Assembly (NCBI GenBank): GCA_002862785.1
Contig: PKDZ01000040.1
Location: forward strand, 61,832-125,831
DNA length: 64,000 bases
DNA from: Flavobacteriales bacterium
GTDB lineage: Bacteria; Bacteroidota; Bacteroidia; Flavobacteriales_D; Sanyastnellaceae
Direction of reading: 5' to 3'
Shown in pieces: positions 1 to 64,000 of this stretch. A model generated the notes under the pieces. The model saw only the letters and a program-made list of their open reading frames with translations. It ran no database searches and was not told where the DNA came from. The position numbers were made by a program, and so were the translations under genes. The first letter of the stretch is position 1. Each line of letters opens with the position of its first letter.

Positions 1-1
1 C

Positions 2-2014
2 GTGAGCGGTCGTCTCAACGGCGATTATGCCCCGACCGACTGGCTCAAGGTCATGTTGTCTTCCAGCCTCAGTCGTGGCATCAACAACCGCATCGATGCG
101 GCCTGGTCTGGTGGCCTCGGTGACGCGATGTCCAATGCCCTGCCCTATTATCCTGTTTACCGCACCGATACCCTGTTCAACGCCGACGGCACCATCCAGT
201 CAATGCCCGGGGATTATTACCTCTATCAGGACGAATGGGGTGGAACGAAGAATCCGGTTGCCGTGCGCGAGAGCAAGACTTGGGTCACCACCGAGGACCG
301 CTCCATCAACAACGCGAGCATCATCCTGACCCCCATCGACAAGCTCTTCATCAAAGGTTCTGGTGGATTCGACTACATGCACGTCCGGGAAGACATCTAC
401 AACCCACCGAGCATCTTCATCACGAGTGAACTGGGCAACGCCAACCGCTACGCCAACTACGTGCTGAACTGGAACTACAGCCTGACGGCCGACTATAAGA
501 TGGACCTGACGGAATTCAGCCAATTGAGCCTGCTGGCCGGTTCAGAATTCCAACGCACGGACAGCTACGGATACGGCATCGGCTTCGGCGATGTGACCGG
601 TCCCATCTTCGAGAACGACAGCCTGTTGGAGGTGGCCAATGGCCAGACCACGGTCAACAACCCGTCCCAGCACAGCTTCCTCTCCTACTTCGGCCGTGCC
701 AACTACATGCTGAAGGACCGCTACTTCTTCCAGGGCACGGCCAGGGTGGACGGTTCCAGCCGCTTCGGACGGAACTACCGCTACGGCTTCTTCCCCTCCC
801 TGAGCGCCGGCTGGGTCATCAGCGACGAGCCTTGGTTTGAAAGTGGCCAGCTCAGCTTTCTGAAGGCCCGCACGAGCTGGGGGCGCACTGGAAACGCCGC
901 CCTTCCCGATTACGCTCGTTTCGGCACGTACAGCGCCGCCGATAACGGCATCCTATACAATGGGCAGCCCATCCTCTTCCCGCTCCAGCCGGCCAACCCC
1001 AACCTCCGTTGGGAGACCAGCCGCACGGTGGACGCGAGCATCGAGATTGGCCTGTGGAACGACCGCGTCACGACCGAGATTGCCTACTACAACAAGCGGT
1101 CCAAGGACGTCATCATGAACGTCTCTACCCCGCCAAGCACGGGCTTCACGAACCGGTGGGACAACGTGGCCACCATCCTCAACCGCGGTGTGGAGTTTTC
1201 CGTGAAGAGCCGCAACCTCATTGGCGAGTTCCAGTGGACCACCGAGCTCAATTTCGCTCGGAACTACAACGAACTGGAAGACATCGGCAACTACACGCCG
1301 GATGCTGTGAGTGGCGGCACCAACGACAGCCGCGTCATTCCGGGCAGCCCTGTCGGCAGCTTCTACCTGATGGAGTTCAGCCACGTGGACAGCGAGACGG
1401 GCCTGCCGGTCTACCTCGACCGCGCCGGCAACGAGACCTTCGACTACGACAACAACGAGCGCAAGTATGTGGGCGACGGCCTGCCGGATTTCGTGGGCGG
1501 CATGACCAACACCTTCCGCTACAAGCGCTGGGACCTGCGTGCCCTCGCCACCTTCAGCTACGGCGCCAAAATCTTCGACAGCTCCTCCAAGCGCCAACTC
1601 GGTGTGGTGACCAGCTGGAACATGCGGACCGAGATCCTCGACCGCTGGCGCCAGCCGGGCGATGAGGCCACCTTCCCACGCTTGACACTCGACGAGACCA
1701 CGTACGGATTGCCCAGCGGATTCCCGTGGTGGAACACCAGCTTGTTCGTCTTCGACGCCAGCTACCTCCGCCTGCGCAACCTCACCCTCGGTTACACCAT
1801 CCCCGTCATCGGCGAAGGACCGCACGCCGTCCGGAACCTGCGAATCAACGCCAGCGTGACCAACCTCTTCACCATCACCAACTTCCCCGGCCTCGATCCG
1901 GAAGTCGTCCGCGACTTCGAAAACGCACAGGACCGCAACATGAGCCCGAACGTGACCTACCTCACGCCTCCCCAGGAGCGGGCCTTCACCCTCGGTGTCA
2001 ACCTCCAATTCTGA
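2..2014 (+). CDS. SusC/RagA-type TonB-linked outer membrane receptor, 5'-truncated by window edge
   Basis: 670 aa open at the left edge; beta-barrel segments such as 'FFQGTARVDGSSRFGRNYRYGFFPSLSAGWVISDEPWF' and 'LRLRNLTLGYTIP'; followed directly by a SusD-type gene. Confidence 0.93.
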   Translation: MSGRLNGDYAPTDWLKVMLSSSLSRGINNRIDAAWSGGLGDAMSNALPYYPVYRTDTLFNADGTIQSMPGDYYLYQDEWGGTKNPVAVRESKTWVTTEDRSINNASIILTPIDKLFIKGSGGFDYMHVREDIYNPPSIFITSELGNANRYANYVLNWNYSLTADYKMDLTEFSQLSLLAGSEFQRTDSYGYGIGFGDVTGPIFENDSLLEVANGQTTVNNPSQHSFLSYFGRANYMLKDRYFFQGTARVDGSSRFGRNYRYGFFPSLSAGWVISDEPWFESGQLSFLKARTSWGRTGNAALPDYARFGTYSAADNGILYNGQPILFPLQPANPNLRWETSRTVDASIEIGLWNDRVTTEIAYYNKRSKDVIMNVSTPPSTGFTNRWDNVATILNRGVEFSVKSRNLIGEFQWTTELNFARNYNELEDIGNYTPDAVSGGTNDSRVIPGSPVGSFYLMEFSHVDSETGLPVYLDRAGNETFDYDNNERKYVGDGLPDFVGGMTNTFRYKRWDLRALATFSYGAKIFDSSSKRQLGVVTSWNMRTEILDRWRQPGDEATFPRLTLDETTYGLPSGFPWWNTSLFVFDASYLRLRNLTLGYTIPVIGEGPHAVRNLRINASVTNLFTITNFPGLDPEVVRDFENAQDRNMSPNVTYLTPPQERAFTLGVNLQF

Positions 2015-2020
2015 TCCACG

Positions 2021-3451
2021 ATGAAGCGTTTCAACACCCCTTCCTTGCGGATCGCCGCATTGGCCCTGTCCCTCGGGCTCCTCGTCACAGGCTGCGACAA
2101 GCAGCTCGAATTCGAGCCCGGTGACGTGATTCTCGCCGAGGACGCCATCAACACCGCGGACGACCTCCAGCGGATGCTGAACTCCAACTACGACGTGCTC
2201 GCCAACGTCCTCAATGGACGCCAGCAGAGCATTGCGGAGCTGCTCACCAACAACATGGCCCGCCCTTACTCCAGCCTCGACTACACTGCCGTCTGGAACC
2301 GGGAGACCAATTTCTTCACCCCGACAACCGGCGGGCTGTACACGGACTTCTATTACGCCATCTACCGCGCCAATGTGGTGGTCGAGAGCTTTGACCTGGT
2401 CGAAGGACTGGACGACGCCACTGCGCTGCGGTTGGAAGCCGAGTCCCGGTTTGTCCGGGCCGTTTGCCACTGGTACCTCGTGAAGATGTGGGGCTACCCG
2501 TACGGCTACACCGCGGACAACAGCCACCTCGGTGTGCCACTCCGCCTCGACGCCGTCGAGCCCCCCACGCCGCGCGCCACGGTCGGTGAGGTCTACGCCC
2601 AGGTCATCGCCGACCTCGAATTCGCCCGGGACAACCTGCCCCAGGAGAACGGCCCCTATGCCTCCAGCATGGCCGCGAGCGGATTCCTCGCCCACATCCA
2701 TTTCCTGCGTCAGGATTGGGCAGCGTCCCAAGCCGAGGCCGAGCGCGTCATGAACAGCGGACTCTTCCAGCTCGACGACGACCTCGACCGCTTCGAGGCC
2801 AGAAGCGACAGCGTATTGGCCGGAGACCTGATCAACCCTGAAACCGTGTTCGGCATCATCGGCGGCTACTTCGCCGTGGACGGGGACAGCTTGCTCAATG
2901 ACCGGAGCTATGCCTTCCGGGACAACTTCCGCCAGGACAACAACATCAACCCGCAGCTCACCTTCAGCGAGGACATCGTCAACCTGTTCTCTTTGAATGC
3001 CGCCGATGACCGCGGCAATTGGATCAACAGTGACGGCGTGACACACAAAGTGACCCGCTTCGACGACAAGCAATTCTTCAACGTGCCCATCGTCCACTTG
3101 ACCGGTCTCAACCTCCTCCGCGCCATGTGCGTGGCCCAGAACGGTGGCGACCTGTCCACGGCGATCGCCGACATCAACGCCATCCGCGACCGGGCCTTCG
3201 GTGAGGATCTGAACGACCTCGACCCCGCTTCTGACGCCGCTGCCGTGCTCGCAGCGGCCCGCGAGGAGTACCGGAAAGAGACCCTGTGCGAAGGGTGGGA
3301 ACTTGACCAGGCCAAGCTCCGCGGGGTGATGGGCGAAGACGAGACCGTCCGCGATGCCCCATGGGATTGCCCCGGCTCCCTGCTCCAATTCCCGAACTCC
3401 TCGACCACGGCAGCGGGGTTCATTCTCAATGACGAAGGCGGATGCCTCTGA
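2021..3451 (+). CDS. SusD/RagB-like nutrient-binding outer membrane lipoprotein
   Basis: Lipobox 'LGLLVTGCDKQ', SusD-like 'RLEAESRFVRAVCHWYLVKMWGYPYG' and C-terminal 'REEYRKETLCEGWELDQAKL'; 6 nt after susC-like gene. Confidence 0.93.
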   Translation: MKRFNTPSLRIAALALSLGLLVTGCDKQLEFEPGDVILAEDAINTADDLQRMLNSNYDVLANVLNGRQQSIAELLTNNMARPYSSLDYTAVWNRETNFFTPTTGGLYTDFYYAIYRANVVVESFDLVEGLDDATALRLEAESRFVRAVCHWYLVKMWGYPYGYTADNSHLGVPLRLDAVEPPTPRATVGEVYAQVIADLEFARDNLPQENGPYASSMAASGFLAHIHFLRQDWAASQAEAERVMNSGLFQLDDDLDRFEARSDSVLAGDLINPETVFGIIGGYFAVDGDSLLNDRSYAFRDNFRQDNNINPQLTFSEDIVNLFSLNAADDRGNWINSDGVTHKVTRFDDKQFFNVPIVHLTGLNLLRAMCVAQNGGDLSTAIADINAIRDRAFGEDLNDLDPASDAAAVLAAAREEYRKETLCEGWELDQAKLRGVMGEDETVRDAPWDCPGSLLQFPNSSTTAAGFILNDEGGCL

Positions 3452-3471
3452 ACCCCACAGCATTGACCACC

Positions 3472-3969
3472 ATGAAACTTCAACACCTTCTCCTCCCCTT
3501 TCTGGTCCTGGCCCTCGCGGTGACCGGGTGCAAGCGGGAAATCACCGGTGAACTCGGGGACCCCATCGACAAGCGGGCCGGTTTCCTTGGAAAGTGGGAG
3601 CTCGCCTCCTTCACCCAACAGGACCTCAACAACCCGCTGAAGCAGACCCGCGATCTAAGCCACCTCTACATCCAGGACGGCGTCATGCCAATGAGCCTCA
3701 CCTTCAACGATGATGACTCTTACGACATCGTTCAGGAAATCGGCCGCGAGTACTTCGGTCAAGGCGGAATGTGGTCCTTTGATGACCCGGCCTTCCCGAC
3801 CTTCCTCCAGCTCATGGGAGAGGGCGATACGCTCCAGTACAACCTCGGCACCACCGTGCGCCCCTACGATGATCAGATGGCCATCGAATACCGCCGGAGC
3901 TGTGGCGAGGGCGGCGCCTATCTCGAGACGGTCATCTACACCTTCACCTTCAACCGCATCCCGCAATGA
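3472..3969 (+). CDS. Small SUS-locus lipoprotein (lipocalin/DUF5004-like by appearance)
   Basis: Signal/lipobox 'LVLALAVTGCKRE'; compact beta-rich 'GFLGKWELASFTQQD'; start ATG 3472; collinear with SusD. Confidence 0.6.
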   Translation: MKLQHLLLPFLVLALAVTGCKREITGELGDPIDKRAGFLGKWELASFTQQDLNNPLKQTRDLSHLYIQDGVMPMSLTFNDDDSYDIVQEIGREYFGQGGMWSFDDPAFPTFLQLMGEGDTLQYNLGTTVRPYDDQMAIEYRRSCGEGGAYLETVIYTFTFNRIPQ

Positions 3970-4847
3970 ACCGCCTGAATTCTCTTCTGCTGGTCCTGTG
4001 CGCCGGCTTGCCCCTCGGTCTGCTCGGCCAAGCGGCCTATGTCCTTCCCTCGCCCACGGCCGCCGAGGCTGAAGTCACCCTGTACATTGATCTGACCCAA
4101 TGTCAAGAACAGCGTCTAAGTGACATGCTCGACACCTATCCCGACGAGGACGTCTATCTGTGGATCTGGAATCCGTCCGCTCCCGTTGCTGGAAACGGGG
4201 ACTGGGGCGACAGCGACGACCACCAGGTCATGACCAAGGTGAGCGAAAAGCTGTACAGCTTCACATTCGTTCCGACCGAGTACTTCGGTGTGGACGGTCC
4301 GACCTTCTTCTCCCGCGGCATTTCCTGCCTGGCCAAGCTGGACAACGGCTATTCCTACCAAGAGGAATTCGGTGGCGAAGCCAAGACGGAGGACCTCTCC
4401 GTGGGCATCGTGCCCCAACTCTGCAATGGCCGCATGTGCATCTTCCCTGAAATCCGGGAAGGGGACGACTTCGTGACGTTCACCTACGACAACAACCAGG
4501 AGACCAACCCGGACCTGCAGAACCTCTCCGAGGTCTATCTGCACCTGACGGCCCGGACGGATGCCTTCACCTTGTACACATATGGCGATGACGGCGTGAC
4601 TTCCACCCCGTTTGATGCTGGATCCGTTCCGGAGTTGCGCATGAATCCGGTCGAGGGCGAGCCCGGCATGTTCACCTTCACGTTCGTGCCCGAAGACTTC
4701 TTCCTCGGAACGCCGAGCAACATCGACCAGACCCCGTACACCGGAGAGCCGCTGGAAAATGGCGTCCGCTGGTACATCACCAAGCCGGGGTACACCTTCG
4801 CCGGTCCGCCACCGGCCAACAGCCTGGGCATCCTCATCTGCGAGTGA
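3966..4847 (+). CDS. Secreted accessory protein of SUS locus, possible glycan-binding
   Basis: N-terminal signal peptide, overlaps previous stop by 4 nt, two similar halves ('VYLWIWNPSAPV...YSFTFVPTEYF' and 'VYLHLTARTDAFTLY...FTFTFVPEDFF'). Confidence 0.6.
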   Translation: MNRLNSLLLVLCAGLPLGLLGQAAYVLPSPTAAEAEVTLYIDLTQCQEQRLSDMLDTYPDEDVYLWIWNPSAPVAGNGDWGDSDDHQVMTKVSEKLYSFTFVPTEYFGVDGPTFFSRGISCLAKLDNGYSYQEEFGGEAKTEDLSVGIVPQLCNGRMCIFPEIREGDDFVTFTYDNNQETNPDLQNLSEVYLHLTARTDAFTLYTYGDDGVTSTPFDAGSVPELRMNPVEGEPGMFTFTFVPEDFFLGTPSNIDQTPYTGEPLENGVRWYITKPGYTFAGPPPANSLGILICE

Positions 4848-4880
4848 GGCGCATCCGACTCTGACTGAAACGAAATCGTG

Positions 4881-4912
4881 AAAGCGCCCGGTGGACAGCC
4901 GGGCGTTTTCCA
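4881..4912 (+). terminator. Rho-independent terminator-like hairpin after SUS operon
   Basis: aaagCGCCCGGtggacagCCGGGCGtttt: 7-bp GC stem plus flanking A/T pairs and T-run. Confidence 0.7.
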
Positions 4913-4925
4913 TCTTGAGCTCCCC

Positions 4926-7280
4926 ATGAAACTACCGCTTTTCCTTCTTCTCTTCACCGTGTTCCTCGCCACTGGATGTACCACAGAGGCCGGCTCCGGA
5001 CCCTCGACCAACGCGGTGATTCCGGGCACCGCCATGCCTGTGCGGCTCGCCCCGGACTCCACATGGATTCCTCTGACGGATTTCTGTCCGGAATCCACCG
5101 GACTTCAGGTTTTCTGGATTCCGTCGTGGGGCAACGGGGTTGAATTGGCCATTCAGGAGCACGAAGAAGGACCTGGCGTCTGGATTGAAGGCCAGCCGAA
5201 GGACGGATTCGGTGCTCTGGAAATCCGCGGTATTGAGCGTGGCGAGCACGTGCCCATCCTCGCGTCCACCCAACAGCGCATCACGTACACGATGCCCATG
5301 GATTACCGAGAGCACGAGGAGGTCCGCATCATGGGTGCTTTCAACGGATGGTCCCGAACCAGCCACCCTTTGACCCGGAACCAGAACGGGACGTGGTCCA
5401 TTGACCTGATCCTCGGGTCCGGCAAGCATGCGTACCAGCTCATTGTAGACGGCGAGGAAATGCCTGATCCGGTCAATCCGGACCTGGTGGACAATGGCTT
5501 CGGCGGATTCAACTCACTCCTGACTGTCAAAGGACAAACTGGTCAAGTGGACCTGGCGGCCATTGGATTCGGAGGCAATCAGGTGCACGATGTTCGACTG
5601 ACCGGCACCCCGGGAGCCCGCGTCTGGGCCTGGTGGGAAAATCAACTCTACACCTCCAGCCTGCTCGGCGAAAACGGGTCCGGTCTCGTGCGCATTCCCG
5701 CAGCCGCCTATGGTGCCGGACGGTCGGACCTGCGCCTTTGGGCCACGGGCGATGGCGCACCCAGTGCGGAAGTTCGAATCCCCTTGATGAACGGCCTCCC
5801 GGTCATGGATCCCGCCCAGTTGGTCCGGGAGGACTGGGAGTCCCAAATTCTCTACTTCATGATGGTCGACCGCTTCCGAAACGGAAACCCGGACAACGAC
5901 CGCCCCGTGGACGACCCCGCCATCCACCCCCGAGCCAATGACCATGGAGGAGACCTAGTCGGCATCCATGACGCCTTGAACGAGGGCTATTTTGAAGACC
6001 TCGGTGTCACGGCGCTCTGGGTGTCTCCCCTCACGCGGAACCCCGACGGGGCCTGCGGTTACTGGCAGGACCCCAGCACCGAGGTGACGAGCCGGTTCAG
6101 CGGATATCACGGCTATTGGCCCATCTCCAACACCGAATTGGATCCCCGCTTCGGTACCCGGGCTGAATTCGATGGACTTGTGGACGCCGCCCACGAGGCG
6201 GACATGAACTTCATCCTCGACTACGTGGCCAACCACGTCCATGAGGAGCACCCCCTTTACGCGGAACACCCGGATTGGGCAACCTCCCTGTACTTGCCCG
6301 ACGGGAGGGAAAACACCCAGCTGTGGGACGATGAGCGCCTCACCACCTGGTTCGACACCTTCATGCCGACCCTTGACCTCCGGATTCCCGAAGTCTACGA
6401 GGCCATGACGGACAGCGCCGCCTGGTGGGTGGCGAACTCCGGCATCGATGGATTCCGTCATGACGCCACCAAGCACATCCCCCTGGTCTTCTGGCGGCGG
6501 CTCACCGAAAAGGTCAAGGAATTGACGGCAGATTCCGGTCGGCGCATCTTCCAGATTGGGGAGACCTATGGCAGTGCCGACCTGATCTCGAGTTACCTCG
6601 GCACCGGCATGCTCGATGCCCAGTTTGACTTCAACCTGTACGACAAGGCCATCGTCGCCTTCGGCAAAGATGACGCCGGCGTGGAGGACCTCGTCCGGGT
6701 GGCCCAAGAAGGCCTCGATACCTATGGCGCCCATCACCTCATGGGAACGATCACTGGCAACCAGGACCGGCCTCGGTTCGCTTCGCTCGCCGAAGGCACC
6801 GTGCGGTGGGAAGAAGACCACAAGCTCGCTGGGTGGACGCGTCAGATCGACCGGGATGGGATGCGGGGACACCACGCCATGCGGATGCTTACGGCGTTCA
6901 ACCTGTCCATGCCCGGCGTGCCCTGCCTCTACCAGGGAGATGAGTACGCCGATGTGGGCGGCAATGACCCCGATAACCGCCGGATGGTTCGCTTCGATGC
7001 ACTCGACGCGGATGAGGCGAACACGCGGGCCCATGTGGCCGAGTGGAACCGGCTGCGCCGCTCCCGCATGAGCCTGCTTTATGGCCAGACCACCATCGAA
7101 GCCCTGCCCACCGGGCTCCTGCGCATCGAACGCCAATACCTCGACGAGACCACCACGATCTACATCAACCCCACCCCGTCTTCGGTGGCGATCGAGGTGA
7201 TGTCGAAGGTCGTGGCCGGAGCGGTCCAAGACAGTGAACTGCCCGCCTACGGCTGCGTAGCCATTGCCGGCGACTCCTAA
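4926..7280 (+). CDS. GH13 alpha-amylase-family lipoprotein with N-terminal CBM48/isoamylase-N-like domain
   Basis: Lipobox 'LATGCTTE'; 'RIMGAFNGWSRTSHPL' CBM; GH13 motifs 'DYVANHV', 'GIDGFRHDATKH', 'GETYGS', 'GNQDRPRF'. Confidence 0.92.
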   Translation: MKLPLFLLLFTVFLATGCTTEAGSGPSTNAVIPGTAMPVRLAPDSTWIPLTDFCPESTGLQVFWIPSWGNGVELAIQEHEEGPGVWIEGQPKDGFGALEIRGIERGEHVPILASTQQRITYTMPMDYREHEEVRIMGAFNGWSRTSHPLTRNQNGTWSIDLILGSGKHAYQLIVDGEEMPDPVNPDLVDNGFGGFNSLLTVKGQTGQVDLAAIGFGGNQVHDVRLTGTPGARVWAWWENQLYTSSLLGENGSGLVRIPAAAYGAGRSDLRLWATGDGAPSAEVRIPLMNGLPVMDPAQLVREDWESQILYFMMVDRFRNGNPDNDRPVDDPAIHPRANDHGGDLVGIHDALNEGYFEDLGVTALWVSPLTRNPDGACGYWQDPSTEVTSRFSGYHGYWPISNTELDPRFGTRAEFDGLVDAAHEADMNFILDYVANHVHEEHPLYAEHPDWATSLYLPDGRENTQLWDDERLTTWFDTFMPTLDLRIPEVYEAMTDSAAWWVANSGIDGFRHDATKHIPLVFWRRLTEKVKELTADSGRRIFQIGETYGSADLISSYLGTGMLDAQFDFNLYDKAIVAFGKDDAGVEDLVRVAQEGLDTYGAHHLMGTITGNQDRPRFASLAEGTVRWEEDHKLAGWTRQIDRDGMRGHHAMRMLTAFNLSMPGVPCLYQGDEYADVGGNDPDNRRMVRFDALDADEANTRAHVAEWNRLRRSRMSLLYGQTTIEALPTGLLRIERQYLDETTTIYINPTPSSVAIEVMSKVVAGAVQDSELPAYGCVAIAGDS

Positions 7281-7305
7281 GGCAACCCTTTGTACCGGTG
7301 GGGGT

Positions 7306-7313
7306 TATCCTTG
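7306..7313 (+). promoter_or_regulatory. Candidate -7 box TATCCTTG, 4 nt before ATG 7318
   Basis: Matches Bacteroidota TAnnTTTG-type element at the shared 12-nt T-to-ATG register. Confidence 0.4.
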
Positions 7314-7317
7314 CACT

Positions 7318-8685
7318 ATGAAACGATTGCATCTGCTTCCCCTCCTGCTCCTTGGATTCACCCTCCAGGCCCAGGACACCTTCACGGTCGGCAACACCAC
7401 CCTCTACGCCACCGACCTCGTCAACGACAGTCAAATCCCTTGGGAAATCACCTGGGGCGGTGACGACATGCTGTGGTGCAGCGAACGCAAAGGGCGCGTC
7501 ATCCGCATCGATCCGTTGACCGGTGAGTACACCACCGTCCTCGACCTCAACGTCACCTTCAACGGTTCGGGCGAGCCCGGTCTACTCGGCATGGTGCTCC
7601 ACCCGGATTTCCCCGAGGACCCCCGCGTGTGGGTCGTGTATTGCAATGGACAATTCAACGTGTCCGAGCACTTGAGCGTGTTTGAATGGAATGGCACCGA
7701 GCTCGTCAATGAGGAAGAACTGCTCACCCTGCCGGGCGCCCAAATCCACAATGGCAGCCGCCTCCTCTGGATGCCGGGCAACAAGCTCCTGATGACCACC
7801 GGAGATGCCGCTGAGCCGGACAACAGCCAGGACCTCGGCAGCCTCAACGGCAAGATTCTCCGCATTAACCCGGACGGTACGATTCCCGAGGACAACCCCT
7901 TTGGCGACAGCTACGTCTACACCTGGGGCAACCGGAACGCACAGGGCCTCTGCATCGGGCCGAACCTCCGTATCTACGCTTCCGAACATGGCCAGAATCA
8001 GGACGATGAGTTCAACCTTGTCGAGCCCGGACGGAACTACGGGTGGCCCGATGTCCAGGGTGCCTGCAACACCCCGTCTGAGCAAGCATTCTGCGAAGAA
8101 TGGAACGTCATGGAGCCGCTCAAGGCGTGGACCCCCTGCATTGCCCTCAACGGGCTCGAGTACTACACCCACGAAGCCATTCCCGAGTTCCAGGGCAAAA
8201 TCATGATGGGTGTGATGAGTGGGTTTAACGATCCCCTTCCCGGCCGCCTCATCGTGATGGAGATGTCGGAGGACGGGACCGCCGTGGTGGACGATGAGGC
8301 CTACTTCGGCTCGTTCGGTCAGCGCATCCGGGACATTGCTGTGAACCCCTATACCGGGGCCTTTTACCTCGCCTTCAACGGCACCTCCTACCCGGGGTCC
8401 CCACCCAACATCATCAAGGAGTTCAGCACCTCGGACCCGGCCAGCGTGCCAAGCCCCGTGGTCGAGCCCGTTCTGATCCGGCCGATTCCCGCCCGGGGAC
8501 AGGTGGACATCAGCGTCACCGACGGTGCCCTTCGCGGGCCGCTCGTTGTCCGCGACCTCGCGGGCCGCATCGTCCACGAAGGACAGGTGGAAACCCTGCG
8601 CTTCCAAATGAACATCGAAGGGTGGGCGCCTGGACGCTACACGGTTTGGACCGCCACGGGAGCGAGCCCGATGATGGTGCACTGA
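7318..8685 (+). CDS. PQQ-dependent glucose/sorbosone-type sugar dehydrogenase, secreted (T9SS tail)
   Basis: 'GEPGLLGMVLHPDFPEDPRVWVVY', 'GNRNAQGLCIGPNLRIYASEHGQNQDDEFNLVEPGRNYGWPDV'; C-terminal sorting-like domain. Confidence 0.88.
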   Translation: MKRLHLLPLLLLGFTLQAQDTFTVGNTTLYATDLVNDSQIPWEITWGGDDMLWCSERKGRVIRIDPLTGEYTTVLDLNVTFNGSGEPGLLGMVLHPDFPEDPRVWVVYCNGQFNVSEHLSVFEWNGTELVNEEELLTLPGAQIHNGSRLLWMPGNKLLMTTGDAAEPDNSQDLGSLNGKILRINPDGTIPEDNPFGDSYVYTWGNRNAQGLCIGPNLRIYASEHGQNQDDEFNLVEPGRNYGWPDVQGACNTPSEQAFCEEWNVMEPLKAWTPCIALNGLEYYTHEAIPEFQGKIMMGVMSGFNDPLPGRLIVMEMSEDGTAVVDDEAYFGSFGQRIRDIAVNPYTGAFYLAFNGTSYPGSPPNIIKEFSTSDPASVPSPVVEPVLIRPIPARGQVDISVTDGALRGPLVVRDLAGRIVHEGQVETLRFQMNIEGWAPGRYTVWTATGASPMMVH

Positions 8686-8688
8686 TTT

Positions 8689-10665
8689 TCAGTCCACGGA
8701 CACCACACGGAGAGAGGTCCGGCGATTCTGTCGTCGGGCCTCTTCCGTTTGGCCCTGGACCGCAGGGCGATCCTGCCCGAAGCCAGCGGCGCCCAATTGA
8801 ACCGGATCCGCTCCGGAAACGGTCAGAAAGGACACCACCGATTGGGCTCGGGCAAGGGACAGGGCACGGTTGTCCGAAGCAGGCCCCACATCGTCGGTGT
8901 GGCCTCCCACTTCGAGGTGGACCCCTGGATTCCGGACGAGCCAACCGGCCACCTGACGAAGCTCGGGATAGGAGGACGGCTCGAGCTGGGCGCTACCGGA
9001 TTCGAAGAACACGTTGCGCAACACCACCTCTGCCTCGACATCCAGCGGTTGCAGTTCGATGTCCCGACGCGTTCGGCCCTCCAAGGTTCCGCCCTCGATC
9101 CTGTCGGAACGCAGCAGATGTCCAGGCGCCTCAGCCTGCACGACGAAGGTGCGGTCCAGAGGAACAGGCACATGGTAGGCCCCGGAGAGGTCACACTGAC
9201 CGGAGGCAAAGGCGGCCCCCGTCATGGCATCGATGAGGGACACCCTCCCGAGCGAAATGGCGGTCCCGTCGGTGGACAGGAGCTGGCCCTCCATGGAGCC
9301 GGTGGGGTCTGCCGCCCCCTCCTCCGAGAGCTGGAAGACATGGAGGTCCAGTTGTCCCTCGACTTCGCGGCTCAGGTAGCCCGTCCGCCCGTCGGAGGAC
9401 ACGACCAGACCGCTCTCGTCATCTGGCGTGTTCAACGGCCATCCGAGGTTGAGAGGCTCGCCCCAGGTGCCGTCTTTCTGGAGAGTGCAGACAAACAGAT
9501 CCAACCCGCCCATTCCGGGATGGCCGTCCGAGGCGAAATAGAGGTGGCGCCCATCCGGGTGCAGGAAGGGCCGCATTTCCTGACCCGGGGTGTTGATGGT
9601 CTCCGGAAGTCGAACGGCCCGACCCCAGCGACCGGTTTCGTCCAATTCCGCCACGAAAAGGTCGTGTTGCCGGTTGCCGGGGCGCCCGCGTCCCCGGGTG
9701 AAATGGATGGTTCGGCCATCGGGACTCAGGCAAGGTTGGCTCTCCCACCCCGATGTGTTGAGTCCTTCGAGGTTGACCGGGCGGCCCCAGTTGCCGCCGG
9801 AGGTCCTGCGGGCCGCATACAAATCGCAGCTGCCTTTGTGCGCGCCCTGCCCCGGGGGATCCGCCTCCCGGCACATTGTGAAGCAGAGGCTCGCCCCCTG
9901 TCCGGACAGGGACGCCGCGCCTTCATTGTCCAGCGTGTTCAGCCCGTAAAGGGGCTGCGGAATGGACCAACCTCCCTCCTCCTTGTGGGCAACGAACAGA
10001 TCCTCCTGGCCTTGCTGCCAGCGGGCATCGATGACCCTCCGGGTGAAAATCAGCCCGTCCCCGGCCAGCCAGAGGCCCGGAAAATATTCGTCTTCGCCGG
10101 TGGACACGGGAGGCGGCAATCGGTCCACGTCGCAGTCCTTTGGATGGGCCAGGGCCTCGCGCATGAAGGCCGCATCGGCCAGCATTCTGAGAATGCGCGT
10201 GGTGTCCGGTCCTTCCAACACCCCCGGGACGGCGCGCATGGCGTTCATCGCGTCCATCATTCCCTCCGGGTCCAGCGCATGGCGAGCGGCCTCAGACCAT
10301 CCAAAATGGTCGCGGATCCACCGAGCACCGTGGCGCTCGAGGACATGGGCATGGCGATCCCGGGCTTCCTCGTAGGCGCCCTGCTGGAACCGGAGTGCGG
10401 CGAGCATCCGTTCGGCCTCGGCAAACTCCGGATCGAGATCGAGCGCCTTCATCAATTCGGATTCGAATTCCGCTTCGAGCGTGGTGCGGTCCGCTCCAGG
10501 GGCCAGCGACGCCTTGGCCGAGTCCATCGCCTTCCGGTACGCTTTGGCGGCCTTTTTGCTCTCGGTGTGTAGACCGGCCGGCTGGGCCAAGAGCATGAGA
10601 GAGGTCATCGCGAAAAGGAGCGTGAGCCCCCATTGTACCGCGGTCTGTCTCATCAGTTTGTCCAT
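8689..10665 (-). CDS. OmpA-family protein with TPR-like N-terminus and WD40-like (PD40) repeats
   Basis: 'LSPDGRTIHFTRGRG', 'LHPDGRHLYFASDGHPGMGGLDLFV' and OmpA motif 'LEVGGHTDDVGPASDNRALSLARAQSVVSFL'. Confidence 0.92.
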   Translation of the reverse strand: MDKLMRQTAVQWGLTLLFAMTSLMLLAQPAGLHTESKKAAKAYRKAMDSAKASLAPGADRTTLEAEFESELMKALDLDPEFAEAERMLAALRFQQGAYEEARDRHAHVLERHGARWIRDHFGWSEAARHALDPEGMMDAMNAMRAVPGVLEGPDTTRILRMLADAAFMREALAHPKDCDVDRLPPPVSTGEDEYFPGLWLAGDGLIFTRRVIDARWQQGQEDLFVAHKEEGGWSIPQPLYGLNTLDNEGAASLSGQGASLCFTMCREADPPGQGAHKGSCDLYAARRTSGGNWGRPVNLEGLNTSGWESQPCLSPDGRTIHFTRGRGRPGNRQHDLFVAELDETGRWGRAVRLPETINTPGQEMRPFLHPDGRHLYFASDGHPGMGGLDLFVCTLQKDGTWGEPLNLGWPLNTPDDESGLVVSSDGRTGYLSREVEGQLDLHVFQLSEEGAADPTGSMEGQLLSTDGTAISLGRVSLIDAMTGAAFASGQCDLSGAYHVPVPLDRTFVVQAEAPGHLLRSDRIEGGTLEGRTRRDIELQPLDVEAEVVLRNVFFESGSAQLEPSSYPELRQVAGWLVRNPGVHLEVGGHTDDVGPASDNRALSLARAQSVVSFLTVSGADPVQLGAAGFGQDRPAVQGQTEEARRQNRRTSLRVVSVD

Positions 10666-10724
10666 CTCTCCCATCCGAAACGCCAAGATGGGGCCAATCG
10701 CACATCCGTGGCCAACTTGCACCT

Positions 10725-11216
10725 GTGCGGATTGGACTCATCAGCGACACCCATGGACACATGGACGACCGCATCCTGCATCATCTGAAGGAATGCGACG
10801 AAATCTGGCATGCCGGGGACATCGGCAGTCTCGCTGTGACCGATGCCTTGGCCGACGTTGCACCCCTCCTCGCCGTCCACGGCAACATTGACGACCAGCT
10901 CATCCGCCGGGAATTCCCGGAGCACCATCACGTCGAGCGCGAAGGCTTCGCCATCTGGATGACCCACATCGGAGGGCGGCCTGGGCGTTACGCGAATGGC
11001 ATCCGCCGCGGCCTCGACCAGCATCGGCCCGGACTCTTCGTCTGCGGCCACAGCCATCTGCTAATGGTCAAGAAGGATCCCAGCTGGGGCGGGCTCTATC
11101 TCAATCCGGGAGCTGCCGGAAAGCAAGGATTCCATCGCGTGCGGACCCTGTTGCGCTTCGACATTGAGCAAGGACGGCTCCTCCGCCCGGAAGTCGTGGA
11201 ACTTGGTGCACGGTGA
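10725..11216 (+). CDS. YfcE/MJ0936-family metallophosphoesterase (GTG start)
   Basis: 'GLISDTHGHMDDRI', 'IWHAGDIGS', 'VHGNIDD', 'VCGHSHLLMV', 'LNPGAAG'. Confidence 0.93.
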   Translation: MRIGLISDTHGHMDDRILHHLKECDEIWHAGDIGSLAVTDALADVAPLLAVHGNIDDQLIRREFPEHHHVEREGFAIWMTHIGGRPGRYANGIRRGLDQHRPGLFVCGHSHLLMVKKDPSWGGLYLNPGAAGKQGFHRVRTLLRFDIEQGRLLRPEVVELGAR

Positions 11217-11242
11217 TGGGCCTGACTCCGGAAAAGATGTCG

Positions 11243-11250
11243 TAAACTTG
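11243..11250 (+). promoter_or_regulatory. Candidate -7 box TAAACTTG of rho
   Basis: TAnnTTTG-like element; predicts a TSS near 11255 and an ~84-nt leader. Confidence 0.4.
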
Positions 11251-11253
11251 TGG

Positions 11254-11268
11254 TGCACCTTGGGTGCA
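11254..11268 (+). promoter_or_regulatory. 5' leader hairpin of rho mRNA
   Basis: TGCACC-TTG-GGTGCA perfect 6-bp stem directly after candidate -7 box. Confidence 0.4.
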
Positions 11269-11316
11269 TCGGATTCCAATTGGATCCTTCCTCCGGGATA
11301 CAGAATTGAAACTTCG

Positions 11317-11338
11317 CCCACTTCGGTGGGAACCCCAC
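11317..11338 (+). promoter_or_regulatory. Start-proximal hairpin of rho mRNA with alternative pairing
   Basis: CCCAC-TTCG-GTGGG-AAC-CCCAC immediately before ATG 11339; centre GTGGG can pair with either flank. Confidence 0.4.
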
Positions 11339-13075
11339 ATGTACGACATCATTGACCTGAACAGCCGAAAGGTTGCCGAGCTCCGGGACATCGCCAAGGA
11401 GCTCAACATCGCCCGTGTCGACAAGCTCAAGAAACAGGAGCTCGTCTACGCCATTCTCGACGAACAGGCCGTCAACACTTCGGCCTCCGGGGCCAAGAAA
11501 GCCGACGCCAAACCAGAAGCTGCGGCTGAAGGAGGCGCTGACAGTGGAAGCGACACGCCCAAAGGCCGCGGCCGCCAGCGTGCCGCCGCCAAGAAGGACG
11601 CCCGTTCCAACGAGGACGGTTCCGGAGACGGAAAGGGCCGCGAGGACCGAAACAACCGCCGCGATCGCGATGGTCAGAAGGACAAGGACCAGAAGGACGG
11701 CGACCGCAAAGACGGCGACCGCAAAGACGGCGACCGCAAAGACGGCGACCGCAAAGACGGCGACCGCAAGGGCCGCGACGACCGCGGTGACCGGAACGAC
11801 CGCAAGGGACGCGATGGAGACCGTCGGGACCGCGGCGACCGCAATGAACGCAACAACCGCCGCGACCGCAATGACCGCAATGACCGCAATGACCGAAACA
11901 ACCGCCGCGACCGCAATGACCGAGACCGTCTCAGCGAACCGGAGGAGCACGGCTTCAATTTCGACGGCATCGCCCAAGCTGAGGGTGTCCTCGAAGTGAT
12001 GCCGGAAGGGTTTGGTTACCTGCGCAGCGCCGACTACAACTACCTGAACAGCCCGGACGATGTCTACGTCAGCAACCGCCAGATCAAGGCGGCCGGTCTA
12101 CAGACGGGCGACAATGTCGTCTGCTCCATCCGTCCTCCGCGCAAGGGAGACAAGTACTACCCGATGGTGGAAGTGCTCAAGGTCAATGGCCGCGATCCCT
12201 CCTGGGTGCGCGACCGCGTGCCGTTCAAATACCTGACTGCCCTCTTCCCGCAAGAGGCCTTCAATCTGGCCGGCAAGGGCAACAATCTGTCCACGCGGGT
12301 CATCGACCTCTTCTCCCCCATTGGAAAGGGACAGCGCGGCATGATTGTCTCCCCGCCGAAAGCCGGCAAGACGACATTGCTGAAGGATGTCGCCAACGCC
12401 ATTGCCGAGAACCACCCCGAGACGTACCTGATCATCCTGCTCATCGACGAGCGTCCTGAGGAGGTGACGGACATGAAACGGAGTGTCAATGCCGAGGTCA
12501 TCGCCTCCACCTTCGACGAGCCCGCTGACCGCCATGTGAAAATTGCCGAGATCGTCCTCGAGAAGGCCCGCCGCATGGTCGAGTGTGGACACGACGTCTG
12601 CATCCTACTCGACTCCATCACCCGTCTGGCCCGCGCTTACAACACCGTGGCCCCCGGCTCCGGCAAGGTGCTCTCCGGCGGTGTGGAATCGAACGCCCTG
12701 CAGAAGCCCAAGCGCTTCTTCGGTGCGGCCCGGAACATCGAAAACGGAGGGTCGCTCAGCATCATCGCCACGGCCCTCGTGGAGACCGGCTCCAAAATGG
12801 ACGAGGTCATTTTCGAGGAATTCAAGGGAACCGGCAACATGGAGCTCCAGCTCGACCGCCGGATTGCCAATCGCGGCATCTACCCGGCCATCGACATCCT
12901 CGGCTCCAGCACGCGCCGGGACGACGAGCTCATCCACCCGCAGATGCTCCAGCGCATCCGGGTCTTGCGCCGTCATTTGGCCGACATGAATCCCATCGAA
13001 GCGATGGAATTCCTCAAGGACCGCTTGAGCCGGACCGATTCCAATGAGGAATTCCTGATCACGATGAACGGCTGA
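11339..13075 (+). CDS. rho: Transcription termination factor Rho with long disordered Arg/Asp/Asn-rich N-terminal insertion
   Basis: Rho-N '[30 protein letters not shown]'; ATPase '[27 protein letters not shown]', '[16 protein letters not shown]'. Confidence 0.98.
11696..11770 (+). repeat. 15-bp tandem repeat, five units (gacggcgaccgcaaa), inside rho
   Basis: Five near-identical units read directly; encodes (DGDRK)n. Confidence 0.95.
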
Positions 13076-13076
13076 C

Positions 13077-13625
13077 GTGAAGGGCCTCGCCCGGACCGCT
13101 TGGTTCCTTCCCGCCTCGGGAATCGTCCTCTGGTGGAGCGTCCGCCTCGGCATCACGGGGCAGATGGCGTTCGAGACGGCCATTGCTGTTGGCTCCCTGT
13201 TGAACTTCGGCATCCTGTTGGCCCTCTCCTTCCTCTCGGACTTCCAGTCCGATCGAGGCGCAGACTTCGGAATTCGATTCAAGCAAAACCTCAAAGGCGC
13301 CGTCTTGTACGCTTTCGCCGCCGCCCTGAGCGTCGGGGCCTTCCATCACGGCGTGGCGTCCGAACAGACGGCCCTCAGAAAACTCGAGCGGGAACGGTTC
13401 ATCGAGCGCTCCCTCGGTGCCGAAGCGGCCTATGCCGCCTTGCAGGAACAAGACCCCCAATTGGCCGCCCTCGACCGAGAGACGGCCCTGGAGCGAGCCA
13501 AAGAAAGCCTGCGCTTCCAATTCGACCCCCGCTGGCACGTGACGGCGAGCCTGATTCTCCTGGTCGCGACGGCCGCCTCATGCGCCTTGTTCGCAACCCT
13601 CATGGGCGGGTTCTTGCGCTCATGA
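13077..13625 (+). CDS. DUF4199-like membrane protein
   Basis: Three to four hydrophobic helices, 'FLSDFQSDRGADFGIRFKQNLKGAVLYAF'; GTG start 1 nt after rho stop. Confidence 0.55.
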   Translation: MKGLARTAWFLPASGIVLWWSVRLGITGQMAFETAIAVGSLLNFGILLALSFLSDFQSDRGADFGIRFKQNLKGAVLYAFAAALSVGAFHHGVASEQTALRKLERERFIERSLGAEAAYAALQEQDPQLAALDRETALERAKESLRFQFDPRWHVTASLILLVATAASCALFATLMGGFLRS

Positions 13626-13674
13626 CAGGGCTGCTGCAATTTCGTCTCCCGAGACGCGTTGGATTTTGGATCCC

Positions 13675-14406
13675 ATGAAGACCCCACTCCCCCCTTTCCT
13701 CCGGAAGGTTGCCGTGACGGGCATCGTCCTGCTATGCGGATGGGGAGCCCATGCCCAGACGGCCAAGCAGAACCTGGCCAAATTCGACTACAGTGCCTAC
13801 CACTTTGGCTTCCTGCTGAGCGGAAACTCCAGCAGTTTCAATTTCCAGCTCCGTCCAGATTTCACATTCGCGGACAGCCTGCTGAGCGTCGAGAACAACA
13901 GCCTTTCCGGCTTCAACCTCGCCCTGCTCGCTTCGGTCAACGTGAACCCGATGGTGCACATCCGTTTCATACCGGGACTCAGCTTCCAGGACCGCGGTTT
14001 GCTCTTCCGGTTCCGCGGTGAGGATGGCACGATTGAACCAGTCAATGTGCGCACCGAGAGCGTCTACCTTGACTTCCCCTTGCTCCTCAAGCTCCGCACG
14101 GAGCGCATCGGCAACTTTGCGCCCTACGCCCTGATCGGTGGCAAACTCAGCCGGGACATGCAGAGTCAGGAGGATGTGAATCAGAGCTTGCAGGACGGCT
14201 ACATCCTCAAGCTGGCCAAAGGCAATTCCAGCCTGGATGTCGGCGCCGGCGCTGACTTCTTTCTCCCCTTCTTCAAGTTCTCGGTGGAAATGAAAACGGA
14301 ATTCGGTCTGCGCAACGTCCTCATTCAGGACGATACGCCCTTCAGTGCCGCCTTCGATCAGTTGCGGACCCGCAGCTTCATCATCAGCTTCACCTTCGAA
14401 GGCTGA
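13675..14406 (+). CDS. PorT-like outer membrane beta-barrel protein
   Basis: 'FDYSAYHFGFLLSGNSSSFNFQL', 'IRFIPGLSFQDRGLLF', 'SVYLDFPLLLKLRTERIGNFAPYALIGGKLSRDMQSQ' resemble T9SS PorT/OMP_b-brl. Confidence 0.75.
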   Translation: MKTPLPPFLRKVAVTGIVLLCGWGAHAQTAKQNLAKFDYSAYHFGFLLSGNSSSFNFQLRPDFTFADSLLSVENNSLSGFNLALLASVNVNPMVHIRFIPGLSFQDRGLLFRFRGEDGTIEPVNVRTESVYLDFPLLLKLRTERIGNFAPYALIGGKLSRDMQSQEDVNQSLQDGYILKLAKGNSSLDVGAGADFFLPFFKFSVEMKTEFGLRNVLIQDDTPFSAAFDQLRTRSFIISFTFEG

Positions 14407-15244
14407 GGACCCGCCACTCGCCCTCCTCCATCAGACCGGAGCGCTCCAGACCCAGTGCCCGTCCCGCGGCCACCAAAGGCTCCACATCCGGGGCCATGAA
14501 CCCGCTGAGCATGAGCATCGCGCTGTCCTTCATGGTGGCCACGTAGGTGGCCATGTCCTCCAAGAGGATGTTGCGGTTGATGTTCGCGATGACCACATCG
14601 AACCGGCCGGCATCCCGGTCCGTCAACACCTGGGCGCCTCCTTCCCGGACCTCAATGGCCTCGCCTTCCTCGAGTCCGTTCAGCCCAAGGTTCTCCTGTG
14701 TGTTGCGCACGCTCCACGGATCGATGTCGACGAGCAGGACATCGGTCGCGCCCCGCATGGCTGCGTAGATCCCCAACACTCCGGACCCGCAGCCCATGTC
14801 CTGAACGGCCAGACCCTCCCATTCCATGTCGGCCATCGTCGCCAGGAGACCCCGGGTCGTCTCGTGGTGCCCCGTGCCGAAGGCCATGCGCGGCTGGATC
14901 GTGATCTGGTGACCAAATCCGTCAGCTTCATTCCGGTTGTGAATCGGTGCACTCACCCGCACGGCTCGGCCCACCTTCACTTCAGGGTAATCGGACTCCC
15001 ACCGGGCGTTCCAATTTTCCTCCTCGACTTCGCTGATGCGCCACGTGATGAGGCCGAGGGCCTCCATTCGCGCCTGAACCTGCTCTCCTTCCGCCCGGTC
15101 GAATTCCGCTTCTTGAACGAAGGCATGCAGGGCCTCCCCTTGATGTTCGAACATGCTGCACCCCGCCTCGGCCAGCCAGGCTGTCGCGATGTCGCGCCCG
15201 GGCTCGGCCGGATTGCACAGGACCTCGATGCGGAGCCAGGCCAC
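14390..15244 (-). CDS. prmA: Ribosomal protein L11 methyltransferase (GTG start)
   Basis: 'PRMAFGTGHHETTRGLLATMADMEWEGLAVQDMGCGSGVLGIYAAMRGATDVLLVDIDPWSVRNTQENLGLN', 'FDVVIANINRNILL'. Confidence 0.95.
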   Translation of the reverse strand: MAWLRIEVLCNPAEPGRDIATAWLAEAGCSMFEHQGEALHAFVQEAEFDRAEGEQVQARMEALGLITWRISEVEEENWNARWESDYPEVKVGRAVRVSAPIHNRNEADGFGHQITIQPRMAFGTGHHETTRGLLATMADMEWEGLAVQDMGCGSGVLGIYAAMRGATDVLLVDIDPWSVRNTQENLGLNGLEEGEAIEVREGGAQVLTDRDAGRFDVVIANINRNILLEDMATYVATMKDSAMLMLSGFMAPDVEPLVAAGRALGLERSGLMEEGEWRVLSLRR

Positions 15245-15246
15245 GA

Positions 15247-16020
15247 TCAGACGTTGGCTTCCTCGCGGTTGCCGACCGCCCGGCCAGCCGCTTCGACGAG
15301 GGCATGGAAAGTGGACGGTTCCAGCGAAGCGCCCCCAATGAGGCCGCCATCCACGTCGGGACAAGCGAAGAGCTCATCTGCATTGGCCGGCTTGCAACTG
15401 CCGCCATACAGCAGGGGTATGGCTCGGGCCACCTCTGCATCATAGGCCTCTGTCAGCCACCCGCGAATGGCCGCGTGCATCTCCTGGGCCTGCTCCGCTG
15501 TGGCGGTCAATCCAGTGCCAATGGCCCAGATCGGTTCATAGGCGACGACCACATTGACCATGGCCTCGGCCGGCAGATGGAGAATGCCGGACTCGAGCTG
15601 GCGCAACACCTTGTCAAAATGAACGTCACCCTGGCGGTCTAGCAGGCTCTCACCACAACAGAAGACCACCCGAAGGCCGGCGTCGAGGACGCGGTTGACC
15701 TTGTCGGCGACTCGGGCATCATCGTCCCCATGGCCGTCCCGCCGTTCGCTGTGGCCGACGATCACGTCCTGCACACCGCATCCAGCCAGCATCTCCGCCG
15801 TGAATTCTCCGGTCTGGGCACCTGGACCGGTGGCAGAGACATTCTGCGACCCCAGGCGGAAGGGCAGCGAATCGGCTCCCATCGCCGCCAGGTAAGGGGC
15901 CGGTGGGGCGACCATCACCTCCACACCCTCCGGGGCACCGGGCAGCTGGGAGAAAGCGTGTGCAAATTCCCGGGCTTCGTTGAATGACTTGTTGCTTTTC
16001 CAATTGCCTGCTACGAGCAT
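15247..16020 (-). CDS. tpiA: Triosephosphate isomerase
   Basis: 'MLVAGNWKSNKSF', 'VIVGHSERR', 'VVAYEPIWAIGTGLTATAEQAQ', 'LLYGGSCKPANADELFACPDVDGGLIGGASL'. Confidence 0.97.
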   Translation of the reverse strand: MLVAGNWKSNKSFNEAREFAHAFSQLPGAPEGVEVMVAPPAPYLAAMGADSLPFRLGSQNVSATGPGAQTGEFTAEMLAGCGVQDVIVGHSERRDGHGDDDARVADKVNRVLDAGLRVVFCCGESLLDRQGDVHFDKVLRQLESGILHLPAEAMVNVVVAYEPIWAIGTGLTATAEQAQEMHAAIRGWLTEAYDAEVARAIPLLYGGSCKPANADELFACPDVDGGLIGGASLEPSTFHALVEAAGRAVGNREEANV

Positions 16021-16093
16021 GTTTCGGTGGTTTGTAGGGTGAGGACCGCGTGACTCGGCCGGCAAGGTAGCCCGTCCCTTTCGCGCATCCACG

Positions 16094-18016
16094 ATGATCG
16101 CTCCCGCAATGCCACCAACCTCTGCTTCGCGTCCTTCCCTGTCCGATCTCGAGGCGCTGCTCCGCGCACATTGGGGACACGAGGCGTTCCGTCCTGCGCA
16201 GGAGCCGGTCGTCCTGGAGGCAGCCTCCGGTCGGGATGTCCTGGCGATCCTCCCCACCGGCGGCGGCAAGTCCATCTGCTATCAGGTCCCCGGACTCTAC
16301 CGGGGCGGGGTCTGTCTCGTGATCAGCCCTCTAGTCGCCCTGATGGCCGACCAGGTCCAAGGCCTCAAACAAGCCGGCATTGCTGCGGTGGCCATCACCG
16401 CGGGCCTTCATCCCAAGGAAGTCGAGCGTGCCCTGTCCCGCTTCCAACACGGCCCGGGCGGGTTTCTCTTCATTGCACCCGAGCGGCTCCAACAACCGGC
16501 CTTCGAGGCGGCTTGCCGGTCCATGCCCGTCCGAACCATTGCCGTGGACGAAGCCCACTGCATCAGTCAATGGGGCCACGCCTTCCGCAAGGATTACCTC
16601 TACCTGTCTGTCCTTCGGTCCTGGCACCCCGATGCCAGCTGGATCGCCCTGACCGCCACCGCCACCGCCCGCGTGGCCGATCACATCGTCACCCAGCTCG
16701 GACTTCGGGAACCGGTGCGTTTCCGCATGCCGATGCGCCGGCCCAACCTTGGGTTCCATGTCACACAGGTTCCGGAACGGCATGCCGCCGTGGTCGACTG
16801 GGCCCGCAACACGGAAGGCAGTGCCATCCTGTACGTCCGCACCCGGCGGGACGCGGAGTCCATGGCAGCCCTCCTCTTCGAGGCGGGCATCGCCTCAGCT
16901 CCATACCACGCGGGCATGGCGAGGGCAGACCGCGACGACCATCAGCAACGCTGGATATCGGGTGAACTCCGCATCCTCGCCTGCACCACCGCATTCGGGA
17001 TGGGCATCGACAAGCCCGATGTCCGGAACATCGCCCACGCACATGTGCCCGATACGCCCGAGTCCTATATCCAGGAAGCCGGGCGGGCTGGGCGGGATGG
17101 ACTGCCCGCCAAGGCGGTCCTGCTCTTGGACGGTCAGGCCTTGGCCGAGGGCGAAGCGAGAGTCAGCCAGCAATGGCCAACCCTGGACGAGGTCCGAAAC
17201 GTCCTGCAATCCCTCGCCAATCTCCTCGAAGTGGCTGTGGGAGACCAGACAGAGGAGCCGGCTGGATTTGATGTGAGCGACCTCGCCGCCCGGTCCGGCC
17301 TGTCTCATTCCAAAACGGAAAAGGCCCTCGATTTGCTCGACCGCAATGGGACGCTCGCCTTCCATTTCACCTCCTCCAATTGGGCCATCCGATGGTCGAA
17401 CAAACCAGTACCAAAGCGTGCCGGCGCCCCCACATCCTCGGCAGACCGTTGTCTCGACGTGCTGGCCTTCCGGTGTCCACGACACAGAAAGAAATGGCAA
17501 CCGGTTGACTTGAAGTCCCTGAGCGATGAGATCGGGTTGGACGCCCCCGCGGTCCCCCCAATTCTCAAACGGCTGGAAGCGTTGGACCACCTGCGCGTCT
17601 CACGGCCGGGCATGAGGAAAGCGGTCACCTTCCCTGTTGGCCGGCCGGCCGTGTCCTCCTTCACCCTTCCCCCCGAGATTCTGTCGGACAGGGTCGCGGA
17701 AAGTCAGGAGCGGTGGAATGCGATGAAACAGTACGTCGAGGGTTCCAGCTGTAGGGCGCTCCTTCTTGAATCGGGATTCGATGCCGAGCCGGACGTCCCC
17801 TGTGGACACTGCGATGTCTGCATCCCCCCGACACTCCCCAGCCCACAGGACGTGCTGCATCTGGTGGGGCATGGCATTCCGGCCGCAGAATTGCGGCGGC
17901 TCATCCCCACGACCCATCACTCCCACGTGCGACAATTGCTCGAGAACATGCGAGCCAACCGACAAATTAACTGGGATGGTGAGCGCTTCCTCCCTGCGGA
18001 CCGGAAACCCGGCTGA
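16094..18016 (+). CDS. recQ: RecQ-family ATP-dependent DNA helicase without an obvious HRDC domain
   Basis: 'ILPTGGGKSICYQVPGL', 'VDEAHCISQWGHAFRKDY', 'YIQEAGRAGRDG', Zn Cys 'CGHCDVC'. Confidence 0.96.
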   Translation: MIAPAMPPTSASRPSLSDLEALLRAHWGHEAFRPAQEPVVLEAASGRDVLAILPTGGGKSICYQVPGLYRGGVCLVISPLVALMADQVQGLKQAGIAAVAITAGLHPKEVERALSRFQHGPGGFLFIAPERLQQPAFEAACRSMPVRTIAVDEAHCISQWGHAFRKDYLYLSVLRSWHPDASWIALTATATARVADHIVTQLGLREPVRFRMPMRRPNLGFHVTQVPERHAAVVDWARNTEGSAILYVRTRRDAESMAALLFEAGIASAPYHAGMARADRDDHQQRWISGELRILACTTAFGMGIDKPDVRNIAHAHVPDTPESYIQEAGRAGRDGLPAKAVLLLDGQALAEGEARVSQQWPTLDEVRNVLQSLANLLEVAVGDQTEEPAGFDVSDLAARSGLSHSKTEKALDLLDRNGTLAFHFTSSNWAIRWSNKPVPKRAGAPTSSADRCLDVLAFRCPRHRKKWQPVDLKSLSDEIGLDAPAVPPILKRLEALDHLRVSRPGMRKAVTFPVGRPAVSSFTLPPEILSDRVAESQERWNAMKQYVEGSSCRALLLESGFDAEPDVPCGHCDVCIPPTLPSPQDVLHLVGHGIPAAELRRLIPTTHHSHVRQLLENMRANRQINWDGERFLPADRKPG

Positions 18017-18033
18017 AGGGGTCAGGGCCACGC

Positions 18034-18041
18034 TACCTTCG
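18034..18041 (+). promoter_or_regulatory. Candidate -7 box TACCTTCG, 4 nt before ATG 18046
   Basis: Same 12-nt register to start codon as other genes in window. Confidence 0.4.
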
Positions 18042-18045
18042 CGCC

Positions 18046-19281
18046 ATGTCGACGGCAACCTCTACCCCCGGCCTCGCCGATGTCCACTTGCTTCCCGGCA
18101 AGGACAAAAGCGTCAAGCGCGGCCACCCCTGGGTCTTCTCCGGCGCCATTGCCCGCCTCGTCATCGACGAGGCAGAGCCCCAACCGGGCGACTGGGTCAA
18201 GGTCCATGGCCACGGGGGCGATTTCATCGGATGGGGGCACTGGGGTTCCGGGTCGATTGCCGTCCGCATCGTGGCGCGCGAAGGAGAGGCCCCACCGGAT
18301 GTGCATTGGTGGACCCGGCAACTCAAAGCCTGCCTCGCCGTCCGAGCGGCCTCCGGCCTCTGGAATCCGGAGACGGCCCACCGAGGTGGTTTCCGATGGG
18401 TCCACGGCGAAGGAGACGGACTGTCCGGGCTCGTGGTCGATTGTTATGCGGATCTGGCTGTCATACAAACGCATTCCATGGGCATGCACAAAGCCCGCAC
18501 CGACATCGTTGAGGCCTTGAGATCGGCCATGGGGAATGGCCTTCAGGGCATCGTGGACAAAAGCGCCTCTTTGCTGTCCAAGCTAGGTGAAGGCCTGTCG
18601 GACACAGCGGATGACGGGTGGCTCTTCGGGGAGCCGCAGGATGGCGGAACCACCTTCGAGGAGCACGGAATCCACTACACAGTCGACCCGATTGCCGGGC
18701 AAAAGACCGGTTTCTTCCTTGACCAGCGGGACAACCGACGGTTGCTGATGGACATGGTCGGCAACCGTCCCGTGCTCAATGCGTTCAGCTATACCGGTGG
18801 ATTCAGCCTGGCCGCGCTCCGGGGAGGCAGTCCCCATGTCATCAGTCTGGATGCCTCACAGCCTGCCGTGGATGCGGCCCACCGTCATGCGGAACTCAAT
18901 GGATTGGCCGAGCGGCACGAATCAGTGTGTTCGGATGTCATGGCCTACATCGCTGGAGTCGACGTGCTTCCTCCGGTCGTCATCCTTGACCCGCCAGCCT
19001 ACGCCAAAAGCCGCGCCAATCGGCACAAGGCGGTCAAAGGGTATCAGCGACTGAACGAAGCCGCCCTGCGAAAAATGCCCGCCGGCGGCCTGCTCTGGAC
19101 CTTCAGCTGCTCCCAAGTCGTGGATGCCCGACTGTTCGAGGACACCTTGGTCTCGGCCGCCATCCGTTCCGGCCGTGTGGTCCGCATCCTGAGGCGGCTG
19201 GGGCAACCGGCCGACCATCCCACCCTCGCGGGCCATTCCGAAGCCCGGTACCTCAAAGGATTGGTCCTCCACGTCGAGTGA
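18046..19281 (+). CDS. Class I rRNA large subunit methyltransferase, RlmI-like (PUA + SAM-MT)
   Basis: 'DKSVKRGHPWVFSGAI', 'GQKTGFFLDQRDNRRLL', 'VLNAFSYTGGFSLAALRGG', 'VVILDPPAYAKS', 'LLWTFSCSQ'. Confidence 0.94.
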   Translation: MSTATSTPGLADVHLLPGKDKSVKRGHPWVFSGAIARLVIDEAEPQPGDWVKVHGHGGDFIGWGHWGSGSIAVRIVAREGEAPPDVHWWTRQLKACLAVRAASGLWNPETAHRGGFRWVHGEGDGLSGLVVDCYADLAVIQTHSMGMHKARTDIVEALRSAMGNGLQGIVDKSASLLSKLGEGLSDTADDGWLFGEPQDGGTTFEEHGIHYTVDPIAGQKTGFFLDQRDNRRLLMDMVGNRPVLNAFSYTGGFSLAALRGGSPHVISLDASQPAVDAAHRHAELNGLAERHESVCSDVMAYIAGVDVLPPVVILDPPAYAKSRANRHKAVKGYQRLNEAALRKMPAGGLLWTFSCSQVVDARLFEDTLVSAAIRSGRVVRILRRLGQPADHPTLAGHSEARYLKGLVLHVE

Positions 19282-19297
19282 CGACCACACGAGGACA

Positions 19298-19930
19298 TCA
19301 GGGCTGAAGCCGCTGCTGAATCCACGACCCGCCTTGGCGCGTGCAACGGATTCGGTCATGGAGCCGGCCGGGCCTGCCCTGCCAGAATTCGACCGTCTCG
19401 GCCACCAGGCGATAGCCACCCCAATGGGGTGGCCGAGGAACCTCGCCGGGAAAGCGGTTCTCCACCTCGGCCCGCGCTGACTCGAGGGCGGCCCGGTCCG
19501 CGATGGACTCGCTTTGCTGCGACGCCCAAGCACCGATTCGGCTTGCTCTTGGGCGGCTGTTGAAATACCGGTCCGACTCCTCTGCGGATAGCGGCTCAAC
19601 CGTTCCCCGAATCCGGAGCTGCCGTTCCAGTGCTGGCCAGAAAAAGGTCAGTGCCGCTGAAGGATGGCCGGCGAGCTGTTTCCCTTTGGCGCTCTGGTAG
19701 TTCGTGTAGAACAAGAAACCGCTCCCCTCCCGGTCGACATTGCGGAGCAAGACGATGCGGGCATCTGGATGACCCTCGGTATCCACCGTGGACAGCGTCA
19801 TGGCGTTGTAATCCTCAGGGTCGGCGGTCCGGGCCGCCTCCAACCATTCCTTCAGCCGATCGGCCATGGACTCGCTTCCACCCTGAAGGGCTCCGGTGGA
19901 GTAGTCCTTTCTGTCCTCGTAATCTCCCAT
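19298..19930 (-). CDS. pdxH: Pyridoxamine 5'-phosphate oxidase
   Basis: 'RIVLLRNVDREGSGFLFYTNYQSAKGKQL', 'FFWPALERQLRIRGTVEPL', 'PPHWGGYRLVAETVEFWQGRPGRLHDRIR'. Confidence 0.96.
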   Translation of the reverse strand: MGDYEDRKDYSTGALQGGSESMADRLKEWLEAARTADPEDYNAMTLSTVDTEGHPDARIVLLRNVDREGSGFLFYTNYQSAKGKQLAGHPSAALTFFWPALERQLRIRGTVEPLSAEESDRYFNSRPRASRIGAWASQQSESIADRAALESARAEVENRFPGEVPRPPHWGGYRLVAETVEFWQGRPGRLHDRIRCTRQGGSWIQQRLQP

Positions 19931-19961
19931 GTGCGAAGAAGCCCGACCAGGCCGCGGTTGT

Positions 19962-21353
19962 TCAGTTCAATGGCTTTTCCACCACGAGCAAAAGGTTGCC
20001 GCTCTCCTCCTCTTGGCTCAACTCCATTCCTGAATGCTCCACGTATCCGATGCGGTGAACCTCATTGACGTCAAATCCGCAGGACTCAACGAGGTCCATG
20101 ATGCCATTCTGAGAGCAGTAATGCAGAAAGGCCACGGTGTCGCCGCCATGCCGTTTATAGAAGAGATCTCCTTTCTCGTAGCCCTCATTGGCGAGTTCCA
20201 GTTCCTCGAAGAGTTGAACGGCTTCAGGCCCCCATTCGTTGGGATTCTCAACATTGAAGACATCGAAATAGAACCGGCCTCCAGGACGCAGGGCGCCATG
20301 CACCTTGCGCAGGCTCCGCTCCCGCTCCTCGAGGGAGGGAATGTGACCGAAGGCGTAAAGGAAGGTGATGGCGTCATACGCCCCGGACTCGACGTCTACC
20401 TCGTTCCAGTGGCCGATGCGTGCATCGAGTCCCCTGCCCTTCGCCGTCTCCACCATGCCGGCACTGATGTCAATGCCTTCCATGCGGTAGTCCAAGCCGG
20501 ACCGGTCCCGGATGTCCGTTGCTCGTCTTCCAGTGCCACACGCAATGTGCAGGACGCGTGCCGCCCCGCACTCGGAGAGGTCCTTGGCGATGATGCCGTT
20601 GATGCCCTCCGTATACGCCCGGCGTTTCTCACTGCCCTGATCGAGGTGGTCGTAGGTGTCCGCTTGTTCAGAGTAATAGACGCTGATCGAATGCAGGATT
20701 TCGAAGCTTCCGGGCTTGGGGATGAGCGGATAGAGGCGGTGGGTCCGGTTGCCCTTCATCTCGCTGATCGGGATGAAGGTGAACGCGTCCTTTTCCAACC
20801 TCCGGAAACCGGATTCATCCTGTTGGAAGGAGGCTGTGGTGGCGGTCTCATTCAACTCCCCCATCCATCCCTTTTCGGTATCAAACAGGACCATGCCGTC
20901 CAGCGTGTCCAACGCTGGAGCGTAGAAGTGCACGGTCACCAGCGGCTTGTCCGAACTCGGGTTGACAATCTTGTGGAGGGTGCCGTCAGGCTCGGGCAGT
21001 ACGCCTCCGGCCCGGACCCGCAGAGCGGTTCCCTCGCGAAGCTCTTTCCGCTCTGCGTCAAACGTGTATTCCACGTTTTCGACCTCTCCCTCGATGCAAA
21101 GAACATAGCCCCAGAATCCTTCATGGTGGTGGATGGCGCTCTCCACACCCGGAGGCCAATGCAGCACGACCACCTCGAACGGATCGAGCAACATGATGTT
21201 CCGGGCATAGTTGTCGGTCATGCCCTCGATGGAGGGAATGCACCCCGACAGGTCGAGTTCGGCCGGGTCGATGGAACGAACCAAATCTCCCAGCCACTCA
21301 AAGTCAAAGCCTTCGGGTGTGGTCGTTCGGATGGTCTCAAGGAGGGCGCGCAT
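19962..21353 (-). CDS. Fusion protein: cysteine dioxygenase-like cupin (N) + SAM-dependent methyltransferase (C)
   Basis: N: 'YARNIMLLDPFEVVVLHWPPGVESAIHHHEGFWGYVLCIEG', 'TLHKIVNPSSDKPLVTVHFYAPALDT'; C: 'ARVLHIACGTGRRATDI', 'GIDISAGMVETAKGRG', 'DAITFLYAFGHIP', 'LRPGGRFYFDVFN'. Confidence 0.85.
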   Translation of the reverse strand: MRALLETIRTTTPEGFDFEWLGDLVRSIDPAELDLSGCIPSIEGMTDNYARNIMLLDPFEVVVLHWPPGVESAIHHHEGFWGYVLCIEGEVENVEYTFDAERKELREGTALRVRAGGVLPEPDGTLHKIVNPSSDKPLVTVHFYAPALDTLDGMVLFDTEKGWMGELNETATTASFQQDESGFRRLEKDAFTFIPISEMKGNRTHRLYPLIPKPGSFEILHSISVYYSEQADTYDHLDQGSEKRRAYTEGINGIIAKDLSECGAARVLHIACGTGRRATDIRDRSGLDYRMEGIDISAGMVETAKGRGLDARIGHWNEVDVESGAYDAITFLYAFGHIPSLEERERSLRKVHGALRPGGRFYFDVFNVENPNEWGPEAVQLFEELELANEGYEKGDLFYKRHGGDTVAFLHYCSQNGIMDLVESCGFDVNEVHRIGYVEHSGMELSQEEESGNLLLVVEKPLN

Positions 21354-21484
21354 GTCCGGTTAGGGTTCTGTTCGAAGATAAGTGGCGACAGGGGTCCACG
21401 CCAACGGAACAGGGTGAAGAACACCGGTTTGAAACCTTCCGCGAACCCGAGGAGTATAGGACGGCGATTCCAACTTGTTTGCCC

Positions 21485-21703
21485 ATGTCCAACCGACGCA
21501 TTGTGAGCTATGAAAAGCTTGACCAGTCCATCCGAAAGATGATCAAGTCCAATTACCCCGACGGGTTTGATGGACAGACCTTCAACCTCCGTCTTCCGAC
21601 GAGCAAAGAGGTGTTCAAGATGATTCGCTTCGAAACGGACAACATCCAATACATGGTCAAAGTCGGCCCCGCCATCGAGGGTGTCGACTACTCCGTGGAC
21701 TGA
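21485..21703 (+). CDS. Small conserved-looking hypothetical protein (72 aa)
   Basis: MSNRRIVSYEKLDQSIRKMIKSNYPDGFDGQTFNLRLPTSKEVFKMIRFETDNIQYMVKVGPAIEGVDYSVD; followed by a terminator hairpin. Confidence 0.65.
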   Translation: MSNRRIVSYEKLDQSIRKMIKSNYPDGFDGQTFNLRLPTSKEVFKMIRFETDNIQYMVKVGPAIEGVDYSVD

Positions 21704-21727
21704 AAAATCCGCAAATCCACCTTGGAG

Positions 21728-21765
21728 AAAGGGGTTGGTTCCGAACTTGGGACCTGCCCCTTTTT
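21728..21765 (+). terminator. Rho-independent terminator-like hairpin
   Basis: AAAGGGG-tt-GGTTCC-gaactt-GGGACC-tg-CCCCTTT-tt two-part stem with T-run. Confidence 0.6.
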
Positions 21766-21768
21766 CAC

Positions 21769-23106
21769 ATGCTCCGTCTGCTGCTCCCCCTGTTTCTGTT
21801 CATCGCTCCGGCCTCCCTTCTCGCCCAGCTTTCCTGCCAGCCCATGGTGGGCCACGTCGGCCTCCGCGATGCGCGCATTTGGATCCAGGCCGAAACGGCC
21901 GGGACCGCCCTCATCGAATGCCGGCCAGCCGCCTCCAACGTCCAGGATGAATCCGACATCCTCCGCAGTCAGCCCCTCGAGCTCTCGCCAGCCTCGGCGT
22001 ACACCGCCACCTTCGACCTTGGCGGCCTCGAACCGGGAACAGGGTACACTTACCGCGTCATCCTGAACGGTCAAGCAACTTCCGAAGGCATCGATCCGGA
22101 CGCCCTCCGATTCGAGACCCAACCCCTATGGCAGTACCGCTTCGACCCCCCGGCCTTCACCCTGGCGGTCGGCTCGTGCAGCTACATCAATGAAACGGAA
22201 TACGACCGGCCCGGCACGCCCTATGGCGGAGGGTATGGCATCTTCAACACGATTGCAGCCTCCGAGCCGGACCTGATGCTGTGGCTCGGCGACAACGTGT
22301 ACTTCCGGGAAGTCGATTGGGGATCGCGCTCGGGCATGCAACACCGATACAGCCATTTTCGCCAGCTTCCTGAGATGCAGGCGCTGCTGGGCGCCTGCCC
22401 GCACATCGCCACGTGGGACGATCACGATTTCGGACCCAACGACGCCGATGGCAGCTGGGTTCACAAGGATTGGGCGGCCGCGACCTTTCGCGAGTTCTGG
22501 CCCAACCCCTCCCAAGGTTTACCCGAAACGGGAGGCCAAGGCGTGACCTCTGCACTCAGCTTCATGGATGTCGACGTGTTCATTCTCGACAACCGCACCT
22601 TCCGCGTCAATCCGGACAACCGCACCCGCACGCCGCAGATGCTGGGTCAAGAACAGTTGGATTGGCTCATTTCTGCCCTTCAATACAGTCGCGCGCCGTT
22701 CAAGCTGGTGGCGGTGGGCGGTCAGGTGGTCTCCGACTACGCGGGCTATGAAAACATGGCGATGTTTGCCGGTGAGCGGGGCGAGCTGCTCCGTCGCATC
22801 GACGCCGAGGACATTCAGGGGGTCGTTTTCCTCACCGGAGACCGGCACAGTTCCGAGCTCAGCAGCTTGACTCTGCCCGGCGGTCGCACCGTCTTGGATT
22901 TCACCTGCAGTGCCCTGACCAGCGGCAGCTACGATCACAGTTCGGAGCCCAACCACAACCGAATGGACGGCACCATGGTCGGCATCCGGAACTACGGCAC
23001 GTTGAGCTTCAGTGGCCCCCGGACGGAACGCGTGATGACCATCCGCACGATGGACTCGGACGGCAACCTCTTGTGGGAGCGCTCGTTCGCTGCCTCCGAC
23101 CTATAA
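21769..23106 (+). CDS. PhoD-like alkaline phosphatase D-family protein, secreted
   Basis: 'QPMVGHVGLRDARIWIQAE', 'LTGLEPGTGYTYRV'-type Fn3-like N domain, 'MLWLGDNVYFREVDW', 'ATWDDHDFGPNDADGSW', 'FLTGDRHSSELS'. Confidence 0.9.
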   Translation: MLRLLLPLFLFIAPASLLAQLSCQPMVGHVGLRDARIWIQAETAGTALIECRPAASNVQDESDILRSQPLELSPASAYTATFDLGGLEPGTGYTYRVILNGQATSEGIDPDALRFETQPLWQYRFDPPAFTLAVGSCSYINETEYDRPGTPYGGGYGIFNTIAASEPDLMLWLGDNVYFREVDWGSRSGMQHRYSHFRQLPEMQALLGACPHIATWDDHDFGPNDADGSWVHKDWAAATFREFWPNPSQGLPETGGQGVTSALSFMDVDVFILDNRTFRVNPDNRTRTPQMLGQEQLDWLISALQYSRAPFKLVAVGGQVVSDYAGYENMAMFAGERGELLRRIDAEDIQGVVFLTGDRHSSELSSLTLPGGRTVLDFTCSALTSGSYDHSSEPNHNRMDGTMVGIRNYGTLSFSGPRTERVMTIRTMDSDGNLLWERSFAASDL

Positions 23107-26100
23107 TCAGTCTCCGATGACGAGGCGGGCGGCTGACCGACGCCCATCCTCTCCCATGGCTCGAACCATATACACGCCGGCAGGATGTCCGGCCAGCGAC
23201 CACGTGGTGCGGGTGCCACTCATGGCGTGCGCCTCCACCTCCCGGCCGAGGGCATCGACAACGAATAGAGTCCCTTGGAAGGGCGATTCGAAGCGGATGT
23301 CGAGGCGGTCCCGTGTGGGATTCGGAGCCAAGCTGAATTCCGGGCGGAGCCATTCCAGGATGCCCACGGGAACGGACACCGTATCGGTCACCTGGCACCC
23401 ATCGTTGTCCGTCACGGTCAGGATCCACTCGCCGGCACCAAGGTCATCGGGATCTTCGAGGCCTGTATTGCCTGTGGGCCCGGTCCAGAAGAAGTCATAG
23501 GGCTCCTCACCTCCGGTGATGGTCACGGACACTTCGCCGTTTTCCTCCCCGGGGTTGGCCCCTTCGATGCTGTCGAACGAAATGGTCATTCCAGGCGGAT
23601 CGACAATGTCAATGCTCACCGTATCCGCACACAGTGAGCCCGATGGGAGAATGGCCGTCACTTCGACGAGGTACTCCCCCGCTCCGAGGCCCAGGAAATT
23701 GCCGTCTGTTGAGACTGGCTCCCCGTCGAGCAGGTATTCCGAGACGGCGACGGTATCGGCCACGAAGGCGCTGATGCTGCCATCCTCTCCTCCCGCGCAG
23801 AAGGGCGCCGAGGCCACGACAAACAGGGCGATGTCCGATGCGGCGAGAATCGAAAAGGGCTGCACCGCGCTGCATGTGGAGTCGCCATCGAGTACCTCGA
23901 GCAAATAGCTGCCCGGCGCCAGTGAATCGAAGGGCAATCCTATCCAAGTGCCAGACAGGGATTCGGCAGGCCCAACGAGCGTGTAGTAAACGGAATCGGT
24001 CAAGGCAGAATCGACCGTGAACTGAGCCGTTCCGTCCATTGCTCCGAAGCAACTTTCGCTGGAAATGGCCACTCCCGAGAGAACCAGGTCGCAATAGGTG
24101 CAGCTTCCATCCTCTACCGTTGCCTGCGGATTGAAGTTGGAGGCCGTCTCGTCCGTGCACCCTACGCAGGACGTGTATTCACAGTTGTCGGCGTCCAGCA
24201 GAGCCGTCACGTCAAAATTGCAAGCCTCCGGATCCAGGCAACCGGCGCAAGAGGAATATTCGCACAGGCCACTTTCAAAGGTGGCGTCCGGGCTGAAGTT
24301 GCACGCTCCAGAATCCGTGCACCCGTAACAGGTGAAATCGCAAAGGGCCAAATCGTTGATGAAGGCCGTGCTGTCGAAGTTGCAAGCCGAACTCAGACCG
24401 CATCCCGCACAGGTGGCGTAGTCGCAAGACTCGTCGTCGAATGTCACAAAGGGGTTGTAATTGCAGGCGAGAGAATCCAGACAGCCCCCCACTTCGACAC
24501 CGTCACAGACCAAGACGAATTCAAAGCCTCCCACCGCCGGGGTGACGGCATTGGAGCCGCTCACATGAAGAAAGTACTCTACGCCCTCGTCGCTGTCCCA
24601 TTCGACTTCGGAAGCGAGGAAATTCTCAAAGCAGGGCTCGGCAAAGAAATTGACCTCGTCCTGGTCATCATTTCCCGCAACGCAGTCCAGGTTGTCACAG
24701 TCACCTTCATAGACACTGAGATACGTATCATATCCAGTGTCCTCGAAGCACATCGTCGCCCGAAGGGTGTCCCCTGTCCCGGTGATGCTGTACCACAGTC
24801 CTCCATGGAAATACTGTCCGATGTTGTATTGGTCACAGTACTGGCTTTCCGTCGTATCCGCGCACACGGTCGTGGCCGTGACGATTTGACTGCACGCGAT
24901 GGGCTCGGCCATGCTGCACTCATCGTTGGCCACGGGGAGACAGAAGCCATTGCAATCAAAGCCGTCCTGTGCGTAGTAGCAGCTGCCGTCCTCCTCAGTG
25001 TAGACCGGCGCCCAATTGCAAGCCTCGGGATCGGTGCATCCCGGAAATTCAAACGGGTCGCAGACCCCGTCCATGTCCTCGTCGCACAGGCAATTCCCCT
25101 CACAGTCGAAGCAGAAAAAGGGATACTCGCAACTCCCGTCATCCTCGGTGGCTTCCGGGTTGAAATTGCATGCGTCTTCGTCCGTGCATCCGGGAGTGAC
25201 CGCCGGTGGCAACAACGAGGTCAAACGCCACAGGGTCACCGTCCCGCTCACTTCATTGGAGGTGACCAGCAGTGCTGTGCTGTCTGGGCTGTCCTCTTGG
25301 GAGATGAAGCGCAATCCCTCCGGGCCGAGATCGCCCGATGTCGCCAACGAGGTGGCCTCAAAATCCCGGTTGATCAAGGTTCGGACGTAGTGCACGGAAT
25401 CGAGATCGGTCATGTCGAACACCATGACCGCACTCACGCGTTCCAAGCCGACAAAGGCATACGTCCTTCCGTTCAACTCTCCGATTTCAATCCCCTCGGG
25501 TTCGGGCCCCTTGTCGTCTGACCGCTCGTCGAAACTCAGCACCTCGTCATTGTCGAAGTTGAAACCGGCCTCGCCCAAAAGTGCCGCTGTCCGCTCCTCA
25601 AACTCGGATCCGCTGTCGTACAGAACCGTCCCGGTGGTATCATAAATCGTGAAGCTTCGGCTTCCGAAACCCACAATCTCATCGTGGTCCCCGTCTCCAT
25701 CTGTATCCCCTTCCGTGGTGATCATCAGCATTCGTCCCAAAGATTCTGGATCCTGCAACCCGGGGTGGGTGTTCAGCAAAACGCTGTCCAATGTGGCATT
25801 GGCCACGCGGGTCTCATCCGTCCAGATGGACCCGTACTCTCGGCTGTCTCCTTCATTGGCCGTCAACAGGATGGTCTGTCCCTCATGGTCCCATGAATGG
25901 ATGGCATCCGGCATGCGCAACCCTTTGACGGGCCAGGGTGCAATGGCGATGGAACCGTCCAGATCACTGGGGTCCAACCCTCCGTCGAGGGCATAATCCC
26001 TGGCGCCGAGGGGCCAAACGCCGGTCACCTCTGCCTCCTCGACATCAATCACGATGATGGCGTTGTTTTCCTGGCATGCGATGTAGGCGGTGCTCCCGTC

Positions 26101-27279
26101 CATGCTGAAGGCCCCGAATTCAGGCTCCAGATCCTGTTCTATGCTGGCACCGGGTGTTGAAATCCGGACTCCCTCCGACAGGTCCTCCGACGTCAGGCCC
26201 GCGAACGACACCTGCGTCACAATCCCCTGATCCGGTCCGGAGGACACGTCGATCAGGGTGGCGCTTCCCGGCTGGTCAATCAATTCTCCCAAGGAGAAAT
26301 CCGCTGCAGGTTGCCCTTCATTGCTCACGAGCAAATGACTGCCGTCAGGCGAAAGGGCAATGGCATCCGGCCAGAACCCGGCTGGATATTCCGCCACGAA
26401 GTCCCCATCGACATCGAAGATGACCACCATGCCCTCATCTTGAATCGTCGGTCCGAGGATGGTCGCCGCCACATGGTCCCCCATCACCACCACACTGGTG
26501 GCTCCACTTCCATAGGCGGCAGCATCCAGATATTCAATGAGTGTAGGCGTTGCAGGGTCAGCAATGTCCAGTACGCCGATTTGCGCGGTGCTGGCTCGAA
26601 TGAAAAACAGCCGCTGGCTTCCCGCATGATGGTCTACGATTTCCGCCGCGCTTACATCGTATTCGCCCGTTTCAAAGGTCCCCAGCACTTCAGCAAACAA
26701 ATCGCTGGTCATGCAGCTGCCATCGTCTTCTTGGGCCAGGGGATTGAAATTCTCCGCGAGCGGATCCATACAGCCCTCGATGGTGCAATCCGGAACCAGG
26801 ACGCCTTCCAAGACGGTTGCACCCAATCCTGCGGGGATGCTCAAATACGGTGTGGACAGCACATCGGCAGAGGTCCATCCATTGGAACCATTCCAGCTCA
26901 AACTCGCCGAATCAAGAGCGAACATCCCCAAATCGAAGGTCATCTCCATTTCCTCGCCATCGGTGTCGATCTCCACGAGAAAGTGAATGGCCGAATCTCC
27001 ATTGGACGGGATGTGGTTGATTTCGAAACGGGCGCCTTCAGAAAGCAGGCAGGCATAGGCCGCGGGCAAATTGGGCGGACACAACAAATCCAACCCGACA
27101 TCTAGTCCCGCTGTGGAGGCTGTATCCATGACCAAGGACAATTCGGATTCCCCGGAACCATGTTCCACGAAAATGGTGACGGTCCATTCAGGGACACACA
27201 AGCCGGGTTGGGCTTGACTTTCACCAACGGACGCTAGACCAAGCGCCAGAATAAAGACGGAGAAGTAGGGAGAACGCAT
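23107..27279 (-). CDS. 1390-aa secreted protein: choice-of-anchor I-type propeller, ~8 GCTDxxACN Cys-rich modules, SprB-like repeats, T9SS sorting tail
   Basis: 'GPEPEGIEIGELNGRTYAFVGLERVSAVMVFD'; repeated 'GCTDEDACNFNPEATEDDGSCEY'; C-terminal 'FSLAPNPTRDRLDIRF...GVYMVRAMGEDG'. Confidence 0.88.
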   Translation of the reverse strand: MRSPYFSVFILALGLASVGESQAQPGLCVPEWTVTIFVEHGSGESELSLVMDTASTAGLDVGLDLLCPPNLPAAYACLLSEGARFEINHIPSNGDSAIHFLVEIDTDGEEMEMTFDLGMFALDSASLSWNGSNGWTSADVLSTPYLSIPAGLGATVLEGVLVPDCTIEGCMDPLAENFNPLAQEDDGSCMTSDLFAEVLGTFETGEYDVSAAEIVDHHAGSQRLFFIRASTAQIGVLDIADPATPTLIEYLDAAAYGSGATSVVVMGDHVAATILGPTIQDEGMVVIFDVDGDFVAEYPAGFWPDAIALSPDGSHLLVSNEGQPAADFSLGELIDQPGSATLIDVSSGPDQGIVTQVSFAGLTSEDLSEGVRISTPGASIEQDLEPEFGAFSMDGSTAYIACQENNAIIVIDVEEAEVTGVWPLGARDYALDGGLDPSDLDGSIAIAPWPVKGLRMPDAIHSWDHEGQTILLTANEGDSREYGSIWTDETRVANATLDSVLLNTHPGLQDPESLGRMLMITTEGDTDGDGDHDEIVGFGSRSFTIYDTTGTVLYDSGSEFEERTAALLGEAGFNFDNDEVLSFDERSDDKGPEPEGIEIGELNGRTYAFVGLERVSAVMVFDMTDLDSVHYVRTLINRDFEATSLATSGDLGPEGLRFISQEDSPDSTALLVTSNEVSGTVTLWRLTSLLPPAVTPGCTDEDACNFNPEATEDDGSCEYPFFCFDCEGNCLCDEDMDGVCDPFEFPGCTDPEACNWAPVYTEEDGSCYYAQDGFDCNGFCLPVANDECSMAEPIACSQIVTATTVCADTTESQYCDQYNIGQYFHGGLWYSITGTGDTLRATMCFEDTGYDTYLSVYEGDCDNLDCVAGNDDQDEVNFFAEPCFENFLASEVEWDSDEGVEYFLHVSGSNAVTPAVGGFEFVLVCDGVEVGGCLDSLACNYNPFVTFDDESCDYATCAGCGLSSACNFDSTAFINDLALCDFTCYGCTDSGACNFSPDATFESGLCEYSSCAGCLDPEACNFDVTALLDADNCEYTSCVGCTDETASNFNPQATVEDGSCTYCDLVLSGVAISSESCFGAMDGTAQFTVDSALTDSVYYTLVGPAESLSGTWIGLPFDSLAPGSYLLEVLDGDSTCSAVQPFSILAASDIALFVVASAPFCAGGEDGSISAFVADTVAVSEYLLDGEPVSTDGNFLGLGAGEYLVEVTAILPSGSLCADTVSIDIVDPPGMTISFDSIEGANPGEENGEVSVTITGGEEPYDFFWTGPTGNTGLEDPDDLGAGEWILTVTDNDGCQVTDTVSVPVGILEWLRPEFSLAPNPTRDRLDIRFESPFQGTLFVVDALGREVEAHAMSGTRTTWSLAGHPAGVYMVRAMGEDGRRSAARLVIGD

Positions 27280-27330
27280 GGCTTGGAGTTGCGCCTTGAA
27301 AATACCGCGATTTGCTCGGCCCTGAAAACA

Positions 27331-27359
27331 GAAACGCCAGCCCTGAGGGCCGGCGTTTC
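27331..27359 (-). terminator. Terminator-like hairpin downstream of 27384..31460 gene
   Basis: gaaacgccagccc-tga-gggccggcgtttc with T-rich tract on minus strand. Confidence 0.6.
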
Positions 27360-27383
27360 CGTTATGCTTGCAAGATTCGGAGG

Positions 27384-30300
27384 TCAGTGGCGAATCATCA
27401 GCTGCTGGACAGCGGAAGCTTGCCCTGCCGTCAGGCGCACCTGATACACTCCGTCCGCGAGGGCGGAGAAGTCCATCTGGACCTGACCAGAGAGCGTCAT
27501 GCCCTCCTGGCGGAAAACCCGACGTCCAGCACCATCAAAGACCTCGATGATGGCTTTCTCAACAAGCTGGTTGAGCTCGAGGATGAGCTGACCATTGGTC
27601 GGGTTCGGCATCAGGGCAATGCCCAGGTCGCCGATCACCTCGGTCAGGCCCACTGTGGTGAGCTCGATCACTTCAGTGGCCTCGCAGTCATTCTCGTCCG
27701 TCACCGTCAGGGTATACGTACCATCAGTAAGGCCAGCGATGTCCTCGGAGTCGTCCTCGAATCCATCGGGTCCTGCCCAGTCGTAGTCGTAGCCACCGGT
27801 GCCGCCTTCAACGGATACGGAAATCTCACCGTTCGGCGCATTGTCCGGATCTGTGGTCTCATCCACCGTGATCACGATTTCAGCTGGTTCCTCTACTTCC
27901 GCGTCGATGTCAGCCTCGCAGCCGTTCTCGTCCGTAGCGAACACGGTGTAGGGACCGGCGTCCAATCCTTCAAAGTTGCCATCCACATTGGAGTCGCCTC
28001 CAAGCTCGTAGGTAATGAGGCCCGTGCCTCCCTCCGACGTGACCACGATGGATCCGTCGTCGTCGCCGAAGCAGGTGGCGTCGTTGGCGAAGGCAAACAG
28101 CATGATGGCGGCGGGCTCATTGACACTCACCTCCAACGTGTCCATGCACATCAGGGAGTCCATTGCAATGATCTTGTAGGAGCCTCCGGGGAGCTGATCG
28201 AAGACGAGGGTGTTTTGGAACACACCGCCTTCGAGCGCGTAGATGACGGAACCAATGCCTCCGCTGGATCCTTCCAACGCGATGCTTCCGCTCATCTCCC
28301 CAGCACAGGTCACGTCCATGATCGTCACGGTCGAATCAATCTCGAGTTCGCAGTAGACGCAGGTCTCGTCATCGATGGTCGCGGTTGGGTCGAAGTTGGC
28401 CGCGTCTGCGTCGGTACAGCCGTAGCAGCTGTAGTCACAGAGGGTCACGTCGTAGTCTGTCGCGCTTGAGTCGTAGTTGCAGGCGTTCTCGTCAAGACAA
28501 CCAGGAATCTCGTCCTCGTTGCAGATGCCGTCTCCATCGGAATCGTTCAAGCAGTTGCCATTACAGTCCACGTTCGGGTTGCCATAGATGTCCACCGGCT
28601 CCTGACAGGAGCCGTCATCGATGGTGGCCGTGTCGTCATAGTTGCAGGCCATCTCGTCGGTACAACCGGCGCAGCTCTCGTAGTCACAGCTGCCATCATC
28701 CTCCGTGGCTTCCGGGTTGTAGTTGCAGGCGTCCTCGTAGATGCAGCCATCCACTTCCGCCTCGTCACAAACACCATCCCCGTCTCCGTCGTTCAAACAG
28801 TTGCCGAGACAATCGTAATAGTCGGCCCCGTAAAGATCTTCAGGGAATGTGCAGGACATCGCGTCATTGATCAACGCCGTGCTGTCATAGTTGCAAGCCA
28901 GTTCGTTGAGACACCCGGCGCAACTCTCGTAGTCGCAGGAACCGTCCTCTGTGTCGGCCGCGGGATTCCAGTTGCAGGCGTTCAAATCGGTGCACCCCTC
29001 GATCGAGGGGATGAGCACCGCGTCGATGACATGGACCACACCGTTCTCGGCAATCAGGTCCGCGATGATGATTTCCGCATCCTCGATGAAAATGGAGCTT
29101 CCGCTGAACGTGATCGTGGCCATCTGACCGTTGATCATCTCGATCATCATGTTGTTGGTCAACATGTCACTGGTGACGGAGTCAGCCGCCACGTGATAGG
29201 TCAACACCGAAGCCAGCGTGGCCGGATCAGCCAACAGAGCGTCCACGACAAAGGAGGGCAGTGCGTCCACGGCCGCATCAGTCGGGGCGAACACCGTCCA
29301 CGCACCATCGTAGGTCAGAGTGCTGTCGAGTTCAGCAAGGACAATCAAGTCCTCCAGGATGGTGTGGGCTTCGCTGCCAGCGATGATGTCGAAGACGCTG
29401 GAGGCCGGGTAGGCACACATGCCGTCGTCATCCGTGGCCACCGGGTCGTAGTTGAGCGCGGTGTCATCCGTGCATCCGGGAATCTCTTCCTCATCACACA
29501 CACCGTCTCCGTCCGCATCGTTCAGGCAATTGCCGTCACAATCCACGTAGTCGTTTCCGTACACATCTTCTGGGTATTGACAATCATCGTCCGGCGCCAC
29601 GCAGGCGTCCCCGATGTTGAAACTGAAGTACATGTCGCCATTGACACCATCTCCATTCTCGAAGATCTGGACGTAGAAATTGCCCTCGATTTCACCACTG
29701 GTTGTGAGCTGGGCGATCAGGACCTGCTGGTCAGGGTGGCTGGCCGCAATGCCGTTGTTGTCTCCATTGAGCGCAAACCAGCTTCCGCCGACTACATCGT
29801 TGATGACAATGTCTCCACCAGGTGCTCCGAAGCCCGGCTCAAAGTTGACGGACCATGGATTGTTTGCCCCTTCCACGGTGGACACGCTGGCTTCACCGAT
29901 GGAAGCATCCGGTGATTCACTCAGGCCGATGGTCACCCAGCTGTCATATTGCAAGTTGGGGAACGTGCCGAACAGGAACGGCGTAATCGCATTGGGCGTC
30001 ACACCGCCCAATTCGTCCTGATAAAAGTCCGTCGTGGTGGTCACCACCGTGGGGTTGTTGATGTCACCAGAAACGGAACTCACGAAGTCAGCCGAGTTGG
30101 CGCACTTCACATAGAAGCGGTACGTCGTCATGCCCGCGAGGTCGGGGTTGGTAGACGGGTGGACTGCCACCGTGTCCACGATCAGGCAGTAATCGGCGTC
30201 CACCACCACAGCCGTGGGGTCGTAGTTGCAGGCCACCGGGTCACCGCATCCCTCCTCCTCGTCGCAGAGGCCGTCACCGTCTTCATCATTGATGCAATTG

Positions 30301-31460
30301 CCGTCGCAGTCTAGGTAATCGGCCAGCGGGTAAGTGCAGTCACCACTGTCAATGGTGGCGTTCATGTCGTAGTTGCAGGCCAACTCCTCCGTGCATCCCA
30401 CGCAACTGAAGTCGCAGGAGCCGTCATCGAGCGTGGCCGACATGTCGTAGTTGCAGGCTCCAGCTTCCGTGCAGCCTGCGCAGCTGGTGAAGTCACACGT
30501 GCCATCGTCAATCGTGGCCGTCTCATCATAGTTGCACGCGGTTTCGTCGGTGCACCCCACACAGCTTGCGTATTCACAAGTGCCGTCATCGTCCGTCGCA
30601 TTGGCGTTGTAGTTGCACGCCGTTTCATCCGTACATCCAATGGATTCGTTCTCATCACAGATTCCATCGCCATCAGCATCGTTGATGCAATCTCCATTGC
30701 AATCAAGGATGGGGTCAGTCGGGTATTCACACGTGCCGTCGTCGACGGTGGCGGCAGCGTCATAGTTGCACGCCATCGGATCCGTACATCCGTTGACACC
30801 CGCACCACCGAAAACATAGGTTTCCCTGAAGTCAATGCTACCATCCCCTTCTGGGAAGACCTGGGTATACAGTTGACCACTGAGGTCTCCCGTCGTAGTG
30901 AATTGACCAGCCAACACTTTCAGATCCGCTCCAGCGACTCCATTGGCATCACCATTCAATGCGTACCAAGCACCACCGATGATGTCATCGATGACGATGC
31001 TCTCACCGGCCAGTCCTCCACCCGGGTCGAAATTGGTAAACCAAGGATTCGCCGTGGCCTGAACAGTCGATATGCTGGCTTCTCCCGCCAGGGCATTAGG
31101 CGTCCCGGTCAGACCGATGGTGACCCAGCTGTCGTAAGCCAAATCCGGGTAAACCGGGAAGAGCAGGCTGTTGATGCCGTTCGGAACCCCTGCTCCAAGC
31201 GCGGCGTTGTAGAAGTCCGTCGTCGTGTTGACGTACGTCGGATTCATTGCGTCACCGGAGACGGAACTGAGGAAATCATCCTCGTTGGTCATGGTCACAA
31301 AGACCTGGTAGCAGCTGTAACCGGTCAAGTCAGTGGCTCCGAGTGCACCGACGAGTACGCCGATGTCTTCGGAAACGGTCTCCACTTCTAGTCCTGTGGA
31401 CTGAGCAGAAACAAGGGATGGCAGGAGGCACAGGGCCAGGAGGAGCTTATGCAGCTTCAT
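27384..31460 (-). CDS. 1358-aa secreted multidomain protein: two copies of an unnamed ~190-aa domain, ~13 GCTDxxACNY modules, fasciclin domain, SprB-like repeats, T9SS sorting tail
   Basis: 'GCTDETACNYDETATIDDGTCDFTSCA' series; FAS1 'VFDIIAGSEAHTILEDLI...YDGAWTVFAPTDAAVDAL...GVVHVIDAVLIPS'; tail 'IALMPNPTNGQLILEL...GVYQVRLTAGQ'. Confidence 0.9.
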   Translation of the reverse strand: MKLHKLLLALCLLPSLVSAQSTGLEVETVSEDIGVLVGALGATDLTGYSCYQVFVTMTNEDDFLSSVSGDAMNPTYVNTTTDFYNAALGAGVPNGINSLLFPVYPDLAYDSWVTIGLTGTPNALAGEASISTVQATANPWFTNFDPGGGLAGESIVIDDIIGGAWYALNGDANGVAGADLKVLAGQFTTTGDLSGQLYTQVFPEGDGSIDFRETYVFGGAGVNGCTDPMACNYDAAATVDDGTCEYPTDPILDCNGDCINDADGDGICDENESIGCTDETACNYNANATDDDGTCEYASCVGCTDETACNYDETATIDDGTCDFTSCAGCTEAGACNYDMSATLDDGSCDFSCVGCTEELACNYDMNATIDSGDCTYPLADYLDCDGNCINDEDGDGLCDEEEGCGDPVACNYDPTAVVVDADYCLIVDTVAVHPSTNPDLAGMTTYRFYVKCANSADFVSSVSGDINNPTVVTTTTDFYQDELGGVTPNAITPFLFGTFPNLQYDSWVTIGLSESPDASIGEASVSTVEGANNPWSVNFEPGFGAPGGDIVINDVVGGSWFALNGDNNGIAASHPDQQVLIAQLTTSGEIEGNFYVQIFENGDGVNGDMYFSFNIGDACVAPDDDCQYPEDVYGNDYVDCDGNCLNDADGDGVCDEEEIPGCTDDTALNYDPVATDDDGMCAYPASSVFDIIAGSEAHTILEDLIVLAELDSTLTYDGAWTVFAPTDAAVDALPSFVVDALLADPATLASVLTYHVAADSVTSDMLTNNMMIEMINGQMATITFSGSSIFIEDAEIIIADLIAENGVVHVIDAVLIPSIEGCTDLNACNWNPAADTEDGSCDYESCAGCLNELACNYDSTALINDAMSCTFPEDLYGADYYDCLGNCLNDGDGDGVCDEAEVDGCIYEDACNYNPEATEDDGSCDYESCAGCTDEMACNYDDTATIDDGSCQEPVDIYGNPNVDCNGNCLNDSDGDGICNEDEIPGCLDENACNYDSSATDYDVTLCDYSCYGCTDADAANFDPTATIDDETCVYCELEIDSTVTIMDVTCAGEMSGSIALEGSSGGIGSVIYALEGGVFQNTLVFDQLPGGSYKIIAMDSLMCMDTLEVSVNEPAAIMLFAFANDATCFGDDDGSIVVTSEGGTGLITYELGGDSNVDGNFEGLDAGPYTVFATDENGCEADIDAEVEEPAEIVITVDETTDPDNAPNGEISVSVEGGTGGYDYDWAGPDGFEDDSEDIAGLTDGTYTLTVTDENDCEATEVIELTTVGLTEVIGDLGIALMPNPTNGQLILELNQLVEKAIIEVFDGAGRRVFRQEGMTLSGQVQMDFSALADGVYQVRLTAGQASAVQQLMIRH
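28350..30795 (-). repeat. Array of degenerate Cys/Asp-rich coding modules (GCTDxxACNY...DDGSCxY; interspersed DCxGxCxNDxDGDGxCDE), interrupted by other domains
   Basis: About 13 copies counted by eye in the translation; the DGDG segments resemble thrombospondin type-3/EF-hand-like Ca loops. Confidence 0.85.
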
Positions 31461-31584
31461 GGTTTGGGTATTGGTTCAAATCGTGCTCCAAAATGCCCTT
31501 ATAGTGAATGCATTTTTTACAGGACAACCTCTTGCTTTCAACAAAGAATGTTGGAATAGGGATTGTAGGAGACTGAGCATCGCT

Positions 31585-31612
31585 AAAAAAGGCGGCCCGA
31601 AGGCCGCCTTTT
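31585..31612 (-). terminator. Strong terminator hairpin, C(UUCG)G loop on minus strand
   Basis: aaaaaaGGCGGCC-cgaa-GGCCGCCtttt; minus-strand RNA is GGCGGCC-UUCG-GGCCGCC-U6. Confidence 0.85.
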
Positions 31613-31633
31613 GTTGAGAAGAAACGCCGTGAA

Positions 31634-34090
31634 TTACTGCTTCACGACGCGGATGACCTCGACAGCATCTGCCACTTCGAGGCGCAAGAAGTAGACACCG
31701 GACTCGTATCCGCTGAGGTCCATGCGCTCGAGGTGGACACCGGTCAGGTTGCCCAGGTCGTCGCGGGACACCTCGCGGCCGAGGCCGTCGGTGAGGACCG
31801 CCGTGACCGACTCTCCGGCCAGACCGGCCAGCTGCACCTCCACGAGACCGCTGGTCGGGTTCGGGAAGAGCGTCACGTCAATCAGGTTGATCACTTCGCT
31901 GAGACCGCTGACGACGACGATGGTTGTGCTCTCGAATTCACAGCCGTTAGCGTCCGTGATGGTCACGGTGTAGTCACCCGCGGCGATGCCGGAGGGGTCC
32001 TCGTCTCCACTCGTGAAGCCCGGACCTTCCCAGCTGTAAGCGTACGGTGCGGTACCCCCGGTCACGGTGATGTCGAGCGAGCCGTCTGCTTCAGAACCGG
32101 TGGCCCCGTCGTTACTGTCCACGGAGACCTCGATGGCATCCGGGGAGCCGATGGTCACAGTCGTGGCAGTGCTGCATCCGCTGTCGTCCTGAACGACCGC
32201 TGGGTAGGAACCGGCAGCGAGGCCGTCGAATTCGTTGTTGGGGCCGAAGCTGCCGTTGTCCACGTCATAGACGTAGCCCATGCCCGTTCCGCCGGAAGCA
32301 TTCAGGGTCACGGCGCCGTTCTCGTCACCATTGCAGTTCACGTCCGTCACGGCCGCATCGATGACGATCTCAGAAGGCTGGCTGAGCGTGACGCTGGCAT
32401 CGAAAGAACATCCGTTGGCGTCCACCACCTCGATGGCGATGTCGCCAGCACCGACCATGGCCAGCATGACGTTGTCGAGGCTGTCTCCGTCGATCACGTA
32501 AACGAGGGGTGCAGTACCGCCCTGCACCTCAACAGTCGCGGAACCGTCCATCTCGCCGAAGCAGGAGGGGCTCACGAGCTCAGCGAGGGACTCGAATTCG
32601 GCGGGGGCTCCTACCATCACGTCGGTGAGGGTGTCTGGGCACCCGTTGACGTCCTGAGCATAGAAGGTGTAGGTTCCCTGAGGCAGAGTGAACGTATTCT
32701 CCGTGCTGTACGCGGAGCCGTCGGTGCTGTAGGTCGTGCCGTCGCCGCTGCCGCCGAAGAAGTTCAGCACCACGGTGCCGTCCTCGGTGTCCGGGCAGGT
32801 GGTCGGAGCCACTGCCTGAGCGTAGAGATTGAACGGCTGGGGCTGGCCCACCTGGATGCCGGGGGTGTTGTCCACACATCCGTTGCCGTCGATGGCGTAG
32901 ACGGTATAAAGGCCCACACCGATGCCTTCGAAGAGGAGCACATCGGTGCCCATTTCGAAGTACGGCCCAGAACCTGTGTCAACCGGAGCGGTCATGCTGT
33001 ACATGACCATGCCCGTGCCGCCAGTGCTTGAACCGCTCAGGACGGCGTCGGATTCTCCGGCGCAGCTGATCGGGTCGGACAGACTGGCGGTCACGACGAG
33101 CGGGTCGGGAGTGCTCACGGTCAAGGTGGTCTCCACCGAGCAACCGACGTTGTCCGTAACGGTGATTGTCAGATCACCCGCTGGGACCGCATTGAAAATG
33201 CCGGTGGCGTTGGAGCTCGTTCCGTTGCTGTACGTCAGGCTGCCCTGACCACCGGTCACGGTGACCACAGCGCTTCCGTCGGAGTATCCGCTGCAGCTCA
33301 CATCGCCCGTGGAGCTTGCCTCAATCATCAGCTGGGTGGCCGGATAGTCACAAGCGTAGATGCAGGTGCCGTCGTCCTCGTTGGCTTCGCTGTTGAAGTT
33401 GGTCGCATCCATGTCGGTGCAGCCGAACACGGCACCAGGGACGCTACTGAAAGGGAGCGTCACGAGGGGGGAGTCGTCGGATTGGTCGCCTCCCACAAAG
33501 GTGGCCACACTCACCACACCGTAAAGGTCTGTGTCGGTCGTAAACTGGCCGATGAGCACAAGGCTGTCCTCGCCAGCGTAAGCATTGGCGTCCGGGAAGA
33601 GCGGGAACCAGCTTCCCCCCGTCTGCGTGTCAATGATGAGGTTGGATCCAGTGAGGCCACCCCCAGGTTCGAAGGCAGGGATCCAGTCGTTCAGCGGGTC
33701 ACCAATTGAGTTGATCGGCTGTTCACCGTCTTCCGAAAAGGCGGGGGCCGTCATGCCAACTGTAATGAAGCTGTCGTACTCAAGGTCTGGGACCGCCCCG
33801 AACACCACAGGGTTGTACCCTTCGTTGGTCAGGGCACCCACAGCGCTTTGGTAAAAGTTGTTTCCACCATGGATTTCAGTCGGGAAGTTGGCATCGCCGT
33901 AGACCGCCGTCAGGAAGTCGTCAGGAGAGCTGAACTTAACATAGACCCGGTAGGTGTTGTAGCCTGTGAGGTCGGTGGTGCCCACCATACCGATGTTCTC
34001 GGCATAGGTTTCCACTACGATCTCCGTGGCCTGGGAGTAAGCAAGGGTGCTGCAGAAAGCTGCAATCACACCGAGTAGCAATCGCTTCAT
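31634..34090 (-). CDS. Secreted protein with unnamed ~190-aa N domain, one GCTD module, about six SprB-like repeats and T9SS sorting tail
   Basis: 'CSGYSDGSAVVTVTGGQGSLTYS', 'CFGEMDGSATVEVQGGTAPLVYV'; tail 'VTLFPNPTSGLVEVQL...YESGVYFLRLEV'. Confidence 0.9.
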   Translation of the reverse strand: MKRLLLGVIAAFCSTLAYSQATEIVVETYAENIGMVGTTDLTGYNTYRVYVKFSSPDDFLTAVYGDANFPTEIHGGNNFYQSAVGALTNEGYNPVVFGAVPDLEYDSFITVGMTAPAFSEDGEQPINSIGDPLNDWIPAFEPGGGLTGSNLIIDTQTGGSWFPLFPDANAYAGEDSLVLIGQFTTDTDLYGVVSVATFVGGDQSDDSPLVTLPFSSVPGAVFGCTDMDATNFNSEANEDDGTCIYACDYPATQLMIEASSTGDVSCSGYSDGSAVVTVTGGQGSLTYSNGTSSNATGIFNAVPAGDLTITVTDNVGCSVETTLTVSTPDPLVVTASLSDPISCAGESDAVLSGSSTGGTGMVMYSMTAPVDTGSGPYFEMGTDVLLFEGIGVGLYTVYAIDGNGCVDNTPGIQVGQPQPFNLYAQAVAPTTCPDTEDGTVVLNFFGGSGDGTTYSTDGSAYSTENTFTLPQGTYTFYAQDVNGCPDTLTDVMVGAPAEFESLAELVSPSCFGEMDGSATVEVQGGTAPLVYVIDGDSLDNVMLAMVGAGDIAIEVVDANGCSFDASVTLSQPSEIVIDAAVTDVNCNGDENGAVTLNASGGTGMGYVYDVDNGSFGPNNEFDGLAAGSYPAVVQDDSGCSTATTVTIGSPDAIEVSVDSNDGATGSEADGSLDITVTGGTAPYAYSWEGPGFTSGDEDPSGIAAGDYTVTITDANGCEFESTTIVVVSGLSEVINLIDVTLFPNPTSGLVEVQLAGLAGESVTAVLTDGLGREVSRDDLGNLTGVHLERMDLSGYESGVYFLRLEVADAVEVIRVVKQ

Positions 34091-34171
34091 GCGTTGATTG
34101 GTGTTTGTTGTGAATCGGGATGCAATATAGATGTCCACCCCCACTCCTCCTCTCCAATTTTTCGGGGAGTG

Positions 34172-34187
34172 TTGACAGAATTGTCAA
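34172..34187. promoter_or_regulatory. Inverted repeat TTGACA-GAAT-TGTCAA upstream of 34090 gene
   Basis: Perfect 6-bp palindromic arms in intergenic DNA. Confidence 0.35.
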
Positions 34188-34259
34188 GGGTTCCGTAGGA
34201 ATGCAGGAAGGGGACCTGTCGGCCCCCTTCCCCTAGTCTTTCGTCTGTCTTGCGAAGGA

Positions 34260-36011
34260 TTACTTCACAGTGAGGCGCAGGGTGCTGCGACGCAGCCCGT
34301 TGCGGACCTCGAGAATGTAAACGCCCGGGCGGAAGGACCCCGTGCCATAGGTCGTCACCATGCCCGGCACCACACGGGTGCGCTCTGACAGGATCACTTT
34401 GCCGCTGAGGTCGAACACCCGGATGTCGGCGAGACCGTCAAAGCCGTCAAAGCGCACATTGAGTACATCCTCGGCCGGATTCGGGAAGGCCTCCAGGCCG
34501 ATGAAGTCCTGAAGCTCCTCGATGCCGATGATGGTGCCCACCGTATCGCCGTTGCAGTCGAGGCAGCTGGCATAGCAGTAGGCGCCGAGCACCTCGTCTT
34601 CGCCTGAGCGCACGTGGGTCCGGTTGAATTCACCGAAGGGGTTGCCTTGTCCGCAACCACCGGCTTCGAAGTCGCCGACCTCGGCCACGCTGTCGTCCTG
34701 CACACCGCCCGGGTACGGGTCGCCATTGCAGTAGCGATACTCGAAGAATGCCGCACCCGACACCGTGTAGGTCACCTCGTAGACGTTGTCGCCGTCGTCG
34801 TCGCTCATCTGAACAGCACCGGCCTGCCACTGAGGTGTGGTGATGCCACCGATCAGCCAGACGCCGGTCTCGCCCACCGTCTCGTTGGTCATGTTGACCT
34901 GGAATGTGATGTCCGCCGGATCCGGATCTGCCACGCAGGACTCGGTGCACTGGTTGTAACAATATTGGACAGTGACAGGGTCGGTGCCGACGGTGACGGT
35001 CCGGTTGCCATTGGTCACACACTCACCCGGGGGGTTCTCATTGTCGATGTTCCCTTCGCCATCGCCTCCCCAATTGTTTCCGTTGATGAATTTGAACTCG
35101 TAATCGCCGGGGGCGATGTCCGTGGTGATCTCGTAGATCATGTCGCCGTCATCGTCGGACAGGAAGTCCACACCTGCGGACCAACCTTGGAAGCTGCCGG
35201 CGATGCAGACACCGTTGACGGACACCTCGGCCTGCGTGCTCATGTCGACGCGAAAAGTGACCGGGGTTGGCGCCACGCAGCTGCCGCAAGCGTTGTAACA
35301 GAAGGCCTGTCCGGGGTTGGCCTCGTAAACCATGTCCCCGCCGGTCAAGGCGAGGAAACGGTTGCCTTGGCTGGCGCATTCGCCGTCGGGGTTCTCATCG
35401 AATCCCCAGGCGTTGCCATTGACGAACTTGAAGAGGGCGGTGTCCATTGGCTCTAGCATGGCCCCTTCCACAGTGGCCACATACGTGTAAATCATGTCCC
35501 CATCGGCGTCCTCCATCATCAGGAAATTGGATCCATCCCAGCCGTTGAAGTTGCCGTTCATGTGAACGCCCACCGGGTTGATGGCGTCCTCCTGGCTCAT
35601 GTCGACCTTGAAGAGGATGGTGGTCGTGCCGCACGCACCACACTGACCGAAACAAGGGGTGTCCAGCACGGTCTCTCCGCTCAGTTCGAAGTACCGGTTG
35701 GTGCCGCCGTTCCATGCGCAGGCCTCAGGTGCGGCCTCATCGGCTCCCCAGGCGTTTCCATTGATGAACTTGTATTCAACGAGTCCCAACGTATCAGATA
35801 CGTCCACGGTCAGGGTGTAGATCCCGTCCATGTCGTCGTCCGACAGCATGGTGGACGCCGGGTCCCAACCTTGGAAGTTTCCGGCGACGTGCACACCTTC
35901 GGCGGCCACGGTCTCGTTGTTCATGTCCACGCTGAAGGTCACAGGAACAGTTTGGGCTTGGACGGACCAACCGAGGACCATCGCAAGCAGAAGTGCGTAA
36001 GGTGTTTTCAT
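34260..36011 (-). CDS. Secreted protein with four CBM20/48-like starch-binding-type modules and T9SS sorting tail
   Basis: Four repeats of 'VTFxVDMxxExVxxxGVHVAGNFQGWD...LSDDDGDxIYE...YEFKFINGNxWG'; tail 'LEAFPNPAEDVLNVRF...GVYILEVRNG'. Confidence 0.88.
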   Translation of the reverse strand: MKTPYALLLAMVLGWSVQAQTVPVTFSVDMNNETVAAEGVHVAGNFQGWDPASTMLSDDDMDGIYTLTVDVSDTLGLVEYKFINGNAWGADEAAPEACAWNGGTNRYFELSGETVLDTPCFGQCGACGTTTILFKVDMSQEDAINPVGVHMNGNFNGWDGSNFLMMEDADGDMIYTYVATVEGAMLEPMDTALFKFVNGNAWGFDENPDGECASQGNRFLALTGGDMVYEANPGQAFCYNACGSCVAPTPVTFRVDMSTQAEVSVNGVCIAGSFQGWSAGVDFLSDDDGDMIYEITTDIAPGDYEFKFINGNNWGGDGEGNIDNENPPGECVTNGNRTVTVGTDPVTVQYCYNQCTESCVADPDPADITFQVNMTNETVGETGVWLIGGITTPQWQAGAVQMSDDDGDNVYEVTYTVSGAAFFEYRYCNGDPYPGGVQDDSVAEVGDFEAGGCGQGNPFGEFNRTHVRSGEDEVLGAYCYASCLDCNGDTVGTIIGIEELQDFIGLEAFPNPAEDVLNVRFDGFDGLADIRVFDLSGKVILSERTRVVPGMVTTYGTGSFRPGVYILEVRNGLRRSTLRLTVK

Positions 36012-36016
36012 GAATC

Positions 36017-36031
36017 GTGTCTTTTTGACAC
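36017..36031. promoter_or_regulatory. Inverted repeat GTGTC-TTTTT-GACAC in divergent promoter region
   Basis: Perfect 5-bp arms inside the 40-bp intergenic gap between divergent glucan genes. Confidence 0.35.
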
Positions 36032-36039
36032 ACTAAAAT

Positions 36040-36046
36040 TAGCTTG
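36040..36046 (+). promoter_or_regulatory. Candidate -7 box TAGCTTG, 5 nt before ATG 36052
   Basis: Same 12-nt T-to-ATG register. Confidence 0.35.
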
Positions 36047-36051
36047 CATCC

Positions 36052-37953
36052 ATGTATGCTCTGCCTTCTCGATTGCACTTGTTCACCGCAATCCTTGGAT
36101 TGCTCGTATTTGGTCCATTCACACCCCAATGCGGATTGGCTCAGCGAAAGCGTCCGGTCGTGGACAAGATGGAGCCTCCCCACTGGTGGAACGGCGGGAC
36201 CGAGCGGGAATTCGTGCTGGTCCTTCACGGACCTGCACTCGCCGGATGCACTGTGTCGACGGAAGAACCAAGGCTGAGCGTCTTGGCCAACGAACGGCGG
36301 GAGCATGACGATTACTTGTTTGTCCGCATGAGGGTTGAGCCGGGATGCACCCTTGGGATCAAGTCCCTCTCTCTCACCAATGAGAAGGGCCGGTCCACCC
36401 CCCTTTCCTTCCCCATTCTGGACGCCCGGATTCGACCGGTCGGTGGACAAGGGGTTGAATCGGGGTCCACGATGTACTTGATCATGCCGGATCGCTTTGC
36501 CAATGGCGACCCGTCCAACGACACGGTCGAGGGATTGCGCGAACGCGGTGTCGACCGCAGTGAGATGTATGCCCGCCATGGAGGCGACCTGCAGGGCATC
36601 GCCCAGCACGTGGACTATCTCGATGCTCTGGGCGTGGATGCCGTTTGGCTCAACCCCGTGCTCCTCAACGACCAACCCGAGGCGAGCTATCACGGATATG
36701 CCGTGACCGACCATTATCAGGTCGACCCCAGACTGGGCGGAAACTCAGCGTACCGGGACATGGTCGCCGCCTGCCACCAACAAGACATTCGGGTCATCCA
36801 AGACGTCATCTTCAACCACTGGGGGCACAACCACTGGATGGTCCAGGAGCTGCCCGACAGCAGCTGGCTGCATCAATGGCCGGAGTTCACCCTGACCAAC
36901 TACAACTGCAATGTGATGACGGACCCCCATGCCGTCCCTGAGGAAGTGGAGCAATTCAACAAGGGGTGGTTTGTCCGGCAGATGCCCGACCTCGCACCCA
37001 ACCAAGACCCGCTGCTCGCCGATTTGCTGGTCCAAAATGCGCTCTGGTGGATTTCCGAAGTGGGAGTCGACGGATTTCGCATCGACACTTATCCCTATTC
37101 GGACCAGGCCTTCATGGCCTCCTTCGCGGAGCGCATCCTGCGACACCATCCCGACGTGTTCCTGTTCGGCGAATGCTGGGTGTCCAGTCCTTCAGCGCAG
37201 GCCACCTACATCTCAGGCAGTTCGGTCAGCATGTCAGACTCCCACCTGGAGAGCGTGAAGGATTTCCAGCTGCATTTTGCCCTGCGCGATGCCATCGGTG
37301 AAGCGCCTAGCTGGCGGACCGGCATCACCCGGGTCCATGGCGTTCTGGGGCAAGACGGTGTTTACCCTGACCCCAACCGGCTGGTGACGTTCGTCGACAA
37401 CCACGACACGGACCGTTGGCACAGCGTGGCCGGGGACCTGCCCAGGACCCGCTACGGCATTGGGCTCGTCATGATGACCCGGGGCCTTCCCTGCCTGTAT
37501 TATGGCACGGAGATCGGCATGGACGGGTTCGCCGCACCCGATGGGCTCGTTCGCGGTGACTTTCCGGGCGGATGGGCAGAAGACGCCCGCAGCGCCTTCA
37601 CCTCCGACGAGCGCAACCAGGAGGAAGAACAATTGTGGCGGTTCACCGCGGCACTGGGGCAAGCCCGGCGTCAATACCGCCAGGCCTTTTCGTCCCCCAT
37701 GGCCCACCTCATTCCACGGGGCGGTCAGTATCACTTTCTGCGCTCGGATGGCCGCCAACACCTGTTGGTCCTGACCAACGCATCGGACGAACCTGCTGAG
37801 CTGAATTGGTCACAGTTGGCACCTCTTCGCCGAAATGCAGAGGAATGTCGATCCGTTCTTGGCGCCGCGGGAGATGGTCCGGCTGCTTTGGAATGGGGCG
37901 ACTCCGTGACCCTCAAGCCCTGGCATTTCGCAGTGTATCGAATCGACGACTGA
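36052..37953 (+). CDS. GH13 cyclomaltodextrinase/neopullulanase-like enzyme, secreted
   Basis: N-terminal 'PPHWWNGG' cyclomaltodextrinase-N-like domain; 'DVIFNHWGHNHW', 'GVDGFRIDTYPY', 'FGECWV', 'FVDNHDTDRW'. Confidence 0.94.
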   Translation: MYALPSRLHLFTAILGLLVFGPFTPQCGLAQRKRPVVDKMEPPHWWNGGTEREFVLVLHGPALAGCTVSTEEPRLSVLANERREHDDYLFVRMRVEPGCTLGIKSLSLTNEKGRSTPLSFPILDARIRPVGGQGVESGSTMYLIMPDRFANGDPSNDTVEGLRERGVDRSEMYARHGGDLQGIAQHVDYLDALGVDAVWLNPVLLNDQPEASYHGYAVTDHYQVDPRLGGNSAYRDMVAACHQQDIRVIQDVIFNHWGHNHWMVQELPDSSWLHQWPEFTLTNYNCNVMTDPHAVPEEVEQFNKGWFVRQMPDLAPNQDPLLADLLVQNALWWISEVGVDGFRIDTYPYSDQAFMASFAERILRHHPDVFLFGECWVSSPSAQATYISGSSVSMSDSHLESVKDFQLHFALRDAIGEAPSWRTGITRVHGVLGQDGVYPDPNRLVTFVDNHDTDRWHSVAGDLPRTRYGIGLVMMTRGLPCLYYGTEIGMDGFAAPDGLVRGDFPGGWAEDARSAFTSDERNQEEEQLWRFTAALGQARRQYRQAFSSPMAHLIPRGGQYHFLRSDGRQHLLVLTNASDEPAELNWSQLAPLRRNAEECRSVLGAAGDGPAALEWGDSVTLKPWHFAVYRIDD

Positions 37954-37966
37954 TACCGACTGGAGA

Positions 37967-38431
37967 TCAGGAGCCGGTGATGGCCTTGCGCCACGGCTCA
38001 TGGACTCGGCACACCTTGCCGGCCACCGTGTCCCAACTCACCAGGGTCGTAGCTCCGCGAAAGGCCAGCCCCACCGCATGCTCATCCCCTCCTCGCAAGA
38101 CAAAGCCCTCATACCGGACATGGATGCTGGAATTCCCCATGCCAGAGGCGCCGACGCGGATGATGAGGCGGTCGCCGGGGTTCACCGGCTTCAGGTAATC
38201 CATCTCATTGCGGGCGACCAGCACGCCGTGCTTTTCAAAATCCCACTTCTCTGGGATGCAGGCTTCGAACCAAGCGATCCGCGCCTCCTCGAGGAAGGAG
38301 AAATACTTCGCATTGTTGACGTGGCCGAAAAGATCCATGTCACTATAGCGAATGGACACCTCATAGTCTACCACGGGGCCCATGGCCTCGAAGGGTTGGT
38401 CCATCGGATTGGAAGGTGCGGAATCGGTCAT
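37967..38431 (-). CDS. Acyl-CoA thioesterase, 4HBT hotdog family
   Basis: 'SIRYSDMDLFGHVNNAKYFSFLEEARIAWF', 'YLKPVNPGDRLIIRVGASGMGNSSI'. Confidence 0.9.
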   Translation of the reverse strand: MTDSAPSNPMDQPFEAMGPVVDYEVSIRYSDMDLFGHVNNAKYFSFLEEARIAWFEACIPEKWDFEKHGVLVARNEMDYLKPVNPGDRLIIRVGASGMGNSSIHVRYEGFVLRGGDEHAVGLAFRGATTLVSWDTVAGKVCRVHEPWRKAITGS

Positions 38432-38615
38432 CTGGAGATCAAACGGGGGACAAATTTCGCCCATCCTCCCGGAACCCGCGCCATTCCTGCATTTCCGGGT
38501 TTTTCCAAAATTGAGCCAGGTTTATCCACAAACTGAATAAAAAAGCCCGGAAGGCCGCGCGGGACGGGGGATTTCGCATATACATTTGAGCAGTTCACAA
38601 CCCAATAAGAACATC

Positions 38616-38888
38616 ATGAACAAATCAGAACTCCGTGATGCCATGGCCGAAGGCGCTGGCATCAGCAAGGCCGACGCCGGCCGCGCCCTCGACGCTTTCA
38701 TCGACGCCACCAGCAACGCCCTCAAGGGTGGAGAGCGCGTGGCCCTGGTGGGCTTCGGCTCCTTCTCCGTGACGCACCGTGAGGCTCGCAAGGGTCGCAA
38801 CCCGCAGACCGGCAAGGAAATCACCATCGCCGCCAAGAACGTGGTGAAGTTCAAGCCCGGTGCCGAGCTGAACGAGAAGGTCAAGTAA
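38616..38888 (+). CDS. HU-family DNA-binding protein
   Basis: '[69 protein letters not shown]'. Confidence 0.97.
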
Positions 38889-38908
38889 TCCTTCCCACAG
38901 AAGATACA

Positions 38909-38946
38909 ATCCCCGGACTGCCTCGTGCGGTCCGGGGATTTTCTTT
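38909..38946 (+). terminator. Rho-independent terminator after HU gene
   Basis: aatCCCCGGAC-tgcctcgtgcg-GTCCGGGGattttcttt. Confidence 0.8.
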
Positions 38947-38952
38947 GCCACC

Positions 38953-39636
38953 ATGGACGACCGCTACGCCCTCCTCTCCCCGTATCTGACCGAAGCGCGA
39001 AAGCGGCGCTTTGCCGAGGTCCTCGGGCAGCGGACGAATTGGGTGACGGCGGTGACCGAAGACCTATTCGACCCGCACAACATCTCCGCTGTGCTCCGCA
39101 GTTGTGATGGCTTCGGCATCCAAGGAGCGCACATCATCGAGGTAAACAACCCGTACCGTGTGTCCCCTGGGGTCGCCAAAGGCGCAGCCAAATGGCTGGA
39201 CATCGAACGCCACACCGACACCACCCATGCCCTGCGGGACCTGAAGTCCCGCGGTTTTGCCATCTGTTGCACCACCCCACACACCGACGATACCACCCCC
39301 GAGGAACTGCCGCTCGACCGGCCGGTCGCACTGGTCTTCGGATCGGAAGGACCCGGCATCACGGATGCCGCTCGAGCGGAAGCCGATCACTTCGTCCGCA
39401 TTCCCATGTATGGCTTCACAGAAAGCTTCAACATCTCGGTGGCCGCAGCACTGACCCTCCAGACGGTAACCCGGCGGGTCCGGGCCTCGGGCAACATCGA
39501 TTGGCGGCTTCCGGAATCGGAGCACCCGCGCATTCTCGGGGATTGGGCCTTTCGCACGGTCAAGGATGCGCAAGGGCTGCTCGACCGTGTCCGCTCCGGT
39601 GAGGTTCCGCCCTCTCACCACGCTCCCTCGGCATGA
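38953..39636 (+). CDS. TrmH/SpoU-family RNA 2'-O-methyltransferase
   Basis: 'VTEDLFDPHNISAVLRSCDGFGIQGAHII', 'VALVFGSEGPGIT', 'IPMYGFTESFNISVAAALTL'. Confidence 0.94.
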   Translation: MDDRYALLSPYLTEARKRRFAEVLGQRTNWVTAVTEDLFDPHNISAVLRSCDGFGIQGAHIIEVNNPYRVSPGVAKGAAKWLDIERHTDTTHALRDLKSRGFAICCTTPHTDDTTPEELPLDRPVALVFGSEGPGITDAARAEADHFVRIPMYGFTESFNISVAAALTLQTVTRRVRASGNIDWRLPESEHPRILGDWAFRTVKDAQGLLDRVRSGEVPPSHHAPSA

Positions 39637-40964
39637 TCCAGGATGTCCTGAAGACCGATTACTGGTCCATCCTTCGCCTCGCTCTGCCCGTCTCGGCCGG
39701 GACCTTCATGCAGTTCCTGGTCGTCCTGACCGACAACTACTTCCTGAGCCGAACCTCGGATGTGGCGCTCAATGGCGCCGGCAATGCGGGCGTTCTCTAC
39801 ATCACCCTCGCCATGATTGGTGCGGGCTTCTGCAACACCGGGCAAATCCTGATTGCCCGAAGGATGGGCGAAGGGCAGATGGAGGAAACGCTCAGCATCC
39901 TGTCCACCGGACTTCGCGTGGCCGGTGCCGTGGGCCTCTGTCTCGTCCTGTTTGTCGCGTTGGGCCTGCAGGCCGGATTCGCCGGGGTCTTTCGCGACGC
40001 AGAGACGGGCCAGGTCTTTGCCGAATTCATGGGCATCCGAAAATGGGGGTATCTGCCCTCCTTCCTCGTGATGATGCTCAATGCCTTCTTCATGGGCACC
40101 GCACGCTCCCGCATCCTGATGTGGGCCATGATCACCACCGGCACGATCAATGTCATCGGCGATGCCCTTCTGATCGAGGGCACACGGTGGATTCCCGCCT
40201 TGGGAGCGCGAGGCGCCGCATGGGCGAGCCTCACCGCGGAAAGCACCGGCCTGCTCGTCCTCTTCGGCCATGCGATGCGGCACCACGGCCGCGCCATCTG
40301 GACCTCTTCCCTGCTTGCCCGGGAGCGGCTGAATGCCTGGTTCCGGCTCGCGGCTCCGATGGTGGCCCAATTGACCCTGACGCTCGGCACCTGGAGCCTG
40401 TTCTTCTTCTTGGTCGAGCAGGTCGGCGTGCTCGAACTCAAAGTGAGTCACATTGCCCGCAACTTCTTCATGCTGGCCTTCGTGGTCTCCCAGGGCGTGC
40501 AGCAAACCACCCGGACTTTCGTGAGCGGCCTGCTCGGAGCCGGAAGAAAAGAGGAGCTGCATGGGGCGATGCGCCGGCTGTTCGTCGTCAACCTCTGCGG
40601 CGTCCTCCTGATGGCCCATGGCGGACTGTTCTACCCGAGCCTTTTGGCTTCCCCCTTCTTCGAGGATCCTGCCGAGCTCGAGGCGGCGGCACGCACCCTG
40701 CCGGTCCTCTTTCTCGCCATGGTGATATACAGCGGCAGCTCGGTGCTATTGAGCACCATCCAAGGCAGCGGACACACCACACCGGCCCTCGTCATCGAGG
40801 TCTCCGCACTCGTGGTCTACACCTCGCTCGCGGTCACCCTGACCCTGATCCATCCCCAGCCGGTCTGGAGAATTTGGTGGGTAGAGTGGTCCTACTTCAG
40901 TGGAATCGGGCTCGGCTCCGTCCTCTTCCTCCTCCGGTGGGACTGGAAATCCAAGGTCCTCTGA
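39633..40964 (+). CDS. MATE-family efflux transporter
   Basis: ~12 hydrophobic segments; 'RLALPVSAGTFMQFLVVLTDNYFLSR'; ATGA overlap with upstream gene. Confidence 0.9.
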   Translation: MIQDVLKTDYWSILRLALPVSAGTFMQFLVVLTDNYFLSRTSDVALNGAGNAGVLYITLAMIGAGFCNTGQILIARRMGEGQMEETLSILSTGLRVAGAVGLCLVLFVALGLQAGFAGVFRDAETGQVFAEFMGIRKWGYLPSFLVMMLNAFFMGTARSRILMWAMITTGTINVIGDALLIEGTRWIPALGARGAAWASLTAESTGLLVLFGHAMRHHGRAIWTSSLLARERLNAWFRLAAPMVAQLTLTLGTWSLFFFLVEQVGVLELKVSHIARNFFMLAFVVSQGVQQTTRTFVSGLLGAGRKEELHGAMRRLFVVNLCGVLLMAHGGLFYPSLLASPFFEDPAELEAAARTLPVLFLAMVIYSGSSVLLSTIQGSGHTTPALVIEVSALVVYTSLAVTLTLIHPQPVWRIWWVEWSYFSGIGLGSVLFLLRWDWKSKVL

Positions 40965-40998
40965 GGCCCCCAACGGTGGCTACCTTCGCGCCGCATCC

Positions 40999-41967
40999 AT
41001 GATGACCTCTCGACTGCGCATCGTTTTCTTCGGTACCCCCGATTTCGCGGAAGCCAGCCTTCGGGCGCTGGCAGCCTCGAACCACGAGGTCGTGGGCGTG
41101 GTGACCGCGCCAGACCGCAAGGCGGGTCGGGGCCAGCAGCTGCAGGCGTGCCAGGTCAAGGAAGCCGCACTCGAACTCGATCTCCCCATCGCCCAGCCAG
41201 AAAAGCTTCGCGCTCCGGAGTTTCTCGACCAGTTGAAACGGTGGAATGCCGACCTGTTTGCGGTGGTGGCCTTCCGGATGCTGCCGGAGGTCGTCTGGTC
41301 CATGCCCCCGATGGGAACGGTCAACGTCCACGGCAGTCTGTTGCCCGACTTTCGGGGGGCGGCTCCCATCCAACACGCCATTGCGGCCGGCGTGGAGCGC
41401 ACTGGCGTCACCTCGTTCTTCATCACCCGGGACATCGACACAGGCGGCCTTCTGCTCCAACGCTCGACACCGGTCACCCCACAGGATACCGCGGGCAGCG
41501 TCTACGGCCGTCTGATGGAGGAAGGCGCTGGCCTCATGGTTGACACGGCGGACGCGTTGGCCGACGGTCCGCTACAGGGCGTGCCGCAGGACCAGCTTCT
41601 CCGTGGCGATGAGCGCGACGCCCCCAAGCTGTTTCGGCAGGACGGGCGTGTCGATTGGCGGAAGTCTCCTCGCGAGGTGGCGGACTTCATCAGGGGCATG
41701 ACGCCGTTCCCAGGTGCCTGGACGACGCTCAACGGAGCCACAATGAAGATCAAAGAACCGCGGCTCCCGGACGCTGCGGACGGCGCTCCGACCGGACTGA
41801 TTCCAGGTCAGTGCCAGATCGAAGGCGACCGGTTTTGGGTGGGCACCGCCGGGGGTAGCCTCGAAATCGTTCAGGGCCAATTTGCAGGGAAACCCTTCCT
41901 GCCGGTCATCGAAATCCTGCGGGGCTATCGCTTCCCTGTGGATTCGCTGGGAACCGATGGACACTGA
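40999..41967 (+). CDS. fmt: Methionyl-tRNA formyltransferase
   Basis: 'RIVFFGTPDFAEASLRAL', 'VVTAPDRKAGRGQQL', 'NVHGSLLPDFRGAAPIQHAIAAG', 'FIRGMTPFPGAWT'. Confidence 0.97.
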   Translation: MMTSRLRIVFFGTPDFAEASLRALAASNHEVVGVVTAPDRKAGRGQQLQACQVKEAALELDLPIAQPEKLRAPEFLDQLKRWNADLFAVVAFRMLPEVVWSMPPMGTVNVHGSLLPDFRGAAPIQHAIAAGVERTGVTSFFITRDIDTGGLLLQRSTPVTPQDTAGSVYGRLMEEGAGLMVDTADALADGPLQGVPQDQLLRGDERDAPKLFRQDGRVDWRKSPREVADFIRGMTPFPGAWTTLNGATMKIKEPRLPDAADGAPTGLIPGQCQIEGDRFWVGTAGGSLEIVQGQFAGKPFLPVIEILRGYRFPVDSLGTDGH

Positions 41968-41973
41968 AGCCGC

Positions 41974-44900
41974 TCACCGTTCCGGACCGTACGCTTCGAG
42001 AAGCAGGTCGAGGATGTCCGTGGCCGATTGGACCACCGGTGTTCCCGGGCCGAAAATGGCCGTGGCTCCTGAATCATACAGGGACGCATAGTCTTCCCGG
42101 GGAATCACGCCCCCGACGACGATCAGCATGTCTTCGCGTCCATGGGTCCGCAGGGCCTCGACAAGGGCGGGAACCAGGACGAGATGCCCGGCGGCCAAAG
42201 TGGACACGCCCACCACATGGACGTCGTTCTCCACAGCCTGACGGGCCACTTCCTCTGGAGTCTGGAACAGAGAGCCCAAGTCCACATCGAACCCAAGATC
42301 CGCGAAGGCGCTGGCGATCACCTTGGCACCACGGTCGTGGCCGTCCTGGCCCATCTTGGCCACGAGAATTCGGGGCTGTCTGCCCTCCATGTCCGCAAAC
42401 CGTTTGGCTTTCTCCACCGCCATTCTGAATTCCTCCCGCTCACCGAGCTGTTTCCGGAAAATACCCCGCACCGGACGAACCACGGGCACATGGCGTCCGA
42501 AGACCCGCTCGAGCGCATCGGAAATCTCTCCCAGGGTGCACCGCACCCGGGCTGCCTGAACTGCAGCCTTCAGAAGATTTCCATCCGACCGAGCGGCCGA
42601 TTCCATCGCATCCAATGCCCCGCGTACCTCCTCTTCATTTCGCTTGCCCCTCAGCGAGTGAAGACAATCAAGTTGACCCTGCAGAACGGTTTCATGCTCC
42701 ACTTTGAGCACCTCGAGGTTGTCGGGAGCTTGACCGGCGAAAAGGTTGAGTCCGATGATGCGGTCCAGACCCGCGTCAATCCGGGATTGCTTCTCCGCCG
42801 CTGCCGTCTCGATGCCCTGCATGGGCAGGCCAAGGTCAATGGCCCGCGGCATTCCTCCGGCTTTCTCCATCTCGTCGATGATGGCCTCGGCCCGCTTGAT
42901 GAGGTCCTGGGTCCGTTCGGCTACGGTCTCATCGCCACCGAGTGGATCCACCCACCGCGTGGTGCCCGCCTCCTCCTGCAGGATCAACTGGGTGTTCCGG
43001 GCAATGCGGGCGGAGTCTTCCGTCGGCAGGGCGATGGCCTCGTCCAGTGAATTCGTGTGCAGACTCTGCGTGCCGCCCCAAGCGGCGGCCAGGGCTTCGA
43101 TGGCCGTGCGGGAGACGTTGTTGAGTGGGTCCTGTTCCGTGAGCGTCCAACCACTGGTTTGGCAATGGGTTCGCAACATGGACGAGCGGGGATTCTTCGG
43201 TTGGAACTGGGCCATCTGCTGCGCCCACAGGACCCTTCCCGCCCTGAGTTTGGCCACCTCGGTCACGAGGTCCATGCCGATGCCCCAGAAAAAGCTCAAC
43301 CGTGGAGCGAACTGGTCCACCTTCAGGCCAGCTCCGATGCCCGCCTTCACATAGGACAAGCCATTGGCGATGGTGTAGGCGAGCTCCAACTCCGCGGTCG
43401 CCCCCGCCTCCTGCATGTGGTACCCCGAAATGCTGATGGAATTGAATTTCGGCATGTTCGCCGCGGTGTAGGCGAAAATGTCGCTGATGATGCGCATGCT
43501 CGGAGATGGCGGATAGATGAAGGTGTTCCGCACCATGAACTCCTTCAGGATGTCGTTCTGAATCGTGCCGGTGAGGTCGGAGCCGGAAACGCCCTGTTCC
43601 TCGGCCGCCACGATGTAGAAAGCCATGATGGGCAACACGGCGCCATTCATGGTCATGGAGACGCTCATCCGATCCAGCGGAATGCCCTCGAACAACCGCT
43701 TCATGTCCTCCACGCTGTCGATGGCCACGCCGGCCTTTCCCACGTCGCCTGACACCCTCGGGTGGTCGCTGTCATACCCACGGTGGGTGGCCAGATCGAA
43801 CGCCACGCTGAGCCCCTTCTGCCCTTCGGCCAAGTTCTTTCGATAAAAGGCATTGGACGCCTCCGCCGTGCTGAAGCCCGCGTACTGTCGAATGGTCCAA
43901 GGACGCTGGGTGTACATGCTGGCATACGGTCCTCTCAAGTATGGTGGGCGGCCAGCCATGGCGGCTTCTTCGCCTGACGAACCCTCTCCGGCTGACGGGG
44001 TATCCACTTCGACAGGATCGATGGGCTCCATCGGTTGCCCCACCAGGTCGCGGGAGCGTTGGTCTCCCCAAGCGGCCAGATGACGGTCTACGGCGGTCAT
44101 CAGGGACTCGGCCAGGGCGTCCACCACAGGAGACACCAAGGCCCGCGGATGGGCCAGTCCAGACTCTTCCCTCAACAGGTGGAGCGCATTGCGGGACCAC
44201 TTGGCCGCATCTGGCAAATCGGATGCCGTTCCCTCGGGGTCCGGACGACCGGTCGCAATTGCATCCAAACCGGACAGCACACCGGCGGCGGAGGAGGTGA
44301 CGAGACGAATCAGATTGTCCCGACCGGAATCCCGAGACAGCCCGCTGGCATCGGGTACGGCACGCAGGCGGGGCCAGTCCTCCTCACCGACCCTGTCGGC
44401 CACGAGCCGTTTGAGAGCTTCGCTCTGGGCGAGCGCCACCACAGGGTCGCGGTCCAGAGTCAGGTCGAGGCTAATGCCGCCCGCATGGCCCAATGCCGTC
44501 ATGGCCTCCTCCAACGCCCGTATCAGCAGGGCCAACCTCGCCGAACGGGTATTGCCGGAACAGGCGTCATCCGAAATGAGGCAAACACGCAAATCCCGGC
44601 GCCCCATGGATTCGAGTGCTTGGCGATGAGCGGACAAATCCCCACCGGACCACCAGTCGAGCAACACTCCTCCCCCGACGGGAAGGCCTGCGGGATCCAC
44701 GTCGGTCTCGAGGGCCATGTCGCGCACCCATTCGATGTCGACATACTCCCGGATGACTCCGTCGAGCCAGACCGCCGGGCGGTCACACCCGATGAGGCGG
44801 ATGGCCTCCGCCCCGCCGATGAGGGCCGGCATGACCGCATCCGCGGAATGGACATCTTCAGAAAGTTGCCAGGGAACCGGCGACTCGGGACGGACCGATC

Positions 44901-45054
44901 GCACAGTCCGGTGGGGATGGTGGGCCGGAAGGACAATTTCACCATCGTCCAGCCGCACGTGGGTTCGGGGAGGATCGTCTCCCCTCCATGCGGCGACCAC
45001 GGCTTGCGTCCATGACGGCCAACCGTCCTGAGGCGAGGATGCTCCGGATTCCAT
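41974..45054 (-). CDS. Single-chain methylmalonyl-CoA mutase: small-subunit-like N half fused to catalytic/B12-binding large-subunit half
   Basis: '[70 protein letters not shown]', '[12 protein letters not shown]', B12 motif '[14 protein letters not shown]'; ~350 aa small-subunit-like region upstream. Confidence 0.93.
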
Positions 45055-45081
45055 GCCGGCAAGTTAATCCGGGGCGCGGCC

Positions 45082-45089
45082 TAATTTCG
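45082..45089 (+). promoter_or_regulatory. Candidate -7 box TAATTTCG, 4 nt before ATG 45094
   Basis: Same 12-nt register. Confidence 0.4.
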
Positions 45090-45093
45090 GCCC

Positions 45094-45450
45094 ATGGACA
45101 GCCCATCGAGCCCTCTCCAGCCCACGGTGGACGTTTCGGTCTTCGCCGCCTCGGATTTGCGGGCCGGTACCATCCTCGAGGCGGAGCCGCTCGATCGGGC
45201 CCATCGGCCGGCCTATGTGCTCCGCATTGATTTCGGTCCCTTGGGCATCCTGAAATCGACGGCCCAGATCACGGTGGACCACAGCCCCGAAGACCTCGTC
45301 GGCCGAAAGGTGGTGGCCGTGGTCAACCTTCCACCCATGCAAGTCGGCCGGCACACGAGTCGATGCCTTGTCCTCGGCGCCGTCCACGGCCCGCATGTGG
45401 GCCTGCTCTCCGTCCCCGACACCGTGCCCGACGGCACCCGAATCCACTGA
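45094..45450 (+). CDS. csaA: CsaA-like tRNA-binding domain protein
   Basis: 'DLRAGTILEAEPLDRAHRPAYVLRIDFGPLGILKSTAQIT...LVGRKVVAVVNLPPMQVGRHTSRCLVLGA'. Confidence 0.92.
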   Translation: MDSPSSPLQPTVDVSVFAASDLRAGTILEAEPLDRAHRPAYVLRIDFGPLGILKSTAQITVDHSPEDLVGRKVVAVVNLPPMQVGRHTSRCLVLGAVHGPHVGLLSVPDTVPDGTRIH

Positions 45451-45454
45451 GATC

Positions 45455-45979
45455 ATGGAACTGGACATTCCCACACCCGCCATGGGCAAGGCCATCCTGC
45501 TGGACCGCGACGGCATCATCAACCACGACCCCGGCGATTACACGACGTCGGTCGACGAATTCCACATCCTGCCCACCGTCCTCGACGCCCTCAAACAATG
45601 GAAATCCGCCGGATACAAGCTCATCCTGATCACCAACCAGGGCGGCATCGCCAAGGGACGCTACGGGCATCGAGAAGTGGGCGAGATTCATGCCGTCCTT
45701 CAGTCGGCCTGTGAGGCGGCTGGGGCCCCGCTCGACGACATCTTTTACAGCCCCCATCACCCGGACTTCGGGGCCAGCTTGAGCCGCAAACCGGGGTCGC
45801 TCATGGTGGAGAAGGCCCTCGCTAAGCATCGGCTGAATCCCGACGCCTGTTGGATGTTCGGAGACAAGGCCCGGGACATCGAATGCGCCCTTGGGGCCGG
45901 CGTCCGGCACGGCGTCCTCGTCGAACCCAATGCGCCCCTCGGACAATGGGCCTCCCTGCCGCTGGGTGGGTGGGGTTAA
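45455..45979 (+). CDS. gmhB: HAD-IIIA phosphatase, D-glycero-D-manno-heptose 1,7-bisphosphate phosphatase type
   Basis: 'AILLDRDGIINHDPGDYTTSVDEFHILPTVLDAL', 'ILITNQGGIAKGRY', 'FYSPHHPDFGASLSRKPGSLMVEKAL', 'WMFGDKARDIECALGAGVRHGVLV'. Confidence 0.88.
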   Translation: MELDIPTPAMGKAILLDRDGIINHDPGDYTTSVDEFHILPTVLDALKQWKSAGYKLILITNQGGIAKGRYGHREVGEIHAVLQSACEAAGAPLDDIFYSPHHPDFGASLSRKPGSLMVEKALAKHRLNPDACWMFGDKARDIECALGAGVRHGVLVEPNAPLGQWASLPLGGWG

Positions 45980-45991
45980 CTTTGCGGCGTC

Positions 45992-46843
45992 TTGCCCCAC
46001 ATTCTCCACAACGGCCACCTTCTCCCGGAATCCTCGGGGGTTCCCATCCGGAACCGGGGATTCCTCTTTGCGGACGGCATCTTCGAGACCATCCGCATTG
46101 CCCACGGCAAGCCGTTGTTCCTAGAGGATCACCACAAGCGCATCCGAGAAGGGCTCAAAGCCCACCGCATTGATGCACCGCTCGGCTTCACACCTGCGAG
46201 CATCGAGCAGGACATCCGAACCCTGCTCGACGCCGAAGGCATCACCGGTGGCGCCCGCGTCCGCCTCACCCTGACGCGCAGCGGAGAGGGGTTCTACACA
46301 CCAGAGGACAGTGCGCTCGATGTGATCATGGTGGCCGCGCCCGTGGACACGGAAGGCTATGTCCTGAACGACAAGGGATGGTCCACGGACATCTATCCCG
46401 AAATGAAGTGCACGCCCAACCACCTCTCCCGGTTCAAGAACATCGCGTCCAACCTCTACGTGCAAAGCGGCATCTGGGCTCGAGCCAATGGCCTCGACAC
46501 CGCCCTCATCCAGAATGACCGGATGGGCATCATTGAGGGCACATCCTCCAACCTCTTCCTCGTTTCCAACGGAGTGCTGTACACGCCAGGCATCGACTCC
46601 GGCGCGACCGCCGGTGTGTTGCGGACGCAGGTCATCAACCTTGCGCTGGCCTCGGGCATGAAGGTCTACGAATGCAACCTCACACCGCAGAATCTTCTTG
46701 TGGCCGACGAAGTCTTCCTCACCAATGTCGTCCAAGGACTGCGCTGGGTGGGCAGTTACCGGACCAAGCGCTACTTCAACGGAGCCACCACCGAACTCGT
46801 GGACCGGCTCAACAGGCACATCCTCTCGGAGATTCAGGCCTGA
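45992..46843 (+). CDS. Aminotransferase class IV (BCAT / aminodeoxychorismate lyase-like)
   Basis: 'RNRGFLFADGIFETIRIAHGKPLFLEDHHKRI', 'KNIASNLYVQS', 'EGTSSNLFLVSNGVLYTP'; apparent TTG start at 45992. Confidence 0.9.
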   Translation: MPHILHNGHLLPESSGVPIRNRGFLFADGIFETIRIAHGKPLFLEDHHKRIREGLKAHRIDAPLGFTPASIEQDIRTLLDAEGITGGARVRLTLTRSGEGFYTPEDSALDVIMVAAPVDTEGYVLNDKGWSTDIYPEMKCTPNHLSRFKNIASNLYVQSGIWARANGLDTALIQNDRMGIIEGTSSNLFLVSNGVLYTPGIDSGATAGVLRTQVINLALASGMKVYECNLTPQNLLVADEVFLTNVVQGLRWVGSYRTKRYFNGATTELVDRLNRHILSEIQA

Positions 46844-47832
46844 GCCGCCCGCGGATCCATCCAGCGATAGGCGACATCGGTCAATGCATTGACGCAGACG
46901 AAAACGAAGCTCACCACGAGCACACCGCCCATCACGACCGGCAAGTCCTGCTGCTCGAGCGCATCGAACAGAAGAAAGCCCAGCCCCTTCCAGCCGAACA
47001 CGAATTCCACGAACACCGCACCCGCGAGCAGTTGGGCGAGCCACCCGCTGGCCGAGGTGAGCACCGGATTCATGGCGTTTCGCAGGACATGCAAACGCAA
47101 GACTTCCCCTTCGGTGGCGCCAAAAGCCCGGGCAGTCCGCACGTGTGGCGAAGCGAGGACTTCGTTGGCCGCACTTCTCGTCAATTGAGCGAGGACAGCC
47201 AAGGGCCGGATGCCCAGCGTCAAAGCCGGCAGGATCAAATGACGCCAACGGAGGACCTTTCTCCCCTCCTCGTCGAGGTCCCACAGGCTTCCCGTGAGGG
47301 GCAGTCCAGTCCAAGCGCCCCATTGAACGGAAAACAGATAGCCGACCAGCACCGCGGCGAAGAAACTCGGTGCCGACATGCCCAGTACGCTTCCCCCGAC
47401 CACCACGCGGTCAAACGTGCCCCCGGGATTGCGCGTGGCCAGTAGACCCATTGGAATGCCGATGGCCAAGGCAAAGGCGAGGGCCGTCAAGGCAAGAAGG
47501 ATGGTGCCCGGCAAGGCTTCTGCGATGAGGGCCATCACCGGTTCCTGTCGCACGAAGCTCTCGCCGAGAGAAGGCCACCGGAGACCCCAACCCTCCGCCG
47601 TCGGACCGAGGGGACTCAGGTCGCCCAAAGCGTTCAAGTAGCGTTCAGACCAAGGCCGATCCAAGCCGAAGCGGGCTCGCAAATCAGCGATGATCTCTTC
47701 GTCGGCCTGTTGTCCGGCGAGTTGTCGTGCCGGATCGGGAATCGCGGTGAACACCAGGAACACAAGGGTAAAGCTGCCCCAGAGGACCGCCAGGCCCCGC
47801 AGCCCTTTGCGCACCGTGTTCCCGCCCATCAT
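46834..47832 (-). CDS. ABC transporter permease, DppB/OppB type
   Basis: 'GLAVLWGSFTLVFLVFTAIPDPARQL', 'LPALTLGIRPLAVLAQLTRSAANEVLASPHVRTARAFGATEGEVLRLHVLRNAMNPVLT'. Confidence 0.93.
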   Translation of the reverse strand: MMGGNTVRKGLRGLAVLWGSFTLVFLVFTAIPDPARQLAGQQADEEIIADLRARFGLDRPWSERYLNALGDLSPLGPTAEGWGLRWPSLGESFVRQEPVMALIAEALPGTILLALTALAFALAIGIPMGLLATRNPGGTFDRVVVGGSVLGMSAPSFFAAVLVGYLFSVQWGAWTGLPLTGSLWDLDEEGRKVLRWRHLILPALTLGIRPLAVLAQLTRSAANEVLASPHVRTARAFGATEGEVLRLHVLRNAMNPVLTSASGWLAQLLAGAVFVEFVFGWKGLGFLLFDALEQQDLPVVMGGVLVVSFVFVCVNALTDVAYRWMDPRAAQA

Positions 47833-49211
47833 CAGCGTCCGCCCAACGCGTCGTCACAGTTGACGGGAATGTCCCGCCATGCCCACTTGTCGACCACGAT
47901 GCCATCCTTCAACAGGACAACACCTGGATTGCTCCGCACAATGATTTTCAGCTCGGTGGGATCCGTGGTGTAGAATGGATAGTCCGCGCCCTGCTCGGTC
48001 CGAAAGGCCTGCGCTTCTTCCGTCGTGGCCGGAGTGAGGGCCGCCACCCGCCAGCCTTTCGCCGCCGCAGCCGTGAACAGGGCATTGATTTCCGACTGGC
48101 CATGCGCTTCCGACGTGGCGAGGTCCTTGGATACGTGCCAGAGGGTGTAGCCTTCCGACAGCATGTCCGCCAGCCGGCTCTCGCTGTCGGCATCCGTCGC
48201 GTCCAGGTCAAAGATGAGGGGCTCGTATCCGTCGGAGACCTTCACCTCGATGGAATTGGCCCAGTCGGCCTCCGGGAATCGGGCTTTGAACGCCTCATCC
48301 TCCCACAGCTTTCCCGCCATGTAGCCGGATTGCATGATGACGGTGTCCGCTCCCGTTTCGGGGTGGAAGAACCGCACTTCCTTGTCGTAGACCGGTGGAT
48401 CCAAACCGAGTTCATCGGCCGACGCCATGTTCCGGTTCAGGTCCTCTCCCACCGCATAGGGTCGGTAATCCTTGACGGGCAGGTGCTGGAGCGTGTAGAC
48501 CTGGAAACCGAGGGCCACGACCAGCACACCGGCCGCCATGGCCCATTCCTTCTGTCCCCATACCCATCGGCGCCGCACGCCTTCCGCCGCGGCCAGCCCG
48601 AGGGCCAGGAACAGGGTCGGGAAGCCCCATTCCAGCATGACCTCTCCAAAAGCCCACGTAATCAGCAGGGCCGTGGCATACATCCACAGGGAGCGTTGGC
48701 GATCGTTGAGTGTGTATCCGCCGGTCCAAGCGCTCAGCAGGATGGGCAAGAGCAAAATCAGCAGGACCACATCCTTGAGGAAGCTTTCGTGCGGCGTGAG
48801 GGGAATGGCATTGCCGAAGCAGCCGCAACTGAGCACGCATTGGTTGGGAATCTCCACCTCGATGCCATTCTGGACAATGGTCTTGCTCCCGAACGGATCG
48901 CAGTGGTCCGTGTACCACGTGAGCCAAGTGAAGAACAGCATGAGCACCAAGGTCAAGGCGGTTGTCAGCCTGGGCAACGCTCCGACGAGCAGGGCCACAC
49001 CGAGCAGGACCTCTCCGATGGACGCCAGCATGCCCAACTCCAAGGCCCACGGTGTCCAAGCTTCGAGATTGAGGGCCCCGGGTTCGAAATACTCCTCCAG
49101 CTTGTACATGAAGCCGAGGGCATCGTTGATCTTGATCAGGCCGGAAACGACAAACAAGGCGCCGACCAGAACGCGGCAGACGTTGGCAACGGGAAGCAGA
49201 ATCTTGCGCAT
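47832..49211 (-). CDS. BT_3928/DoxX-like integral membrane protein with C-terminal soluble domain
   Basis: 'RVLVGALFVVSGLIKINDALGFMYKLEEYF', 'DHCDPFGSKTIVQNGIEVEIPNQCVLSCGCFGNAIPLTPHESFLKD'. Confidence 0.88.
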   Translation of the reverse strand: MRKILLPVANVCRVLVGALFVVSGLIKINDALGFMYKLEEYFEPGALNLEAWTPWALELGMLASIGEVLLGVALLVGALPRLTTALTLVLMLFFTWLTWYTDHCDPFGSKTIVQNGIEVEIPNQCVLSCGCFGNAIPLTPHESFLKDVVLLILLLPILLSAWTGGYTLNDRQRSLWMYATALLITWAFGEVMLEWGFPTLFLALGLAAAEGVRRRWVWGQKEWAMAAGVLVVALGFQVYTLQHLPVKDYRPYAVGEDLNRNMASADELGLDPPVYDKEVRFFHPETGADTVIMQSGYMAGKLWEDEAFKARFPEADWANSIEVKVSDGYEPLIFDLDATDADSESRLADMLSEGYTLWHVSKDLATSEAHGQSEINALFTAAAAKGWRVAALTPATTEEAQAFRTEQGADYPFYTTDPTELKIIVRSNPGVVLLKDGIVVDKWAWRDIPVNCDDALGGR

Positions 49212-49281
49212 GGTGGATGGTTCCGGAAAGTTCGCTCCGATTCCATCTGGTTCAGCGCCCCCTTAACGGGCGATTAACACG

Positions 49282-49854
49282 TCAGGCGGTGGATTGCGTT
49301 GAGGCGAGGTGGATGAGTGCAAACAGGGCGTAATTGGCCATGTCCATGTAGCCGGCATCTGCGCCCTCGCTCACCTTGGCTCCGCCGTCGAGGTCCTCGA
49401 GCTGCTTGATGCGCAGCAACTTCATGAGAATCAGGTCGGTCAGGCTCGAGACGCGCATGTCGCGCCAGGCCTCTCCATAGTCGTGGTTTTTCCGCATCAT
49501 GAGGGACCGCGTCCGCTCCACCATTCCCCGGAACAGGCGCTCGGCATCCGCGGGCTCGAGCTCCATCGGGGTGTCATCCGGCAACTCCATTTGCAGCAGG
49601 GCCATCATGCAATAGTTGACGATCCCCACGAATTCGGGCTGGATGCCCTCGTCCACCTTGCGTTCTCCTCCTTCCTGCAGGGTCCGGATGCGCTGGGCCT
49701 TGATGAAGATCTGATCCGTCAGGGAACTGGGGCGCAGGATGCGCCACGCCGTCCCGTAGTCGTGCATCTTGTCGAGGAACAGGCCGGTGCACACCGCGAC
49801 CTGGGCATCGTATTGCTCCAAGGTCAAGGCGGGAATGCCGGTTGCGTCCATGTC
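49282..49854 (-). CDS. DUF1599 domain protein (internal duplication)
   Basis: 'FLDKMHDYGTAWRILRPSSLTDQIFIKAQRIRTLQ' and 'LMMRKNHDYGEAWRDMRVSSLTDLILMKLLRIKQLED'. Confidence 0.9.
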   Translation of the reverse strand, partial: DMDATGIPALTLEQYDAQVAVCTGLFLDKMHDYGTAWRILRPSSLTDQIFIKAQRIRTLQEGGERKVDEGIQPEFVGIVNYCMMALLQMELPDDTPMELEPADAERLFRGMVERTRSLMMRKNHDYGEAWRDMRVSSLTDLILMKLLRIKQLEDLDGGAKVSEGADAGYMDMANYALFALIHLASTQSTA

Positions 49855-49997
49855 GTGGGTTCCCTCTCCGCTCATGGTCTGCAAGGTCCACTTCAGAGCC
49901 CGGGAAATGAAATGCCGTCCCCACCATCCACCCCGTCTTTTCCCACAAGTTGATGGTCTTCTTCTACTGCCCTTCCGGTTGCACCTTTGCCAGCGTC

Positions 49998-50849
49998 ATG
50001 GCCGACCCCTTTTCCCTCCGGGAACACCTCCACTCGACTGATGTCCCGCGGATCATGGGCATCCTCAACGCCACGCCGGATTCATTCCATGCCGGCAGTC
50101 GAGTGAGCGGGACCTCGGCGGCAGAACAGGCCCAGCGGATGGTGTCTGACGGGGCCTCCCTCCTCGATCTCGGCGGCCAGAGCAGCCGACCCGGAGCCGA
50201 GCGCATCGGCCCGGATGCCGAATGGGCGCGGGTTCAGCCTGCCCTCGAGTCCATCCGCGAGGTGCTCCCCGACGTGCCCATCAGTGTGGACACCTTTCAC
50301 GCCGAGGTGGCTCGCCGGGCACTGGATGCCGGAGCCGACATGGTCAATGACATCTCGGCGGGTGCATTGGATCCCGACCTGCCTCTGCTCGTCGCGGAAA
50401 GACAGGTCCCCTATGCCATCATGCACATGCAGGGCACGCCGGCAACCATGCAGGACCGTCCGCGGTATGACGATGTCATCCAAGACGTCCTGTCTCATCT
50501 CACAGAGCGCAGAGACCGCTTTCGTGAGATGGGCATCCATCAGCTGATGGTGGATCCCGGCTTCGGTTTTGGCAAGCGAATCGAGCACAATTACCGCCTG
50601 CTCGCCCATCTGCCTGACCTGCTCACCCTCGGCTGTCCATTGCTGATCGGAGTGAGCCGCAAATCCATGATCCACAAGGTGTTGGGCTGTACGGTTGGCG
50701 AAGCACTCAACGGCACCACCGCCCTCCATGCCTGGGCCCTCGACCGCGGTGCCCACTGGCTCCGGGTGCACGATGTCGCCCCGGCCATGGAATGCATCCG
50801 GCTTCACCAATACCTTCGGGACGCCGCTTCGGCACGCGACGATGATTGA
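49998..50849 (+). CDS. folP: Dihydropteroate synthase
   Basis: 'IMGILNATPDSFHAGSR', 'LLDLGGQSSRPGAERI', 'ISVDTFHAEVARRALDAGADMVNDISAG', 'MVDPGFGFGKRIEHNYRLLAHL'. Confidence 0.96.
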   Translation: MADPFSLREHLHSTDVPRIMGILNATPDSFHAGSRVSGTSAAEQAQRMVSDGASLLDLGGQSSRPGAERIGPDAEWARVQPALESIREVLPDVPISVDTFHAEVARRALDAGADMVNDISAGALDPDLPLLVAERQVPYAIMHMQGTPATMQDRPRYDDVIQDVLSHLTERRDRFREMGIHQLMVDPGFGFGKRIEHNYRLLAHLPDLLTLGCPLLIGVSRKSMIHKVLGCTVGEALNGTTALHAWALDRGAHWLRVHDVAPAMECIRLHQYLRDAASARDDD

Positions 50850-51651
50850 ACAACCCGCCCTTCAACTCGGCCTCTGGCAGGTCCTGGACATCGTTGCGGT
50901 GGCCCTCATTCTCTATCAGCTCTATCGGCTGACGCGCGGCACGGCGGCGATCCGAATCTTCCTCGGCATCCTCGCCATTTATCTGGTCTACCAGATTGTG
51001 GATGCCCTCCAGATGCGGATGCTGGCGGAGATTCTGGGCCAGTTCATCGGTGTCGGGGTCATCGCCCTGCTCATCGTGTTCCAGCAGGAATTGCGGCAGT
51101 TTCTGCTCCTCATCGGCAATCGGCAGTTCGTCCGCTCGGCCCCGCCGTGGCTGCAAAAGTGGTTTGGCCGGAACGGCGACGGTCGCGGCATGGCCTCGCA
51201 ATGGACCGAATTGAGGTTGGGACTCGAGGAGTGCCGGCGCAGGCGGCTCGGCGCTTTGGTCGTCATCCCGCGGGAGGCAGACCCCGGTCCTGTGGCCACC
51301 GGGTGGGTGCCCATCGACGCCCAGATCTCAGCGGGCCTGATCGTGTCCCTGTTTGAAAAAGCCAGCCCTCTTCACGACGGGGCCGCGTGCATCGACCGCC
51401 TCCGGGTCCGTTGGGCGGCCGGCATCCTGCCCGTCTCAGGACGGATGGACCTGCCTGCGCAATGCGGCACCCGCCACCGCGCAGCCGTCGGCATTTCCGA
51501 GCAGACCGACGCCCTCGTCCTCGTGGTCAGCGAAGAGACGGGAGCCCTGTCCATCGCAGAAGAAGGACGGCTGCAGCTCGGTGTGCGGTTCGAGATGTTG
51601 GAAAGCCGGCTTGACGCCGCCTTCTCATCCGGCGACTCCACTCAGAACTGA
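50842..51651 (+). CDS. cdaA: Diadenylate cyclase, CdaA type
   Basis: Membrane N-term; 'IFLGILAIYLVYQIVDALQMRMLAEILGQFIGVGVIALLIVFQQELRQFL'; DisA-N motifs 'SPLHDGAACI' and 'GTRHRAAVGISEQTDALVLVVSEETG'. Confidence 0.95.
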   Translation: MIEQPALQLGLWQVLDIVAVALILYQLYRLTRGTAAIRIFLGILAIYLVYQIVDALQMRMLAEILGQFIGVGVIALLIVFQQELRQFLLLIGNRQFVRSAPPWLQKWFGRNGDGRGMASQWTELRLGLEECRRRRLGALVVIPREADPGPVATGWVPIDAQISAGLIVSLFEKASPLHDGAACIDRLRVRWAAGILPVSGRMDLPAQCGTRHRAAVGISEQTDALVLVVSEETGALSIAEEGRLQLGVRFEMLESRLDAAFSSGDSTQN

Positions 51652-51660
51652 GAGGCGCAA

Positions 51661-53088
51661 TCAGCGGACGAGGAAGGCCTCGGAGGCTCCCCAATCCGTC
51701 TTCAGCACGTACGTGCCCGCAGGCCACCCCTCAGTCCTGAAGGTCGACCACCCGTGGGCCTGAAGGGGCCAATCGGCCTGATGGCACCCCATCACATCGT
51801 ACACTTTGCCCATTCCCGACCGAGTGGATTGGAGGCGGACCTTCCCTTCCTGCGGATGCAGGACCACCTCGGGCTCCACGACCGTGGGCTCCGCAACCGC
51901 GTCCACCAGTCCCGAGGGGCGGACCATGAAGAAGTGGCTCTGGGTGCTGATCGCAATGTTGCCACTCTCGAAGTAGGGATAGACGCTCCACGCACCCCCG
52001 CCGGTTCCGACCTGGTCGCTGAAGGGATTGGTGTCGAAGAAGGCCGTCATCTCCAGTGTGGCCGTGGCGGGGTCTACGATGTCCAGCACCTGAATGCCGG
52101 CGAAGTAGTTGGCCGCGTACACCTTGCCCTCATGGTTGTAGAGATTGTGGTCGGTCACCGGGAGCGCCCCCTCGTGGTATCCCACGACGATGGGGCTGTC
52201 CAGGTCCTGCACATCCACCACCCAGGTCCGGGTCAACGGAGCCACGCCGGTCGACTCGTCAATCTCGTCGTTCATGAAGAGGAACCGATGGTCCTCGGAC
52301 AACCAACCCTGATGGGTGTAGACCCACGCCGAATCTGAGACGTTGGCCACGGTGAAGCAGTCCGTCTTGTCCTCCACGTCCACAATGCGAACGCCAGCAT
52401 ATCCACACAGGGCGAAGACCATTTCCCGGCCTACGTAGTCCTCATCGGGCCCGGCATAGACCACGGCCTGCGCATCATGGACATAGAGGGCCTCCCACGA
52501 ACCGGCCAAGGTGGGATTCGACGGATTGCTGACATCCACGATGTGCAGGCCTCCGGAAAAGGTGTCCGTCCCCACGCCATACACGTAGCCGGTCTCGGGG
52601 TTGGCCACCACATTGTGGGCCCGGCCGAAACCGGTGTAGTGGGCAAACATGAGGGGCGCTGTCATCGGCTCCGCATCCGGGATGCCGGACAGGTCAATCA
52701 CTTGCATTCCATGCTCCTGGGCCTCACTCACGATGTAGGCCACGTCGCCGATGACCTTGATGTCACGCCACAAACTGGGAATGGAGGCTGTCGGGACGTC
52801 GGCGAGCATCACGGGATTCACCGGATCGGTGACCTCGATGATGGACGTGCCGTCACTTCTTCCGTACAGGACGAACTCCCGGCCTTCATGGGTCCACCCC
52901 CAGCAGTCGTTTCCATTGCCGGGCGGCACACCTCCCAGCTCTTCGAAACTCCGGACGCACATCAGGTCGAGCCCTTCGCAGGGGTACTGCCCAGCCACAC
53001 CATCCTCACAAGGGGTTTGGGCCCAGGCTGCCCCAGACGCTCCAAGTGCAATGATCAGGAGGGCTTGGGAGAGAAGACGAAACCACAT
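51661..53088 (-). CDS. Choice-of-anchor B-type LVIVD-repeat secreted protein with T9SS-like tail
   Basis: 'CWGWTHEGREFVLYGRSDGTSIIEVTDPVNPVMLADVPTA', 'VDVSNPSNPTLAGSWE'. Confidence 0.85.
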   Translation of the reverse strand: MWFRLLSQALLIIALGASGAAWAQTPCEDGVAGQYPCEGLDLMCVRSFEELGGVPPGNGNDCWGWTHEGREFVLYGRSDGTSIIEVTDPVNPVMLADVPTASIPSLWRDIKVIGDVAYIVSEAQEHGMQVIDLSGIPDAEPMTAPLMFAHYTGFGRAHNVVANPETGYVYGVGTDTFSGGLHIVDVSNPSNPTLAGSWEALYVHDAQAVVYAGPDEDYVGREMVFALCGYAGVRIVDVEDKTDCFTVANVSDSAWVYTHQGWLSEDHRFLFMNDEIDESTGVAPLTRTWVVDVQDLDSPIVVGYHEGALPVTDHNLYNHEGKVYAANYFAGIQVLDIVDPATATLEMTAFFDTNPFSDQVGTGGGAWSVYPYFESGNIAISTQSHFFMVRPSGLVDAVAEPTVVEPEVVLHPQEGKVRLQSTRSGMGKVYDVMGCHQADWPLQAHGWSTFRTEGWPAGTYVLKTDWGASEAFLVR

Positions 53089-53092
53089 GCCC

Positions 53093-53350
53093 TCACCAGT
53101 CGGCAGCACGGCGTTCAAACGTGGCGAGAGGCAGATATTCATTGTGCTCAATGTCGTGTAGGGTATGACGCAGCCGCTCGAGGAAGCGTTGCTTCAAAAC
53201 CGGGGTGCCCGATGGGCGATACCCAATGACCAATTGGCGCGCTCTCGCGGACTCCTTGACGGCTTGGACAGCCGATTCAAGGGCCTCCAGGTCGGCCTCA
53301 TTGTCCACCTGAAGGATGGACCTGACCAACTCCAGTTTCCGGCTTTCCAT
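53093..53350 (-). CDS. Small hypothetical protein, antitoxin-like in composition
   Basis: MESRKLELVRSILQVDNEADLEALESAVQAVKESARARQLVIGYRPSGTPVLKQRFLERLRHTLHDIEHNEYLPLATFERRAADW. Confidence 0.55.
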   Translation of the reverse strand: MESRKLELVRSILQVDNEADLEALESAVQAVKESARARQLVIGYRPSGTPVLKQRFLERLRHTLHDIEHNEYLPLATFERRAADW

Positions 53351-53368
53351 GTTGTGATGCAGGACCGC

Positions 53369-55468
53369 TCAGTTGACCCGAGGAAGGTGACCGTAGGCGG
53401 CACCATAGCCGAGCATCTGTTCAGTGAAATCCGCCGGGTAGGACAGTTCCACATTGACCAGGGCGCCGGACTCGTCCAGCGTTGGCATGAGCTCGGGGTT
53501 GATGAACCCGCCGTATGGCGCGATGCCCAGGGCTTCGGCGCGATCCAGGACTTGCTGATGGACGACCGGGTCGACCTTGACGCCATAGCCTTCGACGAGG
53601 GCCTTGGCCGCCTCGTAGTCGCCCTGGGACTTGATGCGCTGGACCTCCCGCAGCAGCTCACCGCACAACTCCCGCACACGGTCATAGTCCACGATGTTGT
53701 AGTACGTCTTTCCTTCCTTGTTGATTTCGCGGATGCTGTTGTCCGCTGCGGCCCGTTCCACCACCCAGTGGCTCACCCACGCACGGTTGCGCATGTGGGC
53801 CTCCTCGATGTCGTCTCCCACGGCAAGGCGGCGGAGCTGCATCAGCATGCCGTTCCGGATGTAACTGTCGTATTCGCAACGCCCAGTTTCCAGGTTCTTG
53901 ACCAGGCCGAGCTCGATGAGCTTCTCGTCGAGCATGAAGTACAGCGCGACGAGGTCGGCCCGCCCCTCCTCGAGGGTGCTGGCGTACTCCTTGATGGTGC
54001 TGGCGGGCTCAGCCACCCCAGGCTCCAGCTGGCCGCTGGCGTGTCCGATGACCTCATGGAACGCCGTGTGGATCTTTCCGGCGAGGGTCCCATGGGACTT
54101 GGCGCGGCGCTTCTCCACCTCATCGAAGGCAAACTCATCGGTGAGGCCACCGCCGCCGGCATTGTCATAGGCGTCGATGATGTTGCCGAGGCTCACGCTC
54201 TTGGATCCGTGCAGGGTGCGAATCCAGTTGGCGTTGGGTAAGTTGACGCCAATGGGCGTGCTCGGTGAGGCGTCACCAGCTTCTCCCACCACGTTCACCA
54301 CGTTGTAGGTGATGCCCACGACCTCCTTCTTCTTGTGCTCGTCCATGAACGGCATGTGGTCCTCAAACCATTGGGCGTTGTCCATCATGACGGCCATGCG
54401 CTCGGACGCTTCGAAGTCCTTGATTTGGACAATGGTCTCGTAGCTCCCCGTGTACCCCAGCGGGTCGTTGTAGACCTCCACGAAGCCGTTGATGTAGTCG
54501 ATGTCGCCTTCGGTGTCCTTGACCCAATTGATGTTGTAGAGGCTCCACTTCTCGAGGTCGCCCGTGCGGTAATAATCGACCAGGTGTCGAAGGGCTGCGG
54601 CCTGCTTGTCGTTCTCAGCGTATTGCTGGGCCTGTTCGAGCCAATAGCACACCTGCTCGAGGGCGGGGCCATACAGTCCGCCCACCTTGTAAGTCTCTTC
54701 GACGACGTTGCCGTCGGCATCTTTTACCAAGCGGCTGTTGAGCCCCTTCTCCACGGGCTTGTTGCGGTCGAGCTCATACGCATCGAAATAGGCCTGCGCC
54801 TCAGCCGTGGTCATGTTCGGCCCATAGAAGTTCACTGCGCTCGCCTCAACCAGTCCCTTCTCGGCGTCGAGCTCCACCTTTTTGGCTTCGCGGGTGGGGT
54901 CGTAGAGGGCGTCAAGGGCCTCGACCAGATCCGCCTCCAGGGCCACACCGCTCTCGGTCACGACATGCTCGAAATAAGCCCGCCCGCATTCCGGCGTAAT
55001 CTTGGCGTTGGAGTAATGGTGGTGGATGCCATTCGAGAACCACACCCGCTTGGCGAAGGTGTGGAACCGCTGCCACCCCGTGGTGCTGCGGTCCCCGGAG
55101 AAGTTGCGGTGGGCCTCATCAATCATGTGACGCACACGGAGGTTGTATCGGTTGTTCTGGTCGTACATCATGTCCCGTCCGCTGAGTCCCGCCTGCGTTA
55201 GGCAGTAAGCCAGCTTGCGCTGGTCTTGACTCAATTGGTTCCACCCAGGAACCTGATACCGGATCATCTTGAGATCGGCGAACTGCTCGGTCTTCCAGAC
55301 AAAACCATTGGCGTCCGCTTCCCCGGCTGTGGATTCGATGGCCTCCGCTGGTTGTCCATCCTCCCCGAGGTCCGGGCCGGTGGCGCACCCTGCGGCCAGG
55401 GTGATCAGAATGAAAAATGGGAGGACGCGGGCAAAAAAGGCACCTGCCATGTGGGAATTGTTGTGCAT
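53369..55468 (-). CDS. Dipeptidyl-peptidase III-like peptidase, M49 family lipoprotein
   Basis: Lipobox 'LITLAAGCATG'; HExxGH 'FHEVIGHASGQ', 'EEGRADLVALYFM'. Confidence 0.93.
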   Translation of the reverse strand: MHNNSHMAGAFFARVLPFFILITLAAGCATGPDLGEDGQPAEAIESTAGEADANGFVWKTEQFADLKMIRYQVPGWNQLSQDQRKLAYCLTQAGLSGRDMMYDQNNRYNLRVRHMIDEAHRNFSGDRSTTGWQRFHTFAKRVWFSNGIHHHYSNAKITPECGRAYFEHVVTESGVALEADLVEALDALYDPTREAKKVELDAEKGLVEASAVNFYGPNMTTAEAQAYFDAYELDRNKPVEKGLNSRLVKDADGNVVEETYKVGGLYGPALEQVCYWLEQAQQYAENDKQAAALRHLVDYYRTGDLEKWSLYNINWVKDTEGDIDYINGFVEVYNDPLGYTGSYETIVQIKDFEASERMAVMMDNAQWFEDHMPFMDEHKKKEVVGITYNVVNVVGEAGDASPSTPIGVNLPNANWIRTLHGSKSVSLGNIIDAYDNAGGGGLTDEFAFDEVEKRRAKSHGTLAGKIHTAFHEVIGHASGQLEPGVAEPASTIKEYASTLEEGRADLVALYFMLDEKLIELGLVKNLETGRCEYDSYIRNGMLMQLRRLAVGDDIEEAHMRNRAWVSHWVVERAAADNSIREINKEGKTYYNIVDYDRVRELCGELLREVQRIKSQGDYEAAKALVEGYGVKVDPVVHQQVLDRAEALGIAPYGGFINPELMPTLDESGALVNVELSYPADFTEQMLGYGAAYGHLPRVN

Positions 55469-55546
55469 CAGTCGGCGATTCGAGGCCGAAAAATAGACAA
55501 TCTTGCACCTCCCCTGTCCGTTGAGACGGTCCAAGACGACGCTTCC

Positions 55547-56950
55547 GTGAAACGCACCACGCGCCTGCTGCTCCGGTCCTTCATCGGACCCTTCATGATC
55601 ACGTTCCTGGTCGCGTTGTTCTTTCTCGACATGCAGTTCCTCTGGGTCTATGCCGACGAGATGATTGGCAAAGGCCTGAGCGTTTTCGTTGTCCTCGAGC
55701 TGCTCTTGTATGCTTCCGCCCGGCTCGTCAACCTCGCGCTCCCACTCGCCATTCTCATGAGCAGCATCATGACGTTGGGGAGCCTGGCCGAACACGAGGA
55801 ACTGACCGCCCTGAAATCATCGGGCATGCGCCTCGGCCGCATCCTTCGGCCGCTGCTGGTGACGATGGTGCTCGTGGCGGGCGGGGCCCTGCTCTTCGCC
55901 AACTACGCCTGGCCGGTGGCCAACCTCAAATTCAGGACCCTCCTATACAGCGTGACGCGCAAGAAGCCGACGCTGAATCTCGAGGATGGGGTGTTCTACA
56001 ACGGCATCGAGGGCCATGCCATTCGCGCAGCCAAGGTGGACAAGGAAACCGGCAGGCTGGAAGACATCCTCATCCACCAGCATGGCGGCGGGCGGGATGG
56101 GGCCGGGCTCGTGATTCGTGCCACCGAGGGCACGATGAAGACCTCTCGGACTGGGCGCTTCTTGCACTTCGACCTTCGAGATGGCACAAGCCATGAGGAG
56201 CGACTGGAACCTGGCGTGCGCCAACGCGAGCGCATCTATCCTCACATGATCACCGCATTCGATCGGCAACAGATGCGCATCGACTTGAGCAGCCTGGATT
56301 TCGCCAAAGCCGACGAGGCCCTGTTCAAGCGTGCCTATGAAATGATGAGCTTGGGCCAGCTGTCCTTGGCCATCGACTCCATCGAGGGGCAGCGCCGCCA
56401 CGCAGCCGATGCAATGCGGGACTTCGGACAGCGCAACCTAAACCGGAGAACGCTGGATGCGTCGGCCGTGCTTCCCGCCGACACCGGGGCCGTGCACCGC
56501 GACTGGCTCGCCCGCCTGGGTCCTTCCGCAGAACGCCGCGTATTCGATGCCGCCAAGGACATGGTCCGGAACACCACCCAGACGGCGCGGAATCAGATTG
56601 ATGAGCGCAACGCCAAGCGAACGCTCGCCGACCGTCATGCCATTGAATGGCACCGCAAACTGTTCCTCGCCTTCGCCTGCATCCTGCTCTTCCTCATTGG
56701 CGCCCCGCTCGGCGCCATCATCCGAAAAGGAGGACTCGGACTGCCCACCGTGTTGGCCATCCTGCTCTTTGTGGTGTACTACGTCGTGACCATCATGGGC
56801 GAACGCATGGTCCGCAGCGGGGCCCTCTCTCCTGCGCTCGGCATGTGGCTCGGCACTCTCCTCATGGTCCCCGCCGCCCTGTTCCTCAATTGGCGGGCCG
56901 CGAGAGAGAGCACCTGGTCCCCGTTTTCCCGCCTCCGGGCCAGCCGGTAA
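55547..56950 (+). CDS. LptF/LptG-family permease (GTG start)
   Basis: 'RSFIGPFMITFLVALFFLDMQFLWVYADEMIGKGLS', 'AEHEELTALKSSGMRLGRILRPL', C-terminal 'FLIGAPLGAIIRKGGLGLPTVLAILLFVVYYV'. Confidence 0.92.
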   Translation: MKRTTRLLLRSFIGPFMITFLVALFFLDMQFLWVYADEMIGKGLSVFVVLELLLYASARLVNLALPLAILMSSIMTLGSLAEHEELTALKSSGMRLGRILRPLLVTMVLVAGGALLFANYAWPVANLKFRTLLYSVTRKKPTLNLEDGVFYNGIEGHAIRAAKVDKETGRLEDILIHQHGGGRDGAGLVIRATEGTMKTSRTGRFLHFDLRDGTSHEERLEPGVRQRERIYPHMITAFDRQQMRIDLSSLDFAKADEALFKRAYEMMSLGQLSLAIDSIEGQRRHAADAMRDFGQRNLNRRTLDASAVLPADTGAVHRDWLARLGPSAERRVFDAAKDMVRNTTQTARNQIDERNAKRTLADRHAIEWHRKLFLAFACILLFLIGAPLGAIIRKGGLGLPTVLAILLFVVYYVVTIMGERMVRSGALSPALGMWLGTLLMVPAALFLNWRAARESTWSPFSRLRASR

Positions 56951-56963
56951 CTTGACGGACCGA

Positions 56964-58178
56964 ATGCGCATTCTCCAACTGTGCCACAAGCCGCCCCGGC
57001 CCTCCATTGACGGGGGGTGCCTGGCGATGGACGCCATGACCCACGGATTTCTGGAGAATGGGGCCAACGTCAAGGTGCTGACCGCGGCGACGCACAAGCA
57101 CCCGATCCTCATGGACACCCTCGGAGAGCGCTATCTCCATTCCACCGATTTGGAAGCGGTCGCCATCGAGACCCGACTGGACGTGCGTGATGCATACGTG
57201 GCCCTCATGAATGGCGAGTCGTACAACATCTCGAGGTTCTATGCCCACCACTACGCGATGGTGGTCAAGCAAGCCCTGTCGAAGAGACGCTACCACGTCG
57301 TTCACCTCGAAAGCCTCTACACCACGCCTTACATCGACATCATTCGGCAATACGCGCCCAACGCCTTGATTTCCCTGAGGAGCCACAACCACGAATACCA
57401 GATCTGGGAACAGCGGTGGAAGGCGAGTCGCAATCCGTTCTACCGCGTCATCCTCCGCCACTTGAGCAAGACCCTCGAGCGGTACGAAAAGGAGGCGATC
57501 GAAAAAGTGGATGCCGTGGTGTCCATCAGCGACAGGGAGGCGCAGGGCTATCGCGACTGGGGGTATTCCGGACCAATCCACGTGGCCGGCTTTGGCATTG
57601 ACACCTCAGCCCTTACCCAAGACCACGACCTCCGTCCTTCGCGCGCATCCGGTCCGGTCCGGATGTTTCACTTGGGCGCCATGGACTGGGGTCCGAACCG
57701 AGAAGGAGTGGACTGGTTTCTGAACTCGGTCTGGCCTTCCGTCGTGGCCCGCCATCCCGATACCGAATTCCACCTTGCCGGCAAAGGGCTCGACCCCACA
57801 TGGCATTCTGACATTCCCGGTGTCGTCAACCATGGCGAGGTGCCGGATGCCGAGGCCTTCTGTGCCCAATTCGATCTCCTCGTCGTCCCGCTGCTTCGGG
57901 GAGCCGGCATCCGCGTGAAAATCGTGGAGGCCATGGCCAAAGGGATTCCTGTGGCCACGACGGGCAAGGGCGTGGCGGGACTCGATCTCGAAGATCGACA
58001 GTGCATCGCACACGGCCCCCCAGAGCAGTTGGGTGACCTTCTCGATGGAATCCTGAATCAGCCGGAGCAGCTCCGCACCATGGCCGAACGTTCCCGGGAA
58101 ATCGCCTTGGAGCGGTTCGACCGGAAGCGCATCGGACGGGAGCTCATGCTGTTCTACGATGCCCATGCCCAACTCTGA
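56964..58178 (+). CDS. GT4-type glycosyltransferase
   Basis: 'MRILQLCHKPPRPSIDGGCLAMDAM', 'DAVVSISDREAQGYRDWG', 'DLLVVPLLRGAGIRVKIVEAMAKGIPVATTGKGVAGL'. Confidence 0.9.
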   Translation: MRILQLCHKPPRPSIDGGCLAMDAMTHGFLENGANVKVLTAATHKHPILMDTLGERYLHSTDLEAVAIETRLDVRDAYVALMNGESYNISRFYAHHYAMVVKQALSKRRYHVVHLESLYTTPYIDIIRQYAPNALISLRSHNHEYQIWEQRWKASRNPFYRVILRHLSKTLERYEKEAIEKVDAVVSISDREAQGYRDWGYSGPIHVAGFGIDTSALTQDHDLRPSRASGPVRMFHLGAMDWGPNREGVDWFLNSVWPSVVARHPDTEFHLAGKGLDPTWHSDIPGVVNHGEVPDAEAFCAQFDLLVVPLLRGAGIRVKIVEAMAKGIPVATTGKGVAGLDLEDRQCIAHGPPEQLGDLLDGILNQPEQLRTMAERSREIALERFDRKRIGRELMLFYDAHAQL

Positions 58179-59400
58179 GCCGAGGAAGCCCCGCGTGGCC
58201 GTGGTGACGCCCCGGTTTCCTTTGCCGCTCAACAAAGGCGACCGGCTGCGCATCCACCATCAGCTGTCCATCCTTCACCGTCACTTCGACATCGACTTGC
58301 ACTGCCTCTCCTTCCGCAAGGTGAGTGATTCGGAACGGGAGTCGATGATGGACCGCTGTGATCACTTGACGGTTTACCACCTCAGCTGGTTCCGAGCCAT
58401 CATCCGGATGATCTGGGCGCCCATGTCGAGACGGCCGTTTCAGGTCCTCCTGTTCACGGAAAAGCGCCTGATCCGGGACATGCGCCAACGGATTCTCCAA
58501 CGCAGCCCCGACGTTTTGCTGGCCCAGATGGTCCGTACGGCCGAATACGTCAAGGATTTCGACGCGGTTCCCCACGTCCTCGACATCATGGACACCCTGC
58601 ATGCTGGCGCAGAGCGCGAGGCCGAGAAGGCGCCTTTTTGGAAACGGCCCTTGCTCCTCGAGGAAGGCCGGCGACTCGTGCGATACGAGCACCGCATGCC
58701 AAATTATTTCGACGCCTGCACCATCATCAGCCGGCAAGACCGCGACCTCCTGCCCCACCCAGACAGGGACGCGGTCGTCATCGTACCGAACGGCGTCAAC
58801 ACCGACTTTTTCGATCCGGACGCCACGGTTCAGCCATTGGACGGGGACTCCGGCCCACTTGATGTGGCGTTTTGCGGCAACCTCGGCTATGCCCCCAACG
58901 TCGTCGCTGCGCGCTACCTCGTCCAGGACATTGCGCCGGCCTTCGAGTCCCTCACAGGCCGCCCGCTGAAGGTGTTGCTCTCCGGAGCCCAACCGGCCCA
59001 AGCGGTCCTGGCCCTGGCCGGACGTCATGTCCGCGTCGCAGCCAATGTTCCGGACATCCGTTCCGCCTATCTCGCCGCCCCTTTGTTCGTCGCCCCGATG
59101 CTGGTGAACACGGGTCTGCAGAACAAACTGCTGGAAGCCATGGCCCTGAGACGGGTCTGCATCACCACACCCCGGGCCTTGTCCGCCATGGGCAAAGACC
59201 CCGGCGCCACCGTCGTCTCCGCCGAAAATCCAGAAGACTTTGCCCTGCAAATCGCCCGCTGGCTGGACGACGAAGGCAGGCGGCGTCACATGGGACGGGA
59301 GGCCAGACGGTGGGTCGCCAGCGCGTTCGATTGGACGACGGCTACGGCAACCTTGGTTGCATTGCTCATGAAACACGCCAAAAAGGGCGCTTCAGCTTGA
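58159..59400 (+). CDS. Glycosyltransferase resembling the PEP-CTERM/EpsH-associated sugar transferase family
   Basis: 'RVAVVTPRFPLPLNKGDRLRIHHQLSILHRHFDIDLHCLSF', 'VLDIMDTLHAGAERE', 'VIVPNGVNTDFFDPDA', 'FVAPMLVNTGLQNKLLEAMAL'. Confidence 0.88.
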   Translation: MPMPNSEPRKPRVAVVTPRFPLPLNKGDRLRIHHQLSILHRHFDIDLHCLSFRKVSDSERESMMDRCDHLTVYHLSWFRAIIRMIWAPMSRRPFQVLLFTEKRLIRDMRQRILQRSPDVLLAQMVRTAEYVKDFDAVPHVLDIMDTLHAGAEREAEKAPFWKRPLLLEEGRRLVRYEHRMPNYFDACTIISRQDRDLLPHPDRDAVVIVPNGVNTDFFDPDATVQPLDGDSGPLDVAFCGNLGYAPNVVAARYLVQDIAPAFESLTGRPLKVLLSGAQPAQAVLALAGRHVRVAANVPDIRSAYLAAPLFVAPMLVNTGLQNKLLEAMALRRVCITTPRALSAMGKDPGATVVSAENPEDFALQIARWLDDEGRRRHMGREARRWVASAFDWTTATATLVALLMKHAKKGASA

Positions 59401-59410
59401 TTCGACCCCG

Positions 59411-59418
59411 TATTTTTG
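59411..59418 (+). promoter_or_regulatory. Candidate -7 box TATTTTTG, 4 nt before ATG 59423
   Basis: Same 12-nt register. Confidence 0.45.
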
Positions 59419-59422
59419 GGGC

Positions 59423-60325
59423 ATGGAGAAGACCATTCCCCTATTGGATGCTTCCCGGTTCCTTGAGGGATCTGAGGCGGATCGGATGCAGTTTGCAAAA
59501 GACCTGCGGGATGCCTTTGAGCGTTATGGATTCATCACGCTTGAGAACCACGGCCTTGAACAGGACCTCATCGACCAGACCTACAAGGAGGCCGAGCGGT
59601 TCTTCGCTCTTCCCGAGGAGAGGAAACTTCAGACCAGCATCCCTGGGGTGGGTGGCAACTTCGGCTATACCCCTTTCGGACGGGAACACGCCAAGGATGA
59701 GGCCCGAGCCGACCTGAAGGAATTCTATCACTTCGCGCAGCGGCACTACGACCAACCGGATTGCCCGGAGGCACCCGACTTTGTCGCTGCCGGTCAGGAG
59801 TTGTACGGGCGCATGGAGGCGCTGGCCGGGGAATTGCTCAAAGCGGTCGCCCTCTCCATCGACCTCGATCTCGATTACTTCACCCAACAAGTCCAGGGAG
59901 GCAACAGCATCCTGCGCGTCCTCCATTATCCTCCGGCGCCCGATGCTCCTGCAGATGCACCCCGCGCGGGGAGTCATGAAGACATCAACCTCATCACCCT
60001 CCTCGTGGGCAGCTCGGCCGATGGTCTGGAGGTCCTCGACATGGAAGGCGATTGGATTCCAGTCAAGGCCCACGGCAAGCACCTGACCGTCAACGTCGGA
60101 GACATGTTGCAGAACCTCACCGGGGGGCTACTCCGCTCGACCACGCACCGCGTCGTCCTTCCTAAGGGGAGCGGGCGCGAATCCTCCCGGTTCAGCCTGC
60201 CATTCTTCCTCCACCCAATGGGCACCATGCCGCTCGACCCCATCATGGGCGATCGGGGAGCCCATCCGTGTTGGACGGCAGCGGACTTTCTGGATCATCG
60301 GCTGAATGAAATCGGCCTGAAGTAA
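59423..60325 (+). CDS. Isopenicillin N synthase-like 2OG-Fe(II) oxygenase
   Basis: 'AFERYGFITLENHGLEQDLIDQTYKEAERFFALPEERK', HxD 'SHEDINLITLLVGSS', distal H 'RSTTHRV', 'SRFSLPFFLHP'. Confidence 0.92.
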   Translation: MEKTIPLLDASRFLEGSEADRMQFAKDLRDAFERYGFITLENHGLEQDLIDQTYKEAERFFALPEERKLQTSIPGVGGNFGYTPFGREHAKDEARADLKEFYHFAQRHYDQPDCPEAPDFVAAGQELYGRMEALAGELLKAVALSIDLDLDYFTQQVQGGNSILRVLHYPPAPDAPADAPRAGSHEDINLITLLVGSSADGLEVLDMEGDWIPVKAHGKHLTVNVGDMLQNLTGGLLRSTTHRVVLPKGSGRESSRFSLPFFLHPMGTMPLDPIMGDRGAHPCWTAADFLDHRLNEIGLK

Positions 60326-60425
60326 GATGCTGAACCGGGAGCGCACCGGGATAGCATTTCTTAAGACGGAACCCCGACGAAGGCAGGCAGCCTTGACGTT
60401 ATTTCAGCGCAGCAAACACCGCTGA

Positions 60426-61886
60426 ATGAACATCCGCACAATTCTCCTCTCCCTCCTTTCTGCCGCTGTCGGTGGATGGGTGGTCCTCCAGTTCCAGCCC
60501 GCCCATTCTGTTGCCGTGCCGGACGCACCACCCATGCCGGTCATGGAGGCGCTTCACCCTGCCCCAGCCGAATCGGTTCCCGTGGCTTCTCCCCGACCGG
60601 CTCCCGCCGCCCTTCCCGCAGAGGGGTTCAACGCCGCGGCGGATGCCGCGTTGGATGCCGTGGTCCACATCCGTACTGCCCAGACGATGGCGACGAACGG
60701 CGGATGGGGGCAATTCTTCGGGATGCCCGGTTCTGCGCAAATCCAGCGTGGCTCCGGCAGCGGCGTCATCTTGTCCGAAGCCGGGCTGATCGTCACCAAC
60801 CACCACGTCATCGACGGCGCGGGTGCCATCGAAGTCGGGCTCAACGACAACCGTTCATTCGAGGCTGAACTGGTCGGAAGCGATCCGGCCACCGACATCG
60901 CCGTGCTCCGCATCGAAGCAAACGGGCTCACGGCCCTCCCCTGGGGAAACAGCGATGACGTGCGCATCGGCGATTGGGTGCTGGCCGTGGGCAATCCCTT
61001 CGACCTGACCAGCACGGTCACAGCGGGCATCGTCTCGGCCAAGGCACGCGACATCCAGTTGCTCCGCCCCGATTACGCCCGGGATGTCTTTCCGGTCGAG
61101 AGCTTCATCCAGACTGATGCCGCCGTGAACCCGGGGAATTCAGGTGGCGCTCTGGTCGACACCCGCGGACAACTTGTGGGCATCAACACCGCCATTGCTT
61201 CCCGAACCGGCAGTTATGCGGGCTACTCCTTTGCCGTTCCAGCCAATCTGGCCGCAAAAGTGGCCCGGGACCTCATTGAATTCGGCCAAGTCCAACGCGC
61301 ATTCCTCGGCGTGACCATTCGCCCCGTCAATGAAGCCATGGCCGAAGAAGCCGGACTGCCCGGTGTGGAAGGCGTCATGGTCACCGGGTTGACCGAGGAT
61401 GGCGGGGCGGCGGAAGCCGGACTGCGCGAAGGCGATGTCATCCTCTCCGTGGATGGCGACGACACACCCACCCTGCCCCTCTTGCTGGAGCGGGTCAACC
61501 GCCACAGGCCCGGAGAGCGGACCGACATCGAGGTTTGGCGGAACGGGCGGTCTCAGGGGTTTACCGTCGAATTGAAGGACCGCTTTGGCCGCACCGAACT
61601 CAATGCGGCCGAGGAGAGCCGCCGTGAAACACTTTACGGCGCCATCCTCGAAAATGACGCAGACAAGGAGGGTGTGCTCGTGGTGGAATCCGGGACCGGG
61701 GCCCTCGGCCGAACCGGAGTGCCCCCCGGCACCCTCATTCAAACGGTGGACGGAGCGCCCATCGCCTCGACGGCAGATCTGATGGCCGCCATCGAACAGG
61801 CTCAGGAAGCGGGGCGAAAGGCCGTGCTGATCGAAGGGCTCACCCCAGATGGACGTCCTGCCTGGTTTGGAATGGGCGTGCGCTGA
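60426..61886 (+). CDS. DegP/HtrA-family serine protease with PDZ domains
   Basis: Triad 'IVTNHHVIDGA', 'DIAVLRI', 'VNPGNSGGALV'; 'AFLGVTIRPVNEAMAEEAGL' PDZ. Confidence 0.96.
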   Translation: MNIRTILLSLLSAAVGGWVVLQFQPAHSVAVPDAPPMPVMEALHPAPAESVPVASPRPAPAALPAEGFNAAADAALDAVVHIRTAQTMATNGGWGQFFGMPGSAQIQRGSGSGVILSEAGLIVTNHHVIDGAGAIEVGLNDNRSFEAELVGSDPATDIAVLRIEANGLTALPWGNSDDVRIGDWVLAVGNPFDLTSTVTAGIVSAKARDIQLLRPDYARDVFPVESFIQTDAAVNPGNSGGALVDTRGQLVGINTAIASRTGSYAGYSFAVPANLAAKVARDLIEFGQVQRAFLGVTIRPVNEAMAEEAGLPGVEGVMVTGLTEDGGAAEAGLREGDVILSVDGDDTPTLPLLLERVNRHRPGERTDIEVWRNGRSQGFTVELKDRFGRTELNAAEESRRETLYGAILENDADKEGVLVVESGTGALGRTGVPPGTLIQTVDGAPIASTADLMAAIEQAQEAGRKAVLIEGLTPDGRPAWFGMGVR

Positions 61887-61904
61887 ATCCCCCGGGGATT
61901 CCCG

Positions 61905-61912
61905 TATATTGA
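61905..61912 (+). promoter_or_regulatory. Candidate -7 box TATATTGA, 4 nt before ATG 61917
   Basis: Same 12-nt register. Confidence 0.35.
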
Positions 61913-61916
61913 AGCA

Positions 61917-62540
61917 ATGGCGGGTACAGCGTTCCGAATCCCCTTGTTTCCCCTCGGGGTCTTCCTCCTTCCCGGGGAACGGACCGGTCTGCACATCTTC
62001 GAACCGAGGTACCGTCAGCTCATCAGTGAGCTGGAAGACGCCCTCAGCGAGGGCCGAGAGCAGGACAATCGGTTCGGCATTCCTTTCCACCATGAGGACG
62101 TGACCGCCTCCACGGGATGCATCGCCCGGCTGGTCGAAATCAAGAAGGTGCACCCCGGAGGCCGAAAGGACATCGTGGTGGAATGTGTTGGCCACTTTGA
62201 GACCCGTCGGTTCGAATCCGTGTCCGCCCCCAAACTCTACCCTGCCGGGCAGGTCGTGAGGCGGGACATTGGCTTGGACGCCGAGCTCGAAACCCGCCAC
62301 ATCGCATTGGTCATGCGGATCAAGGAGATTTTGAGCGAACGCGACATCGATGTGGCCGAGCTGCCGAGCACGACCATTTCGGACATCACCACCTGGTTGG
62401 GGCTCCCCCCAGCCCACAAGCACAGGCTCCTGACCAGCAGCAACAAAGAACGCTCCGACTTCATGCAGAGCGTGCTGCGCTGGACCCTGTCCATCCTTCA
62501 ACAGGAATCCCGAATCGACAAGGGTTTCTTTCCGAATTGA
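61917..62540 (+). CDS. LON peptidase substrate-binding domain protein
   Basis: 'RIPLFPLGVFLLPGERTGLHIFEPRYRQLISELEDALSEGREQDNRFGIPF', 'DEGS'-less C-term; stand-alone LON-N size. Confidence 0.9.
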   Translation: MAGTAFRIPLFPLGVFLLPGERTGLHIFEPRYRQLISELEDALSEGREQDNRFGIPFHHEDVTASTGCIARLVEIKKVHPGGRKDIVVECVGHFETRRFESVSAPKLYPAGQVVRRDIGLDAELETRHIALVMRIKEILSERDIDVAELPSTTISDITTWLGLPPAHKHRLLTSSNKERSDFMQSVLRWTLSILQQESRIDKGFFPN

Positions 62541-62566
62541 GTGGATTCGCGGGCTTGCACCGCCAG

Positions 62567-62574
62567 TATCTTTG
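62567..62574 (+). promoter_or_regulatory. Candidate -7 box TATCTTTG, 4 nt before ATG 62579
   Basis: Close match to TAnnTTTG; same 12-nt register. Confidence 0.5.
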
Positions 62575-62578
62575 TTGC

Positions 62579-63412
62579 ATGAATGCAATCCGGATTCATC
62601 TGTTCGCTCCGGCCTCAGTCACCGGGCTCATGGGGGTGTTGCTCCTCTCAGGGTGCACCCACCCGCAAGGATCCCAGTCCGGCAATGGAGACGAGGCACC
62701 CGTTTATGACGAGACGTATCTCGACCCCACAGGACCGGGCTACATGACCGGTCCGACCCGGGTCCATTACCCGGATCTGGCCGATGTCCATCTCGAAGAG
62801 GAGGAGTATGCCGAGTTCCAAAGCCAGCTCTTCGGATTCATGGAATCCAACAATGAAGGGGAATTCGAGCGGCACTTCCGGGACCATTACATCCCCGAGA
62901 CCTTCCCGCACGACTCCCTGCTCGATCTCTACGTCCGGATGTACTTCCAATGGGACAGCATCGGGGTGACCAATCGCTTTGATCATTGGTGGGTCCGCTA
63001 CGTTTCCCCCTTCACAGAGGGTGAGGTCTACGATGTGGCCATTGCCGAGGTCCGGATGCGCCATCACCAGGTCTTCCAAAAGCGCTGGACGGGCAACTAC
63101 CGCAACTTCGGCCGGACGTTTGCCCAGCGCTACCCTGGGGCCACCATCGAGTACATGGACACCACCTGGGTCGAAGGCAATGGCGACACTGCTCTCCACA
63201 GGTTGATATCCGTGGAAACGGACCGTTTCATCTACTTGGTCCGGGGCCATGCTGACAGCGTCCATGACGACCGCATCCGCCTGTTGCCCGATGGATGGCA
63301 ACTCAGCCCGGAGGTCTTTGCGCTCATGGACTCCGCCGCTGTGGCGACCGTGGAAGAGCACCAAAGACAGTTCGGAAAGCTCGAAGACCGGCCCATGGTC
63401 TCCGGCCGATAA
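62579..63412 (+). CDS. Hypothetical lipoprotein
   Basis: Lipobox 'VLLLSGCTHPQ'; no family recognised. Confidence 0.75.
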   Translation: MNAIRIHLFAPASVTGLMGVLLLSGCTHPQGSQSGNGDEAPVYDETYLDPTGPGYMTGPTRVHYPDLADVHLEEEEYAEFQSQLFGFMESNNEGEFERHFRDHYIPETFPHDSLLDLYVRMYFQWDSIGVTNRFDHWWVRYVSPFTEGEVYDVAIAEVRMRHHQVFQKRWTGNYRNFGRTFAQRYPGATIEYMDTTWVEGNGDTALHRLISVETDRFIYLVRGHADSVHDDRIRLLPDGWQLSPEVFALMDSAAVATVEEHQRQFGKLEDRPMVSGR

Positions 63413-63419
63413 ACGCACC

Positions 63420-64000
63420 ATGGCCCTTCACGTCCACACCGAATGGGGAAGGCTCGGCAGGGTCGTCGTCGGACACGGCCGAGACATGGGCGTCCGGCCC
63501 ACGGTCGAGACGGCGTATGATCCAACGTCCCGGGCCCACCTGGCCGCCGGCACCTATCCAAATGAGACCGCGGTGGCCATGGAGCTCGACGGCCTCGCCG
63601 AGGTCTTGTCCTGTCACGGTGTGGATGTTGTGAGGCCTGCGGATGTACCTGATCTGGAGCAGGTCTTTGCCCGGGATGTTGGCCTCGTCATCGAAGACGT
63701 GTTCTTCCGCTCGCGGATGATTGAGGACCGACAGGCCGAATGGTCCGGCATTGCTCCTCTGCTGGAGGACCTCTCAGTGGAAGAGGTTCCCGAGGAGGTC
63801 CACGTGGAGGGTGGAGACGTGCTCCTGTTGGACGATGCGATCGCCATTGGCGTGACGCGGAAGCCAAACTTGGTGGACAAGCAGACAGCCCGGACCAACC
63901 CGGAGGCAGCCGAGTTCTTTCGAGGGCGATTCCCGCACCGGGAAGTGATCGAAGTCGAGCTTCACAAGGATGACCACAACCCGTTGCTCAGTGCCCTCCA
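63420..64000 (+). CDS. Amidinotransferase / dimethylarginine dimethylaminohydrolase-like protein, 3'-truncated by window edge
   Basis: My translation from ATG 63420 stays open to the edge: 'GRVVVGHGRDMG...QVFARDVGLVIEDVFFRSRMIEDRQAEWSGI...VHVEGGDVLLLDDAIAIGVTRKPN'; absent from the supplied ORF list because it runs off the end. Confidence 0.82.
   Translation, partial: MALHVHTEWGRLGRVVVGHGRDMGVRPTVETAYDPTSRAHLAAGTYPNETAVAMELDGLAEVLSCHGVDVVRPADVPDLEQVFARDVGLVIEDVFFRSRMIEDRQAEWSGIAPLLEDLSVEEVPEEVHVEGGDVLLLDDAIAIGVTRKPNLVDKQTARTNPEAAEFFRGRFPHREVIEVELHKDDHNPLLSAL

Follow-up and report, generated by a model that had tools for sequence, protein, structure and literature searches.

We propose that the 463-residue protein encoded at positions 19962-21353 of the window (the whole 64,000-nucleotide stretch of Flavobacteriales DNA analysed here) is a bifunctional enzyme, in which a cysteine dioxygenase (CDO) would convert L-cysteine into cysteine sulfinate and a fused SAM-dependent methyltransferase (MT) would then methylate this product, most likely on nitrogen. 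We give this reading a probability of about 40%. The two domains with their intact active sites, the obligate linkage of the MT to the CDO and the repeated loss of the MT are established by comparison of sequences and structures; cysteine as the substrate, the order of the two steps and nitrogen rather than sulfur or oxygen as the acceptor are what we infer. The CDO half of the proposal is well supported and better founded than the choice of the MT substrate. The novelty, as judged from the sequences, lies in the joining of a CDO, itself of a known kind, to an otherwise unknown MT subfamily. The sequence-only reading had left room for an earlier characterisation of such a fusion, and no description of one was found in the open literature, subscription papers lying outside this coverage. 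One paper, PMC2922099, deals with cupins adjoining methionyl-tRNA synthetase paralogues and is unrelated.

A cysteine dioxygenase and a methyltransferase in one chain

The features of the locus, with residues numbered along the fusion protein, are the following.

19962..21353, minus strand: CDO-methyltransferase fusion gene, 463 aa, stop codon at 19962-19964
20754..21353, minus strand: Arg-type CDO domain, residues 1-200 (PF05995, profile alignment with 3eqe and rat CDO, Foldseek match to 4qm9_A)
21201..21203, minus strand: Arg51, equivalent by alignment of the carboxylate-binding Arg60 of CDO
21123..21131, minus strand: H75-H76-H77, of which H75 and H77 are the first two iron ligands, aligned with the HxH of solved CDOs
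20973..20975, minus strand: H127, third iron-ligand histidine, aligned with CDO His140
20922..20936, minus strand: T140-x-H142-x-Y144, counterpart by alignment of the CDO Ser-His-Tyr motif
19965..20738, minus strand: class I SAM-dependent MT domain, residues 206-463 (PF13649, profile matches to solved MTs, fold)
20676..20678, minus strand: Tyr226, aligned with TylM1 Tyr14
20523..20561, minus strand: SAM-binding motif I region, residues 265-277 (ARVLHIACGTGRR), within the PF13649 alignment span and with invariant glycines
20343..20345, minus strand: His337, aligned with TylM1 His123
19298..19930, minus strand: pdxH (pyridoxamine 5'-phosphate oxidase), 31 bp downstream of the fusion gene on the same strand

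The presence of a CDO-type cupin and a complete class I MT in one open reading frame, first described from the sequence alone with exact coordinates and no strand (it is the minus strand, window 21353-19962), is confirmed by Pfam, by profile alignments and by the predicted fold. Both the domain search and the structural model that had been suggested as checks bear it out: Pfam CDO_I (PF05995) matches residues 48-151 (E 5.7e-12, 45.9 bits against a cut-off of 23) and Methyltransf_25 (PF13649) residues 267-359 (E 7e-13, 49.5 bits against 27), and the AlphaFold2 model built from the fusion alignment is confident (pLDDT 95.1, pTM 0.90) and free of low-confidence segments. The join goes beyond chance, because the fusion is present in 33 of 150 related genomes (38-93% identity, one copy being split over two contigs), purifying selection acts on both halves (dN/dS about 0.04-0.17 for pairs with unsaturated synonymous change) and the model is confident; a chance juxtaposition or an assembly join is ruled out by these 33 genomes, which include many independent assemblies. 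The pairwise distances of the two halves correlate with r 0.91, in keeping with a single gene inherited as a unit. An antisense frame of 490 aa (20034-21506, plus strand) is a composition shadow and was rejected as a gene because the relatives conserve the minus-strand frame.

When the CDO half is used as a profile, residues ~17-155 align with the solved CDOs of B. subtilis (3eqe, E 4e-20) and rat (E 3e-13), and Foldseek recovers the cupin fold, with 4qm9_A, the B. subtilis CDO with bound cysteine, at a TM of 0.85 on the target and an rmsd of 2.5. In the profile alignment, H75, H77 and H127 occupy the positions of the iron ligands His86, His88 and His140, so that the three ligand histidines proposed earlier stand, save for the middle residue of 'HHH': H76 varies among relatives (HLH, HYH, HFH) and is no ligand. 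The arginine of 'NYARN' (R51) falls, as had been predicted, at the position of rat Arg60, and the downstream tyrosine of 'VHFYAPALDT' (Y144) at that of Tyr157; Y49 corresponds to Tyr58 and H142 to His155, and W66 and S72 align with the conserved Trp and Ser preceding the iron ligands of solved CDOs. Y49, R51, W66, S72, H75, H77, G82, H127 and Y144 are invariant across 42 aligned fusions, in which H142 is conserved at 90% or more. The roles of Arg60, Tyr58 and Tyr157 in CDO have been described, the Arg60 position being the mark of the Arg-type enzymes, which bind the cysteine carboxylate (PMC8050391; PMC8503633); in the Gln-type enzymes, which act on 3-mercaptopropionate, the arginine is relocated (PMC8050391).

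Two departures from the mammalian site were seen. The glycine noticed at the position of the crosslink cysteine is indeed G82, aligned with Cys93, so that the Cys93-Tyr157 crosslink feature is absent from all 42 fusions; this crosslink is typical of eukaryotic CDOs and does not define the bacterial ones, which use an unmodified tyrosine (PMC8050391). In the Ser-His-Tyr motif, a second-shell element reported to enhance the rate and to be dispensable for activity (PMC8050391), His142 and Tyr144 are retained and Ser153 is replaced by Thr140, as in most members. By every defining feature that sequence and model allow to be tested, the CDO half is a CDO whose accessory motif differs by a Ser-to-Thr change. 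B. subtilis YubC (PDB 3eqe, 4qm9) shares with it the cupin fold, the three-histidine site, the Tyr58/Arg60 and His155/Tyr157 equivalents and the missing crosslink; unlike the fusion, YubC is a stand-alone protein of ~170 aa with the serine of the motif, devoid of the MT and of the conserved tail (residues 150-200) that is proper to the clade of the fusion.

The MT half has an invariant SAM motif (G273, T274, G275, R277) and, on the substrate side, the invariant residues Y226, H337, E373-W374-G375, G395-D396, F398-Y399 and H411-Y412 in the same 42 fusions. Besides the B. subtilis CDO, Foldseek matches the model with numerous class I MTs. Its best solved relative by single sequence is the sugar N,N-dimethyltransferase TylM1 (3pfg, 35 bits), whose Tyr14 and His123, which we take to be active-site residues, are conserved as Y226 and H337; the overall similarity is low and we do not claim membership of a TylM1-like family. 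Glycine-sarcosine N-methyltransferase and NmbA appear among the profile and fold matches, and this resemblance to small-molecule N-methyltransferases favours N-methylation, short of proof; the MT is probably an N-methyltransferase. The best matches reach 30-50 bits, C-, S- and O-methyltransferases also score by profile and by fold, and the NF051855 equivalog model for glycine/sarcosine N-methyltransferases gives 18.4 bits against a cut-off of 350. Towards TylM1/DesVI and the glycine-sarcosine enzyme the similarity amounts to ~35-40 bits with the C-terminal substrate half unaligned and, unlike the window protein, none of these enzymes is fused to an oxygenase. NmbA, which methylates bacillithiol on its cysteine amine (PMC12719100), has the same class I fold (9ri2_B, TM 0.68 on the target, 20% identity); it differs in being a stand-alone enzyme that acts on reduced bacillithiol, and it is not the nearest relative in sequence. 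A PADLOC match to mad2 (35 bits) was discarded, as it spans the generic MT core only.

Dependence of the methyltransferase on the dioxygenase

The carriers of the fusion are mostly uncultured Bacteroidota. A public genome collection holds 55 fusion loci, including MAGs labelled Cytophagales and Chitinophagales, and the nearest named relatives of the window gene come from Flavobacteriales and Crocinitomicaceae MAGs. The fusion is the sole CDO of the window genome and is rare in the class as a whole, where about 395 genomes contain 12 members of the CDO clade, 8 of them fused. When the MT half alone served as query against ~390 genomes of the class, eight matches of 335-375 bits were obtained, all within fusion frames of ~465 aa, and the next best, at 64 bits, was a generic MT. 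In the searches made, this otherwise unknown MT subfamily is seen solely in fusion with a CDO. The idea of an MT that has its function elsewhere and is merely parked on the CDO is disfavoured, as free-standing copies were not found in these ~390 genomes.

The clade also includes members reduced to the CDO: L123 (Maribacter antarcticus), L124, L125, L118/L171, L172, L120/L173 and L174. In the CDO tree, some branches of which are long, so that it is unsure where L171/L173/L174 and L172 attach near the base, L123/L124 and L125 are nested inside well-supported groups of fusions, and a tree uniting all fusions in one clade is rejected (p-AU 5.6e-83). L125 shares one syntenic site and gene neighbourhood with a fusion (L104). 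Because MT-less members sit inside the fusion clade, the trees point to a repeated loss of the MT, which took place at least twice; an MT kept without the CDO was never seen in the genomes searched, and the genomes of five CDO-only members contain no free-standing close copy of it. This pattern is most simply explained by an MT that uses the CDO product.

In three genomes (G402, G477 and G347, with L161, L162 and L160) a member of the clade coexists with an ordinary CDO, and the clade is therefore not simply the housekeeping CDO.

The combination of CDO_I and Methyltransf_25 in one chain was met a second time, in proteins of 528-551 aa with an insert of ~100 aa between the domains.

L175, 9055-10707, plus strand: second fusion family gene
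L176, 3212-4813, plus strand: second fusion family gene
L177, 8473-10056, minus strand: second fusion family gene

Unlike that of the window fusion, their CDO half groups in the tree with other CDOs outside the first clade (L153 in that tree being the gene of L175), MT-less relatives of ~290 aa exist in the same order, and the MTs of the two families are alike only in their generic core. From the different CDO lineage and this restricted MT similarity, it follows that CDO and MT were joined at least twice.

Gene neighbourhood and alternative readings

The gene that directly follows the fusion, pdxH, is its probable operon partner. In 23 of 54 fusion loci it comes immediately after the fusion in the same orientation, with called gaps of -104 to 90 bp and a 4-bp overlap (gap -4) in three of them, which is the strongest sign of an operon; it also follows the MT-less L172 gene, and it is the steadiest neighbour of the fusion, the others changing freely. 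In L167, L169 and L172 the pair belongs to a larger shared gene block (of which pdxH and GT2 are the members annotated with Pfam), so the linkage may partly reflect an old gene order, and given this block we did not accept pdxH as proof of a PLP-dependent decarboxylase route. The neighbouring asparaginase_2, SulP, AraC and GT2 genes are lineage-specific and tell no consistent story. In one genus (L050:10706-11773, plus strand, and relatives) an asparaginase_2 or isoaspartyl-peptidase-type gene stands 9 bp downstream of the fusion, in the place that pdxH has elsewhere. On the minus strand of the window, 23107-27279 and 27384-31460 encode two very large proteins that look secreted; each has numerous cysteine-rich repeats of the pattern GCTDxxACNYDPxATxDDGSC and, at the C-terminus, a tail resembling a sorting signal, and their relatives are found near the fusion in close genomes.

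A further link comes from transport. In Maribacter antarcticus, the gene after the MT-less CDO (L123:6752-8269) encodes a sodium/solute symporter 80% identical to one found in L202 (also in L201), whose gene stands in divergent orientation next to an ordinary pair of CDO and decarboxylase. This shared symporter, seen in one genome, suggests that members of the clade and ordinary CDOs handle the same metabolite, and its substrate may be a CDO-related solute. In L202 (1100-3045, minus strand) and L201, 23 bp separate the ordinary CDO (177 aa) from the group II PLP decarboxylase downstream of it, and the two probably form a hypotaurine operon.

A similar sequel, in which the fusion would feed a PLP decarboxylase and lead to N-methylhypotaurine- or N-methyltaurine-type solutes, finds some support in pdxH, which makes PLP, and in the group II decarboxylase of the window genome (L126). 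Cysteine sulfinate decarboxylase is among the solved relatives of L126 (165 bits), and close homologues of L126 tend to be present in genomes with the fusion (18 genomes with both, odds ratio 10.8, p 2e-7, kinship uncorrected). L126, however, matches diaminobutyrate decarboxylases equally well or better, 16 of 34 fusion genomes have no close homologue and 12 none at E 1e-20, among them the near-closed G028 and G057, in which even a distant homologue was not detected. No group II decarboxylase was found in 1.34 Mb of fusion-clade neighbourhoods with a probe that works on the controls L201 and L202. The co-occurrence, incomplete and uncorrected for kinship, was not taken as proof. The hypotaurine- or taurine-like end product envisaged by the sequence-only reading thus fared poorly: since the decarboxylase is missing from many fusion genomes and from the vicinity of the gene, such a product is possible in some lineages and not general, and as an overall explanation we hold it to be unlikely. 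Just as doubtful is the view that the CDO half acts on another thiol, such as a bacillithiol breakdown product (N-methylcysteine, for instance), 3-mercaptopropionate or homocysteine. In its favour are the BshC gene of the window genome, which makes bacillithiol synthesis likely, the Ser153-to-Thr change and the clade-specific tail; against it, Arg51 occupies the Arg60 position of the Arg-type enzymes, whose arginine is relocated in the Gln-type (PMC8050391), bacillithiol itself has no free cysteine carboxylate, and the closest solved relative was crystallised with cysteine.

The two halves could also be alternative means of disposing of surplus cysteine or some related thiol, the CDO by oxidising it when O2 is present and the MT by methylating the unoxidised thiol on sulfur or on its amine. 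Both would then act on one small thiol, and methylation of a cysteine amine is known for the related fold of NmbA; yet this leaves unexplained that the MT is always accompanied by the CDO, and N-methylation would likely hinder the contact between amine and iron used by CDO (PMC8050391). We consider it improbable too, if a shade less so than the two preceding views. Least probable of all would be an MT serving as a SAM sensor or scaffold, rather than a catalyst, that tunes the CDO to the supply of sulfur amino acids: SAM reports the methionine and cysteine supply, and the pTM of the model implies a predicted fixed arrangement of the domains, but the invariant substrate-side residues exceed what SAM binding should need and dN/dS is low throughout.

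Proposed reaction and its meaning

In the two-step reading that we prefer, a mononuclear Fe(II) held by H75, H77 and H127 would add O2 to the thiol of L-cysteine, with R51 and Y49/Y144 holding the carboxylate, to give L-cysteine sulfinate. The MT would methylate this sulfinate, or something made directly from it, with SAM as the donor and most likely on the amino nitrogen, so that an N-methylated cysteine sulfinate would be formed. We count in favour of this scheme the complete cysteine-binding set, the MT found only in fusion, the symporter link, the likeness to N-methyltransferases and the second fusion. The low scores of the MT matches, within reach of many MT chemistries, count against it, as does the loss of the MT in several lineages, which implies that the methylated product is dispensable; near the fusion gene no enzyme for the downstream processing of an N-methylated sulfinate was recognisable. 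The idea of oxidation followed by methylation, already put forward from the sequence alone, fits an MT that never survives without the CDO; its methyl acceptor is still something we infer.

The logic has a precedent in OvoA, the ovothiol synthase, an iron sulfoxide synthase fused to an MT that carries out iron-dependent sulfur oxidation and SAM-dependent methylation in one chain. OvoA differs from the window protein in having DinB/FGE domains instead of a cupin and in acting on histidine and cysteine; a Pfam scan found no DinB/FGE domain in the fusion, and ovoA_Cterm gives 12.2 bits against a cut-off of 170.

Cysteine sulfinate is a branch point towards taurine, sulfite and pyruvate. That we are dealing with an undescribed enzyme which oxidises cysteine to the sulfinate and N-methylates it in one chain, toward an unfamiliar N-methylated sulfur metabolite, by a pairing that arose at least twice, is a tentative proposition, somewhat more so than the two-step reaction itself. 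Because the MT depends on the CDO and the CDO does not depend on the MT, the MT substrate is directly testable with one expressed protein. If the proposal is true, the coupling of oxidation and methylation would point to an organic sulfur metabolite of uncultured bacteria that has so far escaped notice.
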